This document shows, piece by piece, positions 1 to 64,000 of a stretch of DNA of 64,000 nucleotides (the first letter of the stretch is position 1; every line of letters starts with the position of its first letter). The DNA is from Neptunicoccus cionae (GTDB lineage: Bacteria; Pseudomonadota; Alphaproteobacteria; Rhodobacterales; Rhodobacteraceae). The notes below the pieces were generated by a model. That model saw nothing but the letters and a program-made list of their open reading frames with translations, did no database searches and had not been told where the DNA came from. A program made the translations under genes and the position numbers. The stretch is taken from the NCBI RefSeq assembly GCF_002860325.1, contig NZ_PKOJ01000004.1, positions 62,001 through 126,000 on the forward strand, given 5' to 3'.

Positions 1-1
1 G

Positions 2-238
2 CCCGCCCCGACGAGCCACGCTTACGGCGCAACCTTGCTTGTATTGGGGGGGTACGGGCTGTTCCACGCAACAGTTGCAGCTTTGATGAGCGGCTTTCTG
101 GCGACACAAATGCGGCTTGGTTTCACCTCGGCCAAGCGGCGTGCCGCCTTCCCTATTGTTGCGCTGTGGGTGAAGTACGCGAGTATTACAGGTCTCATCA
201 TTCTTTCTGCGGCCCATCTTCCCGGTATGCTCTCATGA
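2..238 (+). CDS. C-terminal end of a haem-copper oxidase subunit (subunit III domain), truncated by the window edge
   Basis: The reading frame is open from base 2 and gives 78 residues before a TGA at 236-238; the true start lies outside the window. The fragment reads SHAYGATLLVL, then an FHATVAALMSG helix, a short basic loop (SAKRR) and a final helix with WVKYASITGL. This is the pattern of the last two transmembrane helices of cytochrome c oxidase subunit III or of a fused subunit I/III chain. Such proteins sit in the inner membrane as part of the terminal oxidase. Its stop overlaps the next start (ATGA), so the two are translationally coupled. The family call is from pattern memory over a short piece. 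Confidence 0.55.
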   Translation, partial: PAPTSHAYGATLLVLGGYGLFHATVAALMSGFLATQMRLGFTSAKRRAAFPIVALWVKYASITGLIILSAAHLPGMLS

Positions 239-552
239 CAGAGCTTCTTCGTATCCTGCTCGCGCCGCTCGTCTGGCTCGTTTCATTCAGCGCAATTTAC
301 GGATTGCATGGTCTGCTGTGTGAAACCGCTGAGGGTTCATTTGCAGAGTTTCCGGTGCAAAGATTCGTCCTGCTTGCCGCATTTCTGCTGGCAATTGCCC
401 TACAGATCACAATTCTTTGGGTGCTCTACCAGCCCCGCTTTGCGGCGCCTGCGGGACTCTTGCGTTTTGTCAGCCGCGCGGGCGGCTGGACGGGGCTGGT
501 CGCAACGGTCTGGACCCTGTTTCCGATTGTGGCTCTCTCCACCTGCACCTAA
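235..552 (+). CDS. Small membrane protein of the oxidase cluster, function unknown
   Basis: This 105-residue protein starts at the ATG that overlaps the preceding stop (ATGA). It has three hydrophobic stretches, at roughly residues 6-27, 44-66 and 80-102, so it is probably a three-helix inner-membrane protein. The N-terminus (LLRILLAPLVWLVSFSAIYGLHG) resembles short unnamed proteins that follow oxidase genes in other alphaproteobacteria. No catalytic motif is visible. The coupling to the oxidase fragment suggests a role in assembly or stability of the oxidase, which is inference only. A weak inverted repeat (TATAG at 567-571, CTATA at 579-583) lies just downstream without a T-run. Confidence 0.6.
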   Translation: MTELLRILLAPLVWLVSFSAIYGLHGLLCETAEGSFAEFPVQRFVLLAAFLLAIALQITILWVLYQPRFAAPAGLLRFVSRAGGWTGLVATVWTLFPIVALSTCT

Positions 553-663
553 ACTCCGATGCGGGGTATAGTTAAAACCTATAGCTCCCCACGTAATGTT
601 GAATGAGGGGTTGGCGCCCTGTTTCTGGCATGACGTTGCAAGGATTTGGCTTGGGGTACGGAA

Positions 664-1815
664 ATGGCAGATTTATCAGGATTGTTTGTAGTCTCTGTCG
701 AACAGGCTGTAGCAGCACCCTATGTGTCTGCCCGACTCGCCGAAGCGGGCGCCCGTGTGATCAAGGTTGAACGCCCCGAAGGGGATTTTGCACGCAATTA
801 TGACCAGCTTGTCCACGGCGAAAGCGCCTATTTCGTCTGGCTTAACCGGGGCAAGGAAAGTGTCTGTCTGGATTTACGCGAGGACGGAGACAAGGCTTTG
901 CTGTCAAAACTGATCGCCCGTGCCGATATCTTCATTCAGAACCTTGCTCCCGGCGCGATCGAACGGTTGGGTTTTGCTCCGGACGTTTTGCGCGTTAAGC
1001 ATCCCCGCCTGATAACGGTGTCGATCAGTGGCTACGGCGACGATGGCCCCATGGCGGACCGCAAGGCCTATGATCTGTTGGTGCAGGCGGAAAGCGGTCT
1101 GTCCGCGATCACTGGCAACGAGTCCGGTCCGGCCCGTGTCGGCGTGTCCGTTTGTGATGTTGCCTGCGGAATGACGGCCTATCAATCGGTGCTCGAAGCC
1201 CTGATAGCCCGGGGTACCACCGGCAAAGGCCGGCACCTCTCTATTAGTCTCTTTCACGCACTTGCTGACTGGATGAACGTTCCCTATCTGCAATACGCTT
1301 ACGGTGGAAAAACGCCTGCACGGGCGGGGCTGTCCCATCCCACCATCGCGCCTTACGGCGTATTTACCTGTGCCGATGGCGGACAAATCCTGCTGTCGAT
1401 CCAGAACGAACGGGAATGGATGCGGTTCTGTTCGGATGTTCTGGGGGACGAAAGGCTTGCCACCGATCCGCGTTTCTCCACCAATGCGCTGCGCGTTGAA
1501 AACCGGGGGGTGTTGGACGGGTTGGTCGCCGGTGCTTTCGCCTTGCGCGACAGGTCCGAAGTTGCACAACTACTTGACGATGCAGCGATCGCTTTCGGAC
1601 AGGTTTCTACAATGGCCGACCTAGCAGGGCATCCCCAGAACCGTTTCGTCGAAGCAGATACGCCTTCGGGGCCGGTGCGCCTTCTGGCACCGGGGGCACG
1701 GATAAACGGAGAGTCCCGCCCCTTTGGCCCCGTCCCTGCCCTTGGCGCACATACGAACGCTATTCGGGACGAATTTTTGCATTCTGACAAATCCGAACAT
1801 CTGACCGAGGAGTGA
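664..1815 (+). CDS. CaiB/BaiF family CoA-transferase (family III)
   Basis: Family III CoA-transferases move CoA between an acyl-CoA donor and a free carboxylic acid through an aspartyl-CoA thioester. The 383-residue product has the family start (GLFVVSVEQAVAAPYVSARLAEAGARVIKVE), the LDLR segment, and a catalytic Asp candidate at residue 137 in KAYDLLVQAESGL. I chose ATG 664 over an in-frame TTG at 646 because the TTG lacks a properly spaced ribosome site. The acyl-CoA dehydrogenase gene starts 8 bases after its stop, so the pair probably activates and then oxidises one acid. The acid is not identifiable from sequence. Confidence 0.9.
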   Translation: MADLSGLFVVSVEQAVAAPYVSARLAEAGARVIKVERPEGDFARNYDQLVHGESAYFVWLNRGKESVCLDLREDGDKALLSKLIARADIFIQNLAPGAIERLGFAPDVLRVKHPRLITVSISGYGDDGPMADRKAYDLLVQAESGLSAITGNESGPARVGVSVCDVACGMTAYQSVLEALIARGTTGKGRHLSISLFHALADWMNVPYLQYAYGGKTPARAGLSHPTIAPYGVFTCADGGQILLSIQNEREWMRFCSDVLGDERLATDPRFSTNALRVENRGVLDGLVAGAFALRDRSEVAQLLDDAAIAFGQVSTMADLAGHPQNRFVEADTPSGPVRLLAPGARINGESRPFGPVPALGAHTNAIRDEFLHSDKSEHLTEE

Positions 1816-1822
1816 TCTTATC

Positions 1823-2992
1823 GTGACCCTAGCCACCAGTGCCTCTGCCGCCCATGACGATTTGCGTGATGCCCTGCGCGCGCTTTGTGCCGGTTTCGCA
1901 CCGGAATATCATCGCAAGCACGCACAGGACGGTACCTACCCGACCGAATTCATCGACGCGCTGACACGTGACGGCTGGCTCGCTGCGATGATCCCCGAAA
2001 GTTATGGCGGCGCGGGGCTGGGCCTGACCGAAGCCTCTGTCATCATGGAGGAAATCAACCGCGGCGGCGGAAATGCGGGACATTGCCACGGGCAGATGTA
2101 CAATATGGGTACGCTCTTGCGTCACGGGTCAGATGCGCAAAAAGCCCGCTATCTGCCGGACATCGCCTCCGGCAAGCTCCGGCTGCAATCTATGGCGGTG
2201 ACAGAGCCGACGACCGGCACGGACACAACCAAGATCAAAACCACAGCGCACCGTAAGGGGGACCGCTATGTGATCAATGGTCAGAAAGTCTGGATCAGCC
2301 GTCTGGAACATTCCGACCTGATGATCCTGCTGGCGCGCACGACGCCTCTGGCAGAGGTAAAGAAGAAATCCCACGGCATGAGTATTTTCATTGTCGAGCT
2401 TTCAGACGCGCTCGGTCAGGGCATGGAAATCCAGCCGATCCGCAACATGGTCGGCCATGAAACCCATGAGGTGTTTTTCGACAATCTGGAAATTCCCGCT
2501 GAAAACCTGATCGGCGAAGAAGGCATGGGCTTTCGCTATATCCTTGACGGTCTGAATGCCGAAAGAACCCTGATTGCTGCCGAATGTATCGGTGACGGCT
2601 ACTGGTTTTTGGAACGTGCCGCGGACTATGCCAACGAGCGGGTGGTGTTCGACCGTCCAATCGGACAAAATCAGGGCGTATCCTTCCCGCTGGCGCGGGC
2701 CTATGTGAATGTCGAGGCCGCCAACCTTATGCGGTTTGAAGCCTGTCGCCGCTTTGATGCGCAACAGGATTGCGGGGCGCAGGCCAATATGGCCAAACTG
2801 CTCTCCGCCGATGCGTCATGGGAGGCTGCGAACGCCTGTCTCCAGACCCACGGCGGTTTCGGCTTTGCCGAAGAATACGATATCGAGCGAAAATTCCGCG
2901 AAACCCGGCTTTATCAGGTGGCACCGATTTCCACCAACCTGATCCTGAGCTATGTGGCAGAGCATGTGCTGGGCCTGCCCCGCTCATTCTGA
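1823..2992 (+). CDS. Acyl-CoA dehydrogenase family protein with an unusual active-site tail
   Basis: This 389-residue flavoenzyme has the usual acyl-CoA dehydrogenase layout: N-terminal helical domain, beta domain with MAVTEPTTGTD and the KVWIS segment, and C-terminal helices with the FDRPIGQNQ stretch and QTHGGFGFAEEY. The start is GTG 1823 behind GAGGAG at 1807-1812. The position that carries the catalytic Glu in medium-chain enzymes (YEGT) reads LYQVAPIST here, so that Glu is absent (Ala367-Pro368). A Glu at 247 (GLNAER) sits where isovaleryl-CoA dehydrogenase has its base (DLER). It is probably coupled to the CoA-transferase upstream and ends 10 bases from the convergent LysR gene. Confidence 0.9.
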   Translation: MTLATSASAAHDDLRDALRALCAGFAPEYHRKHAQDGTYPTEFIDALTRDGWLAAMIPESYGGAGLGLTEASVIMEEINRGGGNAGHCHGQMYNMGTLLRHGSDAQKARYLPDIASGKLRLQSMAVTEPTTGTDTTKIKTTAHRKGDRYVINGQKVWISRLEHSDLMILLARTTPLAEVKKKSHGMSIFIVELSDALGQGMEIQPIRNMVGHETHEVFFDNLEIPAENLIGEEGMGFRYILDGLNAERTLIAAECIGDGYWFLERAADYANERVVFDRPIGQNQGVSFPLARAYVNVEAANLMRFEACRRFDAQQDCGAQANMAKLLSADASWEAANACLQTHGGFGFAEEYDIERKFRETRLYQVAPISTNLILSYVAEHVLGLPRSF

Positions 2993-3001
2993 CGGATTTT
3001 G

Positions 3002-3946
3002 CTATTCCGGCGTCCAGACCAGTTCGCCCTCCCAAATCCCGCGTCGAACCATTTCAGCGGCGACCGTTAATGTCATCCGTTCAATCGCAGCGCTGGCGCG
3101 GGTTTGGGGGCGTAGCGGGTTCTTGGCGAGATAAACCGGACGGGAGATCGCCGGGTCGACAATCGGTGATTTGAGCAACTTTCCCTCTTGCACGTAGTCA
3201 TGGCAGGCCGCAGGCGCAAAGATCGAAAACCCCGACCCGCGAGCCACCAGTTCCTTGATCTGGGTCATAGCGTCCAGTTCCGTTACCACGTTCAGACTGA
3301 CGCCGCTTTGCGCGGCGGCGTTTTCAATGATCCGGCGTAATCCGTGCGGTTCGCCCGGAAGGATCAAGTCCAGACGCTCCAGCGATCTGAGAGATACGGG
3401 CGCACCGGGCGGTGTGTCCAGCGGCCACGCATCGGGCGCGGAAAAGAAGTAGAGTTGTTCATTCAAAACATGGGTCGCCTGAAAATGGGAAATCCCTTTG
3501 AGGTCGTAAAGAAATCCGATCTCGACAGTTTCATCCTCTATCCACGACTTGATGAAACCGCTCATCGCTTCGCTTGTCCTGAGCCTCACCTGTGGCAGTT
3601 CCAGACGCACGGTTTCAGACAAAGGAACGGCCATCACCATAGACACCGAAGGCGGCATCCCGAAGTGCACTTTGCCGGTGATGTGCCGGCCCGTCTCACG
3701 CAGTTCATCCACGCAGCGCGACATAGCCTCGCAAATTTCTCTGGCGTGGCGAAGCAGCAATTCACCTTCCGCGGTCAGAGTTGATCCACGGGGCGACCGG
3801 ACCACAAGTTGAACCTGTAGTTCCTCTTCCATATTCACCAGATGCTGGGAAAGCGACGGCTGCGCAATATTCAGCCGCAGTGCTGCCGCTGACACAGAGC
3901 CGGTTTCCGCAATCGCGATGAAATAACGAAGCTGTCTTATGTCCAC
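3002..3946 (-). CDS. LysR-type transcriptional regulator
   Basis: This 314-residue protein has the N-terminal winged helix-turn-helix of LysR regulators (RQLRYFIAIAETGSVSAAALRLNIAQPSLSQ, split here for description) within the first 60 residues, then a periplasmic-binding-like effector domain. The start is GTG 3946, with AAAGG on the minus strand about 8 bases upstream; an in-frame upstream start would add an unlikely basic tail. It is divergent from the peptide ABC operon and convergent with the acyl-CoA dehydrogenase. It may regulate either side; divergent placement favours the ABC operon. The effector is unknown. Confidence 0.9.
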   Translation of the reverse strand: MDIRQLRYFIAIAETGSVSAAALRLNIAQPSLSQHLVNMEEELQVQLVVRSPRGSTLTAEGELLLRHAREICEAMSRCVDELRETGRHITGKVHFGMPPSVSMVMAVPLSETVRLELPQVRLRTSEAMSGFIKSWIEDETVEIGFLYDLKGISHFQATHVLNEQLYFFSAPDAWPLDTPPGAPVSLRSLERLDLILPGEPHGLRRIIENAAAQSGVSLNVVTELDAMTQIKELVARGSGFSIFAPAACHDYVQEGKLLKSPIVDPAISRPVYLAKNPLRPQTRASAAIERMTLTVAAEMVRRGIWEGELVWTPE

Positions 3947-4245
3947 GGAAAACCTTTCACTTGCCCGATGGCAGGGCGATCCAGCGCCCCGCACGTTCCG
4001 GTCATTTTCTTCAGACTGTCCGTTCCGCGTGGAAGGGACAACCGGTTATTTCAAGGAACGGCCCCTGCGGTGCAAACGCTGCGGTATTTTCTTGCCAAGC
4101 AACAGCGCGATTTTGCAGTGACTTTCCTGCGCAGGTTTCTCGGACTCAACTACTCGGTTTACACCTGTTATTTTTTTACCAAATTAATTTCATGATGATA
4201 GACTGGCATCACATACTTGATTCTAACCATGGAAAGAGATTGATA
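3947..4245. promoter_or_regulatory. Divergent control region between the LysR gene and the peptide ABC operon
   Basis: This 299-base gap is the largest in the window and holds no convincing gene. Visible symmetry includes a perfect 10-base palindrome CCTGCGCAGG at 4126-4135 and a dyad TGATG-N9-CATCA at 4193-4211, about 35-50 bases before the substrate-binding protein start. Either could be a LysR site, but neither is repeated elsewhere. An A/T-rich stretch at 4163-4190 is a reasonable promoter location. No promoter hexamers are clear enough to name. Confidence 0.35.
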
Positions 4246-5745
4246 ATGATCAATGCCAAGGGACTGGTGATCGTCACATTTACGGCTGCCACACTCGCCG
4301 GTGGTTCGTTCGCGCAGGATATTGTGCGCATCGCATCGCCTAACAAAGTTACAACACTGGACCCGATTGCATCTGCAGCAGCGGGAAATATCGAGGCATT
4401 CGGCCAGCTCTACGCGCGGTTGCTTCGCAAGGACCGGGACGGCAATCTCCAGCCCGCTCTCGCAGAAAGCTGGACAATTTCCGACGATGGTCTGACCTAC
4501 ACTTTCGACTTGCGGGACGCAAAATTCTCTGACGGCACTACGATCACTGCAGAAGATGTGGCGTTCAGTCTCAACCGTGTCGCCAAAGATGAAGCATCCG
4601 CATATCCGGCGGCTTATGCGCCTGTCTCGGCGTTTACGGCGGTTGACGACGACACTGTCACTCTGACGCTGGAATATCCGAGTGCTCCGATGCTCTCTTA
4701 TATGGAAATTTTCAACGCTGGCATCATCAGCAAAGATGATGTCGAAGCCCGCGGCGAAGAGGCATTTGCCGGCGATCCGGTCACATCCGGCCCGTTTATG
4801 GTGGAGGCATGGAAGCCGAATGATCGCCTGACCCTAAAGGCAAACCCGAATTACTGGCGGGATGGCTATCCCAAGGTGGCGGGTGCAGACCTGATTGAGG
4901 TTCAGGACGATAACACCCGCACGTCCATGATGCTTGCAGGGGAAATCGACGCCAGTCGCGGTGTTCCCTTTGCCCAAGTGGATGAGGTCGATGGCAGCGA
5001 CTCTGTTACTGTGCCTCTGTCCCCCTCAACGCTGATTTACGGCGTGATGCCAAACCACGCCAAAGCGCCGTTTGATAACCTGAACGTGCGCAAAGCCGCA
5101 GCAATGGCCCTGAACCGTGAAGCGACGACCAAGGCGATGACCCTTGGTAAAGCGGTCGTTGCAAACAGCACCCTGCCCAATGCGCTGACCTTTCATAACG
5201 CTGACATTGCACCGCCTGCTTACGATCCGGCAGCGGCACGGGAACTGCTTGAATCCGAAGGCGCGCTCGGGGCTGAGATTACATTGATGATTACTCCAAG
5301 CTTTGAACAGGCAGCAACGCTTTTGAAGGCGCAATGGGACGCTGCAGGGTTTAAAACGACTGTGGAGCGCGTTGACGGCGGCTTGTGGTGGGATCGCCTG
5401 ACCAAGGGCGACTATCAGGTAACAATCAACTGGTGGTATAATGAAACCGAAGACCCCGACCTTGCCGTTCGTTGGGCCGTTTGCGGCAGTTGCGGCAACA
5501 ATTCCTATTACACCAACTATAACAATGACGATGTTAACCAGATGGTTGAAGACGCTCTTCGCGAACAGGATGAAGCCAAACGCGGCGCGCTTTACAAGGA
5601 AATCCAGCGGATCTCGACCGAAGAACTGGCGCAGATTCCGTTGTATTATCCGCCCTTTGCCAATGCCTATTCCACACGGATCAAGGGCCTGACCCTGACG
5701 CCGTCCCTGCAATGGACACTGGAAGAAACAGAGATCGTCAACTGA
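4246..5745 (+). CDS. Peptide-type ABC transporter substrate-binding protein (SBP_bac_5 family)
   Basis: This 499-residue periplasmic protein captures a peptide, opine or similar ligand for the permeases encoded next. ATG 4246 gives a clean Sec signal (about residues 1-23, cleavage near SFA/QDIV) after a purine-rich site at 4231-4239. An upstream in-frame extension would bury the signal and was rejected. The family pattern is clear: TLDPIAS near the mature start, LAESWTISDDGLTYTFDLRDAKFSDG, and late NWWYNETEDPD. Two Cys in CGSCGNN near the C-terminal third could form a disulfide. It is the first gene of a six-gene run with overlapping stops and starts. Confidence 0.9.
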   Translation: MINAKGLVIVTFTAATLAGGSFAQDIVRIASPNKVTTLDPIASAAAGNIEAFGQLYARLLRKDRDGNLQPALAESWTISDDGLTYTFDLRDAKFSDGTTITAEDVAFSLNRVAKDEASAYPAAYAPVSAFTAVDDDTVTLTLEYPSAPMLSYMEIFNAGIISKDDVEARGEEAFAGDPVTSGPFMVEAWKPNDRLTLKANPNYWRDGYPKVAGADLIEVQDDNTRTSMMLAGEIDASRGVPFAQVDEVDGSDSVTVPLSPSTLIYGVMPNHAKAPFDNLNVRKAAAMALNREATTKAMTLGKAVVANSTLPNALTFHNADIAPPAYDPAAARELLESEGALGAEITLMITPSFEQAATLLKAQWDAAGFKTTVERVDGGLWWDRLTKGDYQVTINWWYNETEDPDLAVRWAVCGSCGNNSYYTNYNNDDVNQMVEDALREQDEAKRGALYKEIQRISTEELAQIPLYYPPFANAYSTRIKGLTLTPSLQWTLEETEIVN

Positions 5746-5801
5746 TCCAGCTCTCTGGCCTGCCGCATTGGCGGGCCAGAGATTACAGGCGGAGCAAATA
5801 C

Positions 5802-6740
5802 TTGAAAATTCTACGTTTCATCGTCGCCAGATTATTGCAATCTGTGCCGGTCCTGCTGGGTGTCAGCATCGTGACATTCCTGCTGATGGTGAACACACCC
5901 GGCGACCCGATCCGCCTGCTTGTAGGTGTTCGCGCGTCTGACGAGACAATCGCAATTATCCGCGACCGGTACGGTCTGGATGATCCGATTTTGTCCCAGT
6001 ATTTTACCTACCTCGGGAACCTGGTGCAGGGGGATCTCGGGGCGTCCTTGCGTTTCAGAGTGCCCGTGTCCGAACTGATCGGCCAGTTCTATCCAGTCAC
6101 TTTGTTTCTTGTAGTCTATTCTATCGTGTTGATCCTGCCCCCTGTGATCCTGCTGTCTGTCTGGTCTGCAAAACGGCCAAATGGTCCTGCGGACCAGATC
6201 ATCCGGATTGTCGGGGTTGTCGGTCTTGCGATGCCTGTGTTCTGGGTTGGCTTGCTGTTTGCCCGTTTCTTCGGCGTGACGCTCGGTCTGTTTCCGGTTA
6301 GCGGTTTTGGTGACACAATTCCCCAGCACTTCCTGCACCTGTTCCTCCCCGCCCTGACAACGGCCATCTGGGTGGTTCCGATCCTGACACGCAATCTGCG
6401 CTCTGCGTTACTGGACGAAATGAACCGCGATTATGTGACAGCGGGCATGTCCAAAGGGCTGGGAGCGTCACAAGTATTCCGCACCCATGTGTTCCCGAAC
6501 TCGGTTCTGCCAACGCTGAACCTGTTCGCGGTGATCGTGGCGTATCTGCTGGGCGGTTCCGTGATAGTTGAAACCGTTTACGCTGTCCCGGGAATGGGTA
6601 AGCTGATGGTGGATAGTATCCTTGCACGGGACTATTTCGTTGTACAGGGGGCCACTTTGGTATTCGCCCTTACGACCATTGTTGTCATGCTTGCTGTTGA
6701 TATCCTGTCGGCGCTTATAGATCCGAGGATCAACACATGA
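5802..6740 (+). CDS. Peptide-type ABC transporter permease, DppB class
   Basis: This 312-residue inner-membrane permease begins at TTG 5802, supported by GGCGGAG at 5788-5794 with 7-base spacing. The first residues (LKILRFIVARLLQSVPVLLGVSIVTF, read in parts) are the canonical DppB/OppB N-terminus, followed by the large periplasmic loop containing RDRYGLDDPI. A cytoplasmic EAA-like loop appears around AGMSKGLGASQVFRTHV. About six transmembrane helices are expected. Its stop overlaps the start of the second permease (ATGA), so the two subunits are made in equal amounts. No fault is seen. Confidence 0.93.
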   Translation: MKILRFIVARLLQSVPVLLGVSIVTFLLMVNTPGDPIRLLVGVRASDETIAIIRDRYGLDDPILSQYFTYLGNLVQGDLGASLRFRVPVSELIGQFYPVTLFLVVYSIVLILPPVILLSVWSAKRPNGPADQIIRIVGVVGLAMPVFWVGLLFARFFGVTLGLFPVSGFGDTIPQHFLHLFLPALTTAIWVVPILTRNLRSALLDEMNRDYVTAGMSKGLGASQVFRTHVFPNSVLPTLNLFAVIVAYLLGGSVIVETVYAVPGMGKLMVDSILARDYFVVQGATLVFALTTIVVMLAVDILSALIDPRINT

Positions 6741-7540
6741 AGCTCTCGCCGATGTTTGTTTGCGGTGCCACGCTGGTGGCCGTGTGGAGCCTCATTGCGC
6801 TTGCAGCCCCCCTGCTTGCCACCCATGATCCTTATGCGATCGACTTCGAGGCGCTTCTTGCCCCCCCGAGTGCCGAGCACTGGTTCGGGTCTGACAATGT
6901 GGGACGCGATACCTACAGCCGGGTGATCTACGGTTCGCGTCTTGCGCTTTATATTGGTTTGCTCGGAGTGATTGCACCGATGGTTATCGGCATGACAATC
7001 GGACTGCTGGCGGGATATTTCGGTGGCTGGGTCGACACAATCGCCATGCGTATTCTGGACATAACCGTGCCGTTTCCATTCTTCGTTCTGGTCCTGTCTA
7101 TCGTTGCGGTACTTGGCCCCGGAATTGAAAACTACTTTATCGCTTTGGCGCTGGTGGGTTGGGTCGGCTATGCGCGGCTGGCGCGGGCCGAAGCCATCGT
7201 GCTGCGCAGTTCCGAATTCGTTCTCGCAGCGCGCACTATGGGTTTTTCACATCCCTACATACTGTTTCGCCACGTATTGCCCAATGCCTTGTCACCTGTC
7301 GTGGTCTATATGATGACCGACGTAACGCTGGTTATCCTGTTCGGTGCCGCGCTTGGCTTCTTGGGAATGGGTGTGTCCCCGCCAGCCGCAGAATGGGGCG
7401 TGATGATTGCCGAAGGACAAATCTATATTTCTACCGCCTGGTGGATCAGCTTCTTTCCCGGACTGGCGATGGTTCTGATCGGCGTGGGTTTTGCCCTGAT
7501 GGGCGACGGACTGGCCAAAATGTTAAGGATCGAGCGATGA
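6737..7540 (+). CDS. Peptide-type ABC transporter permease, DppC class
   Basis: The second permease subunit has 267 residues, the usual length for DppC when the N-terminal leader is short. It shows the family signature HWFGSDNVGRDTYSRVIYGSR near residues 50-70 and an EAA-type loop with AARTMGFSHPYILFRHVLPN. The start ATG 6737 overlaps the preceding stop and its own stop overlaps the ATPase start. It pairs with the DppB-class subunit in the inner membrane to form the transport channel. Confidence 0.93.
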   Translation: MKLSPMFVCGATLVAVWSLIALAAPLLATHDPYAIDFEALLAPPSAEHWFGSDNVGRDTYSRVIYGSRLALYIGLLGVIAPMVIGMTIGLLAGYFGGWVDTIAMRILDITVPFPFFVLVLSIVAVLGPGIENYFIALALVGWVGYARLARAEAIVLRSSEFVLAARTMGFSHPYILFRHVLPNALSPVVVYMMTDVTLVILFGAALGFLGMGVSPPAAEWGVMIAEGQIYISTAWWISFFPGLAMVLIGVGFALMGDGLAKMLRIER

Positions 7541-9141
7541 CCCCCTTGCTGTCTGTCCGCAACCTTTCTGTACGTTTTGGCGAAACCCTTGCCGTTGACG
7601 ATGTCTCCTTTGACCTGCCCCGAGGCGGGGCGTTGGGAATCGTCGGAGAAAGCGGATCAGGAAAATCGGTGACCTGCCGTGCCCTGATGAAACTGCTGCC
7701 GTCAACTGCCCGTACTGAGGGTGAAATCCGTTTTGAGGAACAGGATATTCTGGGGGCCTCCGAAGCCACCTTGAACACCCTGAGGGGCAAGCGCATTGCG
7801 ATGATTTTTCAGAGCCCCGCTTCCCATCTCGATCCTCTTATGCGGATAGGGGATCAGGTCGCGGAAACCCTGCGCAAACACACAGAACTGAAGGGCCGGG
7901 CCATTCAGGAGGAAGTTCTGCGCCTGCTCGACGTAGTGCGCATCCCCGAGCCCGAACGCTGGGCGCGTTCCTATCCGCATCAACTGTCCGGAGGGATGAA
8001 ACAGCGCGCGATGATCGCCGGTGCGCTCGCCTGCAAACCGGATCTGTTGCTGGCAGATGAACCGACCACGGCGCTTGATGCAACGGTGCAGAAAAGTGTG
8101 TTGGACCTGTTGGTGGAACTACGGCAGTCACAAGGGCTATCGATGATCTTTGTCAGCCACGATCTCGGCGCAGTTGCGCGGGTCTGTGAAGATGTAATTG
8201 TCATGCGTAAATCCCGCGTGGTTGAAACGGGCAAAACCCGAACCGTTATTGACTCACCACAACATGAATACACACGGATGCTGATCGCCTCCCATCCGGA
8301 TCGCCTGACACAACACACACCACCAGTCGCCCCGAAAGCAGCACCGCTGTTAGAGGCGCGAGGCGTTCAGGTCCGGTACGGGGGCGGGGGATTAACTGAT
8401 ATCTTCACAAAACGGGCGAGCGGTTTTCTGGCAGTAAAAGGGGCAGATTTCTCCGTTCAGCCCGGAGAGACCCTCGGCATCGTCGGGGAAAGCGGATCGG
8501 GCAAAAGCACGATGGCCCGCGCGTTGGTGGGTCTGGTCAAACCGGCAGCAGGGGAGATCCTTTTCGAAGGTGCACCTGCCCGTCCTTTTGGGCGCAACCG
8601 CGCCGATTATCTGCGTGATGTGCAACTGGTCTATCAACACCCATATGAAGCCTTGTCGCCGCGGATGCGCATCCGCGACGCTATTGCGGAACCGCTGCGC
8701 CGCCACAAACTCTGCGCGCCACAGAACGTGGCGGCAAGGGTCGCGGATCTTATGGCACAGGTCGACCTCGACCCGTCACTTGGTGATCGCTTGCCTGCAC
8801 AGCTTTCGGGTGGTCAATGCCAGCGCATTGCAATCGCGCGGGCATTGGCAATGGACCCGCGGGTTCTGATCGCGGATGAAGTCACCTCCGCGCTGGACGT
8901 CACCCTGCAAGCACAGGTAATGGACCTTTTGATCAGATTGCAAAAAGAACGGGGATTAACGATGATTTTCATCAGCCATGACCTCGCTGTCATCAGGCGG
9001 TTATGCAACTCCGTAATCGTAATGCGACGCGGCGAGATTGTAGAAGCCGGACCAACCGATCAAGTCTTTGACAATCCGTCAGAGGAGTACACACGCACTC
9101 TGATTAACGCGATCCCCCACCTAGAGGCTGCACACCCATGA
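7537..9141 (+). CDS. Fused dual ABC ATPase (DppD-DppF type)
   Basis: Both ATPase subunits of the importer are fused in one 534-residue chain. Domain 1 has Walker A GESGSGKS at 37-44, signature LSGGMKQR from 150 and Walker B LLLADEP from 170. Domain 2 has Walker A GESGSGKS at 317-324 and signature LSGGQCQR from 423, followed by the second DEVTSALD. A linker with PPVAPKAAPLLE joins them, and domain 2 carries the insert typical of DppF-type subunits. The start ATG 7537 overlaps the permease stop. It powers import at the cytoplasmic face. Confidence 0.94.
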   Translation: MTPLLSVRNLSVRFGETLAVDDVSFDLPRGGALGIVGESGSGKSVTCRALMKLLPSTARTEGEIRFEEQDILGASEATLNTLRGKRIAMIFQSPASHLDPLMRIGDQVAETLRKHTELKGRAIQEEVLRLLDVVRIPEPERWARSYPHQLSGGMKQRAMIAGALACKPDLLLADEPTTALDATVQKSVLDLLVELRQSQGLSMIFVSHDLGAVARVCEDVIVMRKSRVVETGKTRTVIDSPQHEYTRMLIASHPDRLTQHTPPVAPKAAPLLEARGVQVRYGGGGLTDIFTKRASGFLAVKGADFSVQPGETLGIVGESGSGKSTMARALVGLVKPAAGEILFEGAPARPFGRNRADYLRDVQLVYQHPYEALSPRMRIRDAIAEPLRRHKLCAPQNVAARVADLMAQVDLDPSLGDRLPAQLSGGQCQRIAIARALAMDPRVLIADEVTSALDVTLQAQVMDLLIRLQKERGLTMIFISHDLAVIRRLCNSVIVMRRGEIVEAGPTDQVFDNPSEEYTRTLINAIPHLEAAHP

Positions 9142-10067
9142 GCGATGTTCACCCTGAACCCAGCGGTACCGTCCTTGAACGCGTGGCGCAGGCCAGCAAT
9201 CTGTCCAAGGCAGAAAGCACCGTGGCCCGCTGGGTCGAGAGCGATCTGATGGATGTGCCGATTGATACAGCCGGAGAACTGGCGAAATACGCGGGTGTCA
9301 GCGAAATGACCGTGACCCGTTTTGTGCGCCGGTTAGGATACAAAAACTTCAAGGCGTTCATGAGCGCTGTAAACGCCGACCTGCGGTCCGAGATCGGGTC
9401 AAGCAGTGCATTGCGCAAATTGCGCGTCGCAATCCCGCTGACGACAGAAGACGAACTGGCCCGACAACTGGAGTTGGAGATTGAAGCCATCGTTGAGGTG
9501 TATCGCCTTGCAAGCACCGACCAATGGCATGCGGCGCTCGATATAGCTATGCAGGCCCGCTACATCAAGATCTGCGGCTTTCAGGGGTCGATGGGGCTTG
9601 CGATGGATTTTGCGACCCGTTTGAAATATGCCCGCTCCGGTGTTCGCTATGTTTCCGGCACCAGCGGTAACTGGTCCGAGATTTTTGAGGATGACGTGGA
9701 GGACAGTTGCGTCATCATGGTAGATACCGTTCCCTACGCCAAAACTTCTTTGAAGATTGCTGAACTCTGCCTTCGCCGTTCCATACCGCTGATTACCGTA
9801 ACCGACCGGTTTGATCCTTGGCCAAGGCAGTACACGCCCCATGCGCTTTCCGTCAGCACAGTCACCAAAACCTTTTTAGACAGCACGGCGGGTCTGTCTG
9901 CTTTGTTGAATTTGATGCTGAACGGCATAACGGCCCGTGCGGGTCGTTCCGCAAACGAGCGGCTGAACAAGATGGGCGCACTAGGCCGGCACTTCGAAGC
10001 CTATACCTTTGAACCGGGTGCACAGAACCGCCCGTTACAACGCGACAACAGAAAGAAATCCGAATGA
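9138..10067 (+). CDS. MurR/RpiR family transcriptional regulator
   Basis: This 309-residue regulator has an N-terminal RpiR helix-turn-helix (ELAKYAGVSEMTVTRFVRRLGYKNFKAF, residues about 46-75) and a C-terminal SIS domain that normally binds phosphosugars, with CGFQGSMGLAMDF and VDTVPYAKTSLKIAELC. It is embedded in the peptide operon by ATGA overlaps on both sides. That placement suggests it senses a ligand linked to the imported compound, possibly an amino-sugar peptide, but this is inference. Embedded regulators of this class commonly repress their own operon. Confidence 0.9.
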   Translation: MSDVHPEPSGTVLERVAQASNLSKAESTVARWVESDLMDVPIDTAGELAKYAGVSEMTVTRFVRRLGYKNFKAFMSAVNADLRSEIGSSSALRKLRVAIPLTTEDELARQLELEIEAIVEVYRLASTDQWHAALDIAMQARYIKICGFQGSMGLAMDFATRLKYARSGVRYVSGTSGNWSEIFEDDVEDSCVIMVDTVPYAKTSLKIAELCLRRSIPLITVTDRFDPWPRQYTPHALSVSTVTKTFLDSTAGLSALLNLMLNGITARAGRSANERLNKMGALGRHFEAYTFEPGAQNRPLQRDNRKKSE

Positions 10068-11152
10068 CCCAGAAGCCCCGCGCCCGTGATATCGGCCTGA
10101 AATTCTCCGGCATGCCCGGACCCTATAACGCTATCACAGACGTACCGGGAGTCACTGTGGGGTACTCGACCATTCTGGAAAATCCGGTTGAGGGTGTTCA
10201 CAAAGGACTTTGCACCGGTGTGACAGCGATCATTCCAAGGGGCGTGTCCGGTAGCATTCAACCGGTCTGGGCCGGTATCGATTCATTTAACGGCAACGGA
10301 GAATTCACCGGCAGCCATCTGATCAACGATCTGGGCTGGTTCCTCGGGCCGGTGATGATCACCAATTCCCACGGTGTCGGCATGACCAGTCATGCAACCG
10401 TAGGCTGGATGATCGATCGCTACAAAGAGATCTTCAACGACGATCACATGTGGTGTCTTCCCGTGGTGGGCGAGACTTATGACGGTGTGCTCAACGATAT
10501 TAACGCCCGTGCTGTGCAGGAACATCATGTGCTGGAAGCCCTCAACACAGCAACCGGCGGGCCGATTGCCGAAGGCAATGTCGGTGGCGGAACCGGCATG
10601 ATTGCTTATGAGTTCAAAGGTGGAACCGGCACTGCCTCCCGCAAGATTACAGTGGCAGGGGCCGATTACACATTGGGCGTCATGGTGCAGGCGAACCACG
10701 GCACCCGCAACTGGTTTGAAGTCTCAGGCGTACCGGTCGGGCACCAGATGCGGGAGGATATGGTATTCGGTCACGAGCAGGGATCGATCATCGTGGTTAT
10801 CGCAACAGATGCGCCACTGATGCCACACCAGCTAAACCGGCTGGCGCGGCGTGGCTCTATCGGTATCGGGCGCAACGGCAGCAAAGGGGGCCACAATAGC
10901 GGTGACATATTCCTCGCTTTCAGCACTGCCAACGGGCACGATAATCCGTGGCGTGCGCCCGACGTGATGAAGCTTGAGATCCTCAACGACGTGCATCTCG
11001 ATCTATTTTACGAGGCCGCAGTCCAGTCTGTGGAAGAAGCGGTCCTGAATGCAATGATTGCCGCAGAAGATCGGGTTGCAGTGAAACCTGCAGGAAAGCT
11101 CGTCAGGGCAATCGATCCTGTAAGGCTGGTTGAAATCGTAAATGGGGCGTAA
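10064..11152 (+). CDS. P1 family peptidase, DmpA/BapA-like beta-aminopeptidase
   Basis: DmpA/BapA enzymes are Ntn-type hydrolases that self-cleave between a Gly and a Ser to give alpha and beta chains; the new N-terminal Ser is the nucleophile. Here the junction is Gly240-Ser241, and the predicted beta chain begins SIIVVIATDAPLMPHQL, very close to the family pattern, with NSGDIFLAFSTAN later. Length is 362 residues, normal for the family. The start overlaps the RpiR stop. Known members release N-terminal residues from D-amino or beta-amino peptides, so the operon may import and hydrolyse an unusual peptide. Confidence 0.9.
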   Translation: MTQKPRARDIGLKFSGMPGPYNAITDVPGVTVGYSTILENPVEGVHKGLCTGVTAIIPRGVSGSIQPVWAGIDSFNGNGEFTGSHLINDLGWFLGPVMITNSHGVGMTSHATVGWMIDRYKEIFNDDHMWCLPVVGETYDGVLNDINARAVQEHHVLEALNTATGGPIAEGNVGGGTGMIAYEFKGGTGTASRKITVAGADYTLGVMVQANHGTRNWFEVSGVPVGHQMREDMVFGHEQGSIIVVIATDAPLMPHQLNRLARRGSIGIGRNGSKGGHNSGDIFLAFSTANGHDNPWRAPDVMKLEILNDVHLDLFYEAAVQSVEEAVLNAMIAAEDRVAVKPAGKLVRAIDPVRLVEIVNGA

Positions 11153-11158
11153 CGCCCC
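11144..11158. terminator. Weak bidirectional hairpin between convergent operons
   Basis: GGGGCG (11144-11149) and CGCCCC (11153-11158) flank a TAA loop that is also the stop codon of the peptidase gene. It lies exactly between two convergent operons. There is no T-run on either strand, so intrinsic termination would be inefficient. Confidence 0.35.
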
Positions 11159-11161
11159 CGC

Positions 11162-11935
11162 CTAATCGGCGCAGAGCGTGTTCATCCAACCCAAACCGGC
11201 TTTGGTTGTGGCTTGCGGATGGTATTCCGCCCCGATGAAACCGTTGTAACCAAGATCGTCGATGCGCTGTAAAAGCCAGCGATAATCGACTTCGCCGCGA
11301 TCGGGTTCGGCGCGGTCAGGGACTGATGCAATCTGGACGTGGCCGATCTTGGGCATCAGCCGTTCCAGCGTTTTCGCCAGATCGCCCTGCATGATCTGCA
11401 TGTGATAACAGTCAAACATGATCTTCAGTTCGGGCCGTTCCAGCGCGTCCACAATCCGTTCCGCGTGATCAGTGGTGGACAGGTGATAGCCCGCTACATC
11501 GCGGGTGTTGATGGGTTCGATCAGTACGCTAATGCCGTGCTCTGCCGCCAGATCACAGGCATGGTTCAGATTGCTGCGAAAACAGTCCTCGGCCGCAGCA
11601 CCACCATCAGTGCGCCCTGCCATAACATGAACCGCGTCCACCCCTGCTGCTGCTGCATAATCTACCGCGCGGGCAATTTCAGCGCGGGCCTCTGACACGC
11701 GGTCGGGCAAGGCCGCCAGCCCGAAATCCCCTGCCCCGCGGTCACCCGGCCATGTGTTCAGGCCCAGCATCCGCAAACCGGTTTCAGCCAGTGCCGCGCG
11801 CATCTGTTCGGGGGGCGTATCGTAGGGAAAGTGGCATTCAACGGCATCAAAACCGGCTGCTTTTGCTGCACGGATCGCGTCGGGCAGATCGTGTTCTGTG
11901 AACAGAAACCCCAGATTGGCAGAAAATCGGATCAA
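11162..11935 (-). CDS. otnI: 2-oxo-tetronate isomerase (hydroxypyruvate isomerase family)
   Basis: OtnI interconverts 2-oxo- and 3-oxo-tetronate in the D-erythronate/L-threonate pathway. This is a TIM-barrel sugar isomerase with paired acidic and His metal ligands visible in VLIEPINTRD, KIMFDCYHMQIMQGD and the final GAEYHPQ. I chose TTG 11935, which overlaps the otnC stop as TTGA and has GGAG 8 bases upstream, giving IRFSANLGFLFTE after the start. A GTG at 11944 is possible. The product is 257 residues, normal for the family, and is the last gene of the operon. Confidence 0.88.
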   Translation of the reverse strand: MIRFSANLGFLFTEHDLPDAIRAAKAAGFDAVECHFPYDTPPEQMRAALAETGLRMLGLNTWPGDRGAGDFGLAALPDRVSEARAEIARAVDYAAAAGVDAVHVMAGRTDGGAAAEDCFRSNLNHACDLAAEHGISVLIEPINTRDVAGYHLSTTDHAERIVDALERPELKIMFDCYHMQIMQGDLAKTLERLMPKIGHVQIASVPDRAEPDRGEVDYRWLLQRIDDLGYNGFIGAEYHPQATTKAGLGWMNTLCAD

Positions 11936-12579
11936 TCGTCCCACTCCACATCGAATTTGGTCACAAGCGCCTGCACATGTGCATCGGTGAGTGCCCGTGC
12001 ATTCATCCCGCGCAGCATCAGGGCGAGCCTTGCCGTATCTTCGAGTTCTTCGATTGCATTACACGCCGCTTCCACATCCTTGCCGGCCACAACCGGACCG
12101 TGATTTGCCAGCATCACAGCCGAACGTTTACCGGCAAGGCCGCGCACGGCCTCCCCCATCGCGGGATCGCCGGGCATGAAATAGGGCAGCAACCGTACCT
12201 TGCCGAGCTTCATAATACCATAAGGCGTCAGCGGCGGCAGGAAGTTTTCGGGGTCGGTATCGGGCAACATCGACAGGGCCACGGAGTGGCAGCTGTGCAG
12301 ATGCACCACCGCCCCGGCTGTGCTGCGGGTGTCGTAGAACGCTTTGTGTAAGGGCATTTCCTTGGTCGGTTTATCGCCCCCGATCAGCGTGCCGTCGGCA
12401 TCAAAACGGGACAGGCGCGCAGGATCAAGCCGCCCGAAACTGGTTCCTGTAGGAGAAACCAGCAAACCGCCGTCTTCGGTTCGCGCAGAGATATTGCCGG
12501 TGCTACCGCCCGTCAGACCACGGTCGAATATGGATTTCGCCAGCAGGCAAATATGTTCGCGCAGCGCGTTTTCCTGCAT
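11932..12579 (-). CDS. otnC: 3-oxo-tetronate 4-phosphate decarboxylase (class II aldolase fold)
   Basis: OtnC decarboxylates 3-oxo-tetronate 4-phosphate to dihydroxyacetone phosphate. The 215-residue product shows the class II aldolase/adducin pattern: GLTGGSTGNISAR near residue 25, EMPLHKAFY, and the zinc ligands in HLHSCHS and later ANHGPVV. The start ATG abuts the otnK stop by one base and its stop overlaps otnI. Order otnK-otnC-otnI matches the described C4 acid-sugar gene sets. Confidence 0.92.
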   Translation of the reverse strand: MQENALREHICLLAKSIFDRGLTGGSTGNISARTEDGGLLVSPTGTSFGRLDPARLSRFDADGTLIGGDKPTKEMPLHKAFYDTRSTAGAVVHLHSCHSVALSMLPDTDPENFLPPLTPYGIMKLGKVRLLPYFMPGDPAMGEAVRGLAGKRSAVMLANHGPVVAGKDVEAACNAIEELEDTARLALMLRGMNARALTDAHVQALVTKFDVEWDD

Positions 12580-13814
12580 CAGTCCTGTCCCAACACTTTT
12601 GAAGCCTTCTCGAAGTAATCTTCGGTGCCAAAGTTACCGGATTTCAGCGCGATAACCAATTCATCACTGGCCCGCAGGGCCGGAACGCCCGGATCAATCT
12701 CCGGTCCGATTTCCAAGGTTTTGAAGTCGAGCGCCTCAACCACGGCGCCAGATGTTTCGCCACCGGCGGTCAAAATACGTGAAACACCCAGCTCTGCCAG
12801 ACAAACTGCGGTTTGACCAAAAAACGTTTCCAGTGCATGAGCGGCGGCTTCACTGCCGAATTTCTTCTGAACCGCTGCCACATCATCCGGATCAGCCGAA
12901 CTGTAGGCAAGGGGCAGGCCCTCTGTCTCATACAGCCACTGCGCGGTTGCCTGTGGCGTTTGGGCGCCGCTGATCACATCGGCGGGATCAATCTTCAGGC
13001 TGGGATGGCGGGCCACATGATAGGCAATCTGCCCCCGCGTTGCCACAGAACAGGAACCCGATAGCACTGCTGCCTTACCCGATTGCGGCGTCCATGGAAC
13101 CTCTGCCGGGGAGATACCGAAATTGGCAGGCAAGCCAAGCGCCACGCCAGACCCGCCGGTTATCAGAGGCAAGCCTTTGGCCGCAGCACCGATTTCCATA
13201 AGGTCATTGTCACGCAACGCATCTACGATCAGCATCCGGTGACCTGCCGATTTTTCCGCATCCATTCTGGCGCGGATCGCGGCAGCCCCTTCAAAGACAG
13301 CACTGGCAGGAACATGTCCGACGCTGTTTTTGCTTTGCGCCGCCATCAGCCGGCGCAGGTTTGCATCCTTCATCGGCGTCAGGGGATGATTTTCCATGCC
13401 GCTTTCATTCAGCAGCACATCTTTCACGAACAGATACCCCTGATAGACCGATCGCCCTGCCCCCGGAAATGCGGGGCAGACAATCACGTTATGAGCATCG
13501 AGCGCATCGGCCAGCGCATCGGCAACGGGGCCGATATTGCCTTCGGCTGTACTGTCAAAAGTAGAACAGTATTTGAAGAAAATCTGTTCACAGCCTTGTG
13601 CTTGCAACCATGCCAAAGCCTCCAGCGACTGGCGGATTGCTTCCTGCGGGTCGATGGAGCGTGATTTCAGTGCAACCACACCGGCCTGAACATCCGCGCC
13701 AGCAGGGGCTGTCGGTACGCCGCTGTACTGAACCGTGCGCATCCCTGCCTTGGCCAGAGTATTTGCCAGATCGCTCGATCCGGTGAAATCGTCTCCGATA
13801 CATCCCAGTAACAT
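12579..13814 (-). CDS. otnK: 3-oxo-tetronate kinase (DUF1537 family)
   Basis: OtnK phosphorylates 3-oxo-tetronate at C4 with ATP. The 411-residue chain has the two-domain DUF1537 layout: an N-terminal acid-sugar domain starting LLGCIGDDFTGSSDLANTLAKAG and a C-terminal nucleotide domain containing LTAGGETSGAVVEAL near residue 345. Its start overlaps the ltnD stop region and its stop overlaps otnC by one base. Neighbours fix the kinase to the four-carbon pathway rather than to other DUF1537 kinases. Confidence 0.93.
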   Translation of the reverse strand: MLLGCIGDDFTGSSDLANTLAKAGMRTVQYSGVPTAPAGADVQAGVVALKSRSIDPQEAIRQSLEALAWLQAQGCEQIFFKYCSTFDSTAEGNIGPVADALADALDAHNVIVCPAFPGAGRSVYQGYLFVKDVLLNESGMENHPLTPMKDANLRRLMAAQSKNSVGHVPASAVFEGAAAIRARMDAEKSAGHRMLIVDALRDNDLMEIGAAAKGLPLITGGSGVALGLPANFGISPAEVPWTPQSGKAAVLSGSCSVATRGQIAYHVARHPSLKIDPADVISGAQTPQATAQWLYETEGLPLAYSSADPDDVAAVQKKFGSEAAAHALETFFGQTAVCLAELGVSRILTAGGETSGAVVEALDFKTLEIGPEIDPGVPALRASDELVIALKSGNFGTEDYFEKASKVLGQD

Positions 13815-14698
13815 TATTCATCCCCCGGAAGTTTAACGCCGCCCTGACGGGCAAAATATTTTGCGATAGCTGCGTCGTCTTCATCCCCGAGCCCCGCAGC
13901 AGAGGCGGCCTTGAACTGTTCCAGCGCATTGGCCGAAATCGGCACTGGCAAATCGGATGCGGCTGCAATCTCGCCGACAATCCCCAGATCCTTCAGCCAG
14001 ATGTCCACTTTGGAATGCGGTGTATAATCGCCCTGCACCACATGGGGGCCACGGTTTTCAAACATCCACGATGTACCCGCAGACACCGAAACAACATCCA
14101 CAACCTGCGCAGGGTCAAGCCCTTGAGACGCGCCAAAAGCCAACGCTTCGCCCATGGCAGCAATATGAACCCCTGCAAGAAGCTGGTTCACGGCCTTCAT
14201 CGCAGACCCCGGACCCGCGCGATCCCCCAGACGGTGCACGGTTTCGGCCATTGCCTCCAGCGCAGGTTCTGCAGCCGCGAAGGCCGCTTCCGTTCCCGAG
14301 GCCATAATAGACAGCCGTCCTTCGGCAGCTTTGACAGCACCGCCCGAAATCGGAGCGTCAAGATAAAGCAACCCGAGCGCTTCTGCTTCCGCTTCCATCT
14401 CGCTCGCAAACGCAGGAGCTACAGTAGCACAAGAGATGATCACCCCGCCCTTGCACAACCGCGCCGCAGCACCGTTTTCACCGAACAGTGCGGTGCGGGT
14501 CTGCTGTGCATTCAGCACTGTGCAAACCACCACCTCAACCGGCGCGTCATCTTCAGCAAAGCGTTTGCCGCCTGCTTCACACAACAGATCGACCTGACTT
14601 GCAGCCGGATCAAATCCGCACACTTCAAAACCGGCGCGCACAAGGCTTTTCGCCATTCCCAGCCCCATAGAGCCGAGACCAACACAATATACAGACAT
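13814..14698 (-). CDS. ltnD: L-threonate 2-dehydrogenase (beta-hydroxyacid dehydrogenase family)
   Basis: LtnD oxidises L-threonate at C2 with NAD. The 294-residue product begins with a Rossmann GLGSMG (about residues 6-11), has the family signature DAPISGGAVKAAEGRLSIMASG and a catalytic Lys in GSAMKAVNQLL. Two adjacent ATGs (14701 and 14698) lie behind GGAGG; the second has better spacing and was chosen. The start overlaps the stop of dctM. It shares the operon with denD, so two different C4 acids probably feed the same OtnK-OtnC route. Confidence 0.88.
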   Translation of the reverse strand: MSVYCVGLGSMGLGMAKSLVRAGFEVCGFDPAASQVDLLCEAGGKRFAEDDAPVEVVVCTVLNAQQTRTALFGENGAAARLCKGGVIISCATVAPAFASEMEAEAEALGLLYLDAPISGGAVKAAEGRLSIMASGTEAAFAAAEPALEAMAETVHRLGDRAGPGSAMKAVNQLLAGVHIAAMGEALAFGASQGLDPAQVVDVVSVSAGTSWMFENRGPHVVQGDYTPHSKVDIWLKDLGIVGEIAAASDLPVPISANALEQFKAASAAGLGDEDDAAIAKYFARQGGVKLPGDE

Positions 14699-15981
14699 CA
14701 TTGTCCTCCGAATATCCATTCAACCGGCCACAGCGTGATTGCCGGTACATAGGTGATCACCATCAGTGCTGCGAAAACTGTCAGCACAAACCAGATCAGT
14801 TGCGGGATAATTTTTTCGACCTTCAACTGCGCGACCGAGCAGGCCGCAAACAGATTAACTCCGAGCGGCGGTGTGATCATCCCAAGCGCAAGGTTCACCA
14901 CGATGATCAGACCGAAATGCACCGGATCCACCCCGTAGCTCAGCGCGATAGGTGTCAGGATCGGTGCCAGTACAAGGATCGCCGCCGAAGTTTCGATGAA
15001 CATGCCAACGATCAGAAGAAGGATATTTACGGCCAAAAGAAAGGCGACGCGGCTTTCAAAGATTTCCTTGAACCACTGGGCGATTTCATTTGGCAGGCCG
15101 GAGCGTGTGATCAGGAATGAAAACAGCGATGCGGCCGAGATAATGATCATAATCGCCGAGGTGGAGATCACGGTCTTTTTCAGAATCTCGGGCAAATGGG
15201 CGAATTTCAGTTCCTTATACAGCCCCATACCAACGATCAGCGCCGCAGCCACAGCCGCTGCACTAGCCTCGGTCGGGGTGAAGATGCCGGAATAAATCCC
15301 TCCAAGGATCACCACTGGCACCAGCAGCGCAGGCAGCGCCGCTTTCAGCGCAGCCCCCGGACTGGCGCGGCCCATGCCGTCGTCCTTGCCGATGCCACGG
15401 ATCCGGCAAATCACCAGCACCAGCGCCATCAGCGAACCGGCCACGACAACACCCGGCCCAAGGCCCGCGACGAACAGCTTGCCGATGGAGGTATCTGTGG
15501 ACACCCCGTAAAGAATGAGCGGAATCGAAGGCGGAATAAGCACGCCCAGTTCGGCAGAGGACGCCTGAATAGAGGCCGCCAGCGGCTTGGGGTAATTATG
15601 CTTTACCATCGCCGGAATAAGGATTGCCCCGATGGCGAAAGTCGTTGCAACAGAGGAACCGGACACCGATGCAAACAGCATACAGGTCAGAACACAGGTA
15701 CAGGCCAACCCGCCCTGAATACCCCCGACCAATGATTTGGCCAGTTCAACCAGACGGTGGGAAATCCCCCCTGCCGACATCAGGTTGCCTGCCAGAATAA
15801 ACAGCGGGATCGCCATCAGCGGGAAGCTGTCGATGCCGGTAAACATACGTTGAGCAATCAGCAACAGGGGCAAGCGGCCCTCTGCCTGAATGCCGATGAT
15901 GGATGCCAGACCGATTGAAACCGCAATCGGAACCCCGAGTACAAAGAGGATTGCGAGCGAAAAACCGAGTGCGCTGTTCAC
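14698..15981 (-). CDS. dctM: TRAP transporter large membrane subunit of the C4 acid operon
   Basis: DctM forms the ion-coupled transport channel of TRAP importers. The product has 427 residues and about 12 membrane helices, with typical segments FILAGNLMSAGGISHRLV, SASSAELGVLIPPSIPLILYG (read in parts) and LALGMITPPLGVNLF. The start is GTG 15981 overlapping the dctQ stop as GTGA, behind GAGGAGGAC at 15987-15995. Length is standard for a separate DctM. It works with the DctQ and DctP encoded immediately upstream. Confidence 0.94.
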   Translation of the reverse strand: MNSALGFSLAILFVLGVPIAVSIGLASIIGIQAEGRLPLLLIAQRMFTGIDSFPLMAIPLFILAGNLMSAGGISHRLVELAKSLVGGIQGGLACTCVLTCMLFASVSGSSVATTFAIGAILIPAMVKHNYPKPLAASIQASSAELGVLIPPSIPLILYGVSTDTSIGKLFVAGLGPGVVVAGSLMALVLVICRIRGIGKDDGMGRASPGAALKAALPALLVPVVILGGIYSGIFTPTEASAAAVAAALIVGMGLYKELKFAHLPEILKKTVISTSAIMIIISAASLFSFLITRSGLPNEIAQWFKEIFESRVAFLLAVNILLLIVGMFIETSAAILVLAPILTPIALSYGVDPVHFGLIIVVNLALGMITPPLGVNLFAACSVAQLKVEKIIPQLIWFVLTVFAALMVITYVPAITLWPVEWIFGGQ

Positions 15982-16484
15982 AGTGCGTCCTCCTCGTTGC
16001 GGGTGACCAGCCAGTCCCCTTGGACCGCACGGACAATAGAGGCCAGAATGGCGACAAGAATGAAACCGGATCCGGTGGGCAGCGCCGCATAGACCCATGC
16101 GATGGAAATCTCCAGCGCCGACAGGCTTTGCGGGATGACGCGAAGGGTCATCAGATACCCCTGCCAGAACAGGAAGGAAAAGAAGATCAGGGAACCGATG
16201 CTTGCCAGTACGTAAAGCGCAAGACCAAGGCGCGGCGGCAGGGCATTCTGTATCATATCAACAGAAATCATCGCGCCGTGTTTGAAGGCGACAGCCACCC
16301 CGAGAAACACCGACCAGATCATCGCCGAACGGGTGATCACCTCGGACCAGGTGGAAGGGGCGCCAAAGACAAAGCGGGTGACGACCTGATAGAGCGCCAG
16401 ACTGGCAGCGATCACCAGAAAGGCAATAGAGAGCCTCAGCGCGACTCCTGTCGTGAAATTTTCGAGGCGCAGGAAATAGCGCAT
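15978..16484 (-). CDS. dctQ: TRAP transporter small membrane subunit of the C4 acid operon
   Basis: This 168-residue protein has four membrane helices, the DctQ norm, with the family hint FVFGAPSTWSEVITRSAMIWSVFLG (read in parts) between helices 1 and 3. It joins DctM to form the membrane part of the importer. Its stop overlaps the dctM start by four bases. A GC-rich hairpin separates it from dctP, which probably lets the binding protein be made in excess. Confidence 0.92.
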   Translation of the reverse strand: MRYFLRLENFTTGVALRLSIAFLVIAASLALYQVVTRFVFGAPSTWSEVITRSAMIWSVFLGVAVAFKHGAMISVDMIQNALPPRLGLALYVLASIGSLIFFSFLFWQGYLMTLRVIPQSLSALEISIAWVYAALPTGSGFILVAILASIVRAVQGDWLVTRNEEDAL

Positions 16485-16517
16485 GTCGGGGCCTCATGGA
16501 TAGATTGGGAAAGGACA

Positions 16518-16546
16518 GGCAGGCGCGGTTTTGACCCGCGCCTGCC
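16518..16546 (-). other. Strong hairpin between dctP and dctQ
   Basis: An 11-base perfect stem (16518-16528 with 16536-16546) and 7-base loop lie between dctP and dctQ. In the transcribed direction the U-rich stretch precedes rather than follows the stem, so this is not a standard terminator. An mRNA 3'-end protector or partial attenuator that raises the dctP:dctQM ratio is the likely role. A similar hairpin sits at the same place in the second TRAP operon. Confidence 0.7.
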
Positions 16547-16557
16547 AAAAAATCGGG

Positions 16558-17529
16558 TTATTCGACGTTCTGGATACGGGTTACCAGCTCGGTGCCGTAT
16601 TTGTCGGTGTAAACCGCGTAAGCCGGCTCTGCCAGTTTGGCGAAGGGCGCTTTATCCACGTCGGTGATCACTTCCATGCCGTTTTCCCGCAGCAGGGCCA
16701 CGCCTGCTTCTTCCAGACGGTTCACTTCCGCCCGGGTTGCCGCAGCAGATGCTTTGGCAGCTTCTGCAAACCAGCCTTTTTGCTCATCTGTCAGACCGTC
16801 CATCAGGATCGGAGAGGCCAGAACAACCGCAGGAGAATAGACGTGTCCGGTCAGGGAAACGTGGTTTTGCACTTCCCAGAACTTGGAAGAGGTGATCACG
16901 GTCACAGGGTTTTCCTGACCATCGACAACACCTTGCTGCAGGGCTGTGAACAGTTCAGGAAAAGCCATCGGGGTCGGTGATGCGCCCATGCCGGAGAAGG
17001 CTTCCATATGAACCTTGTTTTCCATGGTGCGCAGCTTCAGACCGTCCAGATCGGCGGGTGTTTTCACTGCGCGTTTGGAGTTGGTCACATGGCGGAAACC
17101 GTTTTCGGACCAAGCAAGACCGACAAGCTGGTTCTCTCCGATCTTGCCAAGCAGTTCCTGACCGATTTCACCGTCCAGCACCTTGCGCGCGTGGTCATAG
17201 CCACGGAACAGGAACGGCAGGTCGAGCGCGAAAACTTCCGGTACAAAGTTGCCCAGCGGACCTGTGGACGTGATCACCACATCCATAGAACCGATTTGCA
17301 GACCCTCGATCATGTCCCGCTCCCCGCCGAGTTGACCGGCAGGCGCTTGAGAGCCTGTGAACTCGCCACCCGAAAGTTCTTCGAGTTTTGCGATGAAGGC
17401 ATCTGCGCCAACGCCGTAGTGGGACGTTGGTGACAGGGCGTGGCCGATCACGATGGATTGTTCGGCCTGTGCCGGTGTGAAGCTTAGCGCGGCGATCGCG
17501 CTTGCCACGGCAAATACTGTGTGTTTCAT
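16558..17529 (-). CDS. dctP: TRAP transporter substrate-binding protein for a C4 sugar acid
   Basis: This 323-residue periplasmic protein has a Sec signal (first 22 residues, cleavage near AQA/EQS) and the DctP fold. Family landmarks are FTGSQAPAGQLGGERDMIEGLQIG and the carboxylate-binding Arg candidate in LKLRTMENKVHMEAFSGMGASPTPM (read in parts), followed by LQQGVVDGQENP. Position between denD and ltnD argues that it binds threonate, erythronate or a close relative. ATG 17529 is followed by a normal signal and preceded by GGAGGAACC. Confidence 0.92.
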   Translation of the reverse strand: MKHTVFAVASAIAALSFTPAQAEQSIVIGHALSPTSHYGVGADAFIAKLEELSGGEFTGSQAPAGQLGGERDMIEGLQIGSMDVVITSTGPLGNFVPEVFALDLPFLFRGYDHARKVLDGEIGQELLGKIGENQLVGLAWSENGFRHVTNSKRAVKTPADLDGLKLRTMENKVHMEAFSGMGASPTPMAFPELFTALQQGVVDGQENPVTVITSSKFWEVQNHVSLTGHVYSPAVVLASPILMDGLTDEQKGWFAEAAKASAAATRAEVNRLEEAGVALLRENGMEVITDVDKAPFAKLAEPAYAVYTDKYGTELVTRIQNVE

Positions 17530-17603
17530 GTTGGTTCCTCCAATGGTATTAAAGTCTTAGGGTCTTTGTGACGCGCCGTTCAATGCAAACGCGCCTCTCC
17601 CAG

Positions 17604-18578
17604 TCAGGCCGTTTGGCCCATCTCATCCTCGAGATAAATCCTGATGATTTCCTCGAAAGAATTCTCGGCACGAAAGCCCGCTTCAAGGGCGCGTGCGGTG
17701 TCAAAATCACGGGGCCATCCCGCGACAATGCCAGCAATCGTTGCATCGGGCTCACGCCGGATCAGGGCAACCGCCTCGTCTCCGGCCACGGCGCGTAGGG
17801 CCTCGATCTGTTCGGCCACAGTTGCAGACACGCCGGGCATGGTCATGCAGCGCTGCGCCCCGAGCGGAACCGTATCCATGGATGCGGCATGTTCGATATA
17901 ACCAACAGCTGCGCGGGGGCTGGCGAACCAGTGACGCACATCATCGTCAACCGGCAGGATTGCTTCCTGACCGTTCAAAGGTTCTCGCAATATACCGGAA
18001 AAGAAGCCGGAAGCGGCCTTGTTCGGCTTGCCCGGACGGATGCAAATGGTGGGAAAGCGGATGCCGACGCCGTCCAGAATGCCGCGGCGGGAATAATCGT
18101 TCAGCAGCATCTCTCCCATCGCCTTTTGCGTACCGTAACTGGTCAGCGGCGTAAGGTTGAAATCGTCGGAAATCTTGGTCGGGAAAGGTGCGCCGAACAC
18201 TGCCAGTGACGACGCATAGATCACGCGCGGACAGTAATCAGGCAGTGCTGCAATGGCTTCCAGCAGCGCCCGTGTTCCGTCCAGATTGACGCGATAGCCT
18301 TTGTCCATATCGGCCTCGGCCTCTCCGGAGACAATCGCGGCGAGATGCACGATTACATCCGGCCTGTCAGCGACCAACTTGGCAGCGACTCCGTCTTCGG
18401 TCAGGTCAGCAGCATAAGACACGCGCGGGCCATTGAAATCACTTGCAACGTCTGGCGCAACCACGTCCACCAGCGTCAGGGCATCTACACCCTGCCCGCC
18501 AAGCGCACCTGTTTGCGCGATACGTTCTGCCAGCTTGCGGCCGATCATGCCGGCTGCGCCAATGATTGTGACTTTCAT
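17604..18578 (-). CDS. denD: D-erythronate dehydrogenase (NAD-dependent epimerase/SDR family)
   Basis: DenD oxidises D-erythronate at C2. The 324-residue extended SDR has an N-terminal Rossmann motif (IIGAAGMIGRKLAE, residues 5-18), a Ser/Tyr/Lys catalytic set (YASSLAVFG, then YGTQKAMGE) and the DenD-like stretch RFPTICIRPGKPNKAASGFFS (read in parts). Its start overlaps the stop of the GntR regulator by four bases. It is the first enzyme gene of the operon. An alternative would be another sugar-acid dehydrogenase of the same subgroup, but the otn genes make DenD much more likely. Confidence 0.9.
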   Translation of the reverse strand: MKVTIIGAAGMIGRKLAERIAQTGALGGQGVDALTLVDVVAPDVASDFNGPRVSYAADLTEDGVAAKLVADRPDVIVHLAAIVSGEAEADMDKGYRVNLDGTRALLEAIAALPDYCPRVIYASSLAVFGAPFPTKISDDFNLTPLTSYGTQKAMGEMLLNDYSRRGILDGVGIRFPTICIRPGKPNKAASGFFSGILREPLNGQEAILPVDDDVRHWFASPRAAVGYIEHAASMDTVPLGAQRCMTMPGVSATVAEQIEALRAVAGDEAVALIRREPDATIAGIVAGWPRDFDTARALEAGFRAENSFEEIIRIYLEDEMGQTA

Positions 18579-19327
18579 TTTGATGCCTTCTGTTCTGATG
18601 TCGAAAGCACGGCCCGCGTGCTGTCGTAAATACGTCTTTCGTGAATCCCCAAACCTTCGGCCAGCGCATCTGCATCCCCTGCCTTCAGGGCAGCAAGGAT
18701 AACGCGGTGGTCCTCGATACTTTGGGCGATAGCTCCGGTTGCGCCGATTGCTCGGCGACGGTGGTCCAACTGGTAAGAATAGAGAGTCGTGGCGAGGTCT
18801 GAGAGAACCGCATTACCACAGGATTGATAGATGGTTGTATGGAACGCGCGGTCTGCGATCAAAAAACGTACCGGATCACCCATGGCGGCGGTTTGTTTAT
18901 CAATCAGCTTTTCAAGTTCGGATATCGTCGCGGCGTCTACACGTTGCGCAGCCAATCTGGCCACACGCTCTTCCACCATCAGGCGACCTTCGTGCACATC
19001 CTCCAGCGCGTAATCCGTGACACGGCCACTAAAGAAGGCGGACAGACCGAGACCCCCGACATCATCCGAGACGACTTTGGTTCGCGCCCCTTGAACAACT
19101 GAAACGATTCCCTTGGTGGAGAGGATTAGCAATGCGCCACGGATGGTCTCGCGGCTGACACCCATAGTGGCGGCCAATTCCCGTTCGCTTGGCAGGGCAT
19201 CGCCAACATTCAGCACACCAGAAGCAATAAGCGTAGCGAAACGCTCTGCCACTTCATCTTTAACAGACCGGTGCGTTACCTTTTCCAAAGGGGCATTCTG
19301 TCCGGCTAGTAAAGCGTTCTCGCCCAT
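18575..19327 (-). CDS. GntR/FadR-family (FCD) regulator of the C4 acid operon
   Basis: This 250-residue regulator has an N-terminal GntR winged helix (ELAATMGVSRETIRGALLILSTKGIV, about residues 50-75) and an all-helical FCD effector domain with metal-binding His candidates (FHTTIYQS and DHRVIL). GGAGG precedes ATG 19327. It is the promoter-proximal gene of the operon and is translationally coupled to denD. FCD regulators generally release DNA when bound to an acid substrate, so induction by threonate or erythronate is plausible. Confidence 0.92.
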   Translation of the reverse strand: MGENALLAGQNAPLEKVTHRSVKDEVAERFATLIASGVLNVGDALPSERELAATMGVSRETIRGALLILSTKGIVSVVQGARTKVVSDDVGGLGLSAFFSGRVTDYALEDVHEGRLMVEERVARLAAQRVDAATISELEKLIDKQTAAMGDPVRFLIADRAFHTTIYQSCGNAVLSDLATTLYSYQLDHRRRAIGATGAIAQSIEDHRVILAALKAGDADALAEGLGIHERRIYDSTRAVLSTSEQKASK

Positions 19328-19345
19328 TTGTGTCCTCCCGAAAAA

Positions 19346-19390
19346 ACCAGTCGCCTCCCAACTGGTCCGGTTATTAGACCACTAGACCAG
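19346..19390. promoter_or_regulatory. Probable GntR operator region
   Basis: The leader upstream of the GntR gene carries several TGGTC/GACCA half-sites. CTGGTC at 19362-19367 pairs with GACCAG at 19385-19390, TAGACCA is repeated at 19375-19381 and 19383-19389, and ACCAGT (19346-19351) mirrors ACTGGT (19361-19366). FadR-type regulators bind TGGT-N3-ACCA-like dyads, so this is a good candidate for autoregulation of the C4 acid operon. Confidence 0.55.
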
Positions 19391-19448
19391 ATAGGAGTCA
19401 ATCGGATTCCAGGGGACGGGTTTCAGGTTTTTACGAAGGACGCGGCCG

Positions 19449-20513
19449 CTAGCCGTCCTGACGGAATATCGCGCCTGTTCTGGTGGCGAGGAAAGCTTCC
19501 AACGGAATGTCTTCCTGCTTCAGAAAACCGCTTTGGGGCAACGCTCCGTCGCGCACCATTTCAATCACAGCCACAACCGAACAGGTTGTGGTCCATGCGA
19601 TCGCGGTGCGGGTCGAACCGGCCAGCTCTCGGGGTTTGTATGCGCGCACAAACTCCTCGCGTGCCAGATCCCCGTCGCGCCACCCTTCAGCGGCGGCGTG
19701 TATGTAAACCACATCATCGCGCACCGGCGGTTTGGCATTCACAAGAATTTCGCCCGCTTCCTTACGCCGCTCCCGCATCAGCAGTTCGTGAAAGAAAAAG
19801 TTCATCTGCGCCGCATGTCCCGGGTAGCGCATGGTCTTGTAGTCTATATTCGGCACCCGCCCAAGGTAGGTCTCGCACATGGTTCCAAGCCCGCCGGATG
19901 TGGTGAAGGCTTCCAGCTCGACCCCGTTGATATAGTGCTTTTCCATCCACTCCATCGCGGACACGGATTTGATTTCGCCATTCTCCAGAACTTCGCAGTC
20001 GTTCAGATATTCGTTGACCACCCCTTCGGGCGACCAGTTAAAGGAATATCCCATCAACCCCGTCGGATTTTGCGGCAGCGCTCCGACCCGCATTTTACAG
20101 GACCGGCAGTCATCCAGTCGCGAGATTAAGTCGGCCCCGACAATCCCGATGAACCCCGGCGCCAACCCGCATTGGGGTGCCATCAAACGGTTGGAGGATT
20201 TTGACATTTCCAGAATAGCCTTGGTGGTCGGCACATCTTCAGTCAGATCAAAGTAATGGATATTCGCAGTCAGCGCGGCGCGGGCCAGCTTGGCGTTCAG
20301 GTTGTAGGGCAGGCAGGACAGAACCGCGTCCACATCGTTGAAGGCCGATTTGATCGCGGCATCATCCTGAACATCCGTGGCACGCACTTCAAACGGCAGG
20401 TTGTGTTTTCCTGTTCTCAGATCATGGGCGATGACAGTAAACCCCGCATCGTGAAGCAGTTCTGCCGCCAGAGTGCCGATTTTACCCAATCCTAAAACCG
20501 CAATTTTTTTCAT
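19449..20513 (-). CDS. Saccharopine dehydrogenase-family enzyme, probably L-lysine 6-dehydrogenase-like
   Basis: The 354-residue protein has an N-terminal Rossmann fold (LGLGKIGTLAAEL) and a C-terminal domain with APQCGLAPGF, TSGGLGTMCETYLG and YKTMRYPGHAAQM. That order of motifs matches the lysine 6-dehydrogenases, which oxidise the epsilon-amino group of lysine with NAD, rather than the longer saccharopine enzymes. ATG 20513 is preceded by AGGAC; an upstream extension lacks a ribosome site. A divergent Lrp/AsnC-type regulator supports amino-acid catabolism. The exact substrate remains uncertain. Confidence 0.75.
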   Translation of the reverse strand: MKKIAVLGLGKIGTLAAELLHDAGFTVIAHDLRTGKHNLPFEVRATDVQDDAAIKSAFNDVDAVLSCLPYNLNAKLARAALTANIHYFDLTEDVPTTKAILEMSKSSNRLMAPQCGLAPGFIGIVGADLISRLDDCRSCKMRVGALPQNPTGLMGYSFNWSPEGVVNEYLNDCEVLENGEIKSVSAMEWMEKHYINGVELEAFTTSGGLGTMCETYLGRVPNIDYKTMRYPGHAAQMNFFFHELLMRERRKEAGEILVNAKPPVRDDVVYIHAAAEGWRDGDLAREEFVRAYKPRELAGSTRTAIAWTTTCSVVAVIEMVRDGALPQSGFLKQEDIPLEAFLATRTGAIFRQDG

Positions 20514-20610
20514 TTGTTCTGTCCTTTGAGTCTCGGGCGGGGGTATCCCGCGTGCCTGTATTCCCACCCCAGCGTCAAAGATTGCGATGTTAGACAAAAG
20601 ATACAAACTT

Positions 20611-20643
20611 CTGACAAATCGCTAATATAGTGACATAATGTCA
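20611..20643 (+). promoter_or_regulatory. Promoter and palindromic operator of the Lrp-family gene
   Basis: CTGACA (20611-20616) and CATAAT (20634-20639) with a 17-base spacer form a good sigma-70 promoter. A perfect palindrome TGACAT-A-ATGTCA at 20631-20643 covers the -10 element. This is a natural site for autorepression by the Lrp-family protein encoded 24 bases downstream and may also control the divergent dehydrogenase. Confidence 0.6.
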
Positions 20644-20666
20644 AAGCTATACTGAAAGGGCGCGGC

Positions 20667-21089
20667 ATGGATGAAATAGATCAAAGGCTTTTGACCCTTC
20701 TGGGCAAAGATGCCCGCACAAGCGCAAGCGATCTTGCTGCGAAGTTGAAGGTGTCACGCGGCACGGTTCAGAACCGGATCGGGCGTATGCAGGATCAGGG
20801 GATTATCAAACGCTTCACAGTAGAGCTTGGTAACGGGCAGCAGGATCAACAGATCAGCGCTTTCACCCTGATCCGCGTGGCGGCAGATGATGGAAAACTT
20901 GCCATCGCAGCGTTGAAGCGGATCGAAGGGGTGATGGATATTTCCACCCTAAGCGGCGAGTTTGATCTGGTGGTGGAATTGCGCACCGGCTCCCTGCGGG
21001 AGCTGGACAGTTTGCTCGACAAAATTCGCGCGATCAAGGATGTGGCCCAAACCCAAAGCCATATTCGCCTGATGACGGTGGCCCGCTAG
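20667..21089 (+). CDS. Lrp/AsnC family transcriptional regulator
   Basis: This 140-residue regulator has the Lrp helix-turn-helix (SASDLAAKLKVSRGTVQNRIGRM, about residues 18-40) and a C-terminal RAM domain with GVMDISTLSGEFDLVVELRTGSL (read in parts). AAAGGG precedes ATG 20667 at proper spacing. It is divergent from the lysine-dehydrogenase-like gene, the usual arrangement of a local amino-acid-responsive regulator and its target. Lysine or a related amino acid is the likely effector, by context only. Confidence 0.93.
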   Translation: MDEIDQRLLTLLGKDARTSASDLAAKLKVSRGTVQNRIGRMQDQGIIKRFTVELGNGQQDQQISAFTLIRVAADDGKLAIAALKRIEGVMDISTLSGEFDLVVELRTGSLRELDSLLDKIRAIKDVAQTQSHIRLMTVAR

Positions 21090-21096
21090 CTCTGGG

Positions 21097-21801
21097 TCAG
21101 TCCACCCGAAACACTGTGCCGTTGCCCGCATCGCGAATAAGATCAACGGTGGTTCCATTCCAGTGATAGTCCAGATGCCGCCCCTGCACCGGAGGGTCTG
21201 CCAGATCTGGGAAAAACAATCCGGCGCAATCGCCTTCACCGCGCACGCTCGGGTAGGCGACACCTTCACCGCCCGCTGCCCGCACCGCTGCGCCGAATCT
21301 CTGCGCCGCCTGATAGCTGTCAGGGTTAAGCAGCGCATCTGCCCCCTGCCCGCGCAAGTCGTAAAGTTCGGCGTGTACATCTAAAACCAATTCACGGAAT
21401 TGGGATGTCCAGCCCGCCGGTTGTGCCGTCGCCGCCATGAACCGCGCGTGGTGGTGGATTGTTTCGTAAACCGCCGTTTCAAAATCGCTCGCAACATAAA
21501 GCACACCGCGGCGACCGTCTGAAAACCGGCTGGGACGGTCGGTGCTAGTATGGGTGAAAGGGGCCATCAGATAGCTGGCCCCCTGCCCCCCGACACGACG
21601 GTCGGGCGGGATCAGATCGAGATTGCCGATGGTTTCCATCAGGCGGGGATTGGTTTTCTGTTCTGCAGAGATCAACAGCGGCCAGTCCTCGGGGGCGGCG
21701 ATGTCTTCAAACAGGTCAATCGGGGGATAAACGCTGCGGATGATCCGCACCGCGCCGGTCCAGTCAATCCGGTTCACGGGTACATCCTGCGGCGAAATCA
21801 C
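21097..21801 (-). CDS. RES-domain toxin (NAD-degrading type)
   Basis: RES toxins degrade NAD+ and arrest growth when free of antitoxin. The 234-residue product contains the RES core: SRFSDGRRGVLYVASDFETAVYETI (read in parts) with its characteristic Ser/Arg, Tyr and Glu positions, and a C-terminal LDYHWNGTTVDLI. It starts at GTG 21801, overlapping the antitoxin stop as GTGA. Antitoxin-first order and translational coupling are typical of RES/Xre modules. No truncation is seen, so the toxin is probably active. Confidence 0.88.
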   Translation of the reverse strand: MISPQDVPVNRIDWTGAVRIIRSVYPPIDLFEDIAAPEDWPLLISAEQKTNPRLMETIGNLDLIPPDRRVGGQGASYLMAPFTHTSTDRPSRFSDGRRGVLYVASDFETAVYETIHHHARFMAATAQPAGWTSQFRELVLDVHAELYDLRGQGADALLNPDSYQAAQRFGAAVRAAGGEGVAYPSVRGEGDCAGLFFPDLADPPVQGRHLDYHWNGTTVDLIRDAGNGTVFRVD

Positions 21802-22208
21802 CAGGCGCCGCGCTCTGCATCAAGGTAGCGGCGCACCCGCATCAGGTCTGTCAGCTCCCCCCCCAGCATGACAGAAAGTGCAGATTTTCCGTTGAACGCT
21901 GCATTTCCGGCTTTGATCCAGTCATAGCCCCGCTGCGGTTCGCTGAACAGCAGGCGCAGGACTTTGTGGATGCCAAGAAGGTTGGACAGACGCGCCCGCG
22001 TGTCCCGGTCCAGACGTCCGGGCTGGCCCGCCTTCCAGCGGCGATAAGTTCGCACCGGAAGGTCCAGCAGGGTCGCGGCTTCGTCATCAATCACGCCCCA
22101 TTTTTCAAACAGGGTCAGGGTCGCGCGCAACATCGCTGCGGCCTCGGCATCGGTGATTGGGTCGGGCGCAAAATCCTGCGCTTTGGTTTCCAACGGGTGC
22201 AACGCCAT
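21798..22208 (-). CDS. Xre/MbcA/ParS-type antitoxin (DUF2384)
   Basis: This 136-residue protein pairs with the RES toxin. It has a helix-turn-helix region (DEAATLLDLPVRTYRRWKAGQPG) and the C-terminal toxin-binding domain with LLGIHKVLRLLFSEPQRGYDWIKAGNAAFNGKSAL (read in parts). The antitoxin tail in this family blocks the toxin active site. AAGGAG precedes ATG 22208. A palindromic site directly upstream is the likely autoregulatory operator. Confidence 0.9.
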   Translation of the reverse strand: MALHPLETKAQDFAPDPITDAEAAAMLRATLTLFEKWGVIDDEAATLLDLPVRTYRRWKAGQPGRLDRDTRARLSNLLGIHKVLRLLFSEPQRGYDWIKAGNAAFNGKSALSVMLGGELTDLMRVRRYLDAERGAW

Positions 22209-22222
22209 GGCGGAACTCCTTT

Positions 22223-22251
22223 ATGGCATCATATAGCGCATATGCTGCCAT
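22223..22251 (-). promoter_or_regulatory. Palindromic operator of the RES/Xre toxin-antitoxin operon
   Basis: A 29-base imperfect palindrome has arms ATGGCA-T-CATAT and, on the other strand, ATGGCA-G-CATAT (11 of 14 positions symmetric). It lies 15 bases before the antitoxin start and contains TATA-like hexamers. Autorepression by the Xre antitoxin through such a site is normal for this family. Confidence 0.6.
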
Positions 22252-22269
22252 TTGGCAAGGGCCGCTGTT

Positions 22270-23544
22270 CTAACCCGCCTTCGCCGCCAGCGTTTCTGGC
22301 GGACGATAGGCGTCATAGGCCCGCTGTATCGCGATTTGATCCGCCACATACTTTGCATCATGCCAGACCCCCCAGATAAAGGAAGATCCGCGACGGGATT
22401 GCCACGGCAAGCCGACAAAATAGACGCCCCGCTCGGGTGAGACACCGCGCTGGTGGATCGGTTTGCCATTGTCGTCAAAGGCGTCAATTTTAAGCCAGCC
22501 ATAGTCCACCGAAAATCCGGTGGCCCAGATGATCGACGTAATTCCAGCCTCGGCCAGATCCAGTTCCGTGATCGGGTTGGTCAGGCAGTCCGGATCAGGC
22601 CAGCATTTACGCTCTTGCAGATCTTCGGGCAGGTCGAGCCCGTGGCGCGTCACATAGGCGTCCGCCTCATCCAGAACCGAAGCGTGGTTGGCATCACCCC
22701 GCGCAATATTATCGACGAGATCAGGGGCAAAGTGCAGCTTGCCATTCTCAAACCGTTCTGTGCGCCCGACAAGCTGCATTCCACCCGCGGCGAACCGCCG
22801 GAAATCCACGGTTTTGCCGCCCTTGGCCCCGCTGACAGCGATGGTGACATGTTCGGTTCCCGGGCCCGGGGTCTGCATATCCCATTTGCCCAGCACGCCG
22901 AGCCACCAGACGAAATCCCGCCCCCGATAGCTGCGCGGCGGGCGGTCGTGCGGCCCGACAGACAGGTAAACCTTGCGCCCCGAGTCCATCAGTTCTTCTG
23001 CGATTTGCGCACCGGACGATCCGGCCCCGACCACCATGACAGCTCCTTGCGGCATCTGATTGGGATTGCGGTAATCGTGAGAGTGGATTTGCGTCAGCCC
23101 CGCGCTTTGAGGCACCAGTTGCGGGATCAGCGGTTTCTGAAACGGTCCGGTCGCAGCGACGATCCGTTTGGTTTCAATCTCTCCTGCACTGGTCTGGACC
23201 AGAAAGGCGGAACCGTCAGCCGTGCGGCGTGCACGATGCACTTCGACGCCACAGCGCACAGGGGCGTTGATCTGCTTGGCATAGTCCACAAAATAATCCG
23301 CGACACCTTCTTTGGGCACAAAGGCTTCAGGGTCACAGCCTTCAAAATCGCGGTTCGGGAAGCGGTCGTGCCATGCGGGGCCGTTGGCCACCAGCGAATC
23401 CCACCGCCCTGTACGCCAGCGTTCGGCAATGCGGTCCCGCTCCAGAACAATGTGATCCACCCCCAGAGCACCGAGATGTTCGCTCATCGCGATTCCGGCC
23501 TGACCGGCACCAACAACCAATGTGTCTGTCTTTTCTACGGGCAT
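22270..23544 (-). CDS. Flavin-containing monooxygenase-like NAD(P)/FAD oxidoreductase
   Basis: This 424-residue soluble flavoprotein has an FAD-binding GAGQAG (residues 12-17), a second Rossmann motif VVGAGSSGAQIAEEL in the middle for NADPH, and an ATGF motif (SIIWATGFSVDYGWL) near the C-terminus. This two-dinucleotide layout is that of class B monooxygenases and CzcO-like proteins. ATG 23544 is preceded by AAAGGA; a GTG extension at 23580 is less likely. A TTAG-N7-CTAA site lies 86 bases upstream, suggesting co-control with the amine genes. N- or S-oxygenation of an amine-derived compound is possible but unproven. Confidence 0.85.
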   Translation of the reverse strand: MPVEKTDTLVVGAGQAGIAMSEHLGALGVDHIVLERDRIAERWRTGRWDSLVANGPAWHDRFPNRDFEGCDPEAFVPKEGVADYFVDYAKQINAPVRCGVEVHRARRTADGSAFLVQTSAGEIETKRIVAATGPFQKPLIPQLVPQSAGLTQIHSHDYRNPNQMPQGAVMVVGAGSSGAQIAEELMDSGRKVYLSVGPHDRPPRSYRGRDFVWWLGVLGKWDMQTPGPGTEHVTIAVSGAKGGKTVDFRRFAAGGMQLVGRTERFENGKLHFAPDLVDNIARGDANHASVLDEADAYVTRHGLDLPEDLQERKCWPDPDCLTNPITELDLAEAGITSIIWATGFSVDYGWLKIDAFDDNGKPIHQRGVSPERGVYFVGLPWQSRRGSSFIWGVWHDAKYVADQIAIQRAYDAYRPPETLAAKAG

Positions 23545-23629
23545 TCCGGAATCCTTTGTCCTTTTTGGCAATGAAGGCACCCTAGGGGGCCGGTCGGAAG
23601 CTGAAAAACAGTAAATCTCGCAGCATTGC

Positions 23630-23644
23630 TTAGGCAGAGGCTAA
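23630..23644. promoter_or_regulatory. LysR-type dyad, site A (TTAG-N7-CTAA)
   Basis: TTAGG-CAGAG-GCTAA is a symmetric T-N11-A box. It lies 86 bases before the flavin monooxygenase start. It shares its consensus with three more sites at 23683, 25941 and 28234, all in intergenic DNA around one LysR gene. Confidence 0.6.
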
Positions 23645-23682
23645 ATCGACTCACAACATTGGGTTCAATATGCCGGACCGGA

Positions 23683-23697
23683 TTAGGCAACAGCTAA
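23683..23697. promoter_or_regulatory. LysR-type dyad, site B (TTAG-N7-CTAA)
   Basis: ATTAGG-CAACA-GCTAAT is symmetric over nine further bases including the flanking A/T and G/C. It lies 116 bases before the RidA-family start and 53 bases from site A, so the two may be bound together to drive the divergent genes. Confidence 0.6.
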
Positions 23698-23812
23698 TCG
23701 GGGCTGAGGCACTCCGTACTTTTCGCCGCTGGATATTCACATATTGCTGGGGCCATAGTGCGCAGGGGTACGGGTGAACCCGTCCCCGCCCGTCAGTTGC
23801 AGAGGATCTCTC

Positions 23813-24229
23813 ATGGCCCACACACGTATTCGCAAATTCAACACCTCGGACACCTACCCAGAACAGAAACTCGACAATGATCTGTGTCAGGCTGTGATCA
23901 CTCAGGGCGGCAAAACCGTCTGGCTGCGAGGACAATGCCCGCAAAATCTGGACGATGCCAAAAACATCGACAGTCACGATCCGGTCGAACAGACCCATAA
24001 GGTAATGCAGAACATCCGCCAGCTTATTCAGGAAGCCGGCGGCGAGATGGAGCATCTGGTCAAAGTGGTTGTCTACATCACAGACGTGCGCCACCGCGAG
24101 GCGGTTTACCGCACAATGGGCGAATACATCAAAGGGGTGCATCCGGTGTCGACCGGTCTTGTCGTGCAGGCGCTGGCGCGGCCCGAATGGCTGGTGGAAA
24201 TCGACGGCACAGCGGTGATACCGGAATGA
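23813..24229 (+). CDS. RidA/YjgF family protein without the usual catalytic Arg
   Basis: RidA proteins hydrolyse reactive enamine/imine intermediates made by PLP enzymes and amine oxidoreductases. This 138-residue member has the C-terminal core VVVYITDVRHREAVYRTMGEY (read in parts) and LVEIDGTAVIP. The Arg that ends the active site in E. coli RidA (PARS) is missing: the equivalent stretch at 111-118 is PVSTGLVV. It therefore belongs to a subgroup whose deaminase activity is doubtful. ATG 23813 has GAGGA 7 bases upstream. Its stop overlaps the DUF1028 start. Confidence 0.88.
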   Translation: MAHTRIRKFNTSDTYPEQKLDNDLCQAVITQGGKTVWLRGQCPQNLDDAKNIDSHDPVEQTHKVMQNIRQLIQEAGGEMEHLVKVVVYITDVRHREAVYRTMGEYIKGVHPVSTGLVVQALARPEWLVEIDGTAVIPE

Positions 24230-24900
24230 CCTTTTCGCTTGTTGCCCGCTGTCCTGATACCGGCATGTTCGGTGTTGCCATTTCTTCATCCTCTCCGGCC
24301 GTTGCGGCGCGGTGTTCTTATGCCCGCTCCGGTGTCGGGGCGGTCGCCACACAGAATGTCACCGACCCGAGCCTCGGCCCCCTTACGCTTGATCTGATGG
24401 GGCAAGGGCTTGGCGCGGAAAAGGCAATCGATCAGGTTAAGGCGCGGGGGAAGTTCATCGAATACAGACAAGTGCTCGCCGTGGATTATGAGGGGCGCAC
24501 GGCCATTCATTCCGGCCCGAACTCTCTTGGCATCTGGACACAGGCAATAACCGAAAATGTTGCCTCCGGGGGCAATCTTTTGGCCAATGACACGGTGCCA
24601 CAGGCCATCGTGGACGGCTATCTTGCAGCAACGGGCCATATCGGGGACCGTCTGATCGCGGCGATGCGGGCAGGTCTCGCTGCCGGCGGAGAGGCCGGAC
24701 CAGTTCATTCCGCCGGAATGATGATAGTGGATAAGGTCAGCTGGCCTGTGGCCGATCTGCGCTGCGACTGGACAGAAGATTGCCCGATTGAAAATATCGC
24801 CACCGCTTGGGACATCTATAAACCCCAGTTGGACGCTTACGTGCAGCGGGCACTTGATCCGCGCGAGGCCCCGTCCTACGGGGTGCCGGGTGACGATTAA
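24226..24900 (+). CDS. DUF1028 family protein (Ntn-hydrolase-like)
   Basis: The 224-residue protein opens with TFSLVARCPDTGMFGVAISSSSPAV and continues with GVGAVATQNVTDPSLG, the DUF1028 hallmark. This family has an Ntn-hydrolase-like fold, but its reaction is not established to my knowledge. It starts at ATG 24226 overlapping the RidA-like stop (ATGA), so the two proteins are made together; the pairing of DUF1028 with Rid proteins is common. A hydrolase acting on an amide or cyclic imine product would fit but is inference. Confidence 0.88.
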   Translation: MTFSLVARCPDTGMFGVAISSSSPAVAARCSYARSGVGAVATQNVTDPSLGPLTLDLMGQGLGAEKAIDQVKARGKFIEYRQVLAVDYEGRTAIHSGPNSLGIWTQAITENVASGGNLLANDTVPQAIVDGYLAATGHIGDRLIAAMRAGLAAGGEAGPVHSAGMMIVDKVSWPVADLRCDWTEDCPIENIATAWDIYKPQLDAYVQRALDPREAPSYGVPGDD

Positions 24901-24993
24901 ACCGTTAAAGCGGTGTCTTCCCCTCGCAAAATCCTGCCCTTATAACAGGGGAATACCCGCTGCACGCCGCAGCGTTTGAAGACTGGAAACCCC

Positions 24994-25944
24994 ATGCTGA
25001 GATTCACCCTGCGCCAGCTTGAATACTTCGTCGCCGTTGGTGAAATGGGAAGTATTGCAATGGCTGCCGAGAAGGTGAATGTGTCCTCACCGTCTATCTC
25101 TGCGGCTGTGAACCAGCTTGAAAAAGAGTTCGGCCTGCCCTTGTTTGTGCGCCAGCATGCACAAGGCTTGTCCCTGACGCTGGCTGGGCGCGAGATGATG
25201 AAGCAGGCCAAGCTGGTGCTCGACAATGCCGAAAAGCTGGTAGATCTGGCGGCGGATGTGTCGGGCAATGTGCAAGGCCCGCTTTCCATCGGTGTTCTGC
25301 TGACCTTTGCGCAAATGGTGGTCCCTGCCCTGCGTGCCAGTTTCGAGGCGTTGTTTCCCGATGTGCGCGTCACCCAGCACGAACTGGATCAGGCGCAGAT
25401 TTTCAGCAAGTTACGGCGCGGCGAAATCGACATTGCGCTCACTTACGACCTTGATCTGCCGAGCGATCTTAAATTCCAGCCAATCGCCACCCTGCCCCCT
25501 TATGCAATCCTGAAGCCTGATCATCCGCTGGCGGTGCGCGCCAGTGTCAGCGTCGAAGATCTGCTGCCCTACCCGATGGTCCTGCTGGACCTGCCGTTCA
25601 GTTCGGAATATTTCCTGTCGTTTTTCGGCGCCTCCGGAACCAAGCCGAAAGTGACGGAACGTACAAGGGACATGGCGGTAATGCGGAGCCTCGTAGCCAA
25701 CGGTTTCGGCTTCTCCATCGCCAACGTGCGCCCGCTGAACGATCTGTCACCGGATGGCAAACCCTTGTGTTTTGTTCCGCTCAACGGCGAAGCCCGTCCG
25801 ATGCAACTCGGGCTATTGGCTTCAAAAGATGCGGACAGTGCCAGTGTGATCCGCGCCTTCATACAGCACTGCCTGACCGAATACCGCGACGGTCGCCTGC
25901 CCGGTCTGAACGTCACTTCCAAAGACGCTATGAAAGCAGATTAG
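24994..25944 (+). CDS. LysR-type regulator, likely controller of the amine island
   Basis: This 316-residue regulator starts at ATG 24994 (MLRFTLRQLEYFVAVGEMGS) with the LysR helix-turn-helix including VNVSSPSISAAVNQLEKEFG in the first 50 residues and a periplasmic-binding-like effector domain after residue 90. It lies centrally between four matching T-N11-A dyads. One of them (25941-25955) overlaps its own stop codon and lies before the TMADH-like gene. No other regulator is encoded between 22.3 and 34.1 kb, so it is the best candidate to bind these sites. The effector is unknown, perhaps an amine. Confidence 0.92.
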   Translation: MLRFTLRQLEYFVAVGEMGSIAMAAEKVNVSSPSISAAVNQLEKEFGLPLFVRQHAQGLSLTLAGREMMKQAKLVLDNAEKLVDLAADVSGNVQGPLSIGVLLTFAQMVVPALRASFEALFPDVRVTQHELDQAQIFSKLRRGEIDIALTYDLDLPSDLKFQPIATLPPYAILKPDHPLAVRASVSVEDLLPYPMVLLDLPFSSEYFLSFFGASGTKPKVTERTRDMAVMRSLVANGFGFSIANVRPLNDLSPDGKPLCFVPLNGEARPMQLGLLASKDADSASVIRAFIQHCLTEYRDGRLPGLNVTSKDAMKAD

Positions 25945-25955
25945 GCGCGGCCTAA
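25941..25955. promoter_or_regulatory. LysR-type dyad, site C (TTAG-N7-CTAA)
   Basis: TTAGG-CGCGG-CCTAA begins inside the LysR stop codon (TAG at 25942-25944) and lies 81 bases before the TMADH-like start. Spacing to the target matches sites A (86) and D (85). Confidence 0.6.
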
Positions 25956-26035
25956 GCAGCGGTTTTGCAAGCCAGACTGTTGCCCGCTTCTCGCCAAGGC
26001 TAATCTGCGCGCAATTGCAGCCTAAGGAGGTGCCC

Positions 26036-28105
26036 GTGCGCGATCCCCGTTATGATATTCTGTTTGAGCCGATGGATATCGGCCCCGTAACATCCAAGAA
26101 CCGCTTTTATCAGGTGCCCCATTGTAACGGCGGCGGCTATCGCGATCCGTCGGCAGCGGCAGCGATGCGCGGGATCAAATCCCAAGGCGGCTGGGGCGTG
26201 GTCTTTACCGAACAATGCGAGATGCACCACACATCGGAAATTACCCCCTTTATCGAGTTGCGCCTTTGGGAAGACAAGGACATTCCCCAGTTGCGCAAAA
26301 TGTCGGAAAAGATGAAGGAACACGGCGCGCTTGCGGGCATCCAACTGGCTTATTCCGGTATCAACGGTCCGAACCTTTACAGTAAGGAAGTGCCGCTTGC
26401 GGTGTCGGCCATGCCGATCCGCACCTTTACTAATGATCCGGTACAGGCCCGCGCGCTCGACAAATCAGACATACGCGACCTGCGGCGCTGGTTTGTGAAT
26501 GCGGCGAAACGCTCCAAAGACGCGGGCTTTGATCTGATCTGCCTTTACGGGGCGCACGGCTTTGGCATCTTTCAGCACTTTCTGAGCCGTGCCACCAACC
26601 AGCGCTCTGATGAATACGGCGGCAGCCTTGAAAACCGAGCGCGTTTCGTGAACGAGGTGATCTCGGATATGCGCGATGCGGTGGGCGATACGATGGGGAT
26701 CACCCTGCGGGTCAGTCTGGATGAAACCATCGGGGATCTCGGCTTTTCCAACGCCGAAGTGCGCGACTTTATCGAGATGAACCGTGATCTGCCAGACCTT
26801 TGGGATCTGGCACAAGGCACGTGGGAGGATTGCTCCGGCCCGTCCCGTTTCAAGGAGGAGGCCGCGCAGGAACAACTGGTGCGGGGGATACATGATCTGA
26901 CCGACAAACCGATCGTCGGGGTCGGACGGTTCACATCGCCAGATGTTATGGCCAAGACGATCCGAAGCGGCACACTGGATTTTATCGGCTGCGCTCGCCC
27001 GTCCATTGCCGACCCGTTCCTGCCCAAAAAGATCGAAGAAGGCCGGATTGAGGACATCCGCGAATGTATCGGCTGCAATATCTGCATCACCGGCGACATG
27101 ACCATGTCTATCAGCCGTTGCACACAGAACCCGACCTTTATGGAGGAATGGCGCAAAGGCTGGCATCCCGAACAGATGAACGCCAAAGGGGGCAGCAGTT
27201 CCGTATTGGTCGTAGGCTCTGGTCCCGCAGGACTGGAAGCGACCCGCGCTTTGGCGGAGAGGGGGTATGATGTGGCGCTGGCCGAAGCCAAAACGGTTCT
27301 GGGCGGTCGCGTTGCCCGCGAACGCCAGCTTCCGGGCCTGAGTGCTTGGGGTCGTGTGGTGGATTACCGCGAATACCAGATCAGCCAGAAACCGAATGTG
27401 GAAACCTATTTTGACAGTCCACTGGATGCCGAAGGTATTCTGGAGTTCGGCTTTGAAAACATCTGTGTAGCAACCGGTGCCAAGTGGCGGGAAGACGGTG
27501 TCAGCCGCCAGCATGTTGTACCAATGCCTATCAACGGGGACATGCCGGTCTATACGCCCGATCACATCATGGACGGGAAAATTCCTTCGGGGAAAGTCGT
27601 GATCTATGATGATGATCACTACTACATGGGCGGCGTTCTGGCCGAACTCTTGGTCAACGCGGGTTGTGACGTTACGATTATAACTCCTTCGGCCTATCTG
27701 TCGGACTGGACGGTAAACACGCTGGAACAGCATGCGATCCACAAGAAGCTGGCGGGGATGGGTGTTAACGTCGTACTAAACCGCGGTGTCATCCGGATTG
27801 AAGCGGATCATGTGGTGTCCGACTGCGTCTACACTGGCACTGAGCAAAATTTTGACTGCGGGTCTGTGGTCATGGTGGCCAGCAAGCTGGAAAATAACGA
27901 ACTTTACCACGCCTTGAAAGCACGGGAATCCGAATGGGCAGATGCGGGGATCAAATCGGTTGAACTGATCGGGGATGCCAATGCCCCCGGCCCGATTGCA
28001 TGGGCCACATATGCCGGTCACCGCTATGCACGGGAACTGGACGGAGAGGACATCGGAGATGCCCTTCCGTTCCGCCGGGAGATCACCGAACTGGCTATCG
28101 GCTGA
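26036..28105 (+). CDS. Trimethylamine dehydrogenase-family iron-sulfur flavoprotein (amine dehydrogenase)
   Basis: The 689-residue protein has an N-terminal FMN TIM barrel, a 4Fe-4S site and two Rossmann-type domains, as in trimethylamine, dimethylamine and histamine dehydrogenases. Cys30 (QVPHC) matches the Cys that binds FMN covalently. Cys344, 347, 350 and 362 match the cluster ligands. In the substrate pocket, Gln60 replaces the Tyr of trimethylamine dehydrogenase, as recalled for dimethylamine dehydrogenase, Trp256 is kept, and the Trp355 equivalent is lost. It should oxidise an amine to an imine and pass electrons to ETF. GTG 26036 has AAGGAGG 5 bases upstream. The pot genes downstream suggest a polyamine or related amine. 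Confidence 0.88.
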   Translation: MRDPRYDILFEPMDIGPVTSKNRFYQVPHCNGGGYRDPSAAAAMRGIKSQGGWGVVFTEQCEMHHTSEITPFIELRLWEDKDIPQLRKMSEKMKEHGALAGIQLAYSGINGPNLYSKEVPLAVSAMPIRTFTNDPVQARALDKSDIRDLRRWFVNAAKRSKDAGFDLICLYGAHGFGIFQHFLSRATNQRSDEYGGSLENRARFVNEVISDMRDAVGDTMGITLRVSLDETIGDLGFSNAEVRDFIEMNRDLPDLWDLAQGTWEDCSGPSRFKEEAAQEQLVRGIHDLTDKPIVGVGRFTSPDVMAKTIRSGTLDFIGCARPSIADPFLPKKIEEGRIEDIRECIGCNICITGDMTMSISRCTQNPTFMEEWRKGWHPEQMNAKGGSSSVLVVGSGPAGLEATRALAERGYDVALAEAKTVLGGRVARERQLPGLSAWGRVVDYREYQISQKPNVETYFDSPLDAEGILEFGFENICVATGAKWREDGVSRQHVVPMPINGDMPVYTPDHIMDGKIPSGKVVIYDDDHYYMGGVLAELLVNAGCDVTIITPSAYLSDWTVNTLEQHAIHKKLAGMGVNVVLNRGVIRIEADHVVSDCVYTGTEQNFDCGSVVMVASKLENNELYHALKARESEWADAGIKSVELIGDANAPGPIAWATYAGHRYARELDGEDIGDALPFRREITELAIG

Positions 28106-28233
28106 GAACTCTTACGGCGGGGGGTATTTTACCTCCTGCCGATTTGCCAGCGGCGCGAATCCGGTCCATTTCCGCTTTTCAAAAGTGTTAAAATACAGGC
28201 AGTTGCATGCAATTTCCGCTTATAATTCTCGCA

Positions 28234-28248
28234 TTAGGATTTCCCTAA
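28234..28248. promoter_or_regulatory. LysR-type dyad, site D, at the pot operon promoter
   Basis: ATTAGG-ATTTC-CCTAAT is symmetric (TTAG at 28234-28237, CTAA at 28245-28248). It lies 8 bases after a perfect TATAAT at 28221-28226 and 85 bases before the potA-type start, so it covers the likely transcription start. No good -35 hexamer is seen, consistent with a regulated promoter. Confidence 0.6.
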
Positions 28249-28332
28249 TATCAACTGAGGGAGACAATTCTTACCAAGGTTCGAAGGCTCTCTTACTGTC
28301 CTGTCCAACACCACCGCCACCGGGGAGCGCCT

Positions 28333-29424
28333 GTGTCTTTAGAACAACCCAACGCCATTGAAGTCCGCAACGCTGTAAAGCGGTATGGCGATTTCACCGC
28401 GTTAAAAACCATTTCTCTGTCGATCAAGGACAATGAATTTTTCACACTGCTTGGCCCGTCGGGCTGTGGCAAGACAACTCTGTTGCGGATGATCGCCGGA
28501 TTTGAGGATGTGACCGAAGGGGCAATCTTTCTTTACGGTGAGGAAATCGAAGGCCTGCCGCCCCACAAACGCCCTGTAAATACTGTCTTTCAAAACTACG
28601 CGCTGTTCCCTCATAAAACCGTGCTCGACAATGTGGCATTCGGGCTGCAAATGCGTGGCAATTCCAAAGCGGATGCCCGAAAGCGTGCGGGCGAAATGCT
28701 GGAACTGGTGCAGCTTTCCCAATTTGCAGGACGCAAACCCTCGCAGCTTTCGGGCGGACAGCAACAAAGGGTTGCACTGGCCCGCGCGCTGGCCCCGCAG
28801 CCAAAGGTTCTGCTGCTGGACGAACCTCTCTCTGCGCTCGACCTGAAGCTGCGCAAGGCCATGCAACTGGAACTGAAGCATCTGCAACGGGAAACCGGCA
28901 TTACCTTTATTTTTGTGACTCACGATCAGGAAGAAGCCCTGACCATGTCAGACCGGATTGCTGTCATGTCATCGGGCGAATTGCAGCAATTGGGGGATGC
29001 GCGGGATATCTATGAAAGGCCGTGCAACATGTTCGTGGCCGATTTCATCGGCGAAACCAACCTTCTGGACGTTTCTGTTGACCGGATAGAAAGCGGGCAG
29101 GCCATCTGTCATCTGGGCGGAGGGCACGCTCTGACCTGCCCGTCTGTTGAAGAGGTCTCCGCCGGTTCCAAAGTGCATCTGTCCGTCCGACCGGAGCGAT
29201 TGTTCCTGACAGCAACACCGGATGCCGGGAATGCACTGAAAGCTAGCGTACGCGAAAACATTTTTGTCGGCACGGACATCACGACGCTGGTCGATCTGGC
29301 AGGCGGCCCCGAAATCATCATCCGCACTTCAAATTCCGAACGGGGAAACCAGCGCATTTTTGATCCGGGTACACCGGTTTATGTGAACATGGAGCATGGG
29401 GCCGCTCGGCTTCTGGTGGACTGA
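28333..29424 (+). CDS. potA: Polyamine-type ABC transporter ATPase
   Basis: The 363-residue ATPase has Walker A GPSGCGKTT near residue 42, signature LSGGQQQRVALARAL near 140, Walker B LLLDEPLSALD and a C-terminal TOBE-like domain with LSVRPERLFL. Length and order match PotA/PotG ATPases of spermidine/putrescine importers. GTG 28333 follows GGGGAG at 28322-28327. It heads a four-gene operon with potB, potC and potD types. Its stop overlaps the first permease start by one base. Confidence 0.9.
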   Translation: MSLEQPNAIEVRNAVKRYGDFTALKTISLSIKDNEFFTLLGPSGCGKTTLLRMIAGFEDVTEGAIFLYGEEIEGLPPHKRPVNTVFQNYALFPHKTVLDNVAFGLQMRGNSKADARKRAGEMLELVQLSQFAGRKPSQLSGGQQQRVALARALAPQPKVLLLDEPLSALDLKLRKAMQLELKHLQRETGITFIFVTHDQEEALTMSDRIAVMSSGELQQLGDARDIYERPCNMFVADFIGETNLLDVSVDRIESGQAICHLGGGHALTCPSVEEVSAGSKVHLSVRPERLFLTATPDAGNALKASVRENIFVGTDITTLVDLAGGPEIIIRTSNSERGNQRIFDPGTPVYVNMEHGAARLLVD

Positions 29425-30353
29425 TGGCAGGCGGAGCAACTTCGGGCGGCAACGCCGTCACAGACACATACAAAGAGGCCCGCAACTGGCTGTTGCTGCC
29501 TGCCTGGGTCACGCTTGGCATTCTGGTGCTGGCACCGGTCCTGTTGATGCTGGTCTATTCCTTTCTGACGAAAGAATTCAGGGGCGGTGTGATCTGGGAA
29601 TTTTCCCTTGCGGCCTATGACCAGTTTTTCTTTGACCGCGGCCTGTTCGGGGATGATCCCGCAAAAATCGAATGGACCTATATTGCGATCTTCTGGCGCT
29701 CGATCTGGCAGGCCGGTGCGGCAACTATTCTCAGCCTCGTCATTGGTTTTCCAACTGCTTATTTCATTGCGACCCGTCCCGAAAAACAACGGGTGATCTG
29801 GGTCTTTCTTATTACGATCCCGTATTGGGTGAACCTGCTGATCCGCACGGTATCCATGCGCTTCCTGTTGCGCGACGAAGGGCCGTTGAATTCCTTTCTG
29901 ATGACGACAGGTCTGGTGGATGCCCCTATTCATATGATCAACACCAATTTCGCGGTTCAGGTCGGGCTGTTCTATTCCTACCTGCCGTTCATGGTGCTGC
30001 CGATCTATGCCGCAGTGGAACGCTATAACTTTACGCTGAGCGAAGCAGCCGCAGACCTATATGCCAACAAGTGGATCACCCTGCGTCACATCCTTCTGCC
30101 CGCCGTAAAACCCGGGGTAGTGGCAGGGTGTATCCTTGTATTTGTGCCCTCGCTTGGATCGTTTCTGGCGCCCGACCTGCTGGGCGGCGCGAAAAACTTC
30201 ATGATCGGATCCCTGATCGAAGAGCAGTTCAAAGGCAACGCGGGGAACTGGCCCTTTGGCGCGGCGGCATCGATGATCCTACTGACGATGGTGCTGATCA
30301 TTCTGGTAATCTACGCACGGGCGCAGGCCCGCAGCGACAAAGAGGCGGGCTGA
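29424..30353 (+). CDS. potB: Polyamine-type ABC transporter permease 1
   Basis: This 309-residue permease begins at ATG 29424, sharing one base with the ATPase stop. It has about six helices and the EAA loop ADLYANKWITLRHILLPAVKPGV typical of PotB. The N-terminus is somewhat long, with a first helix from about residue 24 (LLPAWVTLGILVLAPVLLM). It pairs with the next permease in the inner membrane. Confidence 0.9.
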   Translation: MAGGATSGGNAVTDTYKEARNWLLLPAWVTLGILVLAPVLLMLVYSFLTKEFRGGVIWEFSLAAYDQFFFDRGLFGDDPAKIEWTYIAIFWRSIWQAGAATILSLVIGFPTAYFIATRPEKQRVIWVFLITIPYWVNLLIRTVSMRFLLRDEGPLNSFLMTTGLVDAPIHMINTNFAVQVGLFYSYLPFMVLPIYAAVERYNFTLSEAAADLYANKWITLRHILLPAVKPGVVAGCILVFVPSLGSFLAPDLLGGAKNFMIGSLIEEQFKGNAGNWPFGAAASMILLTMVLIILVIYARAQARSDKEAG

Positions 30354-30356
30354 TCC

Positions 30357-31166
30357 ATGACCCATAAAAGGTATGATATTAAATCCTACCCCGGCTTTTT
30401 GCAGATCACACTGCTGTGCCTTTTCGTACTCTACGCACCCTTAATTGTAGTGGCGATATACAGTCTAAACGCTTCGGCTTCGATTGCGGTCTGGGAAGGG
30501 TTTTCGTTCCGCTGGTACGTTGATGTCTTTACAGGGCCCGAAAGCGCAAAGTTCAAAACCGCCGCGCGAAACAGTTTTGTTATTGCGATCATTGCGGCAA
30601 CGCTTGCAACAGCCATCGCAACGCTTGCCGCGACAGCGATGGTGCGTGGCGGGAAATTCCGGCTGCGGGCGTGGTCTTTCGGGCTGATTTCCCTGCCCCT
30701 TATGGTGCCCGAAATTGTCACCGCCGTAGCCACATTGATCTTCTTTAATTCCATCGGCTTCGATCGGGGATTGCTGACGATCCTGCTGGCCCATATCGCA
30801 TTTTGCATTCCCTTCGCCTATTTGCCGATTTCCGCACGGATGCAGGGGATCGAGGACAGTTATGAACAGGCCGCGCAAGACCTTTACGCCACGAAACGGC
30901 AGGCCTTTACCAAGATCCTGCTGCCCTTGATGCTGCCGGGTATTATTTCCGGTTTTCTACTGGCTTTTATCATTTCCCTTGATGATTTCATCATCACCAA
31001 CTTCGTCAAAGGGGCCGGAGTGGAAACCCTGCCCACCGCGATTTTCGGGGCGGTCAAGCAGGGCATCAAACCGAATATCATGGCCATTTCAACCATGCTT
31101 CTGGGCTTTTCCGTCCTGATGGTTCTGATTTCCTACCTCGTAAGCCGAACAGACAAAACTTCCTAA
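30357..31166 (+). CDS. potC: Polyamine-type ABC transporter permease 2
   Basis: The 269-residue second permease shows the PotC pattern, with [14 protein letters not shown] after the first helix, an EAA loop [23 protein letters not shown] and the motif [13 protein letters not shown]. Only three bases separate it from potB. It completes the membrane channel of the importer. Length is normal and no fault is visible. Confidence 0.92.
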
Positions 31167-31191
31167 CCAACACCAACAGTGGAGACAAAAA

Positions 31192-32226
31192 ATGAAAAAA
31201 CTACTTACAACCACCGCCGCTGCCACGGCGCTTTTGATGGGCGCTACAGGCGCGCAGGCAGAGGGCAAACTGGCCATCTATCACTGGTTTGAATACATTC
31301 CACAGGATTTGCTCGACAAGTTCAGCAAGGAACACGACGTGGAAGTCATCATGGACACTTACGACTCCAACGAGGCCATGCTTGCCACGCTGAAAGCGGG
31401 CGCCATTGGCACATATGACGTCGCGGTTCCAACCGATTACATGGTCTCTATCCTGATCGGAGAAGGGCTGGCAGATGAAATCGCGTCCGGTGAACTCTCA
31501 AACATTGGCAACGTTAAGGCTGCCTTTACCGATCCCGCTTATGACCCCGGCTTGAAACACTCCATCCCTTATCAGGGCGGCACAACCAGCTTTTCCGTAG
31601 ATACGGCAGAATACACCGGGGATATTGATTCCACCGACATCATCTTCAATCCCCCCGAGGAACTGCACGGCAAAATCAACGTTCTGGACAGTCAGGGCGA
31701 GGTTCTGGCACTGGCGGCGGTCCATATGGGTATTCCCCAGTGTTCGACCGATCGCGATCAGCTCAAGGCGCTGAACGACATGCTGCAAGCAGCCAAACCC
31801 CATTGGGCCTCTTTCAACTCTGATACAGCGAAAGAGGTTCTTGCCGCCGGTGATGTTGTGGCTGGCATGATCTTCAACGGCTACGCCGCCAAAGCCCGCG
31901 AGACCCGCGAAACGTTGAAATACGCCTACCCGAAACAGGGCTGGGTGAACTGGATGGACAGTGTTGTCCTGCTGAAAGATGCGCCTAACCGCGAAAATGC
32001 GCTAAAGTTCATGGACTTCCTGCTTGAGCCGGAAAACATCGCGCAGGTTACAAACTTTGCCCGCTATACCGATGTGGTCGAAGGCACTGCAGAGTTCATT
32101 GATCCGGAACTGGCATCCATGCACGAAAGCAACCCGCCAGCCGGTATTGAAGGTGTTTTTGTAGAGGCCTGCGACGCGGAAACTCAGGCGGTTTACGATA
32201 AGATCTGGACCAACCTGAAGAAGTAA
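31192..32226 (+). CDS. potD: Polyamine-type ABC transporter substrate-binding protein
   Basis: This 344-residue periplasmic protein has a Sec signal (cleavage near AQA/EGK) and the PotD/PotF fold: LAIYHWFEYIPQDLLDKFSKEHDVEVI (read in parts), DSNEAMLATLKAG and DVAVPTDYMV. Acidic residues in such pockets bind the amine groups of putrescine or spermidine, but the ligand cannot be read from sequence alone. Two Cys (in PQCSTD and EACDAE) may form a disulfide. A clear terminator follows, so higher-order downstream genes may be made from read-through or a second promoter. Confidence 0.92.
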   Translation: MKKLLTTTAAATALLMGATGAQAEGKLAIYHWFEYIPQDLLDKFSKEHDVEVIMDTYDSNEAMLATLKAGAIGTYDVAVPTDYMVSILIGEGLADEIASGELSNIGNVKAAFTDPAYDPGLKHSIPYQGGTTSFSVDTAEYTGDIDSTDIIFNPPEELHGKINVLDSQGEVLALAAVHMGIPQCSTDRDQLKALNDMLQAAKPHWASFNSDTAKEVLAAGDVVAGMIFNGYAAKARETRETLKYAYPKQGWVNWMDSVVLLKDAPNRENALKFMDFLLEPENIAQVTNFARYTDVVEGTAEFIDPELASMHESNPPAGIEGVFVEACDAETQAVYDKIWTNLKK

Positions 32227-32236
32227 ATCACAGTTG

Positions 32237-32273
32237 AAGCGCGGGTTGTCACAGTCATGGCCCGCGCTTTTTT
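32237..32273 (+). terminator. Intrinsic terminator after the pot operon
   Basis: A 9-base stem AAGCGCGGG / CCCGCGCTT (32237-32245 with 32261-32269) is followed by six Ts (32268-32273). It lies between potD and the acetylpolyamine amidohydrolase gene, so pot and the hydrolases are at least partly separate transcripts. Confidence 0.85.
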
Positions 32274-32292
32274 CATTTGCGAAGGACAAGCA

Positions 32293-33330
32293 ATGGAAAC
32301 CATATTCACGGAAAAACACAGGTTGCGGGACGCCAAAACAGAATTGTTTGGCGGCGAACTTGTGCAACCCCACGAACGGCCGAGCCGCGCTGAATATGTG
32401 ATCAACCGGGTTCGGGACGTTGCACTCGGACCGGTCAGCGATCCGCAGGATTTCGGGCTGGACCCGATCCTTGCCATCCACAAACCGGATTTTGTCGAAT
32501 TTCTGCAAACCGCATGGAACCGCTGGTCCGAGGCAGGTTTCAAAGGGGAGGCGATGCCCACAACATGGGTCGGGCGCCGGATGTCGGACAAGCGGCCCAA
32601 TTTCATTGAAGGTCAGATCGGCTATTACGCACTGGCAGGCGAAACCAGCCTGACGGACGGCACATGGGAGGCAGCCTATGCCAGTGCGCAAGTCGCGCTG
32701 ACGGGGGCTGACCGGATCAACAAGGGCGCGGGAAGTGTCTTTTCGCTCTGCCGTCCACCGGGGCATCACGCAACTGCGGACATGTATGGCGGCTATTGTT
32801 TTTTGAACAATGCTGCGATTGCGGCCCAGTACTATCTGGATACAGGCGCCAAGCGGGTCGCAATACTGGATGTGGATTTCCACCACGGCAACGGAACACA
32901 GGATATCTTTTACACACGCGATGACGTGCTTTTTGTATCGTTGCACGGTGATCCACTGGAAACCTTCCCTTATCATCTCGGCCACGCTGACGAGACCGGA
33001 GAAGGCAAAGGTGACGGTTATAACGTTAACTATCCGATGCCTCCCGCCACCCCCTTCGAGATATGGCAATCTGCGCTATCAAAAGGGTTGGACCGGATCG
33101 CAGACTATGGGCCCGATGTTCTGATTGATTCGCTTGGCGTGGACACGTTTGAGAATGATCCGATCAGCTTCTTCAAGCTTAAAAGCGGGGATTTCACCAC
33201 GATGGGCGCAGACATTGCCCGTGCAGGATTGCCAACCCATTTTATTATGGAAGGCGGTTATGATGTGGAAGAAATCGGTGTGAACGCAGTAAACGTGTTG
33301 CAGGGTTTCATTTCAGAGCAAGGAAAATAG
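32293..33330 (+). CDS. aphA: Acetylpolyamine amidohydrolase (histone deacetylase fold)
   Basis: This 345-residue zinc enzyme removes acetyl groups from acetylated polyamines. Every expected active-site residue is present, at the same numbers recalled for the Mycoplana ramosa enzyme: His158-His159 (PPGHHA), zinc ligands Asp195, His197 (LDVDFHHGNGTQ) and Asp284 (GVDTFENDP), and Tyr323 (EGGYD). The extended N-terminal region before residue 40 also matches that family rather than plain HDACs. ATG 32293 has GAAGGA upstream; an in-frame extension would run through the potD terminator. Context with pot genes supports polyamine catabolism. Confidence 0.92.
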   Translation: METIFTEKHRLRDAKTELFGGELVQPHERPSRAEYVINRVRDVALGPVSDPQDFGLDPILAIHKPDFVEFLQTAWNRWSEAGFKGEAMPTTWVGRRMSDKRPNFIEGQIGYYALAGETSLTDGTWEAAYASAQVALTGADRINKGAGSVFSLCRPPGHHATADMYGGYCFLNNAAIAAQYYLDTGAKRVAILDVDFHHGNGTQDIFYTRDDVLFVSLHGDPLETFPYHLGHADETGEGKGDGYNVNYPMPPATPFEIWQSALSKGLDRIADYGPDVLIDSLGVDTFENDPISFFKLKSGDFTTMGADIARAGLPTHFIMEGGYDVEEIGVNAVNVLQGFISEQGK

Positions 33331-33334
33331 GGTC

Positions 33335-34138
33335 ATGCGCATCGGGGTCTGGCAAGATGAAACACCATCAGGCGGCGTGGGTGCCGCACGGAAAATTATT
33401 GCAGCAGCCCTTGGAGAGGCAAAAGCAGACGGCGTGGATATCCTTGTTTTTCCCGAGTGCTTCCTGACCGGATACTACCGCGACGCCGCAGAAGTCTCCC
33501 CTTGCGCGGCGGCCGTCACCCCCGATGAAATAACCGCCCTGCAAGCCTTATGCGATGACACCGGCATTGCATTCGTGCTGGGCAGCTACCTTCCGACCGC
33601 CGCTGGTACCGAAAACGTGGCACTGGTCTTCCGGCCCGCCACCCGAGAGCCGCTGATTTATCGCAAGCGCGCCCTGTTCGGAGAATGGGAGAAAACGGTC
33701 TTTCAAGCCGGTTCCGCTCCCCTGCTGTTTGATTATAAAGACACCCGTTTCGCCGTTCTTATCTGTTTTGATGTTGAATTCCCCGAACTGGTCCGCGAAG
33801 CCGCCCAAGCGGGGGCGCAGGCGGTTTTGGTGCCAACCGCGCTCATGGCGCCGGAGCATTGGGTGCCAGACATCATTGTCCCTGCCCGCGCGATCGAGAA
33901 CAAACTGACAGTGGCCTATGCCAACCGGATCGGGGACGAGGGGCATTTTACCTATATCGGGAAAAGCCAGATATCGGGCACGGACGTAAAGAACCGCGTG
34001 GTCCACAGCACGACGGCATCCGGACTGATCAGCGCCGAATTGGCGTCTGACCCGAAGGCCATGGATTACATCCGCGAAATAAACTCCCAAGGCCTGCCCC
34101 GTGTAGGGGGCGCAACCGAAGATCTACAGCCAAGCTAA
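33335..34138 (+). CDS. Carbon-nitrogen hydrolase (nitrilase superfamily)
   Basis: The 267-residue enzyme has the complete nitrilase triad: Glu41 (VFPECF), Lys111 (IYRKRALF) and Cys144 (VLICFDVEFPE). Such enzymes hydrolyse amides or carbamoyl groups. In a polyamine setting a carbamoylputrescine- or omega-amide-type substrate is plausible, but the protein is shorter than typical N-carbamoylputrescine amidases. The start is only 5 bases after the amidohydrolase stop. Its 3' end overlaps the convergent VTT-domain gene by 15 bases. Confidence 0.9.
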   Translation: MRIGVWQDETPSGGVGAARKIIAAALGEAKADGVDILVFPECFLTGYYRDAAEVSPCAAAVTPDEITALQALCDDTGIAFVLGSYLPTAAGTENVALVFRPATREPLIYRKRALFGEWEKTVFQAGSAPLLFDYKDTRFAVLICFDVEFPELVREAAQAGAQAVLVPTALMAPEHWVPDIIVPARAIENKLTVAYANRIGDEGHFTYIGKSQISGTDVKNRVVHSTTASGLISAELASDPKAMDYIREINSQGLPRVGGATEDLQPS

Positions 34139-34552
34139 AGTTGCAGCGATCAGGACAAGATAGCGTCCCGCCTTGGCAAGGGTGACCAGCAGAAGGAACG
34201 GCAGGAACCGTTCACGCATCACGCCGGCCACCAGTGTTAGCGGATCACCGACAACCGGAAGCCAGCTTCCTAACAGGGACCAGCGCCCGTAACGGTGGTA
34301 CCAGGCCTGCGCGCGCGCAAGCTGCTGTTCATTTGCAGGGAACCACCGCTTGTGCTGGAAAGACAGCAGGAACCGACCTAAAAACCAGTTGATGACCGCG
34401 CCCAAAACATTTCCGCCGGTTGCCACAAGGAACAGGACCGACACCGGATAGTCCTGCGTCAACAACAACCCGACCAGCACAGCTTCGGATTGAAGGGGGA
34501 GAATTGTTGCAGCAATCAGAGCAGCACCGAACAGACCGAGATAGGCAATCAT
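34124..34552 (-). CDS. YqaA-type small DedA/VTT membrane protein
   Basis: This 142-residue inner-membrane protein has the VTT (SNARE-associated) core: EAVLVGLLLTQDYPVSVLFLVATGGNVLGAVINWFLGR (read in parts) and GSWLPVVGDPLTLVAGVMRERF. YqaA-family members are short DedA relatives thought to move or organise lipids; their exact role is not settled. The start codon at 34552 is an ATG. It is transcribed against the carbon-nitrogen hydrolase gene, with their ends overlapping. Confidence 0.88.
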   Translation of the reverse strand: MIAYLGLFGAALIAATILPLQSEAVLVGLLLTQDYPVSVLFLVATGGNVLGAVINWFLGRFLLSFQHKRWFPANEQQLARAQAWYHRYGRWSLLGSWLPVVGDPLTLVAGVMRERFLPFLLLVTLAKAGRYLVLIAATLAWL

Positions 34553-34688
34553 TCAGGTGATCCGAACGGGGTAGTTCCAAATTTCAACACGTAAGCCCTT
34601 GATTGCGAGAGTTGGTGTTTCTTACCCTTGAACCGGCTGCGCCGCCACAGAAGACCGAACCGGCCGCCAAAGTTATCCACAGGTCGGG

Positions 34689-34713
34689 GGAACCTTTCCA
34701 CGCTTGGAACGTT
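34689..34713 (+). promoter_or_regulatory. EcfG-type general stress promoter before the 171-residue membrane protein
   Basis: GGAAC (34689-34693), a 16-base spacer and CGTT (34710-34713) match the alphaproteobacterial EcfG consensus exactly. The start codon of the downstream gene is 43 bases further. Two similar promoters occur at 38.05 and 38.2 kb. Confidence 0.75.
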
Positions 34714-34756
34714 GATCCACCGAGCAGACGTTCTAAAAAACCGGAAAGGTAAGAGC

Positions 34757-35272
34757 ATGGCTTTGCAGGCGGATTATTCACCGGCATCCCGTCGGGGCAG
34801 CAAAATTACAGGCATCAAAGACACCAAACAGGACCAGAGCGGCGAAGGCGGCGCTGTGCGATTTGCCACTTTGGTTGTGGTCTCTACCGGTGTGATGTTC
34901 GGGATTATGCATCTGAATTCCTTCGCGCTCGACCACATGCAAGGTGCGCAGACGCTTATGTGGCTCGCCGTCTACATCGGCGGATCTGCGGCACTTGTCT
35001 CGCTCGGGTTGCTGGCTGGAATTTTCACCCATCCCAAAGCCAATATTGCGATCGTCGCAGGGTCGCTACTTGCTTTCGGGATCGGCGTAGGGATCGAACG
35101 TTTGCACCCGTCTGCCGACGTGCTTGCACAGGTTGACAGGGCCAGTGAGGAACGGCAGAAAGCCGAAACCACTGCTCATCGGATCAAGATCGAAAAGATC
35201 GAAAGCTATGTGACAGAGGCGAACTACAAAATGCGCCCGTCACGGGCAAAGGATACTTCGGTTCCGGGCTAA
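34757..35272 (+). CDS. Hypothetical three-helix membrane protein with a C-terminal charged tail
   Basis: I do not recognise this 171-residue protein. It has a charged N-terminal 35 residues, three hydrophobic helices (about 36-54, 67-90 and 96-113), and a C-terminal helical, Lys/Glu-rich stretch (QVDRASEERQKAETTAHRIKIEKIE, read in parts) that could form a coiled coil. ATG 34757 has GGAAAGG at 34743-34749. An exact EcfG-type promoter upstream implies induction in the general stress response. It converges on the Na/Pi cotransporter gene 4 bases later. Confidence 0.8.
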   Translation: MALQADYSPASRRGSKITGIKDTKQDQSGEGGAVRFATLVVVSTGVMFGIMHLNSFALDHMQGAQTLMWLAVYIGGSAALVSLGLLAGIFTHPKANIAIVAGSLLAFGIGVGIERLHPSADVLAQVDRASEERQKAETTAHRIKIEKIESYVTEANYKMRPSRAKDTSVPG

Positions 35273-35276
35273 ACGG

Positions 35277-36944
35277 CTATTTGTCGCGATCCATTTCCTC
35301 GATCAAGCGCGTTTCGAGCAACTGGCCACCCCGATAGAGGATCGGGTAAGCGACCGCTGAAATATGGCTGTTAAACTCTTTCAACGCCCGTGTTGTTTCC
35401 AGATGGATATCACTGGACTCAAAACTTTTTGCAGTCCCTTCACTTAAGCGGCGCAGATGCTTTTTGCGGCTGCTGCGCTCCATTCGGGTCATCTCTGCCT
35501 TTTCTTCCAGCAACAGCCTTGCACTGGCCAGATCATCGGACACCAGCACATTGGAGGCCAGTTTCAGGTTCGCCAGAACCCGTTCATGCATGCTCACCAG
35601 TTCGGCCTGTCCGGCGACTGAAAAGCTGATCCTGTCCTTGTTCTTTTCTTCTGCCAGCGGCAGCATCGACTTGACAATGATATCCCCGGCCGATTTCAGC
35701 GCGATTGCGTATTCCGTCAGCTCCCTTGCCTGTTTGTTCTCTTTTTTGCGCAACGTATCGCTCGGGATGGCAGCCACATAGAGACGGATACTGTCGAGCG
35801 CACTGTTCAGCGCTTCGTCTTCGTTTTTGATATAAGCGGCACGATCGCTGTCATAGGTACCGTATATATCCATCACCGGCAGCATCATTCCTTCGATAAT
35901 CTGGGTCATCCTTAAGGCTTCGCGTTTAAGAGAGGCAAGCGCCAGACTGGGCGACACAGGCGTTTCGCCTTCCAGAACGCTGCGGTGAAGGACGGGTGTA
36001 ACCTCTTCGGGGTCCAGCCTGTCCGGCAGCAGCCGCAACATCGGCGCTTCCATAAACCGGCAGAACGGCAGGACCAGCAGTTGCGCAAGGTTGAACGCAA
36101 TGTGAACGTTCACCAGCGTTTGACCCGCCTTTCCGCTGCTCAGCACTGCAAGTATGGGAAGGTTATTCACAAGGATCACTGCGAGGATAGCCCAACTGCC
36201 CCGTATCACCAAATTGGCCAATGGCACGCGGCGGGACTGGAGCGACATGCCACGGCTAAGCCAGACAGGGATCACGGACGACCCCAGATTTGCGCCAAGC
36301 ACGAGCGATACTCCGGCTTCAACCGGAACGGCGTTCAAGCTGACCAGCGTTACGCACATCAACACCACTGCAAGCGAAGAATGCATCACCAGCGCAAGCG
36401 TTGCACCAACGATGAATGCCGTCACATAATCCTGCGCCAGATAACCGGCAATGGCGGGTAGAAAGTTGCTGTCACGGATCGGGTCCATGGTTTCGCGCAA
36501 AAACCGCAGGGAAATCAGAATAAACGCAATGCCAAGAATGATCCGCCCCGCCTGCTTTGCGTTACGACTTCCCGAATGGATGAAAGTTGCTCCCCCGACT
36601 GCCAGCAACAAGGGCACGAGCCAATCCAGCGGAAAGGACAGTATCTGTATCAGCAGGGCTGATCCAAGATCCGCACCAAGGGTCATCGCCAGCCCCTGCC
36701 CGAAGCCGAGTGCAGCCGTCCCTGCAAAACCGGCCACCAGCAGGCCGACCGCCGCCGAACTTTGCAGGATGATCGCCATAACCAGCCCTGTTGCAGAAGC
36801 CCCTGTCACACTTGCATTGCGCGTAATGATACGCCGGAACGAAGCCCCGAAAGCACGCTCGATCCCGGTTCGCACCAGCCGCACCGCGTAAAGCAACAAC
36901 ATTGTCGCCCCTGCGAGGTGTATGATGAAGGAAAGAATAGTCAC
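35277..36944 (-). CDS. Na/Pi cotransporter family protein with PhoU-like tail
   Basis: The protein has two copies of the Na/Pi cotransporter repeat (GASATGLVMAIILQSSAAVGLLVAGF and VMHSSLAVVLMCVTLVS with the QSS/SSL signatures) and a C-terminal helical PhoU-like domain of about 200 residues. It may export or import phosphate with sodium at the inner membrane. GTG 36944 (VTILSFIIHLAGATMLL) gives 555 residues and the usual N-terminus; upstream in-frame starts reach 37091 but run into a terminator. The start is the uncertain part. It lies downstream of the stress operon terminator and has its own promoter. Confidence 0.85.
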   Translation of the reverse strand: MTILSFIIHLAGATMLLLYAVRLVRTGIERAFGASFRRIITRNASVTGASATGLVMAIILQSSAAVGLLVAGFAGTAALGFGQGLAMTLGADLGSALLIQILSFPLDWLVPLLLAVGGATFIHSGSRNAKQAGRIILGIAFILISLRFLRETMDPIRDSNFLPAIAGYLAQDYVTAFIVGATLALVMHSSLAVVLMCVTLVSLNAVPVEAGVSLVLGANLGSSVIPVWLSRGMSLQSRRVPLANLVIRGSWAILAVILVNNLPILAVLSSGKAGQTLVNVHIAFNLAQLLVLPFCRFMEAPMLRLLPDRLDPEEVTPVLHRSVLEGETPVSPSLALASLKREALRMTQIIEGMMLPVMDIYGTYDSDRAAYIKNEDEALNSALDSIRLYVAAIPSDTLRKKENKQARELTEYAIALKSAGDIIVKSMLPLAEEKNKDRISFSVAGQAELVSMHERVLANLKLASNVLVSDDLASARLLLEEKAEMTRMERSSRKKHLRRLSEGTAKSFESSDIHLETTRALKEFNSHISAVAYPILYRGGQLLETRLIEEMDRDK

Positions 36945-37060
36945 TTTGGCTGTAATGCTCCGGATCTGTTGCCTGACCACATATGACCTGACACCTTCCC
37001 CGCTGGCTTTCAATACATGTGGTACAAATATGATGGGGTTTTTAGGGTGTGTGTACCGGA

Positions 37061-37088
37061 AAAAGCCGCCCCGAACGGGGCGGCTTTT
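37061..37088 (-). terminator. Intrinsic terminator after the small stress-operon genes
   Basis: A 13-base perfect stem (37061-37073 with 37076-37088) has a T5 run on the minus strand and T4 on the plus strand. It ends the minus-strand operon 37994-37114 and insulates the Na/Pi gene. Confidence 0.85.
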
Positions 37089-37113
37089 CAATGTCGTTAG
37101 TGAAGCCGTAGCG

Positions 37114-37185
37114 TCACACCAGCAGTACCAGCAGGATAACTATCCAAAGCGGTACGCCAATCAACCAGAGTAGTATCGCACCCAT
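37114..37185 (-). CDS. 23-residue hydrophobic membrane peptide
   Basis: A 23-codon frame starts at ATG 37185 behind a very strong site AGGAGGAAG (37191-37199) and ends at TGA 37114. It encodes one hydrophobic helix beginning MGAILLWLIGVPLW. The ribosome site, position between a stress membrane protein and the terminator, and near-complete hydrophobicity argue that it is translated. The function is unknown; single-helix peptides of this kind often modulate a membrane partner. Confidence 0.65.
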   Translation of the reverse strand: MGAILLWLIGVPLWIVILLVLLV

Positions 37186-37196
37186 CTGTCTTCCTC

Positions 37197-37886
37197 CTAT
37201 GTCCAGCGGCCAAAGCGCCCGAAAACGCGGCCTTCGTCACGGTGTTGCCCGCCCATTCCGGCGGCCCAATAGGCGCCAGCTGCGGCGATCAGCAGGGAGG
37301 CACCTGCAATGAATGCGGAAATGACAGAATAAATCCGTGCGGTTTCGGCGGCTTCTTTTGCTTCCGCCTCCGTCATGTCAGTGGCTGCTGCTGCCTGTTG
37401 TGCCGGCTGCTCCGCTGCTGCCTCCACGTTCACTGCATCATCCGCAACGTTTGCGATGGCGGTACTAACATCTGCTGTCGCCTTAACAGCAGTGTCCGCC
37501 GTAGAACCGAGCAGAAACGCGCCAAGCAATAAAGCCACGCCCCAAACGGCCAGTCCGTGGATACCATCTCTTACAGCGGCTTCATCATCGTTCACTGGAT
37601 CAATCCGGCGGCGCATCCGTCCGGCGATATATCCCCCCACCATGAAGCTGGAGATCGTAGTCCACAACATCCAGGAGCCTACAGCAATCATGGATGCCAT
37701 CGCCGAGCCGTCACCCTCGTACGGGGAGACCAGCGACAGACCAAGAGCGGCGCCAAATGTGGTGAACACAAATGCTATGCCTGATGCGACAACAGCGCCG
37801 GCGATGATGGACGACCAGTCCACATAGCTTCCGTCATGCTGATAGGCGACAGGCGCAGCGGCCAAACCTTGAGTTCGTTCAGTCAT
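37197..37886 (-). CDS. Hypothetical four-helix membrane protein of the stress operon
   Basis: I do not recognise a named family for this 229-residue protein. It has four hydrophobic segments (about 24-50, 64-88, 110-130 and 186-210) and a long Ala/Glu/Asp-rich segment (about 130-180, e.g. VNVEAAAEQPAQQAAAATDM) probably outside the membrane. RMRRRIDP after helix 2 indicates a cytoplasmic loop. It lies 33 bases after a 24-residue peptide gene and 11 bases before a 23-residue one, in one operon served by the EcfG-type promoter at 38053-38077. Confidence 0.8.
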   Translation of the reverse strand: MTERTQGLAAAPVAYQHDGSYVDWSSIIAGAVVASGIAFVFTTFGAALGLSLVSPYEGDGSAMASMIAVGSWMLWTTISSFMVGGYIAGRMRRRIDPVNDDEAAVRDGIHGLAVWGVALLLGAFLLGSTADTAVKATADVSTAIANVADDAVNVEAAAEQPAQQAAAATDMTEAEAKEAAETARIYSVISAFIAGASLLIAAAGAYWAAGMGGQHRDEGRVFGRFGRWT

Positions 37887-37919
37887 ATGCTTTTCCCTTT
37901 AAAAGTTGAATTGGCGACC

Positions 37920-37994
37920 TCAACCGAGGCCGAGAAGTGAAAGAACCGCCAGTACAACGACGACCAGTCCGACAAGGTAAATAATTCCGTGCAT
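37920..37994 (-). CDS. 24-residue hydrophobic membrane peptide
   Basis: ATG 37994 with GGAG 7 bases upstream opens a 24-codon frame, MHGIIYLVGLVVVVLAVLSLL. It is a single membrane helix with a short N-terminus and ends in GLG. The same frame extends upstream, but the extension has no ribosome site and covers the promoter. It is the first gene after an exact EcfG-type promoter, so it is likely a stress-induced small protein. Similar short peptides are familiar from other alphaproteobacteria, without known function. Confidence 0.7.
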   Translation of the reverse strand: MHGIIYLVGLVVVVLAVLSLLGLG

Positions 37995-38052
37995 GTTTAT
38001 TCTCCGTTTAGTGGCTACGCCTGATACGGGCGCCAAGCGCTCGTGGAAAAAT

Positions 38053-38077
38053 AACGCGCGGCTCACAAAAAAGTTCC
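38053..38077 (-). promoter_or_regulatory. EcfG-type general stress promoter for the small-protein operon
   Basis: On the minus strand GGAAC (38077-38073), a 16-base spacer and CGTT (38056-38053) match the EcfG consensus. It lies about 60 bases before the 24-residue peptide start. It is divergent from the EcfG promoter at 38199-38224. Confidence 0.75.
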
Positions 38078-38198
38078 CGGTGGTGATTTTAGGAATGAGG
38101 ATAGGCTGGTCCGGCGGCGAAAAAACGCTGGGCTTGCGCATGAATCACGGGGTCGATCGGTGGATTCCTGCCAGCGGAGGCAGACACCGGAAATGGCG

Positions 38199-38224
38199 GG
38201 AACTCTCGGCCACTGTCGCTCGTT
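38199..38224 (+). promoter_or_regulatory. EcfG-type general stress promoter for the PRC-barrel gene
   Basis: GGAAC (38199-38203), a 17-base spacer and CGTT (38221-38224) match the EcfG consensus. The PRC-barrel start is 37 bases downstream. Confidence 0.75.
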
Positions 38225-38261
38225 ATGGAAGCATCAACACTCAACAAAGGAGGATTATCAA

Positions 38262-38612
38262 ATGACGACTTCATCCAGCAGTCTGGTTTCTTCTGCCGAT
38301 GTAAACGGTACTAATGTGTACGGTGCCGACGGAAGCAAGATCGGCCACATTGACCACCTTATGATTGATAAACTGTCAGGCAACGTGGCTTATGCCGTCA
38401 TGGGCTTTGGCGGCTTTCTCGGGATGGGTGAGGATCACCATCCGGTGCCATGGGGCAAACTGACCTATGATCCGGCCAAAGACGGCTTTGTAACCGACCT
38501 GACCGAGTTTGAGGTCAAAGGCGCGCCGGAGCGCCACGACAGTTGGTATACCGACCGTGACTGGGAGCGCCGCACCCATGACCATTACGGCGTACCAACC
38601 TATTGGTTCTGA
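38262..38612 (+). CDS. PRC-barrel domain protein
   Basis: The 116-residue protein has a PRC-barrel from about residue 10 to 85: SADVNGTNVYGADGSKIGHIDHLMIDKLSGNVAYAVMGFGGFLGMGEDHHPVPWGKL (read in parts). PRC-barrels occur in ribosome maturation, photosynthetic and stress proteins. The C-terminal tail is rich in Asp, Arg, His and Tyr (SWYTDRDWERRTHDHYG). AAAGGAGG at 38246-38253 supports ATG 38262. An EcfG-type promoter makes it a likely general-stress protein, like related proteins in other alphaproteobacteria. Confidence 0.88.
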   Translation: MTTSSSSLVSSADVNGTNVYGADGSKIGHIDHLMIDKLSGNVAYAVMGFGGFLGMGEDHHPVPWGKLTYDPAKDGFVTDLTEFEVKGAPERHDSWYTDRDWERRTHDHYGVPTYWF

Positions 38613-38631
38613 TACGCTAACGACGACAGGC

Positions 38632-38660
38632 AAACGGCCCCGTAACGGGGCCGTTTTGTT
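38632..38660 (+). terminator. Intrinsic terminator after the PRC-barrel gene
   Basis: AACGGCCCCG (38632-38641) and CGGGGCCGTT (38645-38654) form a 10-base stem with a TAA loop, followed by TTTTGTTGTTTT. It stops the PRC-barrel transcript just before the convergent thiamine operon end. Confidence 0.85.
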
Positions 38661-38663
38661 GTT

Positions 38664-39419
38664 TTACCCTGTCCGGGATACCTCTCCACCTGCATACCGC
38701 GACAGGCGGTTCGCCAGAATGCCAACTGCGATATGCAGCAGGACCGTCAGACAGGCCAGCACGATCAGGCTGGCAAACATCAGATCAATCTTGGCGCGAC
38801 CATTGGCCAGTAGCATCAAGTACCCCAATCCCTTGGACGCCCCGACCCACTCCCCGATGACAGCACCAATCGGTGCATAAACCGCCGCCAGCTTCAAACC
38901 GGTGCCAAGACTGGGCAGGGCATTCGGAATCTGAATCTGGCGCAAGAACTGAAGTTTTTTCGCGCCCATACTCTGTGCAAGATCACGATAGTTCTGATCA
39001 ATTCGGGTCAATCCGTCATGAAACGCAGAGGTTACCGGAAAATAAATGATCAGAACCGCCATCACAATTTTTGACCCCATCCCGTAGCCGAACCAAAGCG
39101 TGAGCACGGGTGCCAGCGCGAACACCGGAACCGCTTGGGTAAACACAAGGATCGGCAACATGATACGCTCGGCTGTGCGGGACAGAGCAAGCTGGATTGC
39201 AGTTGCCACCCCGAGCAGGGACCCAAACAACAGACCGAGCGCCACTTCGCTGGCGGTGACAAGCGCGTTTTCGGCAATGATAACGCGACTGTGCCACATG
39301 GCCTGTGCCACCCGCAGCGGAGAAGGCAGAATAAAATGCGGCGCATCGGTTATGATCACCAACCCCTGCCACAGCGCAAGGCCGATTCCGATAGCAAGCA
39401 CGATGTCAAACGGTCTCAT
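38664..39419 (-). CDS. thiX: HMP-precursor ABC transporter permease
   Basis: This 251-residue permease belongs to the SsuC/TauC-like group, with six helices and the EAA loop AQSMGAKKLQFLRQIQIPNALPSLG. ThiX works with ThiY and ThiZ to import formylaminopyrimidine or related thiamine breakdown products for HMP salvage. It is the last gene of the riboswitch-controlled operon and overlaps the thiZ stop by four bases. The thi context is the main ground for the substrate. Confidence 0.85.
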   Translation of the reverse strand: MRPFDIVLAIGIGLALWQGLVIITDAPHFILPSPLRVAQAMWHSRVIIAENALVTASEVALGLLFGSLLGVATAIQLALSRTAERIMLPILVFTQAVPVFALAPVLTLWFGYGMGSKIVMAVLIIYFPVTSAFHDGLTRIDQNYRDLAQSMGAKKLQFLRQIQIPNALPSLGTGLKLAAVYAPIGAVIGEWVGASKGLGYLMLLANGRAKIDLMFASLIVLACLTVLLHIAVGILANRLSRYAGGEVSRTG

Positions 39420-40141
39420 ACGGTAACTCCGCGCAAATGGTCGAGCAGACGGGTCTGACAGGACAGCGTTTCCGGATCACTCAGGCTTCGCAACGGAGGA
39501 CTGGCCGGTACCGGCCAAGGGGCCGCACCTGCGGCAGACAAGACGATAATCTGATCTGCCAGCCGTGTTGCCTCTGCCGGATCATGTGTGACCAGAAGGA
39601 CTGTCCGCCCCGCTAACACTTCTACCGCAAGCTCTTGCATATCTGCCCGCGTTCCTGCGTCCAGTGCCGAAAACGGTTCATCCAGAAACACCACAGGCTG
39701 ATCTTCCATCAGGGTGCGCGCCAGTGCTGCCCGCTGCCGCATTCCGCCCGACAGGGCTGCCGGTTTCGCGCCTGCCCGATCGGCCAGTCCGACACGATCC
39801 AGCAAGACCTGCGCCCTTTCAAGATCCGGCGCAGTTCCACGTAGCCTCGCGCCGATGCAGATGTTTTCCAGAACGGTAAGCCAGGGCAGCAGCAAATCGG
39901 ATTGCGCCATATACCCGATACGTCGGTCCAGCGGCACACCGTCACTGGCAGCGATACTGCCTTCAAACCGTCCACCGGTTTCCAACCCAAGGATCAGGCG
40001 CAGGATCGTCGACTTTCCCACACCCGAACGTCCCAGAAGGCAGGTCCACTCACCCGCAGGCAGCTCCAGTTCCGCTTTGAACAAAAGCTGCCCTTCCAGA
40101 TAGTGTTGTCCGGACAGGAGTATCCCCGGTGGCAGTGTCAT
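39416..40141 (-). CDS. thiZ: HMP-precursor ABC transporter ATPase
   Basis: The 241-residue ATPase has Walker A GRSGVGKST near residue 37, signature LSGGMRQRAALARTLM and Walker B VVFLDEPFSALD, with a switch His in LLVTHDPAEA. It supplies energy to ThiX/ThiY. Start and stop overlap tenA and thiX by four bases each. Length is typical for nitrate/taurine/thiamine-precursor ATPases. Confidence 0.88.
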   Translation of the reverse strand: MTLPPGILLSGQHYLEGQLLFKAELELPAGEWTCLLGRSGVGKSTILRLILGLETGGRFEGSIAASDGVPLDRRIGYMAQSDLLLPWLTVLENICIGARLRGTAPDLERAQVLLDRVGLADRAGAKPAALSGGMRQRAALARTLMEDQPVVFLDEPFSALDAGTRADMQELAVEVLAGRTVLLVTHDPAEATRLADQIIVLSAAGAAPWPVPASPPLRSLSDPETLSCQTRLLDHLRGVTV

Positions 40142-40821
40142 TGTGGCGTGAGCCCCATCTGCCAGAAACCGACCTCAAGTGCTGTGGCCTTGGTGAACCG
40201 TGCCTGAACGGATGCGCGGCGCGGTGATGTGGCGAGGTCACCAATACGGCGCGCCACAGCGTTATCAAGCATCTCGCCAACCGTGGTGCAAACGCCCTGA
40301 TATTCGGGGTCTGCATAGGTCGCGATCCATTCGCTGTAGGGTGTATCCGCAGACTTCTCTGCCGCAAGACGCAGGCCGATTTCACCGTATCCCATAACGC
40401 AAGGGGAGAGTGCTGCGATAAGATCTACAAAATCCCCCTGCAGCCCCGCGTCCAGAACATAACGGGTATAGGCGAGGTTTCCATCTGCCTCTGCCGCATT
40501 GAACAGCGCGGATTCGTCGATCCCTGCCGCCGCGCAGGTTTTTACATGTAGCGACATCTCGTGATTGACGAGCGCATCCACCGTCTGCGCACAGACCCGC
40601 ATCTCTTCCTGCGTTTCGGACTTCACGACCCCCAGAGACCACGCACGTGCAAAGTGCACAAGAAACACGTAATCCTGTACGAGATAGTGCAGAAAACACT
40701 CCCGTGGCAGGCTTCCGTCCTTCAACCCTTCGACAAATGCGTGGCGGGTGTAATCTGTCCAGGTCTGGCCTGCTCCTGTGCGGAGCAGTCCGAAGGTTTT
40801 ACCGTAATCAGGCGCGCTCAT
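40138..40821 (-). CDS. tenA: TenA family aminopyrimidine aminohydrolase
   Basis: TenA hydrolyses aminomethyl-HMP from degraded thiamine to HMP. The 227-residue helical protein has the expected Cys141 in SPCVMGYGEIG and an acidic residue set in the pocket (YLVQDYVFL). The Cys marks the TenA_C class. It lies between the ThiY and ThiZ genes with four-base overlaps on both sides, which ties hydrolysis to import. No ThiC is present in the window, so salvage may be the main local HMP source. Confidence 0.92.
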   Translation of the reverse strand: MSAPDYGKTFGLLRTGAGQTWTDYTRHAFVEGLKDGSLPRECFLHYLVQDYVFLVHFARAWSLGVVKSETQEEMRVCAQTVDALVNHEMSLHVKTCAAAGIDESALFNAAEADGNLAYTRYVLDAGLQGDFVDLIAALSPCVMGYGEIGLRLAAEKSADTPYSEWIATYADPEYQGVCTTVGEMLDNAVARRIGDLATSPRRASVQARFTKATALEVGFWQMGLTPQ

Positions 40822-41756
40822 TTCACTGTCACGTCGATTGCGATTGCAGAAACAGGATTTTCGGACGGGATCAGGTCGGCTTCTTTAAGGAAACGTTCAA
40901 AGGCTGCATAGCGGCCCGCATCCATGGCCGTAGGGCGCAAGGCAAAACGGGGCACGGTATCCACCCAGGCACGGGCGTTCAGCTCGTCCTGCAACTCTGC
41001 CGAAGTGGAGGCAAAGATCTCCCAGCTTTCACTCGGGTGGTTCACGATGTACTGAGTGGCTTTCTCGGTCGCGGCCAGAAAACGCGCGATCATATCCTTG
41101 TCCATCGTTTCCGTATTGGCCACGTAGATCAGCTCATCATAGGCGGGCAGACCCTGTTCCTCGACAAAGAAACACTTGCCTTTGACACCTTCGATGTCCA
41201 TCTGGTTCAGCTCGAAGTTGCGATAGGCGCCGATCACTGCATCCACCTGCCCCGACATCAGCGAAGGCGACAGGGACCAGTTCACATTCACCAGTTCCAC
41301 ATCATCCAGCGACAATCCGTTGTGGCGCAGGATCGAACCAAGCACAGCTTCTTCCACGCCGCCCACAGAAAACCCGACCTTCTTGCCTGCCAGATCAGCC
41401 GGAGATTTGATCGGCCCGTCTTCCAGCGCCAGCAGACAGTTCAGCGGTGTCGCCACCAGCGTACCAACCCGTTGCAATGGCAGACCTTCATGGATTTGAA
41501 GGTGCAGTTGCGGCTGGTAGGAAATCGCCAGATCAGCCTTGCCCGCGGCAACCATTTTCGGCGGGTCGGATGGATCGGCAGGGGCGACAATTTCGACTTC
41601 TAGGTTCTGATCGGCAAAATAGCCTTTTTCCTGCGCAACGATCACCGGGCCGTGGTCGGGGTTTACGAACCAGTCCAGAAGCAGCGTCATTTTATCCTGT
41701 GCCAGCAGGGGTGAGGCTGTCAGGGACAGAACCGCAACAAGGGAAGTGAGTTTCAT
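40818..41756 (-). CDS. thiY: HMP-precursor ABC transporter substrate-binding protein
   Basis: This 312-residue NMT1/THI5-like protein has a Sec signal (cleavage near LLA/QDK) and the family start LLLDWFVNPDHGPVIVAQEKGYF, with SYQPQLHL and VGFSVGGVEEAVLGSIL. It binds formylaminopyrimidine-type compounds in the periplasm. ATG 41756 has AAAGG upstream; the in-frame upstream extension is basic and lies before the signal. It is 4 bases after thiF and overlaps tenA. Confidence 0.9.
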   Translation of the reverse strand: MKLTSLVAVLSLTASPLLAQDKMTLLLDWFVNPDHGPVIVAQEKGYFADQNLEVEIVAPADPSDPPKMVAAGKADLAISYQPQLHLQIHEGLPLQRVGTLVATPLNCLLALEDGPIKSPADLAGKKVGFSVGGVEEAVLGSILRHNGLSLDDVELVNVNWSLSPSLMSGQVDAVIGAYRNFELNQMDIEGVKGKCFFVEEQGLPAYDELIYVANTETMDKDMIARFLAATEKATQYIVNHPSESWEIFASTSAELQDELNARAWVDTVPRFALRPTAMDAGRYAAFERFLKEADLIPSENPVSAIAIDVTVK

Positions 41757-41760
41757 GGTA

Positions 41761-42747
41761 TTACCTTTCGTTTTCCGGCGTATCGCCGAGAGCAATTAAA
41801 GAAATTTCGCCGTCCCAGTAGGACCGCAGGTGTGTCGCCGCATTCCAGGCCCGCAGGCCCGAGCGACAGGCAAAAACGGCCCGCTGGCCGGTTTGTGGTT
41901 CAGGATTTTCTGCCGCAAACTGCGCCACGGTGAGGCGCTGCGCGGTAGGGGTGACGGTTGCGGGAGCTTCGTCTTCTCCGCGTAGGTCCACGACAAAATC
42001 CGTCTGTGTAATTTGCTTTGCTGCGATAAAGCGCAGGTCTGCATCCGGTTCTGGTGCTGTGTCAAAGCGAAAACCGCCACTGTGAAACCGCTGCATGTCA
42101 AAGCTGATCACCTGCCCGAGCGGTGAAGGACTCTGCCCGATTATCACGCCGAGCGCCATCTGTGCCTGTGCAGCCCCGATTAGCCCGACAACAGGGCCCA
42201 TCACACCCGCAGTGGCGCAGGTGGCGGCGCGGTCTGGCAAGTCGGGGAATACCGCGCGAAGCGAAGGCGCCGTGCCGCAGAAACCGCCCACATATCCCGC
42301 AAAGCCCAGCACAGAGGCGCTGACCAGCGGAACGTTAAGGCGCAGACAGGTGTCCGACAACGCGTAGCTGACAGCGAAACTATCGGCACAATCCAGCACC
42401 AGCGTGCTTTGCGCGACCAGATCATCCGCATTCTGCGGGTCTAGCACTTTGACAAGCGGCGTTATTGTGCAGTCTCCGTTCAAACCGCGCATTGTTTTTG
42501 CAGCGGCTTCGGCCTTGGGTCTGCCCGCATCTTCCTGCCGGAACAGGGTCTGGCGGTGCAGGTTCGACAGGGAAACCGTATCGCTGTCCACCAGCGTGAT
42601 ATGTCCCACTCCGGCCCCGACAAGGTATTGCAGAACCGGTGCGCCCAGCCCCCCTGCCCCGACCACCAGAACGCGGGCCGCACGGATGGCCGCCTGCCCT
42701 TTTGTGCCCACCTCGGGCAGGATCATCTGTCTTTCATACCGGTTCAT
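41761..42747 (-). CDS. thiF: ThiF-type adenylyltransferase fused to a rhodanese-like domain
   Basis: ThiF adenylates the ThiS C-terminus so sulfur can be added. The N-terminal 240 residues form the MoeB/ThiF fold with GAGGLG at 30-35, a DxxR loop (DNLHRQTLFR-like SNLHRQTLF) and a Cys in DRAATCATAGVMGP. The zinc Cys pairs of E. coli ThiF are absent (APSLRAVFPDLP). Residues about 245-328 form a rhodanese-like domain with active loop CRSGLR starting at Cys294, so adenylation and sulfur transfer may be in one chain. ATG 42747 overlaps the thiE stop. Confidence 0.88.
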   Translation of the reverse strand: MNRYERQMILPEVGTKGQAAIRAARVLVVGAGGLGAPVLQYLVGAGVGHITLVDSDTVSLSNLHRQTLFRQEDAGRPKAEAAAKTMRGLNGDCTITPLVKVLDPQNADDLVAQSTLVLDCADSFAVSYALSDTCLRLNVPLVSASVLGFAGYVGGFCGTAPSLRAVFPDLPDRAATCATAGVMGPVVGLIGAAQAQMALGVIIGQSPSPLGQVISFDMQRFHSGGFRFDTAPEPDADLRFIAAKQITQTDFVVDLRGEDEAPATVTPTAQRLTVAQFAAENPEPQTGQRAVFACRSGLRAWNAATHLRSYWDGEISLIALGDTPENER

Positions 42748-43340
42748 CGGGTGGCCGCCAGCCATGCAGATACGCGGTCCTCGGGGCTGGCATTCAGGGT
42801 GATGTCTGTCACTGCCGCCACCACATCCGCGCCCGCGTCAAACGCACCTGTTGCGCGTTCGATGGACATGCCACCGATGGCAATCAGGGGAATTGTACCA
42901 ATCCGGTCACGCCATTTCGACAGACGCTCCACCCCCTGTTCGTGCCATTTCATCTTTTTCAGAATGGTCGGGTAAATCGGGCCAAGCGCGATGTAATCCG
43001 GTTTCAGGTCCAAAGCGCGGTTCAATTCCGCCCTGTCATGGGTACTGACCCCGAGCCGCAATCCCGCCGCGCGGATCGCCGCAATATCTGCGGTGTCCAG
43101 ATCCTCCTGTCCCAGATGCAGCCAGTCGCAGCCTTCTTCTATCGCGATCTGCCAGTAATCGTTGATGACCAGAGTACAATCATGGGCAGCACATACCGCT
43201 TTCGCATGGCGGATCTGATCGCGGATTTCGTCGGGGGTTTGATCCTTGATGCGCAGTTGCACCAGCTTGATACCAAGCGGGACCAGCCGTTCTAGCCAGT
43301 CTGCGCTGTCAAAGATGGGGTAAAAACGGTCGAGTTTCAT
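42744..43340 (-). CDS. thiE: Thiamine-phosphate synthase
   Basis: ThiE joins HMP pyrophosphate and thiazole phosphate to thiamine phosphate. The 198-residue TIM barrel has [13 protein letters not shown], an NDYWQIA pocket, [15 protein letters not shown] and ALGPIYPT, then IGGM for phosphate binding. It overlaps thiG and thiF by four bases. The length is a little short but no core strand is missing. Confidence 0.92.
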
Positions 43341-44110
43341 GACAAAAACGCCTTTCCGATAACGGGGGTTGAGGGGGCGGCCATGTCGCGGGGTTCCATC
43401 GGGTCCGCAGCAGCAGCAAGCTGGCCTGCGCGGATCGCGGTGGCAAAGGCTTCGGCCATTCCAGCAGGGTCTCCCGCCTTCGCAACAGCTGTGTTTAGCA
43501 GCACCGCATCAAACCCGAGTTCCATCGCCTGTGCCGCCTGTGACGGCAGGCCCAGCCCTGCATCAATCACCAGTGGCACATCAGGGAAATGGGCGCGCAT
43601 AGCCCGCAAACCGAACAGGTTGTTCAACCCCAGACCCGACCCGATCGGCGCACCCCATGGCATCAGAACCTCGCAGCCGGCGTGCAGCAACCGGTCCGCC
43701 ACAACCAGATCTTCGGTGGTGTAGGGAAAGACCTGAAAGCCGTCTTCGGTCAGGATGCGCGCGGCTTCGACCAGACCGAAAACATCGGGTTGCAGGGTGT
43801 CTTCCTCGCCAATCACCTCAAGCTTGATCCACTTCGTATCAAACACTTCCCGCGCCATATGGGCGGTGGTGACAGCCTCTTTCACACTGTGGCATCCGGC
43901 GGTATTTGGCAGGATATGCACGTCCAGCGCGCGGATCATCTGCCAGAAGTCCTGCCCCGCCCGATCCTGTCCGCTTTCACGGCGCAGGGATACGGTAGCA
44001 ACGCTGGCACCGCTGCGCCGGAAGGCATCTGCAAGGATCGCAGGCGACGGGTATTGCGCAGTGCCAAGCATGAAGCCGTTGGCAAGGGTCGTTCCGTAAA
44101 AATCGCGCAT
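43337..44110 (-). CDS. thiG: Thiazole synthase
   Basis: ThiG forms the thiazole ring from deoxyxylulose phosphate, glycine imine and ThiS thiocarboxylate. The 257-residue TIM barrel has the Schiff-base Lys96 in KWIKLEVIG, then LPNTAGC before it and the phosphate-binding APIGSGLGL and [10 protein letters not shown]. It starts 3 bases after thiS. All pathway partners (ThiS, ThiF, ThiO) are in the same operon. Confidence 0.95.
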
Positions 44111-44113
44111 GTT

Positions 44114-44311
44114 CTAGCCCCCCTGCATCGGGGCGAGCACTTCAACGAGGTCACCATCGGACAGAGATTGCGTGGCACGCGCCGATGCTGGCACGAATTC
44201 ACCGTTCACAGCCGTTGCGATTTTAGCGCCGGTGAACCCCTGTTCTTCCAGCAGCCCGTCCAGCATTTTCGCCTGCGTTTCGATCATTGCGCCGTTAAGT
44301 TGCAGTTTCAT
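44114..44311 (-). CDS. thiS: Sulfur carrier protein
   Basis: The 65-residue ubiquitin-like protein ends in the required Gly-Gly (VLAPMQGG) and has AVNGEFVP in the core. Its C-terminus is adenylated by ThiF and then carries sulfur to ThiG. The start overlaps the 3' end of thiO by 17 bases. Confidence 0.95.
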   Translation of the reverse strand: MKLQLNGAMIETQAKMLDGLLEEQGFTGAKIATAVNGEFVPASARATQSLSDGDLVEVLAPMQGG

Positions 44312-45290
44312 CCATCACCTCCGGTGTTGTGTTGTCAAAGATCCGCTCTGCCACCATCCGCGCCAGCGCTGGCGCCAGAAGGAAGCCGTGCCGGAACAGC
44401 CCGTTGGCGCGAATCAGGTTGCCGCTCTGGCGGATGCGGGGAAGGTTGTCGGCAAAGGCAGGGCGGCTATCGACGCCGATCTCCAGCACCTCGGCCTCGC
44501 CAAAAGCGGGGTTTAGGGCATAAGCCGCGCTGAGCAGTTCCAACAGGGCGCGGGCGGTTACATGCCGGCCTGCCTGCCCTTCGATCATCGTTGCGCCCAG
44601 CATGAAAACCCCGTCTCCACGCGGCACGATATAAAGCGGGATGCGCGGGTGCAGCAGACGGATCGGACGGGACAGGGACACATCGGGACAGGAGAGCACC
44701 AACATCTCTCCCTTAACGCCGCGCAGGTCTGGCAGATCGGCCCGGGCCTGAAACCCGCGACAGTCCACCGTCAATCCTTTGGCGGCGTAATCCGCAGGGT
44801 CGACATCGGCCTCAACGAACTCCGCACCATCCGCCAGAACGGACTGGCGCAACTGCTGCAAAGCTTCACGCGGGGCGAGGTGGGCCTCGGTCTCAAAGAA
44901 CAGACCTTTGGAAAACCGTCCTCCCAGATCAGGTTCCAGTGCGTCGATCTCGGCCCCCGATACCTCACGATATCCGGTGGTGCGACGGGCAAAGCGGGTC
45001 AGCTCCGACCTGTCCCGCGCGGGCGACACAACCAATGAGCCGTGACGGTGGACCGCCTGCGTTTTTGCCTCCCACCAGTCAGCGGCTTCCTGTCCCAGAC
45101 GCACGACGGGTTCTTCTGCACTTTCCCCCTCGCAATAGGGTGCCAGCATTCCGCCCGCCCACCATGAACAGGCCGCCGGACCAAGGTCGCACTGGCGGTC
45201 GATCAGGGTGACACGTGCGCCTCGATCCAGCAGGGTGCGGGCCACGCAAAGCCCTGCCACACCCGCGCCGATGACGGTAACGTCTTTCAT
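44295..45290 (-). CDS. thiO: Glycine oxidase, FAD-dependent
   Basis: ThiO oxidises glycine to the imine used by ThiG. The 331-residue DAO-family flavoprotein has VIGAGVAGLCVARTLLDRGARVTLID at the N-terminus, CSWWAGGMLAPYCEG, and the late HGFLLAPALARM. The presence of ThiO rather than ThiH shows an oxygen-dependent thiazole route. It overlaps thiD (upstream) and thiS (downstream). Confidence 0.93.
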   Translation of the reverse strand: MKDVTVIGAGVAGLCVARTLLDRGARVTLIDRQCDLGPAACSWWAGGMLAPYCEGESAEEPVVRLGQEAADWWEAKTQAVHRHGSLVVSPARDRSELTRFARRTTGYREVSGAEIDALEPDLGGRFSKGLFFETEAHLAPREALQQLRQSVLADGAEFVEADVDPADYAAKGLTVDCRGFQARADLPDLRGVKGEMLVLSCPDVSLSRPIRLLHPRIPLYIVPRGDGVFMLGATMIEGQAGRHVTARALLELLSAAYALNPAFGEAEVLEIGVDSRPAFADNLPRIRQSGNLIRANGLFRHGFLLAPALARMVAERIFDNTTPEVMDETAT

Positions 45291-46096
45291 GTCCAGTATC
45301 CGTGGAAGTGGTGGACCGGACCGTGCCCCGCCCCGATATAAAGCTGGTCCGCCGCTTTAATCGCCGCTTGCAAATAGCCGTGCGCCGCCGTCACCGCGTT
45401 GGACAGATCAGACCCTTTGGCGAGATGAGCCGCAATCGCTGCGGAATAGGTGCAGCCTGTGCCGTGGGTGTTGCGGGTGTGGATACGCGGCGCAGAGAGG
45501 GTTAGCGGTTCGCCGTCCTGCCCGATCAGCACATCCGTGCAGGTTTCGCCGCTGGAATGTCCGCCCTTCATCAGAACCGCCTTCGGTCCGAGATCCATCA
45601 GCGCCTCTGCCTGCGCAGCCATAGCTTCGGGCGTCTCTGCTTCTGCCACATCCAGCAGCCTTGCCGCTTCGGGCAGGTTCGGGGTCAACACTGTCGCGAG
45701 AGGCAGGATTTTCTCGCGCATCGCATTGATCGCCGCGTCTTGCAGCAGCGCATCGCCGGATTTTGCAATCATCACAGGATCAACAACAATCGGCCCCTTA
45801 AAACCGGCAAGCTGATCTGCCACCGCATCAATAATGCGCGGAGAGAACAACATGCCAAGCTTGATCGCGTTTACCGGAATATCTGCCAGAACCGTTTCGA
45901 TCTGCGCGGCGACCACATCAGCGGGCACCTCATGCACCGCTGTCACTGCTTGCGTGTTCTGCGCGGTGATCGCGGTGATCACGCTGGCCCCGTAAGCACC
46001 ATTTGCGGAAAACGCTTTCAGGTCGGCCTGAATACCAGCCCCGCCGCCACTGTCGGACCCTGCAATAGTAAGTGCTATCGGTGTTTTGCCGGTCAC
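45287..46096 (-). CDS. thiD: HMP/HMP-phosphate kinase
   Basis: ThiD phosphorylates HMP twice. The 269-residue ribokinase-fold protein has AGSDSGGGAGIQADLKAFSANGAYG near the N-terminus (residues about 12-36), DPVMIAKSG and the anion hole NTHGTGCTYSAAIAA with the catalytic Asp region. It starts at GTG 46096 with GGAGA 6 bases upstream. It is the first gene after the TPP riboswitch, whose action is likely to hide this ribosome site or stop transcription. Confidence 0.95.
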   Translation of the reverse strand: MTGKTPIALTIAGSDSGGGAGIQADLKAFSANGAYGASVITAITAQNTQAVTAVHEVPADVVAAQIETVLADIPVNAIKLGMLFSPRIIDAVADQLAGFKGPIVVDPVMIAKSGDALLQDAAINAMREKILPLATVLTPNLPEAARLLDVAEAETPEAMAAQAEALMDLGPKAVLMKGGHSSGETCTDVLIGQDGEPLTLSAPRIHTRNTHGTGCTYSAAIAAHLAKGSDLSNAVTAAHGYLQAAIKAADQLYIGAGHGPVHHFHGYWT

Positions 46097-46170
46097 TGGT
46101 CTGTCTCCATCGTTTAACGGGATGACCAGCGAAAGAAAGGACTGCGGGCGATGTTCGCCTGTGCAGTGTA

Positions 46171-46255
46171 CCCGTTCCCTACGCCGGTATGACCCGGATC
46201 AGGTTCGACGGGTCGGTGCGAACACCTCTCAGCCCGATGTGGGCTCCCCGACGGA
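46171..46255 (-). promoter_or_regulatory. TPP riboswitch (THI element) of the thiamine operon
   Basis: On the minus strand the conserved core is clear: GGGGAGCC, GCTGAGAGG, ACCTGATCCGGGTCATACC and GGCGTAGGGAA, in the right order. A P1 stem CCGT/ACGG joins 46251-46254 with 46172-46175. Thiamine pyrophosphate binding should reduce expression of all ten genes from thiD to thiX. About 75 bases separate it from the thiD start. The expression platform is not obvious; no terminator stem with T-run was found, so control of translation is more likely. Confidence 0.95.
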
Positions 46256-46273
46256 TAAAATTGTCTGCGCCAA

Positions 46274-46302
46274 TGGTTAGGACAGTTCGCACTGCCTTGC
46301 AA
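46274..46302 (-). promoter_or_regulatory. Possible promoter of the thiamine operon
   Basis: TTGCAA (46302-46297) and TAACCA (46279-46274) with a 17-base spacer on the minus strand would start RNA about 10-15 bases before the riboswitch. The hexamers are only moderate matches. Confidence 0.35.
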
Positions 46303-46344
46303 TGGGCAATTCGGACCGTTTTGCCGATCCGTCAATCTGGCGTG

Positions 46345-47124
46345 TCAGACGGTCAGTCCGCCGTCCACTTTCAGGGACTCCCCTGTAATATAAGAACTGT
46401 CATCGGACCCTAGAAACAAGGCCGCTTTGGCGATATCCCACGCGCTGCCCTGACGGCCCATGGGAACCATCGCGGAGCGGCGGCGGGACAGTTCTTGGGG
46501 ATCGGTTTCGGAATCTACAAAGGCTGTTACATGGGGCGTGTCGATCACACCGGGCAGAATCACATTGGACCGGATCTGATAGCTGGCGTTTTCGTGGGCC
46601 ACAGATCGGGCAAAGCGGACCAGCGCCATTTTGGAAACTTCATAAGACACATAGCTGTAAGGCGCGGAGTACACCGCCGCCAGCGAGGAAACATAAACCA
46701 GCGATCCGCCGCCCTGATCGCGCATCAATGGCAGCACCGCACGGGTCATCCGCAGCGCCCCTGTCAGGTTGATGTCAAACACACGGTCCCAGTCTGCATC
46801 CGTGGTTTCAAGCACGCCACCCTGCTGGCTGATCCCCACATTATAGTCGAGCACATCAATCCCGCCCCAGAGTTCAACAGCCCGCGCAGCGACCTGCTCT
46901 CCGGACGCTGCGTCCGTCACATCCGCGACAGAGGTTTCAGCGATGCCACCCTCGGCGCGGATCAGATCGGCGGTTTCCTCGGCAGCCTCTGCGACGCGGT
47001 CCACACACAGCACTTTCGCGCCTTCCCGAGCAAATAACACGGCGGTCGCTTTTCCGTTGCCCCAGCCCGCGCCGGACGATCCTGCGCCGATGATGGCGAC
47101 CCTTTTTCCCGATAAGCGGCTCAA
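46345..47124 (-). CDS. Short-chain dehydrogenase/reductase
   Basis: The 259-residue SDR has the Rossmann motif IIGAGSSGAGWGNGKA, NVG in DYNVGIS, a catalytic Ser/Tyr/Lys set (VSSLAAVYS, YVSYEVSK) and the C-terminal ITGESLKVDGGLTV. I chose TTG 47124, which overlaps the dctM stop as TTGA; an in-frame GTG at 47151 is possible. It is the last gene of the 2-oxoacid TRAP operon. It probably interconverts a hydroxy and an oxo group of the imported compound, by context. Confidence 0.85.
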   Translation of the reverse strand: MSRLSGKRVAIIGAGSSGAGWGNGKATAVLFAREGAKVLCVDRVAEAAEETADLIRAEGGIAETSVADVTDAASGEQVAARAVELWGGIDVLDYNVGISQQGGVLETTDADWDRVFDINLTGALRMTRAVLPLMRDQGGGSLVYVSSLAAVYSAPYSYVSYEVSKMALVRFARSVAHENASYQIRSNVILPGVIDTPHVTAFVDSETDPQELSRRRSAMVPMGRQGSAWDIAKAALFLGSDDSSYITGESLKVDGGLTV

Positions 47125-48488
47125 TTTCCTAACACCTTGCCTGGCAGCCACATGGCCAGATCCGGTTGCCAGATCAGGATGAACAGCACCGCAACCTGCA
47201 ACAGAACGAAGGGGATAATACCGCGATAGATGTCGCGCATTTCCACAAGGTTCCCAGCCGCACCTTTCATGTAAAACAAGGCGAACCCGAAGGGCGGCGT
47301 CAGGAAGGAGGTTTGCAGGTTCACTGCCACCAGAATGGTAAACCAGTAGACCAGATCCTTTTTGTCAATGTGATCCCCGAGATCCATCAGATCCACAATC
47401 GGGGCAAAAATCGGCAGTAGGATCAGGGTGATTTCTATCCAGTCAAAGAAAAAGCCGAGCACAAAAACCATGATCATCATCATGAACAACAGCGCCCAAT
47501 CCCCGAGGTTCAGGCTGCGGGCGAGTTCAACGATCAGATCATCCCCGCCCACTTTACGAAAGATGTAGGAAAATGCGGTGGCGGTAGCAAAGATGAAGAA
47601 TAACAAGGCGATGGTGCGCAGCGAACTATCGGTCGCCTCGCCCAGAACGGTCCAGTTGATCCGACCCCGGATCAACCCCAGAAACAGCGCCGCAAATGCC
47701 CCCACACCGGAGGCTTCGGTCGGACTGGCAAACCCACCGATGATAGAGCCGAGCACGGCCACAATAAGGATCAGCGGAAAGGACACAGAGACAATAGCCT
47801 CGCGCCAGAGACCGGATTTCTCCTCAATCGTAAGGCCGCGGGGCACAGGTGTTTCACTGGGGCGCAGGATAGAGCGGGTCACAAGATAGACCAGATAGAC
47901 CGCCGCCAGAAACAAGCCGGGCAGAAAGGCTGCAACAAACACTTTGGCAAGGTTCAGGGACAGCAGGTCCGACATGAACACCAGCATGACAGAGGGCGGG
48001 ATGAGAATGCCAAGTGTCCCTGCGCTTGCCACTGTGCCGGTGGCCAGCGGCGCGGAATATCCCGCCCGCATCATGGTCGGCAGGGCCATCACTGTCAGCA
48101 TCACAACCGATGCTCCGATGATCCCTGTCGCTGCGGCCAGAATTGTCCCCATCAGGACCACCGCCAGCGCCAGCCCGCCCGGCACCCGCACCAGAAGTTT
48201 TTGCAGCGTCAGCAGCAGGTCTTCGGCGATGCGGGTTTTCTCCATCACAACACCCATGAAGATGAACATAGGCGCGGCCACCAGCACTGCGTTGTCGATC
48301 ACCCCGCCGTATATCCGTGTCGGCACAAGGGACAGATGAACGAACCGCATCTCGCCCAAGGCAAGGGCAATAATGGCGAAGATCAGCGTCACTGCTGCCA
48401 GCACGATGGGCACCGGCAGGGCTGTGAACAACCCTGCGATCAGGCTTAGGAACATAATCGCGGGCAGGAATTCAGTCAGCGTTTCCAT
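47121..48488 (-). CDS. dctM: TRAP transporter large membrane subunit of the 2-oxoacid-type operon
   Basis: This DctM has 455 residues with about 12 helices and longer loops than the first copy in this window. Typical segments are FMGVVMEKTRIAEDLL, SAGTLGILIPPSVMLVF and SPTEASGVGAFAALFLGLIRG (read in parts). Large DctM of this kind go with TakP-like binding proteins. It overlaps dctQ by 13 bases and the SDR by four. Confidence 0.92.
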   Translation of the reverse strand: METLTEFLPAIMFLSLIAGLFTALPVPIVLAAVTLIFAIIALALGEMRFVHLSLVPTRIYGGVIDNAVLVAAPMFIFMGVVMEKTRIAEDLLLTLQKLLVRVPGGLALAVVLMGTILAAATGIIGASVVMLTVMALPTMMRAGYSAPLATGTVASAGTLGILIPPSVMLVFMSDLLSLNLAKVFVAAFLPGLFLAAVYLVYLVTRSILRPSETPVPRGLTIEEKSGLWREAIVSVSFPLILIVAVLGSIIGGFASPTEASGVGAFAALFLGLIRGRINWTVLGEATDSSLRTIALLFFIFATATAFSYIFRKVGGDDLIVELARSLNLGDWALLFMMMIMVFVLGFFFDWIEITLILLPIFAPIVDLMDLGDHIDKKDLVYWFTILVAVNLQTSFLTPPFGFALFYMKGAAGNLVEMRDIYRGIIPFVLLQVAVLFILIWQPDLAMWLPGKVLGN

Positions 48489-49027
48489 AGGCCTCTTTCA
48501 AGGAATGTCTGTGAAATCAGATCGGGGCGTTTCAGCGTGGCCAGAATGCGCAGGGCAACTGCGCTACAGCCCGCCACGGTCAGCAGGGCCGAAACGGGCA
48601 CTGCGGATTTGATGATCCAGCGATGGGGCAAGCCGCGCCCGCCGTTGGCACCTTCACCCCGCTCGAACGCGCGGGCGGCAAATTCGTAGCCGTGCCATGC
48701 GATGAACAGGAAGAAGGGAATAACCAGCAGTACAACCACCCAGAATTCCAGCCAAAGCCGGAAGCGCGGGGTCATCTTTCCGGCAATAACGTCAATGCGC
48801 ACATGGGCGTCACGGGTATAGGCATAGCCAAAGGCAAACACAGCGATCACGCCGTGCAGGTGCCATTCCAGTTCCTGCAGCATGGTTGATCCGGTTGAGA
48901 AGAACTTGCGCCCGATCACGTCATACATGATCACCCCGACAAGTACGAACAGCAGTACTGCGGCCAGCCTTGCAGCCCAGTCACATACGGTCGTCAGCGC
49001 CGAAGCGATTTTCAGACTGGTGTGCAT
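48476..49027 (-). CDS. dctQ: TRAP transporter small membrane subunit of the 2-oxoacid-type operon
   Basis: The 183-residue DctQ has four helices and the central motif LQELEWHLHGVIAVFAFGYAYTRDAHVRIDVI (read in parts), common in DctQ of TakP-type systems. A good site (GGGGGGAA) precedes ATG 49027. A GC-rich hairpin separates it from dctP. Confidence 0.92.
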   Translation of the reverse strand: MHTSLKIASALTTVCDWAARLAAVLLFVLVGVIMYDVIGRKFFSTGSTMLQELEWHLHGVIAVFAFGYAYTRDAHVRIDVIAGKMTPRFRLWLEFWVVVLLVIPFFLFIAWHGYEFAARAFERGEGANGGRGLPHRWIIKSAVPVSALLTVAGCSAVALRILATLKRPDLISQTFLERGLWKR

Positions 49028-49046
49028 GTTCCCCCCTTTGATAAAT

Positions 49047-49076
49047 CCGGTCCGGCAGCTCCCCCCGCCGGACCGG
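49047..49076 (-). other. Strong hairpin between the second dctP and dctQ
   Basis: A 10-base perfect stem CCGGTCCGGC / GCCGGACCGG (49047-49056 with 49067-49076) with a 10-base loop sits in the dctP-dctQ gap. There is no U-run after it in the transcribed direction. Its position mirrors the hairpin at 16518-16546, although the sequence differs. Confidence 0.7.
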
Positions 49077-49091
49077 TCTCGTTTAAACGGC

Positions 49092-50123
49092 TTACTTCAG
49101 GTAGCCGATGTTTTTCCATTCCGAATAGTTTTCGCGGAACGTTTGGATGCTTTCCCAAGTGGTTTTGAAATCTTCATCCGCTGCGGATTTTTCGGCGGCC
49201 ACTTCAGTCCAGGCCGTCTCGTAAGCGCTCAGAATTTCCTGAGGCCATTCATGAACGATCACACCGTTTTCAGCCTGCATTTTCGCCAGAGGCTCCAGTT
49301 GCACCGCTTCGCCTTCAGCCATCGTTTTCAGGACTTGCGCTTCGCAGGCGGTTTCGATGATGGCGCGTTCCTGATCGCTCAGGTCGTTCCAAGTATCCAG
49401 ATTGATAATCACGCTCAGGAAGCTGGTTTGCTGATGCCAGCCCGGGAAATAATAATGTTTGGCGTGGTCGTACATGCCAACCATATTATCAAGGAAAGGG
49501 AAGCCGAGTTCCGCACTGTCAATCGCGCCGGTGTTCAGTGCAGACATCGTGTCGGCCAGCCCCATGGACTGAGCCTCTACGCCAAGCTTGCCCATCACAG
49601 ACGCACCCAGACCGAAGAACCGCATCTTCTTGCCCTTCAAATCGTCCAGCGTTTTGATTTCATCGCGGAACCAGCCAGAAGCTTCGGGCACCAGCGTGGA
49701 GCAATGCAACGTCTTGATGTTGTATTTCGCTTCAGTGATCTCGGCCCAAGTTTCCTGACCGCCGCCATAGTACCACCATGCTGCATATTCCTTGATGTCA
49801 GGACCAAACGGAAATGTCGTGAACAGGGGCGCAGAGGGCACCACGCCTTCGGCAAAACCGATTGAATACCATGAACTTTCCACAGCACCCGTTGAAACGG
49901 AATCCCAAACCTCGCCGGTAGAGACGATCTCACCCGGTGCCTTTACGTCGAACTTGATACCACCGGCAGTAAGCGTATCGACCCGTTTGGAAATATCCCA
50001 AGCCGGCTTTCCCAACAGTGGCAGGGATTCCGGAAAAATCGATTGCATTTCGATATCCTTTGCCCCTGCCGTTCCGGCCAGAAGTGCGGCAGCACAGGCT
50101 GCCATTGTAAAGTTGCGTTTCAT
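49092..50123 (-). CDS. dctP: TRAP transporter substrate-binding protein, TakP-like (2-oxoacid type)
   Basis: The 343-residue periplasmic protein has a Sec signal (cleavage near AGA/KDI) and sequence landmarks of the TakP group: APGEIVSTGEVWDSVSTGAVES, PFGPDIKEYAAWWYYGGGQE, GWFRDEIKTLDDLKGKKMRFFGLG and GAIDSAELGFPFLDN (each read in parts). Members bind 2-oxo monocarboxylates such as pyruvate with a cation. The neighbouring thiamine-diphosphate enzymes, which act on 2-oxoacids, fit that ligand class. ATG 50123 has GGAGG upstream. Confidence 0.88.
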   Translation of the reverse strand: MKRNFTMAACAAALLAGTAGAKDIEMQSIFPESLPLLGKPAWDISKRVDTLTAGGIKFDVKAPGEIVSTGEVWDSVSTGAVESSWYSIGFAEGVVPSAPLFTTFPFGPDIKEYAAWWYYGGGQETWAEITEAKYNIKTLHCSTLVPEASGWFRDEIKTLDDLKGKKMRFFGLGASVMGKLGVEAQSMGLADTMSALNTGAIDSAELGFPFLDNMVGMYDHAKHYYFPGWHQQTSFLSVIINLDTWNDLSDQERAIIETACEAQVLKTMAEGEAVQLEPLAKMQAENGVIVHEWPQEILSAYETAWTEVAAEKSAADEDFKTTWESIQTFRENYSEWKNIGYLK

Positions 50124-50168
50124 ATTGATCTCCTCCCAATCAAATAAAGTTTGTAAATCTGTCGTGTA

Positions 50169-51905
50169 TCAGGCCACACGGTCGCCTTTCTTCACTTGCA
50201 CCGTCCGGTTATCCACTGCGGGCAGCATCTTTGCCGGATCGCGCGTGACCATCACGTCAATAACGCTCGGTCGGTCTTTTTCCGCAAAAGCCGCCTTCAG
50301 CGCATCCGCGATCTCTGCCGGGTCCTCCACCCGAATGCCGTGACAGCCCATCGCATCTGCCAGTTTTGCATAGTTCGTTTCCGCCAGATCGGAGCTTTGG
50401 TAATTCCCTTCCCCGTACATCAAATGTTGCAGCGCCTTCACGTATCCGGACGCAGCGTTGTTTACGACGATCACCGTAACGCCCAGTTTCATCCGCCGCG
50501 CTGTCTCAAGCTCTCCGAGTACCATGTTAAAGCCGCCATCGCCGGTCAACCCCACAACCACAGCATCGCGGTTGGCAAGCTGGGCGCCCATTGCGCCGGG
50601 CAACCCGTACCCGATAGAGGCAAAGCCGCGATCCGGCACAAAGGTGCGCCGCGCTTTTTTGGAGTTGAACAGCAAGCCGCCCCAGTGCGCCGCAAAACCG
50701 CCATCTGCAATCAGGTGGCCGTCTTCGGGCAGGTGGGTGTTCAGCTCGGTGATCAGACGCGCCATGTTGATCGGGGTTTCTTCGGAATACAGCCGCTCTG
50801 CCGCGACTTCATCATGCCAGACCTGCATTTTGGCCGGAATTTCCGCCAGATAATCCACCCGCGCCTTGCGCTGGTCCGTGGCCCGATCCGCAAGAGCATC
50901 ACACAGATCGTTCAACCCCTCCCGCGCATCCCCCCAAAGCTTGACCGTCGGTTGATAGGTGCGGCCCATTTCCTCGGCCACATTGTCCAGATGGATCACC
51001 GTCTGGCCTGCTGTGGGAATGGTAAACCGCTTGGTCGCGATTTCGCCCAGCTTGCAGCCTGCCACGATGATGCAATCCGAAGCGGCGATCAGATCGTTTG
51101 CGATCCGGTCATAGCGTCCGAACAGTCCGGCGGATAAATCAGAGGTGCAGGCAATCGCGCCTTTACCGCTCATGGTGTGGGCGACGGGGATGGCGTTTTC
51201 CTCGGCAAAGCGGGTGACGGCCCCGGTTGCCTGAGAAATATGGATGCCCCCGCCGCACAACAGGATAGGGCGTTTGGCAGCGGCGATTAGGCCTGCTGCT
51301 TTAGCCAGCGGTTCAGCCGCAGGGCGACAGCGGATGGCAGGGGCGGATTCATGGGCGGGGTCAACTGCAAAGTCCGACTCCTCGAACCCGTAAAGCCCGT
51401 GGGCGATGTCTTCGGGCACATCCACAATCACCGGACCCGGACGCCCCGAGGTGGCAACCTCAAAGGCGCGGCGCATGATTTCGGGGATGCGCTGGATCGC
51501 CTCGACCCGCAACAGTTCCTTACAGGCAGGGCGCAGGATGGACACCTGATCGGTTTCCTGCGTCATGTTCTTGCCAGCGTGATCCCGCTGTGCATCGCCA
51601 ATGATCGCAACCATCGGGCTGCCCGCGTTCAGTGCCTCTACCAGTCCGGTGACAAGGTTTGTCGCCCCCGGCCCCAGTGTAGCATCCACCAGACCGACGC
51701 GCCCCGAAACCTTGGCATAGGCATCTGCGGCAAACACCGCACAGCGTTCGTCGTTGATCAGATTGTGGTCCAGCCCAAGACGCCGCGCTGCATCGTAAAA
51801 CGGCAGCAACTGGAATCCACCCATGCCAAACATCGGTCCTGCGTTATGAGCCAGCAGCATCCGGACGAGCGCCTCGCCCCCTGTCATTTCATTGGTATTA
51901 CTCAT
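50169..51905 (-). CDS. Thiamine-diphosphate-dependent enzyme of the acetolactate synthase family
   Basis: The 578-residue protein has all three domains of the POX/acetolactate synthase family. The cofactor-activating Glu is Glu53 (INDERC), and the cofactor motif runs GDGGFNM (455-461) to NN (482-483). It is not a clear match to catalytic acetolactate synthase; it may decarboxylate or ligate a 2-oxoacid. The start overlaps the E1 beta stop by four bases. Its TRAP neighbour likely supplies the substrate. Confidence 0.88.
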   Translation of the reverse strand: MSNTNEMTGGEALVRMLLAHNAGPMFGMGGFQLLPFYDAARRLGLDHNLINDERCAVFAADAYAKVSGRVGLVDATLGPGATNLVTGLVEALNAGSPMVAIIGDAQRDHAGKNMTQETDQVSILRPACKELLRVEAIQRIPEIMRRAFEVATSGRPGPVIVDVPEDIAHGLYGFEESDFAVDPAHESAPAIRCRPAAEPLAKAAGLIAAAKRPILLCGGGIHISQATGAVTRFAEENAIPVAHTMSGKGAIACTSDLSAGLFGRYDRIANDLIAASDCIIVAGCKLGEIATKRFTIPTAGQTVIHLDNVAEEMGRTYQPTVKLWGDAREGLNDLCDALADRATDQRKARVDYLAEIPAKMQVWHDEVAAERLYSEETPINMARLITELNTHLPEDGHLIADGGFAAHWGGLLFNSKKARRTFVPDRGFASIGYGLPGAMGAQLANRDAVVVGLTGDGGFNMVLGELETARRMKLGVTVIVVNNAASGYVKALQHLMYGEGNYQSSDLAETNYAKLADAMGCHGIRVEDPAEIADALKAAFAEKDRPSVIDVMVTRDPAKMLPAVDNRTVQVKKGDRVA

Positions 51906-52876
51906 GCGGGTTCATTCTCCATCATGTCTTGCGCGGCTTTTGCAATCATCGGTGCAGTGACCCGCATTTGATCTTCAAGGTTTGGTGCATAGGCGATCAG
52001 CCCGCGCGGGCTGCCCAGACGTTTGGGCAGGGTTTTCATCGGGATATTCTGGGCCACGGTCGCCACCACTTCGGCCCCGAAGCCAGCGACAGAAACCGCT
52101 TCATGTGCCACCAGCAGACGACCCGTCTTGCGCACGCTGTCAAACACCGCCGCCTTGTCCCAAGGCCAGAGGCTGCGCAGGTCGATCACCTCGGCCTCTA
52201 CTCCCTGACGGGCCAGCGTATCGGCTGCCTCGACACACAGGTTCGCGGTGTGGGACCATGAAACGAGCGTCACATGTTGGCCGGAACGGCGCAGGGCTGC
52301 CTTGCCGAACTCCACAGCCTTTGTGGTATCCACCTCGCCTTCGTGCGCCCAGATATTCTTGTGTTCCAGATAGACCACCGGATCATCACAGGCGATGGCG
52401 GCTTTCATCATGGAATAATTGTCCTGCGGTGTCGCCGGACAGCAAACAACCAGCCCCGGAATATGGGCATACCAGCTTTCAAGCGATTGGGAATGTTGCG
52501 CCGCAGAGGACCGCCACATCCCCATAGGCTTGCGGATCACCATGGGCGCACGGCTTTGACCGCCGAACATGAACCGCGCCTTGGCGATCTGGTTCACCAG
52601 CTCGTCCGTAGCACAGAGCGCGAAATCGGCAAAGCGCATTTCCACGATCGGGCGGGTGCCCGCCATTGCCGCACCAAAAGCCGCACCCATAATCGCCGCC
52701 TCGGAGATTGGCGCATCGGATATCCGCTGCGGCCCGAATTCTTCCACCAGTCCGGTGTATTGTTTGAACACACCGCCACGGCCCAGATCCTCGCCCACGC
52801 ACCAGACAGTTGGATCGTCCCGCATCGCTTCGGCCACGGCCAATTTCGCGGCATCGGCATAACTCATCACAGCCAT
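51902..52876 (-). CDS. 2-oxoacid dehydrogenase E1 component, beta subunit
   Basis: The 324-residue protein has the transketolase-type pyrimidine and C-terminal domains: GEDLGRGGVFKQYTGLVEEFGPQRISDAPISEAAIMGAAFGAA (read in parts) and LVAHEAVSVAGFGAEV. It forms an alpha2beta2 E1 with the next gene. Unlike complete complexes, no E2 or E3 gene is nearby. It shares one base with the alpha gene stop. Confidence 0.92.
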   Translation of the reverse strand: MAVMSYADAAKLAVAEAMRDDPTVWCVGEDLGRGGVFKQYTGLVEEFGPQRISDAPISEAAIMGAAFGAAMAGTRPIVEMRFADFALCATDELVNQIAKARFMFGGQSRAPMVIRKPMGMWRSSAAQHSQSLESWYAHIPGLVVCCPATPQDNYSMMKAAIACDDPVVYLEHKNIWAHEGEVDTTKAVEFGKAALRRSGQHVTLVSWSHTANLCVEAADTLARQGVEAEVIDLRSLWPWDKAAVFDSVRKTGRLLVAHEAVSVAGFGAEVVATVAQNIPMKTLPKRLGSPRGLIAYAPNLEDQMRVTAPMIAKAAQDMMENEPA

Positions 52877-53871
52877 CAGAACGCCTCCTGCAGGGGGGAA
52901 CCGATGTCCTGCACATCGGCAAAGGCTGTTTCATCCGCAGGCCAAGGCGCATCCCGCGCTGCATCAAGGGCGCGATCCATTTCCGCTCGGGCTTCCTGTG
53001 CCAGCCCGTCCAATTCGTCCGTTGAAACGCCCGTTTCACTAAGCGTTTCGCGTAGGCGGGCAATCGGACAGGTGGTGGCTTTCATCCGCTCTGCCTCTCC
53101 TTCGGGTCGGTAAGTGGCGGGGTCGAAATAGGTATGGCCGCTGATCCGGTAGGTCTTGGCCATAAGAAATTCCGGCGTTCCGGTTTCGCGGATACGCGCT
53201 GTGATCTCTGCTGCTGTTGCGGCCAGCGCGGTCACGTCATTACCATCCGCTTCGGTGGTGCGCAGGCCAAGCGCACGGGCGCGGTCTGCAATGTTGCCAG
53301 AGGTCATATCACTGGTCAGAGTGGATGCGGAGTACTGGTTATCCTCACAGACAAACAGGATCGGCAGTTGGAACACCCCCGCCCAGTTCACGCCTTCCAG
53401 AAACGGCCCCCGATTAGAGGCCCCGTCCCCGAAGAAGCAGACCACGATCTGATCCCCGCCAAGCAGTTTGATCCCGTGGGCCGCCCCCGCCGCGATGGTG
53501 ATATTGGCGCCGACCACACCGTTTGCGCCCAGCATCCGCACCCCGAAATCCGCGATATGCATGGAACCGCCCTTGCCGCCACAACAGCCGCCTTCACGGC
53601 CCAGCAGTTCCTTCATCATCGCATCTGCCTGCGCACCTTTGGCCAGCGTATGGCCGTGGCCGCGGTGGGTGGACAGGATGTAATCGTCGCGCCGCAGGTT
53701 TTCGATAATCCCTGTCGCCACCGCCTCTTGTCCGATGGACAGATGGATCGCCCCAAGTACCAGTTCCTCGTCTATTGCAGCGCGGCGGGCGGTTTCCTCA
53801 AAGGCGCGTATGCGCTCCATCATGTGCAGACGCCGCAGCCCTGCGTCCTGATCGAAATTTGACAGGTTCAA
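52876..53871 (-). CDS. 2-oxoacid dehydrogenase E1 component, alpha subunit
   Basis: The 331-residue alpha subunit resembles AcoA/PdhA, with HRGHGHTLAKGA, GGCCGGKGGSMHIADF and the cofactor motif FFGDGASNRGPFLEGVNWAGV ending in EDNQYS. It decarboxylates a 2-oxoacid (or cleaves acetoin in AcoAB types) with thiamine diphosphate. The start overlaps the IclR stop by four bases, so the regulator is the first gene of the operon. Confidence 0.92.
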   Translation of the reverse strand: MNLSNFDQDAGLRRLHMMERIRAFEETARRAAIDEELVLGAIHLSIGQEAVATGIIENLRRDDYILSTHRGHGHTLAKGAQADAMMKELLGREGGCCGGKGGSMHIADFGVRMLGANGVVGANITIAAGAAHGIKLLGGDQIVVCFFGDGASNRGPFLEGVNWAGVFQLPILFVCEDNQYSASTLTSDMTSGNIADRARALGLRTTEADGNDVTALAATAAEITARIRETGTPEFLMAKTYRISGHTYFDPATYRPEGEAERMKATTCPIARLRETLSETGVSTDELDGLAQEARAEMDRALDAARDAPWPADETAFADVQDIGSPLQEAF

Positions 53872-54647
53872 AATAACCCCTCCTGATCCAATATCGTAAA
53901 TTTATCGGACAACACCTCTACCTCGCGGCGCAGCAACGGGATCAATTCCCCCTCAATACGCGCCGTGCTCATCCGTTCGTTAATTGCGCCGATGCCAAAT
54001 GCCGCACAAATCCGCCCGCTTTTGGTAACAATCGGCAGGCCGACCGCGCTCATGCCCGGGACCGGAATGGACGGGTTCAGCGCATAGCCTCTGGTGTGGA
54101 AATCTTCAGCAAGCTGTTCGGCTTTTTCAGGTGTGTAATTGTACTCTGCCATCCAGGCCACATTGGCCCGAGCTGCTGCGCGGCGTTTGGGTTTGTCTGT
54201 CACCGCATAAAGCGCCTGACCCGATGCACCGACCCCGAGGGGAACGCGGCTGCCTGCGTCCAGTGTCAGGACGCGGATCGGAAATGCACCCAACTCGCGG
54301 CATACACAGATGGAGGCGGCACCTTCAGGGGCGGACAAGAACACCGTGTCCTCACAGGCATCGGCAATGCGGCGCATGCTGCGTTTGGCCAGTGCCGCCA
54401 GATCGGACCGGTTTGCCATCCGCGCCAGTGACGCCAGCGCATGGCCAAGGTGATATTTCCGCGTGTCGGGATCCTGATAGACGTAGTTGACCGCCTGAAG
54501 CGATGCGAGCACGCGGTGCGTGGTGGTTTTAGTGAATTCGGTCTGCGCCATAATTTCGGTCAGGCTCGCCCCGAGTGGCTGGGACGCCAAAGCACCAAGC
54601 ACATTTCGTGCACGCGCAATCGAGCCTACCGGCGCTTCCGTTGTCAC
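53868..54647 (-). CDS. IclR family transcriptional regulator of the 2-oxoacid operon
   Basis: This 259-residue regulator has the IclR winged helix (LTEIMAQTEFTKTTTHRVLASLQAVNYV, read in parts, residues about 28-56) and a GAF-like effector domain with GVGASGQALYA and the C-terminal SAVGLPIV. It heads the operon that encodes the E1 pair, ThDP enzyme and TRAP importer and is divergent from the duplicated-domain gene, so it may control both. Confidence 0.93.
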   Translation of the reverse strand: MTTEAPVGSIARARNVLGALASQPLGASLTEIMAQTEFTKTTTHRVLASLQAVNYVYQDPDTRKYHLGHALASLARMANRSDLAALAKRSMRRIADACEDTVFLSAPEGAASICVCRELGAFPIRVLTLDAGSRVPLGVGASGQALYAVTDKPKRRAAARANVAWMAEYNYTPEKAEQLAEDFHTRGYALNPSIPVPGMSAVGLPIVTKSGRICAAFGIGAINERMSTARIEGELIPLLRREVEVLSDKFTILDQEGLF

Positions 54648-54663
54648 TTTAAATCCTCCCTCA

Positions 54664-54700
54664 TTCCTTTTATCGGAACGTTTATTTTGATAGTAGGAAC
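54664..54700. promoter_or_regulatory. Possible IclR operator between divergent genes
   Basis: TTCC-N7-GGAA at 54664-54678 is an IclR-like dyad. GGAAC occurs twice in direct orientation (54675-54679 and 54696-54700), 21 bases apart, about two helical turns. The 92-base gap must hold both promoters. Confidence 0.45.
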
Positions 54701-54739
54701 ATATTGCGGGCAGCTGTCAAACAAAATATCGTTAACGGC

Positions 54740-55531
54740 ATGACTTCAGAGCTTCGATTCTATGACTCGATCACCGATGCGGATGCTGATGCGCGGGGGC
54801 ATATCGGGATCAGCGGTTCGCACGGCGGACTGTTTGCCGCCGCTTGCGCATCCCGTGCTGGGTTGCGGGCTGTTGTGCTGAATGATGCGGGTATCGGCCT
54901 GCATGACGCAGGTATTGCAGGGGTGCGGGCGCTGGCGGATCAGGGTATGGCAGCCTGTGCCGTAGACTGTATGAGCGCGGAAATCGGAGCGGCGCGGGAC
55001 AGTTTCGAAAATGGTATAGTTTCTTATGCCAATCCACTTGCAATGAGTCTGGGGGTACACACCGGACAGTCGGTGAATGACGCTGCTACATTACTCGCCC
55101 AAGCGCCGGAGCCTACGGGAGTTATGGCCGCTGTTCCCGAATCAAGAAACCTAATCAAGGTCGGAGATTTGGAGGTTTTGAGCGTTGATTCCGCCTCTCT
55201 GATCACGCCAGAGGATGCAAGCCGCATCATCGTCACAGGATCACACGGCGGGTTGATCGGGGGTAATCCGGCGCGGGCCTGCAAAGCTGCCGCACGGTTC
55301 GTCAGCTTTTCGGACGCAGGAATCGGTAAGAACGACATCGGGCTGTCCCGCCTGCCAGCACTCGACATAAGGGGCATTGCAGCAGTGACACTTGATCGCA
55401 AGACTTGCGAGATTGGCAACAGTGCTTCCGCGCTGAAAACCGGAATTGTAAGCGCCACCAACCGCACGGCAGAGGCCCTTGGAATAAAGCGCGGGATGCC
55501 CCTGATTGACGCGATCCATCTGTTAGCCTAA
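54740..55531 (+). CDS. Unrecognised protein made of two tandem copies of one domain
   Basis: I do not recognise this 263-residue family. It is an internal duplication: GSHGG at 26-30 and 167-171, DAGIG at 49-53 and 192-196, EIG at 81-83 and 224-226, GIVS at 92-95 and 235-238, and Asn at 98 and 241, with a constant offset of 141-143 residues. The conserved GSHGG and DAGIG suggest a ligand or metal site in each half. No signal or membrane segment is seen. ATG 54740 lacks a ribosome site; a TTG at 54704 with AGGA upstream is an alternative start. It is divergent from the IclR gene and its stop overlaps the convergent hpaI stop. Confidence 0.75.
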
Positions 55532-56307
55532 CCGTCCCGCAGATTAGCTCCGGCTTGCGCACTTGCCCGCATGTTCCGCGCAAACAGGGTCACGTCTATT
55601 TCGGTCGCGATAAAGGTAGCGCCCAGATCACGGCATTGCTGCTGCAACTCTTTATCCAGTGTCAGGATGCCGGCGGCCTTACCGCTCGCCACGATCCGTT
55701 CCATCGCATCCAGCACAGCCGCTTTCACAGCTGGCGCACCGGCCTGCCCGATATACCCCATATCCGCTGCCAAATCGGACGGGCCGATGAACACGCCGTC
55801 CAGTCCCTCAACCGCCAGAATATCATCCAGCGCCTCCATGCCTTTCTGGTTCTCTACCTGTGCGAGCAGGCAAATTTCATCCCGCGCAGTGGTCAGATAA
55901 TCCGCAATCCCCGAAAAATCCGAGGCACGGGCCAGTGCGGAACCCACCCCGCGCAGCCCGTGGGGCGGATAGGTCACAGCGGCCACAAGTTCGCGCGCCT
56001 GCTCCGCCGTTTCCACCATCGGGACCAGCAAGCTTTGTGCGCCCGCGTCCAGAAGCTGCTTGATCATCCAGACCTCACCAATGGGCGGGCGGACGACCGG
56101 ATGGGCGGGCCGCCCGGCAATCACCTGCAACTGCGCCACAATAGAGCGCAGGTCGTTTGGCGCATGTTCCCCGTCTATCAAAAGCCAGTCAAACCCCGCC
56201 CCTGCGCTGATCTCGGCAATATAAGGGTCGGCCAGACCGAGCCAGCAACCGACTTGCGGTTTGCCGTCTTTCAGGGCTTGTTTAAACCTATTCGTTGGGG
56301 CTGGCAT
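55528..56307 (-). CDS. hpaI: 4-hydroxy-2-oxoheptanedioate aldolase
   Basis: HpaI splits 4-hydroxy-2-oxoheptanedioate into pyruvate and succinic semialdehyde, the final step of homoprotocatechuate breakdown. The 259-residue class II aldolase has IDGEHAPND, the catalytic Arg/metal set in [12 protein letters not shown] and [12 protein letters not shown]. It is the last gene of the hpa operon. Its stop codon (TAG) overlaps the stop (TAA) of the opposite gene. Confidence 0.92.
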
Positions 56308-56317
56308 GGATCATTTC

Positions 56318-57118
56318 CTATTCGAATGAGATGCTGACAGAGCCGAATCCGGCGAAATCGGCTGTTATCTTAGACCCTGACGGGCATTCAACAGGCCGGA
56401 TAAAACTGCCTGACAGGATGATCTGGCCCGGCTCAAGACTTTGCCCGTATTGCGCCATGCGGCGGGCCAGCCAGACAACGCTTTCTACCGGGTCGTTAAG
56501 AACCCCTGCGCCAAGCCCTGTTTCCTCTACCTCTGCATTGCGTGAAGTGATCGCCCCGACCCAGCGCAAATCAAAGGCGTCCACCTTGTGGCGCTGCGCC
56601 CCGAGCACAACACCCGCGTTGGCGGCGTTGTCGCTGATGGTATCAAATACCTTTCGGGTCTGTCCTGTTTCAGGGTCCGCCCGCAGGATGCGCGTATCAA
56701 GGATTTCAAGCGCAGGGGCAACATAATCAGTTGCCGCCAGCACGTCGGCTCGGGTCACATCTGCACCACCGATTGCGGTGTTCAAAACAAAGGCGATTTC
56801 CGTTTCGATACGGGGCTGGATAAACCGGCCCTTAGGCACTGTTGCGCCGTCCGCAAAAACCATATCGTCAAACAGAATTCCGCTGTCGGGAATGTCGATG
56901 TTCAACGCGGATTGCATCGCTTTCGATGTCAGTCCGATTTTCCACCCGACAACCGAACGCCCCTGTTCCAGCTTGGCCCGATAAATCGCGCTCTGGATGG
57001 CATAGGCGTCGTCCATTCCCATTTCGGGAAAGGCTTTGGTCAGCAGGCCAATCTGTTTACCTGTCGCTTCGGCCTGCAAAAGGTCGGCCGCGGCCTGTGC
57101 GTGATCTTCGGGGGTCAT
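56318..57118 (-). CDS. hpaH: 2-oxo-hept-4-ene-1,7-dioate hydratase
   Basis: HpaH adds water to 2-oxo-hept-4-ene-1,7-dioate. The 266-residue protein belongs to the FAH-fold hydratase/decarboxylase group: GWKIGLTSKAMQ, PRIETEIAFVL and the late ILSGSFIRPVEC. The metal-binding Glu pair sits in IETEIAF. It overlaps the FAH-family gene by four bases. Confidence 0.92.
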   Translation of the reverse strand: MTPEDHAQAAADLLQAEATGKQIGLLTKAFPEMGMDDAYAIQSAIYRAKLEQGRSVVGWKIGLTSKAMQSALNIDIPDSGILFDDMVFADGATVPKGRFIQPRIETEIAFVLNTAIGGADVTRADVLAATDYVAPALEILDTRILRADPETGQTRKVFDTISDNAANAGVVLGAQRHKVDAFDLRWVGAITSRNAEVEETGLGAGVLNDPVESVVWLARRMAQYGQSLEPGQIILSGSFIRPVECPSGSKITADFAGFGSVSISFE

Positions 57119-57969
57119 ACCACTTCGTCCTCAATCGTGTTGCGCAGGGTTCCGATGGTGTTCACCTCCACCTCTACCACATCGCCGGGTTTCAGGAATT
57201 GCGGCGGGTCGAGCCGTGCGCCTGATCCAGTCGGCGTTCCGGTGACGATAATATCGCCGGGCTGCAAGGTCATGAAGGTCGAGATATATTCGATCTCGCG
57301 CCGGATCGGGTGCATCATGCGGGACAGCACATCGTCCTGTCTGACCTCTCCGTTGACGCGGGTGACGATGCGGGCGTCATCCAGTTGTGCGGCATCGGCA
57401 AACGGCACGATCCACGGTCCGATAGCGCCGGAATTGTCCCAGTTCTTGCCTTGGGTCACATTGAACTTCGCATGGCGCACCCAGTCACGGATGGTGCCTT
57501 CGTTACAGATGGTGAGGGCTGCGATATGGTCGTAGGCATCGGCCTGCGCGATCCGGCGACCGCCCTTGCCGATGACAATGGCGACTTCGCCTTCGTAATC
57601 AAGTTGCGGGCTTTCGGGCGGGCGGATCAGCGGGCGGTTGTGGCCTGTGAAACCGCTGGCAAAGCGGGGAAACAGCGACATGTATTTCGGCTGCTCGGAC
57701 CCGTCTTTATATTCCGCGTTCCGGTCGGGGAAGTTCACCCCGACACAGAGGATACGCGGCGCATTGGGCAGCACCATTTCGAACTGGTAATCGGTATGGG
57801 TCGCCGTTGTTCCTTCGGCAGCAGCGGCTAGCTGATCCAGCCCGTTCGCTTTCACCGCATCAAGCAGGGTCGGCCAGTCAGGGAAAGACCCGTTTAGCGG
57901 GATCATGCCGTCGTCCGTGACCGCACCGTAATATGTCCCGCCATCGGCAGAGTAGGTTGCAAAACGCAT
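57115..57969 (-). CDS. hpaG: Fumarylacetoacetate hydrolase-family protein (HpaG-type decarboxylase/isomerase)
   Basis: In the pathway HpaG decarboxylates 5-oxopent-3-ene-1,2,5-tricarboxylate and isomerises the product. This 284-residue protein is one FAH domain, with LDYEGEVAIVIGKGG, TICNEGTIRDW and the TPTGSGA end; E. coli HpaG has two fused domains. Only one FAH decarboxylase/isomerase is encoded here, so it must do both steps or a second copy is elsewhere. ATG 57969 gives a standard N-terminus; a longer frame starts within hpaD. Confidence 0.85.
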   Translation of the reverse strand: MRFATYSADGGTYYGAVTDDGMIPLNGSFPDWPTLLDAVKANGLDQLAAAAEGTTATHTDYQFEMVLPNAPRILCVGVNFPDRNAEYKDGSEQPKYMSLFPRFASGFTGHNRPLIRPPESPQLDYEGEVAIVIGKGGRRIAQADAYDHIAALTICNEGTIRDWVRHAKFNVTQGKNWDNSGAIGPWIVPFADAAQLDDARIVTRVNGEVRQDDVLSRMMHPIRREIEYISTFMTLQPGDIIVTGTPTGSGARLDPPQFLKPGDVVEVEVNTIGTLRNTIEDEVV

Positions 57970-57980
57970 GATGTTATTCC

Positions 57981-58964
57981 TTATGGCGCGATGATCGGGC
58001 TGGCTTGGATCTCGGAGTCGCGCGTGTCGGCGCCGACAAAATTCGTGCCATGCTCGAACCAGCTGCGCGGTGCGGCAGCGCCCCAAAGCGTCTGGCGCTG
58101 CGGATCTTTGAGATCCCATTTGATCGCTTCATGGTCTGGATCAACGGTCTGGTAGTCCGAACAGTATATCTCGATCCGGTGCCCGTCGGGGTCAAGAATA
58201 TACAGGAAGAACGCATTGGAAATTCCGTGCCGCCCCGGCCCCCGTTCGATGTTGTCGACATACCCAGTGGTCGCCATCAGGTCGAGCAGGTCAATAATGT
58301 TGAGCGGTGTGGGTACCCAGAAGGCAACATGGTGCATGCGCGGGCCTGTGCCATTGGTAAATGCCATATCATGCACGCCCCCCTTGCGGTGCATCCATGC
58401 CGCCCAGAGTTTTTTGCTCTCGTCGTCTTCGGTGTATTCAGTCACGCGAAAGCCGAAATCGTTATAAAACGCAACCGATGCGTCCACATCCGGCGAGAAG
58501 CAGTTGAAATGGTCGATGCGCAGCGGCTTCACCCCGCGATAAAGCGCATATTTCTGATGGATCGGCTCCAGACGGTCCATCTTGTGATAGAACTCCAGCG
58601 GGATGCCGATGTTGTCAGAGGTCAGCAGGGTGCGACCCTGATAGGGGCGCTCCACCCATTCGGTCGGGCGGCCTTTCGCCTTGAAATAGGTTTCTGCCTT
58701 GTCGAGATCGTCCTCGTCAAAGGTTTTGAATCCCATCACTTCGACCGTGCCGGGCTGGTCGGATTTTTGCAGGATGATGCAGTGATGCCCCCGTTCTTCC
58801 ATCGCACGCAGATAAACGTGGGTGTCGGTCTCATCCGTCACCTGAAGGCCGAGGATTTCGGTGTAGAAGGTCTTGGACGCCGCCAGATCCTTCACGTTCA
58901 GACAGGCATGGGAAAGACGGATGGTGTTGAAATCGGGGTAGAGATTTGGTGCAGGTACAGGCAT
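57981..58964 (-). CDS. hpaD: 3,4-dihydroxyphenylacetate 2,3-dioxygenase
   Basis: HpaD opens the ring of homoprotocatechuate next to the hydroxyls. The 327-residue protein has two VOC modules in the type I extradiol layout. The 2-His-1-carboxylate site is visible as His152 (RIDHFN), His212 (MHHVAFWV) and Glu265 (HRIEIYCSDY). It has the size of the Fe/Mn homoprotocatechuate dioxygenases, about 35 residues shorter. It abuts hpaE with a one-base overlap. Confidence 0.92.
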   Translation of the reverse strand: MPVPAPNLYPDFNTIRLSHACLNVKDLAASKTFYTEILGLQVTDETDTHVYLRAMEERGHHCIILQKSDQPGTVEVMGFKTFDEDDLDKAETYFKAKGRPTEWVERPYQGRTLLTSDNIGIPLEFYHKMDRLEPIHQKYALYRGVKPLRIDHFNCFSPDVDASVAFYNDFGFRVTEYTEDDESKKLWAAWMHRKGGVHDMAFTNGTGPRMHHVAFWVPTPLNIIDLLDLMATTGYVDNIERGPGRHGISNAFFLYILDPDGHRIEIYCSDYQTVDPDHEAIKWDLKDPQRQTLWGAAAPRSWFEHGTNFVGADTRDSEIQASPIIAP

Positions 58965-60475
58965 CAGTTTGCTCCCAGTTTGGTGATTTTATGCTGTCCG
59001 GTGGCGAAACCGATGTGCTTTTGTTCCATGTAGAATTCAAACGACCAATCGCCGCCATCGCGCCCGATGCCGCTGGCCTTTACACCACCAAACGGGGTTG
59101 GCAGGTGGCGCACGTTTTCAGAATTTACCCAGATCATGCCCGCCTCCAGTCTGTCAGTAAACCGCAGGGCGCGGGTCAGGTCGTTGGTCCAGACATAGCC
59201 GGTCAGACCGTATGGAATGTCATTGGCGATTTGTAGGGCTTCTTCTTCGGTGGTGAACGGAATGGAGGTCAGGACGGGGCCGAAGATTTCCTCCTGCGCG
59301 ATCCGCATCCCGTTATCTGCATTGGTGAACAGGGTCGGACGCACGAAATAGCCTTCATCGCCCACAACCTCTCCGCCCGCAGCCACGGTCGCGCCATCCT
59401 GTTTGGCAATCTCGAAGTAGCTGGTGACCTTGTTGAAATGTTCCTCTGTCACCAGAGGCCCGATTTCTGTTGCGGGATCAAGCGGGTGGCCCACTTTGAT
59501 CCGGTCCACCCGCTCGACCAGTTTGGCCTCAAAGTCTTCACGGATTGTGTCCTGAACAAGGAGACGAGAGGAGGACGTGCAGCGTTCGCCGTTGATCGAG
59601 TAGATCATGAAAATCGCCGCGTCGAGCGCGCGTTCCAGATCCGCATCGTCAAAGACAATCACAGGGTTTTTGCCGCCCAGTTCCAGATGGTTGCGTTTGA
59701 GCGTATCCGCCCCCTGTTTGGTGATCAGGCTTCCGGTGCGGCTTTCGCCCACAAATGCAATCGCCTTGATCTTGGAATGTTCGCACAGGGCCTTGCCTGC
59801 ATCCTCGCCAAAACCGTTAACCGTGTTCAGAACACCCGCAGGCAGTCCCGCTTCTTCTGCGATTTCCACCAGCAAACGGGCAGTCAGCGGCGAGGCTTCG
59901 GCAGGTTTATGCACCACCGTACAGCCTGCGGCCAGCGCCGGTGCAATCTTCCATGTGGACAGCATGAACGGCGTGTTCCACGGGGTAATCACCCCCACCG
60001 GACCGATCGGAACGCGGGTGGTGATGTTCATCAGCGTCGGGGATTTCAGGTGTTGCCCGTCCCGCGCCTGTACCACCTGATCGGCAAAATAACGGAAGTT
60101 TTCGGCCCCGCGCAGGGCGGCCTTGGACATGAATTTATAGGCTTGTCCCGTGTCCCAACATTCGCACAGCGCGATTTCCTCGGCCCGTGCCTCAATCCCT
60201 TCGGCGATGCGGATCAGGATCTTCTTGCGTTCCAGTGCAGGCAGGTCGCGCCAGCCCGCAAAGGCATCATGGGCTGCGTTTGCCGCTTTATCTATATCCT
60301 CACTGGTGCCATGGGCCACGTCACAGATCACGCTTTTGTCCACGGGAGAGGTGGACTGGAACACGCCACCACTTCCAGCGGTGTCCTGTCCGGCAATCCG
60401 GTTGGCAATGCCGCCTTCGCGAAAACGTTTCAGATAGCCGTCAAGTTTCCGGATATTGTCTTCAAGCACACTCAT
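58964..60475 (-). CDS. hpaE: 5-carboxymethyl-2-hydroxymuconate semialdehyde dehydrogenase
   Basis: HpaE oxidises the ring-cleavage aldehyde with NAD. The 503-residue aldehyde dehydrogenase has ITPWNTPFMLSTWKIAPALAAG (read in parts), catalytic Glu in HLELGGKNPV and Cys in NGERCTSSSRLL. Length is normal. It lies between hpaD and hpaF, which fixes its substrate. A long antisense frame over this gene is a composition artefact. Confidence 0.93.
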   Translation of the reverse strand: MSVLEDNIRKLDGYLKRFREGGIANRIAGQDTAGSGGVFQSTSPVDKSVICDVAHGTSEDIDKAANAAHDAFAGWRDLPALERKKILIRIAEGIEARAEEIALCECWDTGQAYKFMSKAALRGAENFRYFADQVVQARDGQHLKSPTLMNITTRVPIGPVGVITPWNTPFMLSTWKIAPALAAGCTVVHKPAEASPLTARLLVEIAEEAGLPAGVLNTVNGFGEDAGKALCEHSKIKAIAFVGESRTGSLITKQGADTLKRNHLELGGKNPVIVFDDADLERALDAAIFMIYSINGERCTSSSRLLVQDTIREDFEAKLVERVDRIKVGHPLDPATEIGPLVTEEHFNKVTSYFEIAKQDGATVAAGGEVVGDEGYFVRPTLFTNADNGMRIAQEEIFGPVLTSIPFTTEEEALQIANDIPYGLTGYVWTNDLTRALRFTDRLEAGMIWVNSENVRHLPTPFGGVKASGIGRDGGDWSFEFYMEQKHIGFATGQHKITKLGAN

Positions 60476-60485
60476 GTCAGTTCCT

Positions 60486-60875
60486 TCAGTCGGCTGCGGT
60501 CAGATGGTCGCGGATGGTCCCGCATTTCGGAGAGAGCGCAGCATCTATATCGCGCATCTCGGCAGAAAGGGCGATGGAACGGGTTGCCATCGCAGGGGCA
60601 AGAAAATCTTTCATCGTCTCAAAAATTCGCGCAATTGCGTCCTGTTTTACGTCCGGTGCGCGACCTTCCCGAAGGCGCACGGAAAGATCGACAAACCCGT
60701 GTTTGGCATTCCCGTCCGCAATCGCGTAATGGTCTACGCGGGTGGCCCGCACACGAATACCCGCCATCGGGAAAGTCTCGATTTGTGCTGCAGCGGCACG
60801 GATCGCTTCGCAAAGGGCGCCCAAATCAACGACGCCTTCCAGATTACCAGAGTACTCTATGTGAAAATGGGGCAT
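60486..60875 (-). CDS. hpaF: 5-carboxymethyl-2-hydroxymuconate isomerase
   Basis: HpaF isomerises 5-carboxymethyl-2-hydroxymuconate by keto-enol shift. The 129-residue tautomerase-fold protein begins MPHFHIEYSGNLEG; Pro2 becomes the N-terminal catalytic Pro after Met removal. The frame extends upstream, but the extension is rejected because it would hide this Pro. It is the first gene of the operon. Confidence 0.92.
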   Translation of the reverse strand: MPHFHIEYSGNLEGVVDLGALCEAIRAAAAQIETFPMAGIRVRATRVDHYAIADGNAKHGFVDLSVRLREGRAPDVKQDAIARIFETMKDFLAPAMATRSIALSAEMRDIDAALSPKCGTIRDHLTAAD

Positions 60876-60887
60876 GTTTGTCCTTAA

Positions 60888-60914
60888 TGCGTTAATGATT
60901 GCGTTGTTAATTAA
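60888..60914. promoter_or_regulatory. Repeat-rich operator candidate upstream of the hpa operon
   Basis: TGCGTT occurs at 60888-60893 and 60900-60905, twelve bases apart, followed by the palindrome TTAATTAA at 60907-60914. It lies 13-40 bases before hpaF. Hpa operons are often repressed by a MarR-type HpaR that binds A/T-rich sites, but no hpaR is in the window. Confidence 0.4.
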
Positions 60915-61038
60915 TTCGCGCTTAGCTGTCAACCCTTCGACCGTCAACTCCAGCCACTAGACAGCAGTGCTGACAGCCGCTCGCGCCGCTCTGCGACAAA
61001 ATTTCCCTGCGCCAGAGCTAAAATAATCCCTGAACACC

Positions 61039-61069
61039 TTGACCCTCCCCCACTGGAAGCCACCATATC
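61039..61069 (+). promoter_or_regulatory. CueR-like copper-responsive promoter
   Basis: TTGACC (61039-61044), a 19-base spacer containing CTCCCC and CTGGAAG, and CATATC (61064-61069) closely resemble the E. coli copA CueR promoter, including the over-long spacer that MerR-family regulators need. The predicted transcription start falls at about the A of the ATG at 61076. Confidence 0.7.
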
Positions 61070-61075
61070 ACTCCC

Positions 61076-61444
61076 ATGAAACAGGTGATCTGCCTCATAC
61101 TCAGCCTTGTGCTTGCCTTGACGGCCTTTTCAGCCCCGACGGAGCTGCGCGCATCTGTGCCCGACGCAGAAATGGCGCAGATGGCCCATCCGGCACCAAT
61201 GAATAGCAGTGATAGCGGTGCAGACTGTATTGGCTGTGATCCGGCGGACGCGAATACGATAGCGGGTTGCAACGATGCCTGTCCGGTAAATTGTATGGCT
61301 GGCAACAGTGGAGCCTGCACTCTTGTTGATGTGATGTCCGTTAACATCTTATTCCAACAGACGCTGGCACATGCAATGGACAAGCCTTTGCTATCCGGCA
61401 TGGCCGCCCCGCCGGAACCTTTCCCCCCGAAACAACTTCTTTGA
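61076..61444 (+). CDS. Secreted Cys-rich protein of the copper cluster
   Basis: This 122-residue protein has a Sec signal (about 1-26) and a short mature part with six Cys in one cluster (CIGC, then GC, AC, NC and AC) plus Met and His residues. Metal binding in the periplasm, or a disulfide-knotted domain, is plausible. The family is not one I can name. A CueR-like promoter directly precedes ATG 61076, and there is no ribosome site, so the mRNA is probably leaderless. The multicopper oxidase gene follows. Confidence 0.75.
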   Translation: MKQVICLILSLVLALTAFSAPTELRASVPDAEMAQMAHPAPMNSSDSGADCIGCDPADANTIAGCNDACPVNCMAGNSGACTLVDVMSVNILFQQTLAHAMDKPLLSGMAAPPEPFPPKQLL

Positions 61445-61530
61445 ATCTGACGCTGCCATCCCATCGGGTGGCCCCCTTGTGCGGCTTTAACCCTGAAGCC
61501 GCGCACCCCCGACAGTTCAAGGACGAACAA

Positions 61531-62955
61531 ATGTTTCAAACCCCATTCCTAAACCGGCGGCAGTTTCTTGCCTCCGGTGCAGCACTGGCTGCTTCTACAA
61601 AAATCGGCGCAGCGAACACGCCCGCACCCGTTAACCCCCCTATCAAACTGTCCGCAGGTACCGGTCAGGCCGCGCTTCGCCCTGCGCCATTCGGACTGAC
61701 ACCGGTCTGGCAATATAACGGCTCGGTACCGGGAGCAGAAATCCGTATCCGTCAGGGCGAGAGGTTGCGCATCGAAGCCCACAACAATCTGCCCGAAGAC
61801 ACTACGATTCACTGGCATGGCATTCGCACGCCTAACGCGATGGATGGCGTGCCGGAGTTGACCCAAAACGCGATACGGGCAGGAGAAACATTCCTCTATG
61901 AATTTGATGTGCTTGATGCAGGTACCTTCTGGTATCACCCGCACCATAACAGTTCACAACAGGTGGGGCGCGGTCTCTACGGACCTTTGATCGTAGAGGA
62001 ACACGATCCTGTAAAAGTAGACCGTGACATCACATGGATGCTCGATGACTGGCGCCTGACCGAAGAAGGCGACATCGCTGGGGGTTTTGGCTCCATGCAT
62101 GACGCCGTGCACGGCGGGCGGATGGGGAATACGGTGACGATCAACGGCAAGATGCCGGACCGGATGGCCGTCAAATCCGGTGAACGCATCCGTCTGAGGC
62201 TGATCAACGCCGCGAATGCGCGGATCTTCGGTCTGGACTTTGGCGCGCTGTCACCCGTTGTCATCGCACTGGACGGGCAACCGGTAACGCCTCATGCCCC
62301 CGACAGTGGAGTTGTCGTTATCGGACCTGCAATGCGGGTGGATCTGATAATCGATCTGACAGGCAAACCCGGAGAAGTGATGCCGGTAAAGGACATTTAT
62401 TATAACCGGATGGAATACACGCTGGTTGATCTGGTTCATGAGGCTACGCCATTGCGGGCTGCCGTGCCGGACTGGCCGATGGAGCTACCGCCCAATCCTT
62501 TGTCCGAGCCGGACCTGAAAGCGGCGACGCGACATGAGATCATTTTCAACGGCGGGATGATGGGTCAAGGAATGATGGGCGGCGGCATGATGTCTATGAT
62601 GAACCAGATGCGTCAGGGCAATATGTGGTTCATCAACGGAGTCGCAGCCACGGGGCCGGTAAAAGAGCCGTTCCTGACTCTGACGCAGGGAACGACTCAT
62701 ATCCTGAATATGGAAAACCGTACCTCGTGGCCCCATCCGATCCATTTCCACGGTCACAGTTTCCGTGTGATCGCCCGAAACGGGCAACCGACGCGCTTTC
62801 AGGAATGGCAGGATACCGTAATGATGGCGCCCGAAGAAAAAGTAGACATCGCCTTTGTTGCAGACAATCCGGGGGAGTGGATGTTCCACTGTCACATTCT
62901 GGAACATCAGGCCGCGGGGATGATGGGTGTCATCCGTGTAACCACGCAGGCTTAG
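61531..62955 (+). CDS. Multicopper oxidase, CueO/CopA-like
   Basis: The 474-residue enzyme carries a Tat signal (NRRQFLASGAALAAS) and the four copper-binding motifs: HWHGIR and WYHPHHN in the N-terminal half, HPIHFHGHS and HCHILEHQAAGMM in the C-terminal half. A Met-rich segment (GMMGQGMMGGGMMSMM) near residue 340 is expected to bind Cu(I), as in CueO. It oxidises periplasmic Cu(I). ATG 61531 has CAAGGA upstream; an in-frame upstream extension would precede the Tat signal and is rejected. Confidence 0.92.
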   Translation: MFQTPFLNRRQFLASGAALAASTKIGAANTPAPVNPPIKLSAGTGQAALRPAPFGLTPVWQYNGSVPGAEIRIRQGERLRIEAHNNLPEDTTIHWHGIRTPNAMDGVPELTQNAIRAGETFLYEFDVLDAGTFWYHPHHNSSQQVGRGLYGPLIVEEHDPVKVDRDITWMLDDWRLTEEGDIAGGFGSMHDAVHGGRMGNTVTINGKMPDRMAVKSGERIRLRLINAANARIFGLDFGALSPVVIALDGQPVTPHAPDSGVVVIGPAMRVDLIIDLTGKPGEVMPVKDIYYNRMEYTLVDLVHEATPLRAAVPDWPMELPPNPLSEPDLKAATRHEIIFNGGMMGQGMMGGGMMSMMNQMRQGNMWFINGVAATGPVKEPFLTLTQGTTHILNMENRTSWPHPIHFHGHSFRVIARNGQPTRFQEWQDTVMMAPEEKVDIAFVADNPGEWMFHCHILEHQAAGMMGVIRVTTQA

Positions 62956-63018
62956 TCCGTCTCAATCCAGACCTACCAATCGCCGGCGCGTTCCGGCAAA
63001 ACCGAAGGAAACACTCAA

Positions 63019-63498
63019 ATGACCATTAAGTTTAATAAGACCCGAAAACTGGCCGCACTGGGAACAGCGGCTGCAACGCTCGCAGTTTTTGCGGCTGTAT
63101 CCCTTGGCAGCGGCCCTGCTGCTGTCTCTGCTCAGGAAGTCAAACTCTACAAGGACCCATCCTGTGGATGTTGCGAAGTTCACGGGGAATACTTGCGAGA
63201 GCACGGGTTTGATGTAGAGATCATTCCCACCCACGATCTGAGCGAGATCAACCGCAAGGCTGGTATCGCGGAAGGTTTGCAAGGCTGCCATACCGCCCTG
63301 ATCGGAGACTATGCCGTCAGCGGACATGTTCCGGTAAGCGTGATCGAAAAGATGTTGGCAGAAAAGCCGGACATCGCGGCTATTTCCCTGCCCGGTATGC
63401 CACAAGGATCTCCGGGGATGGGCGGAAGCAAGCAGGAACCCTTCACAGTTTACAGCATGAAGGCGGGCAGCGCCCCGCAGGTTTACGCGGTGGAATAA
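63019..63498 (+). CDS. DUF411 metal-binding protein
   Basis: The 159-residue protein has a long N-terminal signal or anchor helix (about 11-37), then YKDPSCGCCEVHGEYLREHGF, the DUF411 hallmark, and QGCHTALIGDYAVSGHVP. The CGCC and Cys/His residues probably bind copper; members accompany copper-resistance genes. The C-terminal tail is Gly/Met-rich (PGMPQGSPGMGGSK). It follows the multicopper oxidase in the same operon. Confidence 0.92.
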   Translation: MTIKFNKTRKLAALGTAAATLAVFAAVSLGSGPAAVSAQEVKLYKDPSCGCCEVHGEYLREHGFDVEIIPTHDLSEINRKAGIAEGLQGCHTALIGDYAVSGHVPVSVIEKMLAEKPDIAAISLPGMPQGSPGMGGSKQEPFTVYSMKAGSAPQVYAVE

Positions 63499-63505
63499 AC
63501 ACAAA

Positions 63506-63536
63506 GCGTACCGGCGCGGCATTGGCGGCGGTACGC
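63506..63536 (+). other. Hairpin after the copper operon
   Basis: GCGTACCG (63506-63513) pairs with CGGTACGC (63529-63536) around a 15-base loop that can fold further. No T-run follows on the plus strand, so termination is uncertain. It separates the DUF411 gene from the GAPDH gene by a modest barrier. Confidence 0.45.
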
Positions 63537-63619
63537 GACAACGCCTTGTCTGTCATAATAGTTTTACATACCCATGCAATATCCCGCGCGCGCGGCTTGC
63601 AGAGAAATGGAATAAAACG

Positions 63620-64000
63620 ATGACAACTTATGCAATCAACGGCCTCGGCCGGATGGGTAAACTGGCGTTGCGCCCCTTGCTGGAACGGGGCGCTGATATC
63701 GCTTTCGTAAATGATGCCACAGGTGATCCGGCAATGCATGCGCATCTGCTGGAATTTGACTCTGTTCACGGCCGTTGGCCCGCTGCATTTTCCGCGGACG
63801 ACGCGTCAATCACGATTGACGGCACCCGCATCCCCGTGACAAAAACACGCTCTCTTGAAGATCTTCCGCTGGATGGCGTCGATGTAATGATCGACTGTAC
63901 CGGCGCATTCAAAACCGAGGCCAAGCTCGCACCGTATTTCGAAGCCGGCGTCAAAAAAGTTGTCGTCTCTGCTCCGGTCAAAGACGGTCCGACTGCCAAC
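63620..64000 (+). CDS. Glyceraldehyde-3-phosphate dehydrogenase, N-terminal part, possibly the ArsJ-associated type
   Basis: ATG 63620 opens a frame that runs off the window after 127 codons. It starts MTTYAINGLGRMGKLAL with the Rossmann GLGRMG at 8-13, has LEFDSVHGRW at 44-53 and TGAFKTEAKL then VSAPVKDG. The catalytic Cys lies beyond the edge. Housekeeping GAPDHs usually read YDSVHGRF at the middle motif; LEFDSVHGRW recalls the GAPDH paired with ArsJ, which makes 1-arseno-3-phosphoglycerate for export. The copper neighbours favour a metal(loid)-resistance role. Confidence 0.8.
   Translation, partial: MTTYAINGLGRMGKLALRPLLERGADIAFVNDATGDPAMHAHLLEFDSVHGRWPAAFSADDASITIDGTRIPVTKTRSLEDLPLDGVDVMIDCTGAFKTEAKLAPYFEAGVKKVVVSAPVKDGPTAN

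Follow-up and report, generated by a model that had tools for sequence, protein, structure and literature searches.

A conserved TTAG-N7-CTAA dyad and promoter module of a probable LysR-type amine regulon in Neptunicoccus cionae and related Rhodobacterales

In a 64,000-nucleotide stretch of the Neptunicoccus cionae genome (the window), four copies of the dyad TTAG-N7-CTAA were found that very probably represent recognition sites of the LysR-type regulator encoded at 24994-25944, which would thereby control an amine uptake and oxidation regulon of at least five transcripts with a shared promoter module (Table 1). An earlier note had placed these sites at 23630, 23683, 25941 and 28234 and had assigned to all of them the form TTAGG-N5-(C/G)CTAA; the positions are exact and the form is borne out by the sequence. 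Each dyad contains a T-N11-A box, the geometry expected for LysR proteins, and lies upstream of its target, the two being separated (site to start codon) by 85, 115, 80 and 84 bases, in agreement with the distances reported before, provided that the FMO gene starts at ATG 23544. This start was preferred to GTG 23580 because the predicted -10 element occupies 23584-23579. Additionally, the stop codon (TAG) of the LysR gene falls within the dyad at 25941.

Table 1. Genes, dyads and promoter elements in the window (-10 elements are inferred and were counted on the sequence).
Feature	Position	Strand	Basis or remark
FMO, flavin-dependent oxidoreductase (MSMEG_0569-like)	22270..23544	-	Pfam Pyr_redox_3; mechanical ORF to 23580
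Predicted -10, FMO promoter	23579..23584	-	TAGGGT at +60
Second box and -35, FMO promoter	23606..23624	-	G20, T22, A28, T37, T38; 5/5 conserved positions
Dyad (candidate LysR recognition site), FMO promoter	23630..23644	-	TTAGGCAGAGGCTAA; composite match, 0 mismatches
Dyad, Rid-DUF1028-LysR promoter	23683..23697	+	TTAGGCAACAGCTAA; 0 mismatches to composite
Second box and -35, Rid promoter	23703..23721	+	5/5 conserved positions
Predicted -10, Rid promoter	23742..23747	+	TATTGC at +59 (weak)
Rid-family protein	23813..24229	+	Pfam Ribonuc_L-PSP
DUF1028 protein	24226..24900	+	Pfam PF06267
LysR-type regulator	24994..25944	+	Pfam HTH_1 (PF00126, 67 bits), LysR_substrate (PF03466, 121 bits)
Dyad, histamine dehydrogenase (HADH) promoter	25941..25955	+	TTAGGCGCGGCCTAA; 1 mismatch to composite
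Second box and -35, HADH promoter	25961..25979	+	G20, T22, A28, T37; position 38 = G
Predicted -10, HADH promoter	26001..26006	+	TAATCT at +60
HADH, histamine dehydrogenase orthologue	26036..28105	+	GTG start; 6de6, 1248 bits
Dyad, potABCD promoter	28234..28248	+	TTAGGATTTCCCTAA; 0 mismatches to composite
Second box and -35, pot promoter	28254..28272	+	T22, A28, T37, T38; position 20 = A
Predicted -10, pot promoter	28294..28299	+	TACTGT at +60
PotA, polyamine-type ABC transporter ATPase	28333..29424	+	NCBIfam TIGR01187
PotB-like permease	29424..30353	+	NCBIfam, under curated cut-offs
PotC-like permease	30357..31166	+	NCBIfam, under curated cut-offs
PotD-like substrate-binding protein	31192..32226	+	NCBIfam, under curated cut-offs
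HDAC-family (acetylpolyamine amidohydrolase-like) protein	32257..33330	+	Pfam PF00850
Carbon-nitrogen hydrolase (nitrilase superfamily)	33335..34138	+	Pfam PF00795

By dinucleotide shuffling, only 0.08 copies of TTAG-N7-CTAA are expected in the window, and none of 100 shuffles reached four, so that the earlier estimate of about one chance match was too cautious. The motif is also not scattered over many unrelated sites, since the whole 4.29 Mb genome holds nine copies, four of them within the window, and none of the remaining five has the TTAGG-N5-(C/G)CTAA form. Iron-responsive (Irr/ICE) boxes of alphaproteobacteria, TTAGAA-N3-TTCTAA, also fit TTAG-N7-CTAA, and account for two of the five background sites; they differ from the LysR dyads in their inner bases, match 0-1 of five second-box positions and accompany iron-type genes (ferritin-like, Nfu/NifU).

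The central regulator has the domain structure of its family, with an N-terminal HTH_1 and a C-terminal LysR substrate-binding domain; its best-scoring solved relatives, PDB 3fzv and 6m5f ('probable transcriptional regulator', 177 bits), are distant and derive from P. aeruginosa. Among its neighbours, PotA exceeds the TIGR01187 cut-off (382 against 355.6 bits), while FMO remains below that of TIGR04046, the MSMEG_0569 flavin oxidoreductase family (379.5 against 498.35 bits). Genes for an HDAC-family protein and then a carbon-nitrogen hydrolase follow the pot genes on the 3' side and on the same strand. The gene previously called ridA does belong to the Rid family according to Pfam, but not to the RidA subfamily, as PVS replaces the PAR motif of 3r0p and 3k0t that carries the catalytic arginine. 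In the parts of PMC4433059 covered here, this arginine is likewise missing from the Rid4-Rid7 subfamilies, which apparently do not hydrolyse imines, and Rid genes are described as clustering with FAD-dependent amine oxidases.

A further revision concerns the gene described as TMADH-like: its product scores 1248 bits over 686 residues against the histamine dehydrogenase of Rhizobium sp. (6de6; PMC10180351) and 537 bits against trimethylamine dehydrogenase, and the latter identity was thus rejected. Of the pocket and tunnel residues listed for the characterised enzyme in the part of PMC10180351 covered, which deals with the enzyme and its assays, 17 of 18 are identical at that paper's numbers, the sole exception being residue 567 (A for L), and CIGCNIC is found at 344. 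The product of 26036..28105 is accordingly a histamine dehydrogenase orthologue by sequence, and is predicted to oxidise histamine.

To assess conservation of the dyad, 108 distinct loci were collected, each chosen because it contains a relative of the LysR gene; twelve loci with identical LysR DNA had been removed, and two near-duplicate pairs (L081/L082 and L127/L132) were left. These loci contain 156 dyads, compared with 0-4 for each of nine other spacings. As the earlier note would predict, the motif is kept upstream of orthologues of the operon heads, namely PotA (38/44), FMO (56/87), HADH (36/59) and Rid (18/94), and in these 108 loci it was never encountered upstream of DUF1028 (0/93), PotB (0/44), PotC (0/44) or PotD (0/45); directly upstream of LysR it occurred once in 106 cases. 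When distances are counted to the point where the protein match begins, the dyad lies 76-94 bases from HADH in 35 of 36 sites, 80-119 bases from Rid in 18 of 19 and 85-129 bases from PotA in 35 of 41, with a broader range of 40-358 bases for FMO. Among permuted half-sites, TGAT-N7-ATCA gave 115 matches and ten others 1-30; the TGAT-N7-ATCA matches either fall inside open reading frames or precede PotD and DUF1028 by constant distances, where we read them as coding sequence of the preceding gene. Such an origin was rejected for the TTAG dyads, none of which lies wholly inside a mapped gene of the 108 loci (702 kb). The motif was absent from Pantoea (LysR at 48%) and Acetobacter (LysR at 40%) stretches, so that not all LysR proteins of this group share the operator.

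Alignment of the sites placed the dyad at the upstream end of a promoter module that also includes, at fixed distances, a second box (GcTgaGgcA) and a -35. The second box lies approximately 18 bases downstream and runs into a weak -35 (CTT), while a -10-like TAnnnT lies approximately 60 bases from the dyad start, which places the dyad centre some 65 bases before the transcription start deduced from the -10. In 140 site-gene pairs the most conserved positions were T22 (121), T37 (119), A28 (117), T38 (115) and G20 (103); because some sites between divergent genes were counted twice, with one of the two counts in the wrong orientation, the conservation seen is an underestimate. The best -10 match is at +59 in 24 of 35 HADH sites and at +60 in 20 of 35 PotA sites, and is scattered for FMO (+82 in 11 of 52, +60 in 7 and +59 in 6, with no dominant position) and for Rid (any single position in at most 3 of 18). 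A generic promoter scan detected none of these promoters, whose -35 elements are weak. In the LysR-type activator model, a recognition site near -65 is combined with an activation site beside the -35, and this is the arrangement observed here, with the dyad near -65 and the second box adjoining the -35.

The dependence of the motif on the regulator was evaluated by comparing genomes that retain the genes with and without LysR, using an FMO set that was not chosen by LysR. The exact dyad precedes FMO in 31 of 50 genomes with LysR and in 1 of 17 without (Fisher 4.6e-5), and a composite module score of at least 17 was obtained in 48 of 50 and 1 of 17, respectively (2e-12, an optimistic value because the score was learned partly from the tested sites). 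With incorrect spacers of 5, 6, 8 and 9 in the composite, this score was reached in 0, 7, 2 and 1 of the 50. On the FMO tree LysR changes 11 times and the module 13 times. Among the five independent pairs that rest on supported branches, the module goes with LysR in 4.9 and against it in 0.0, five pairs being too few for a sign test to reach 0.05. The exact dyad was present in 11 of 23 LysR-positive and 0 of 6 LysR-negative cases for HADH (p = 0.058, not significant, 12 of the 23 lacking it) and in 15 of 15 and 0 of 1 for PotA (p = 0.06). Rid displayed no association (6/45 and 1/13), mostly because it follows FMO. Across whole genomes, TTAGG-N5-CCTAA occurs in 24 of 51 with LysR and in 22 of 147 others of the family (Fisher 1e-5), a partial separation only. 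LysR absence was initially scored on 11 candidates per genome and was rechecked by profile with all candidates solely in the 17 genomes that possess FMO and lack LysR; one FMO row with incomplete upstream sequence was excluded. Three genomes scored as lacking LysR contain weaker relatives (G113, 6e-68; G052 and G191, about 1e-42). Individual exceptions are G150, which keeps LysR and has no module before FMO; G137, also without a module before FMO, where the dyad stands in front of a Rieske gene immediately 5' of FMO; and G155 (370 contigs), with a dyad and no LysR found. Taken with the conservation above, the genomes that hold the genes and lack LysR support the earlier proposal that one LysR-linked regulon joins these genes.

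Beyond the cluster, the composite pattern alone pointed to a fifth target in this genome, an unlinked Rieske oxygenase gene, whose counterpart in Neptunicoccus sediminis carries an exact dyad. Fourteen stretches in LysR-positive genomes have FMO, HADH or Rid far from LysR, and an exact upstream dyad is present in seven of them and absent from the other seven. One exact dyad lies within a PotC gene (L254). Seven remote dyads in relatives (L263-L269), considered as further members, were not supported, matching 0-4 of five second-box positions.

Chance clustering of AT-rich dyads has a negligible probability and is refuted by the expectation for the window, the conservation, the spacing controls and the association with LysR. 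It is very unlikely that the dyads are operators of another transcription factor to which the LysR gene is a mere neighbour. Cluster c4, judged by eye to be of the LuxR type, does add a second regulator-like gene in 15 of the 108 loci, and the presence of LysR there proves nothing as the loci were chosen for it; however, the FMO-based comparison still splits by LysR presence, the T-N11-A geometry suits LysR proteins, and c4 is the sole other regulator recognised among nine gene clusters present in at least six loci. We also regard it as very unlikely that LysR, though bound to the sites, mainly represses, or that the sites have a purely local, autoregulatory role and the motif before the other genes stems from promoter duplication. 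LysR proteins are able to repress, and the 25941 dyad, by overlapping the LysR stop codon, could affect read-through from LysR into HADH; against this stand the activator layout, with the second box abutting the -35 identically at four promoters, the dyads at genes in unlinked places, and their rarity directly upstream of LysR.

The nature of the substrate is a more evenly balanced matter. There is a real possibility, albeit one we lean against, that the regulon exists and that its substrate is neither histamine nor a polyamine, an FMO/Rid/DUF1028/ArgE core degrading another nitrogen compound with HADH as an accessory. The Pantoea and Acetobacter plasmid stretches harbour genes annotated as FAD oxidoreductase, Rid, DUF1028 and ArgE near a related LysR, with no histamine dehydrogenase within them; some relatives possess an HpaB-like oxygenase or a Rieske oxygenase with distant similarity to those acting on carnitine and glycine betaine; and HADH at 72% identity or more is found in only 59 of 108 loci, some on short contigs. 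Conversely, the near-complete set of HADH pocket and tunnel residues together with the pot transporter, HDAC-like and PuuC-like genes points to primary amines. The designation amine regulon is likely on grounds of homology: it draws on the histamine dehydrogenase, on the ABC transporter of polyamine type and on an aldehyde dehydrogenase resembling PuuC that relatives carry.

In the preferred model of a LysR-activated regulon, the target transcripts would be FMO, Rid-DUF1028-LysR, HADH, potABCD with the HDAC and carbon-nitrogen hydrolase genes, and the unlinked Rieske oxygenase, each promoter being composed of TTAG-N7-CTAA, the second box GcTgaGgcA, a weak -35 and a TAnnnT -10. A LysR tetramer would be anchored on the dyad and reach the second box, as in the classic activator layout; binding of an inducer, probably an amine or its oxidation product, may then shift LysR at the second box and recruit RNA polymerase. 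The LysR gene probably shares a transcript with Rid and DUF1028, which precede it, and positive autoregulation of the circuit is therefore probable. More tentatively, the composite operator may mark an undescribed catabolic regulon across the order Rhodobacterales and a new route for a nitrogen compound such as histamine, employing a flavoenzyme of the FMO type, an oxygenase for which Rieske and HpaB-like enzymes are interchangeable, the arginine-less Rid, DUF1028 and an ArgE-like deacylase. For histamine, the imidazole acid could be formed by oxidation, after which the ring would be oxygenated and opened and the product deacylated; if true, this would be the first pathway for DUF1028 and this Rid subgroup.

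In the open-access literature searched, a scope with most subscription journals outside it, we found neither the dyad (under five spellings) nor a title on this regulon, a paper on DUF1028, a combination of histamine dehydrogenase or DUF1028 with RidA or LysR, or an imidazoleacetic pathway. The observation of four sites has grown into a regulon that can be tested, for which an explicit operator, one candidate regulator and five transcripts predicted as targets are now available. It connects families of unclear role (DUF1028, the arginine-less Rid subgroup and this group of FMO proteins) with the uptake of amines and with oxidation of the histamine dehydrogenase type in the Rhodobacterales, many of which are marine. 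The operator may also be used to seek further members in other genomes.

With regard to known systems, the counterpart of the pot genes is potFGHI of Ruegeria pomeroyi, a Roseobacter polyamine ABC uptake system (PMC10130141); the part of that paper covered connects neither this LysR nor the dyad with it. The system as a whole would belong to a known kind, the LysR-type activator regulons, as a new member: it shares with them the HTH_1 and LysR_substrate protein, the T-N11-A dyad and the second box beside the -35, but comprises several separate targets and one unlinked target, whereas the general LysR model has one divergent pair.

The locus is made up of a gene for a flavin-dependent oxidoreductase (FMO) on the minus strand, the Rid-DUF1028-LysR genes, a gene designated TMADH-like in the earlier note, and potABCD followed by HDAC-family and carbon-nitrogen-hydrolase genes. 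The TMADH-like protein scored 1248 bits to the Rhizobium histamine dehydrogenase 6de6 versus 537 bits to TMADH, and this histamine dehydrogenase (HADH) orthologue matched 17 of the 18 residues that PMC10180351 lists for the pocket and tunnel, at that paper's own numbering. In the Rid protein, PVS aligned with the PAR of two solved relatives; according to the excerpts of PMC4433059, Rid subfamilies lacking the catalytic arginine apparently do not hydrolyse imines, and Rid genes are found clustered with FAD amine oxidases. The RES-domain and Xre/MbcA/ParS antitoxin-type genes adjoining FMO are, as judged by sequence, a toxin-antitoxin-like pair, and such a pair also lies near the LysR gene of a Haematobacter plasmid.

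Coordinates of dyads and associated genes (window positions unless a locus, L, or the source genome, G000, is named)
Feature	Position	Strand	Context
TTAG-N7-CTAA dyads	23630, 23683		FMO and Rid-DUF1028-LysR promoters
TTAG-N7-CTAA dyad	25941-25955		HADH promoter
TTAG-N7-CTAA dyad	28234		potABCD promoter
LysR gene	24994-25944
RES-domain and Xre/MbcA/ParS antitoxin-type genes	21097-22208	-	directly downstream of FMO
TTAGAA-N3-TTCTAA box	G000:C1:31651 (L270:2652)		outside window; ferritin-like gene
TTAGAA-N3-TTCTAA box	G000:C10:369194 (L271:2195)		outside window; Nfu/NifU gene
HpaB-like flavin monooxygenase	L087:7157-8689		beside FMO, between FMO and Rid
HpaB-like flavin monooxygenase	L096:5730-7262		beside FMO, between FMO and Rid
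Rieske protein	L104:7369-8511		beside FMO
Exact TTAG-N7-CTAA	L254:7381		within PotC-like gene of G014, a genome with the LysR relative

The four dyads described in the earlier note were all confirmed at their positions, and no further site occurs in the window; shuffled windows (dinucleotide-type control) averaged 0.08 dyads and never reached four. Scoring of the whole genome (4.29 Mb) identified nine TTAG-N7-CTAA sites, four of them inside the window; the TTAGG-N5-(C/G)CTAA form is absent from the remaining five. Two of these five are accounted for, because they are TTAGAA-N3-TTCTAA boxes, which fit the dyad pattern and resemble iron-responsive Irr boxes; this form is present in 10 of the 11 genomes among the matches listed. 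The LysR stop codon TAG sits within the TTAG of the HADH dyad, and the coding end and the operator therefore overlap.

To assess conservation, the best 80 named LysR loci among the matches listed (mostly Rhodobacterales by title; nearest Neptunicoccus sediminis, LysR 97%) were combined with 40 stretches around LysR relatives of family genomes (E <= 1e-60; present in 51/198), giving 108 loci (2.03 Mb) after removal of 12 duplicates. These contained 156 dyads at N7 versus 0 to 4 for each of the nine other spacings from N3 to N12. The dyad is conserved within 350 bases upstream of the orthologues of PotA (38/44), HADH (36/59) and FMO (56/87), and less often of Rid (18/94), since Rid usually comes after FMO on the same strand in the locus maps. 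At least one such dyad precedes FMO, Rid, HADH or PotA in 77 of the 108 loci. Conversely, none was found upstream of DUF1028 (0/93), PotB (0/44), PotC (0/44) or PotD (0/45), one was found upstream of LysR (1/106), and no dyad lies wholly inside the mapped genes (702 kb searched). The dyad-to-gene distance is tight for HADH, Rid and PotA and broader for FMO.

Alignment of 140 site-gene pairs at the dyad yielded a composite module of dyad, second box and -35, in which four unrelated promoters share bases downstream of the dyad (counted from its start): G20 in 103, T22 in 121, A28 in 117, T37 in 119 and T38 in 115. Among the four window sites, T22, A28 and T37 are present in all, and G20 and T38 in three each. 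The best -10 match falls at +59 in 24/35 HADH sites and at +60 in 20/35 PotA sites; it is scattered for FMO (n=52; +82 in 11, +60 in 7, +59 in 6, none dominant), and for Rid no position exceeds 3/18. TAnnnT occurs at +60 in three window sites, while the Rid promoter has TATTGC at +59.

Dependence on LysR was evaluated by locating FMO orthologues through a search independent of LysR and scanning the surrounding DNA. An exact dyad lay within 350 bases upstream of FMO in 31/50 genomes with the LysR relative versus 1/17 without it (Fisher 4.6e-5; one row dropped), and a composite score of at least 17, a score partly learned from these sites, in 48/50 versus 1/17 (2e-12); wrong spacers reached this score in 0-7/50 and 0/17, respectively. 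The group without LysR includes G113, G052 and G191, which carry weaker relatives, and the fragmented genome G155. On the FMO tree, 11 changes are counted for LysR and 13 for the module. Supported branches provide five independent pairs, of which an average of 4.9 show the module tracking LysR and 0.0 show it opposed, although n=5 cannot reach significance. Additionally, the scan covered 14 stretches of LysR-containing genomes in which FMO, HADH or Rid genes are distant from LysR or lie on a separate contig. Seven carry an exact upstream dyad (L241, L242, L243, L245, L246, L249 and L256) and seven do not (L240, L244, L247, L250, L251, L252 and L254); among the latter, L240, L244 and L247 have composite scores of 17-18 before FMO. 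In L250-L252, a CN-hydrolase gene accompanies a second, more distant HADH-like gene (66% identity), joined by pot genes in L251 and L252; these stretches lack the dyad and probably represent a separately controlled paralogous operon. The dyad inside the PotC-like gene of L254 is probably due to chance.

A genome scan with the composite 39-mer, allowing up to two mismatches, returned 65 matches, the top four being the window sites (0, 0, 0 and 1 mismatches). Only two others have one mismatch: one (L281) is surrounded by unrelated-looking genes, and the other precedes, by 82 bases, a Rieske oxygenase gene, the proposed fifth target. From the two-mismatch count, three or four one-mismatch matches are estimated from the motif alone; thus, the weight of the Rieske target rests on position and conservation. 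Its product is 65-77% identical to gene cluster c2, present in 26/108 relative loci and often between FMO and Rid, and N. sediminis has an exact dyad at the corresponding place.

In relatives, an ArgE-like deacetylase recurs as a neighbour in 65 loci and a PuuC-like aldehyde dehydrogenase in 34. Two groups of Rieske oxygenases occur in 26 and 17 loci, a diaminobutyrate-decarboxylase-like protein in seven and a class III-type aminotransferase in six. The Rieske and HpaB-like oxygenases beside FMO are, on predicted protein families, a non-homologous swap at one place. A closed Parasedimentitalea plasmid carries the set within one annotated stretch, with composite scores (maximum 21) of 21 for HADH and pot, both exact dyads, and 19 for HpaB and FMO. 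On the Haematobacter plasmid (LysR 53%), the FAD oxidoreductase gene is preceded by an exact dyad with a score of 20. The Pantoea (LysR 48%) and Acetobacter (40%) stretches opened have genes annotated as FAD oxidoreductase, Rid, DUF1028, ArgE and LysR, with neither a histamine dehydrogenase among the annotated names nor a dyad. In the one Pantoea region opened, a polyamine-type transporter also accompanies these genes; plasmid records with LysR relatives number 103 for Klebsiella and 13 for Pantoea (47-48% identity among the matches listed). The locus is read as an amine-catabolic regulon, its substrate being putative, with a conserved core to which HADH was added in Rhodobacterales.

The regulon was not found in the open-access literature searched. 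Upstream conservation and the association of the FMO module with LysR support the LysR regulon interpretation, which is unusually well supported for a computationally predicted regulon. A transcription start at about +72 would put the dyad centre near -65, with the second box adjoining the -35. LysR activator promoters typically have a dyad near -65 and a second box next to the -35, the same arrangement as the module would have with this start; mechanistically, the predicted LysR activator regulon would be an ordinary type of system.
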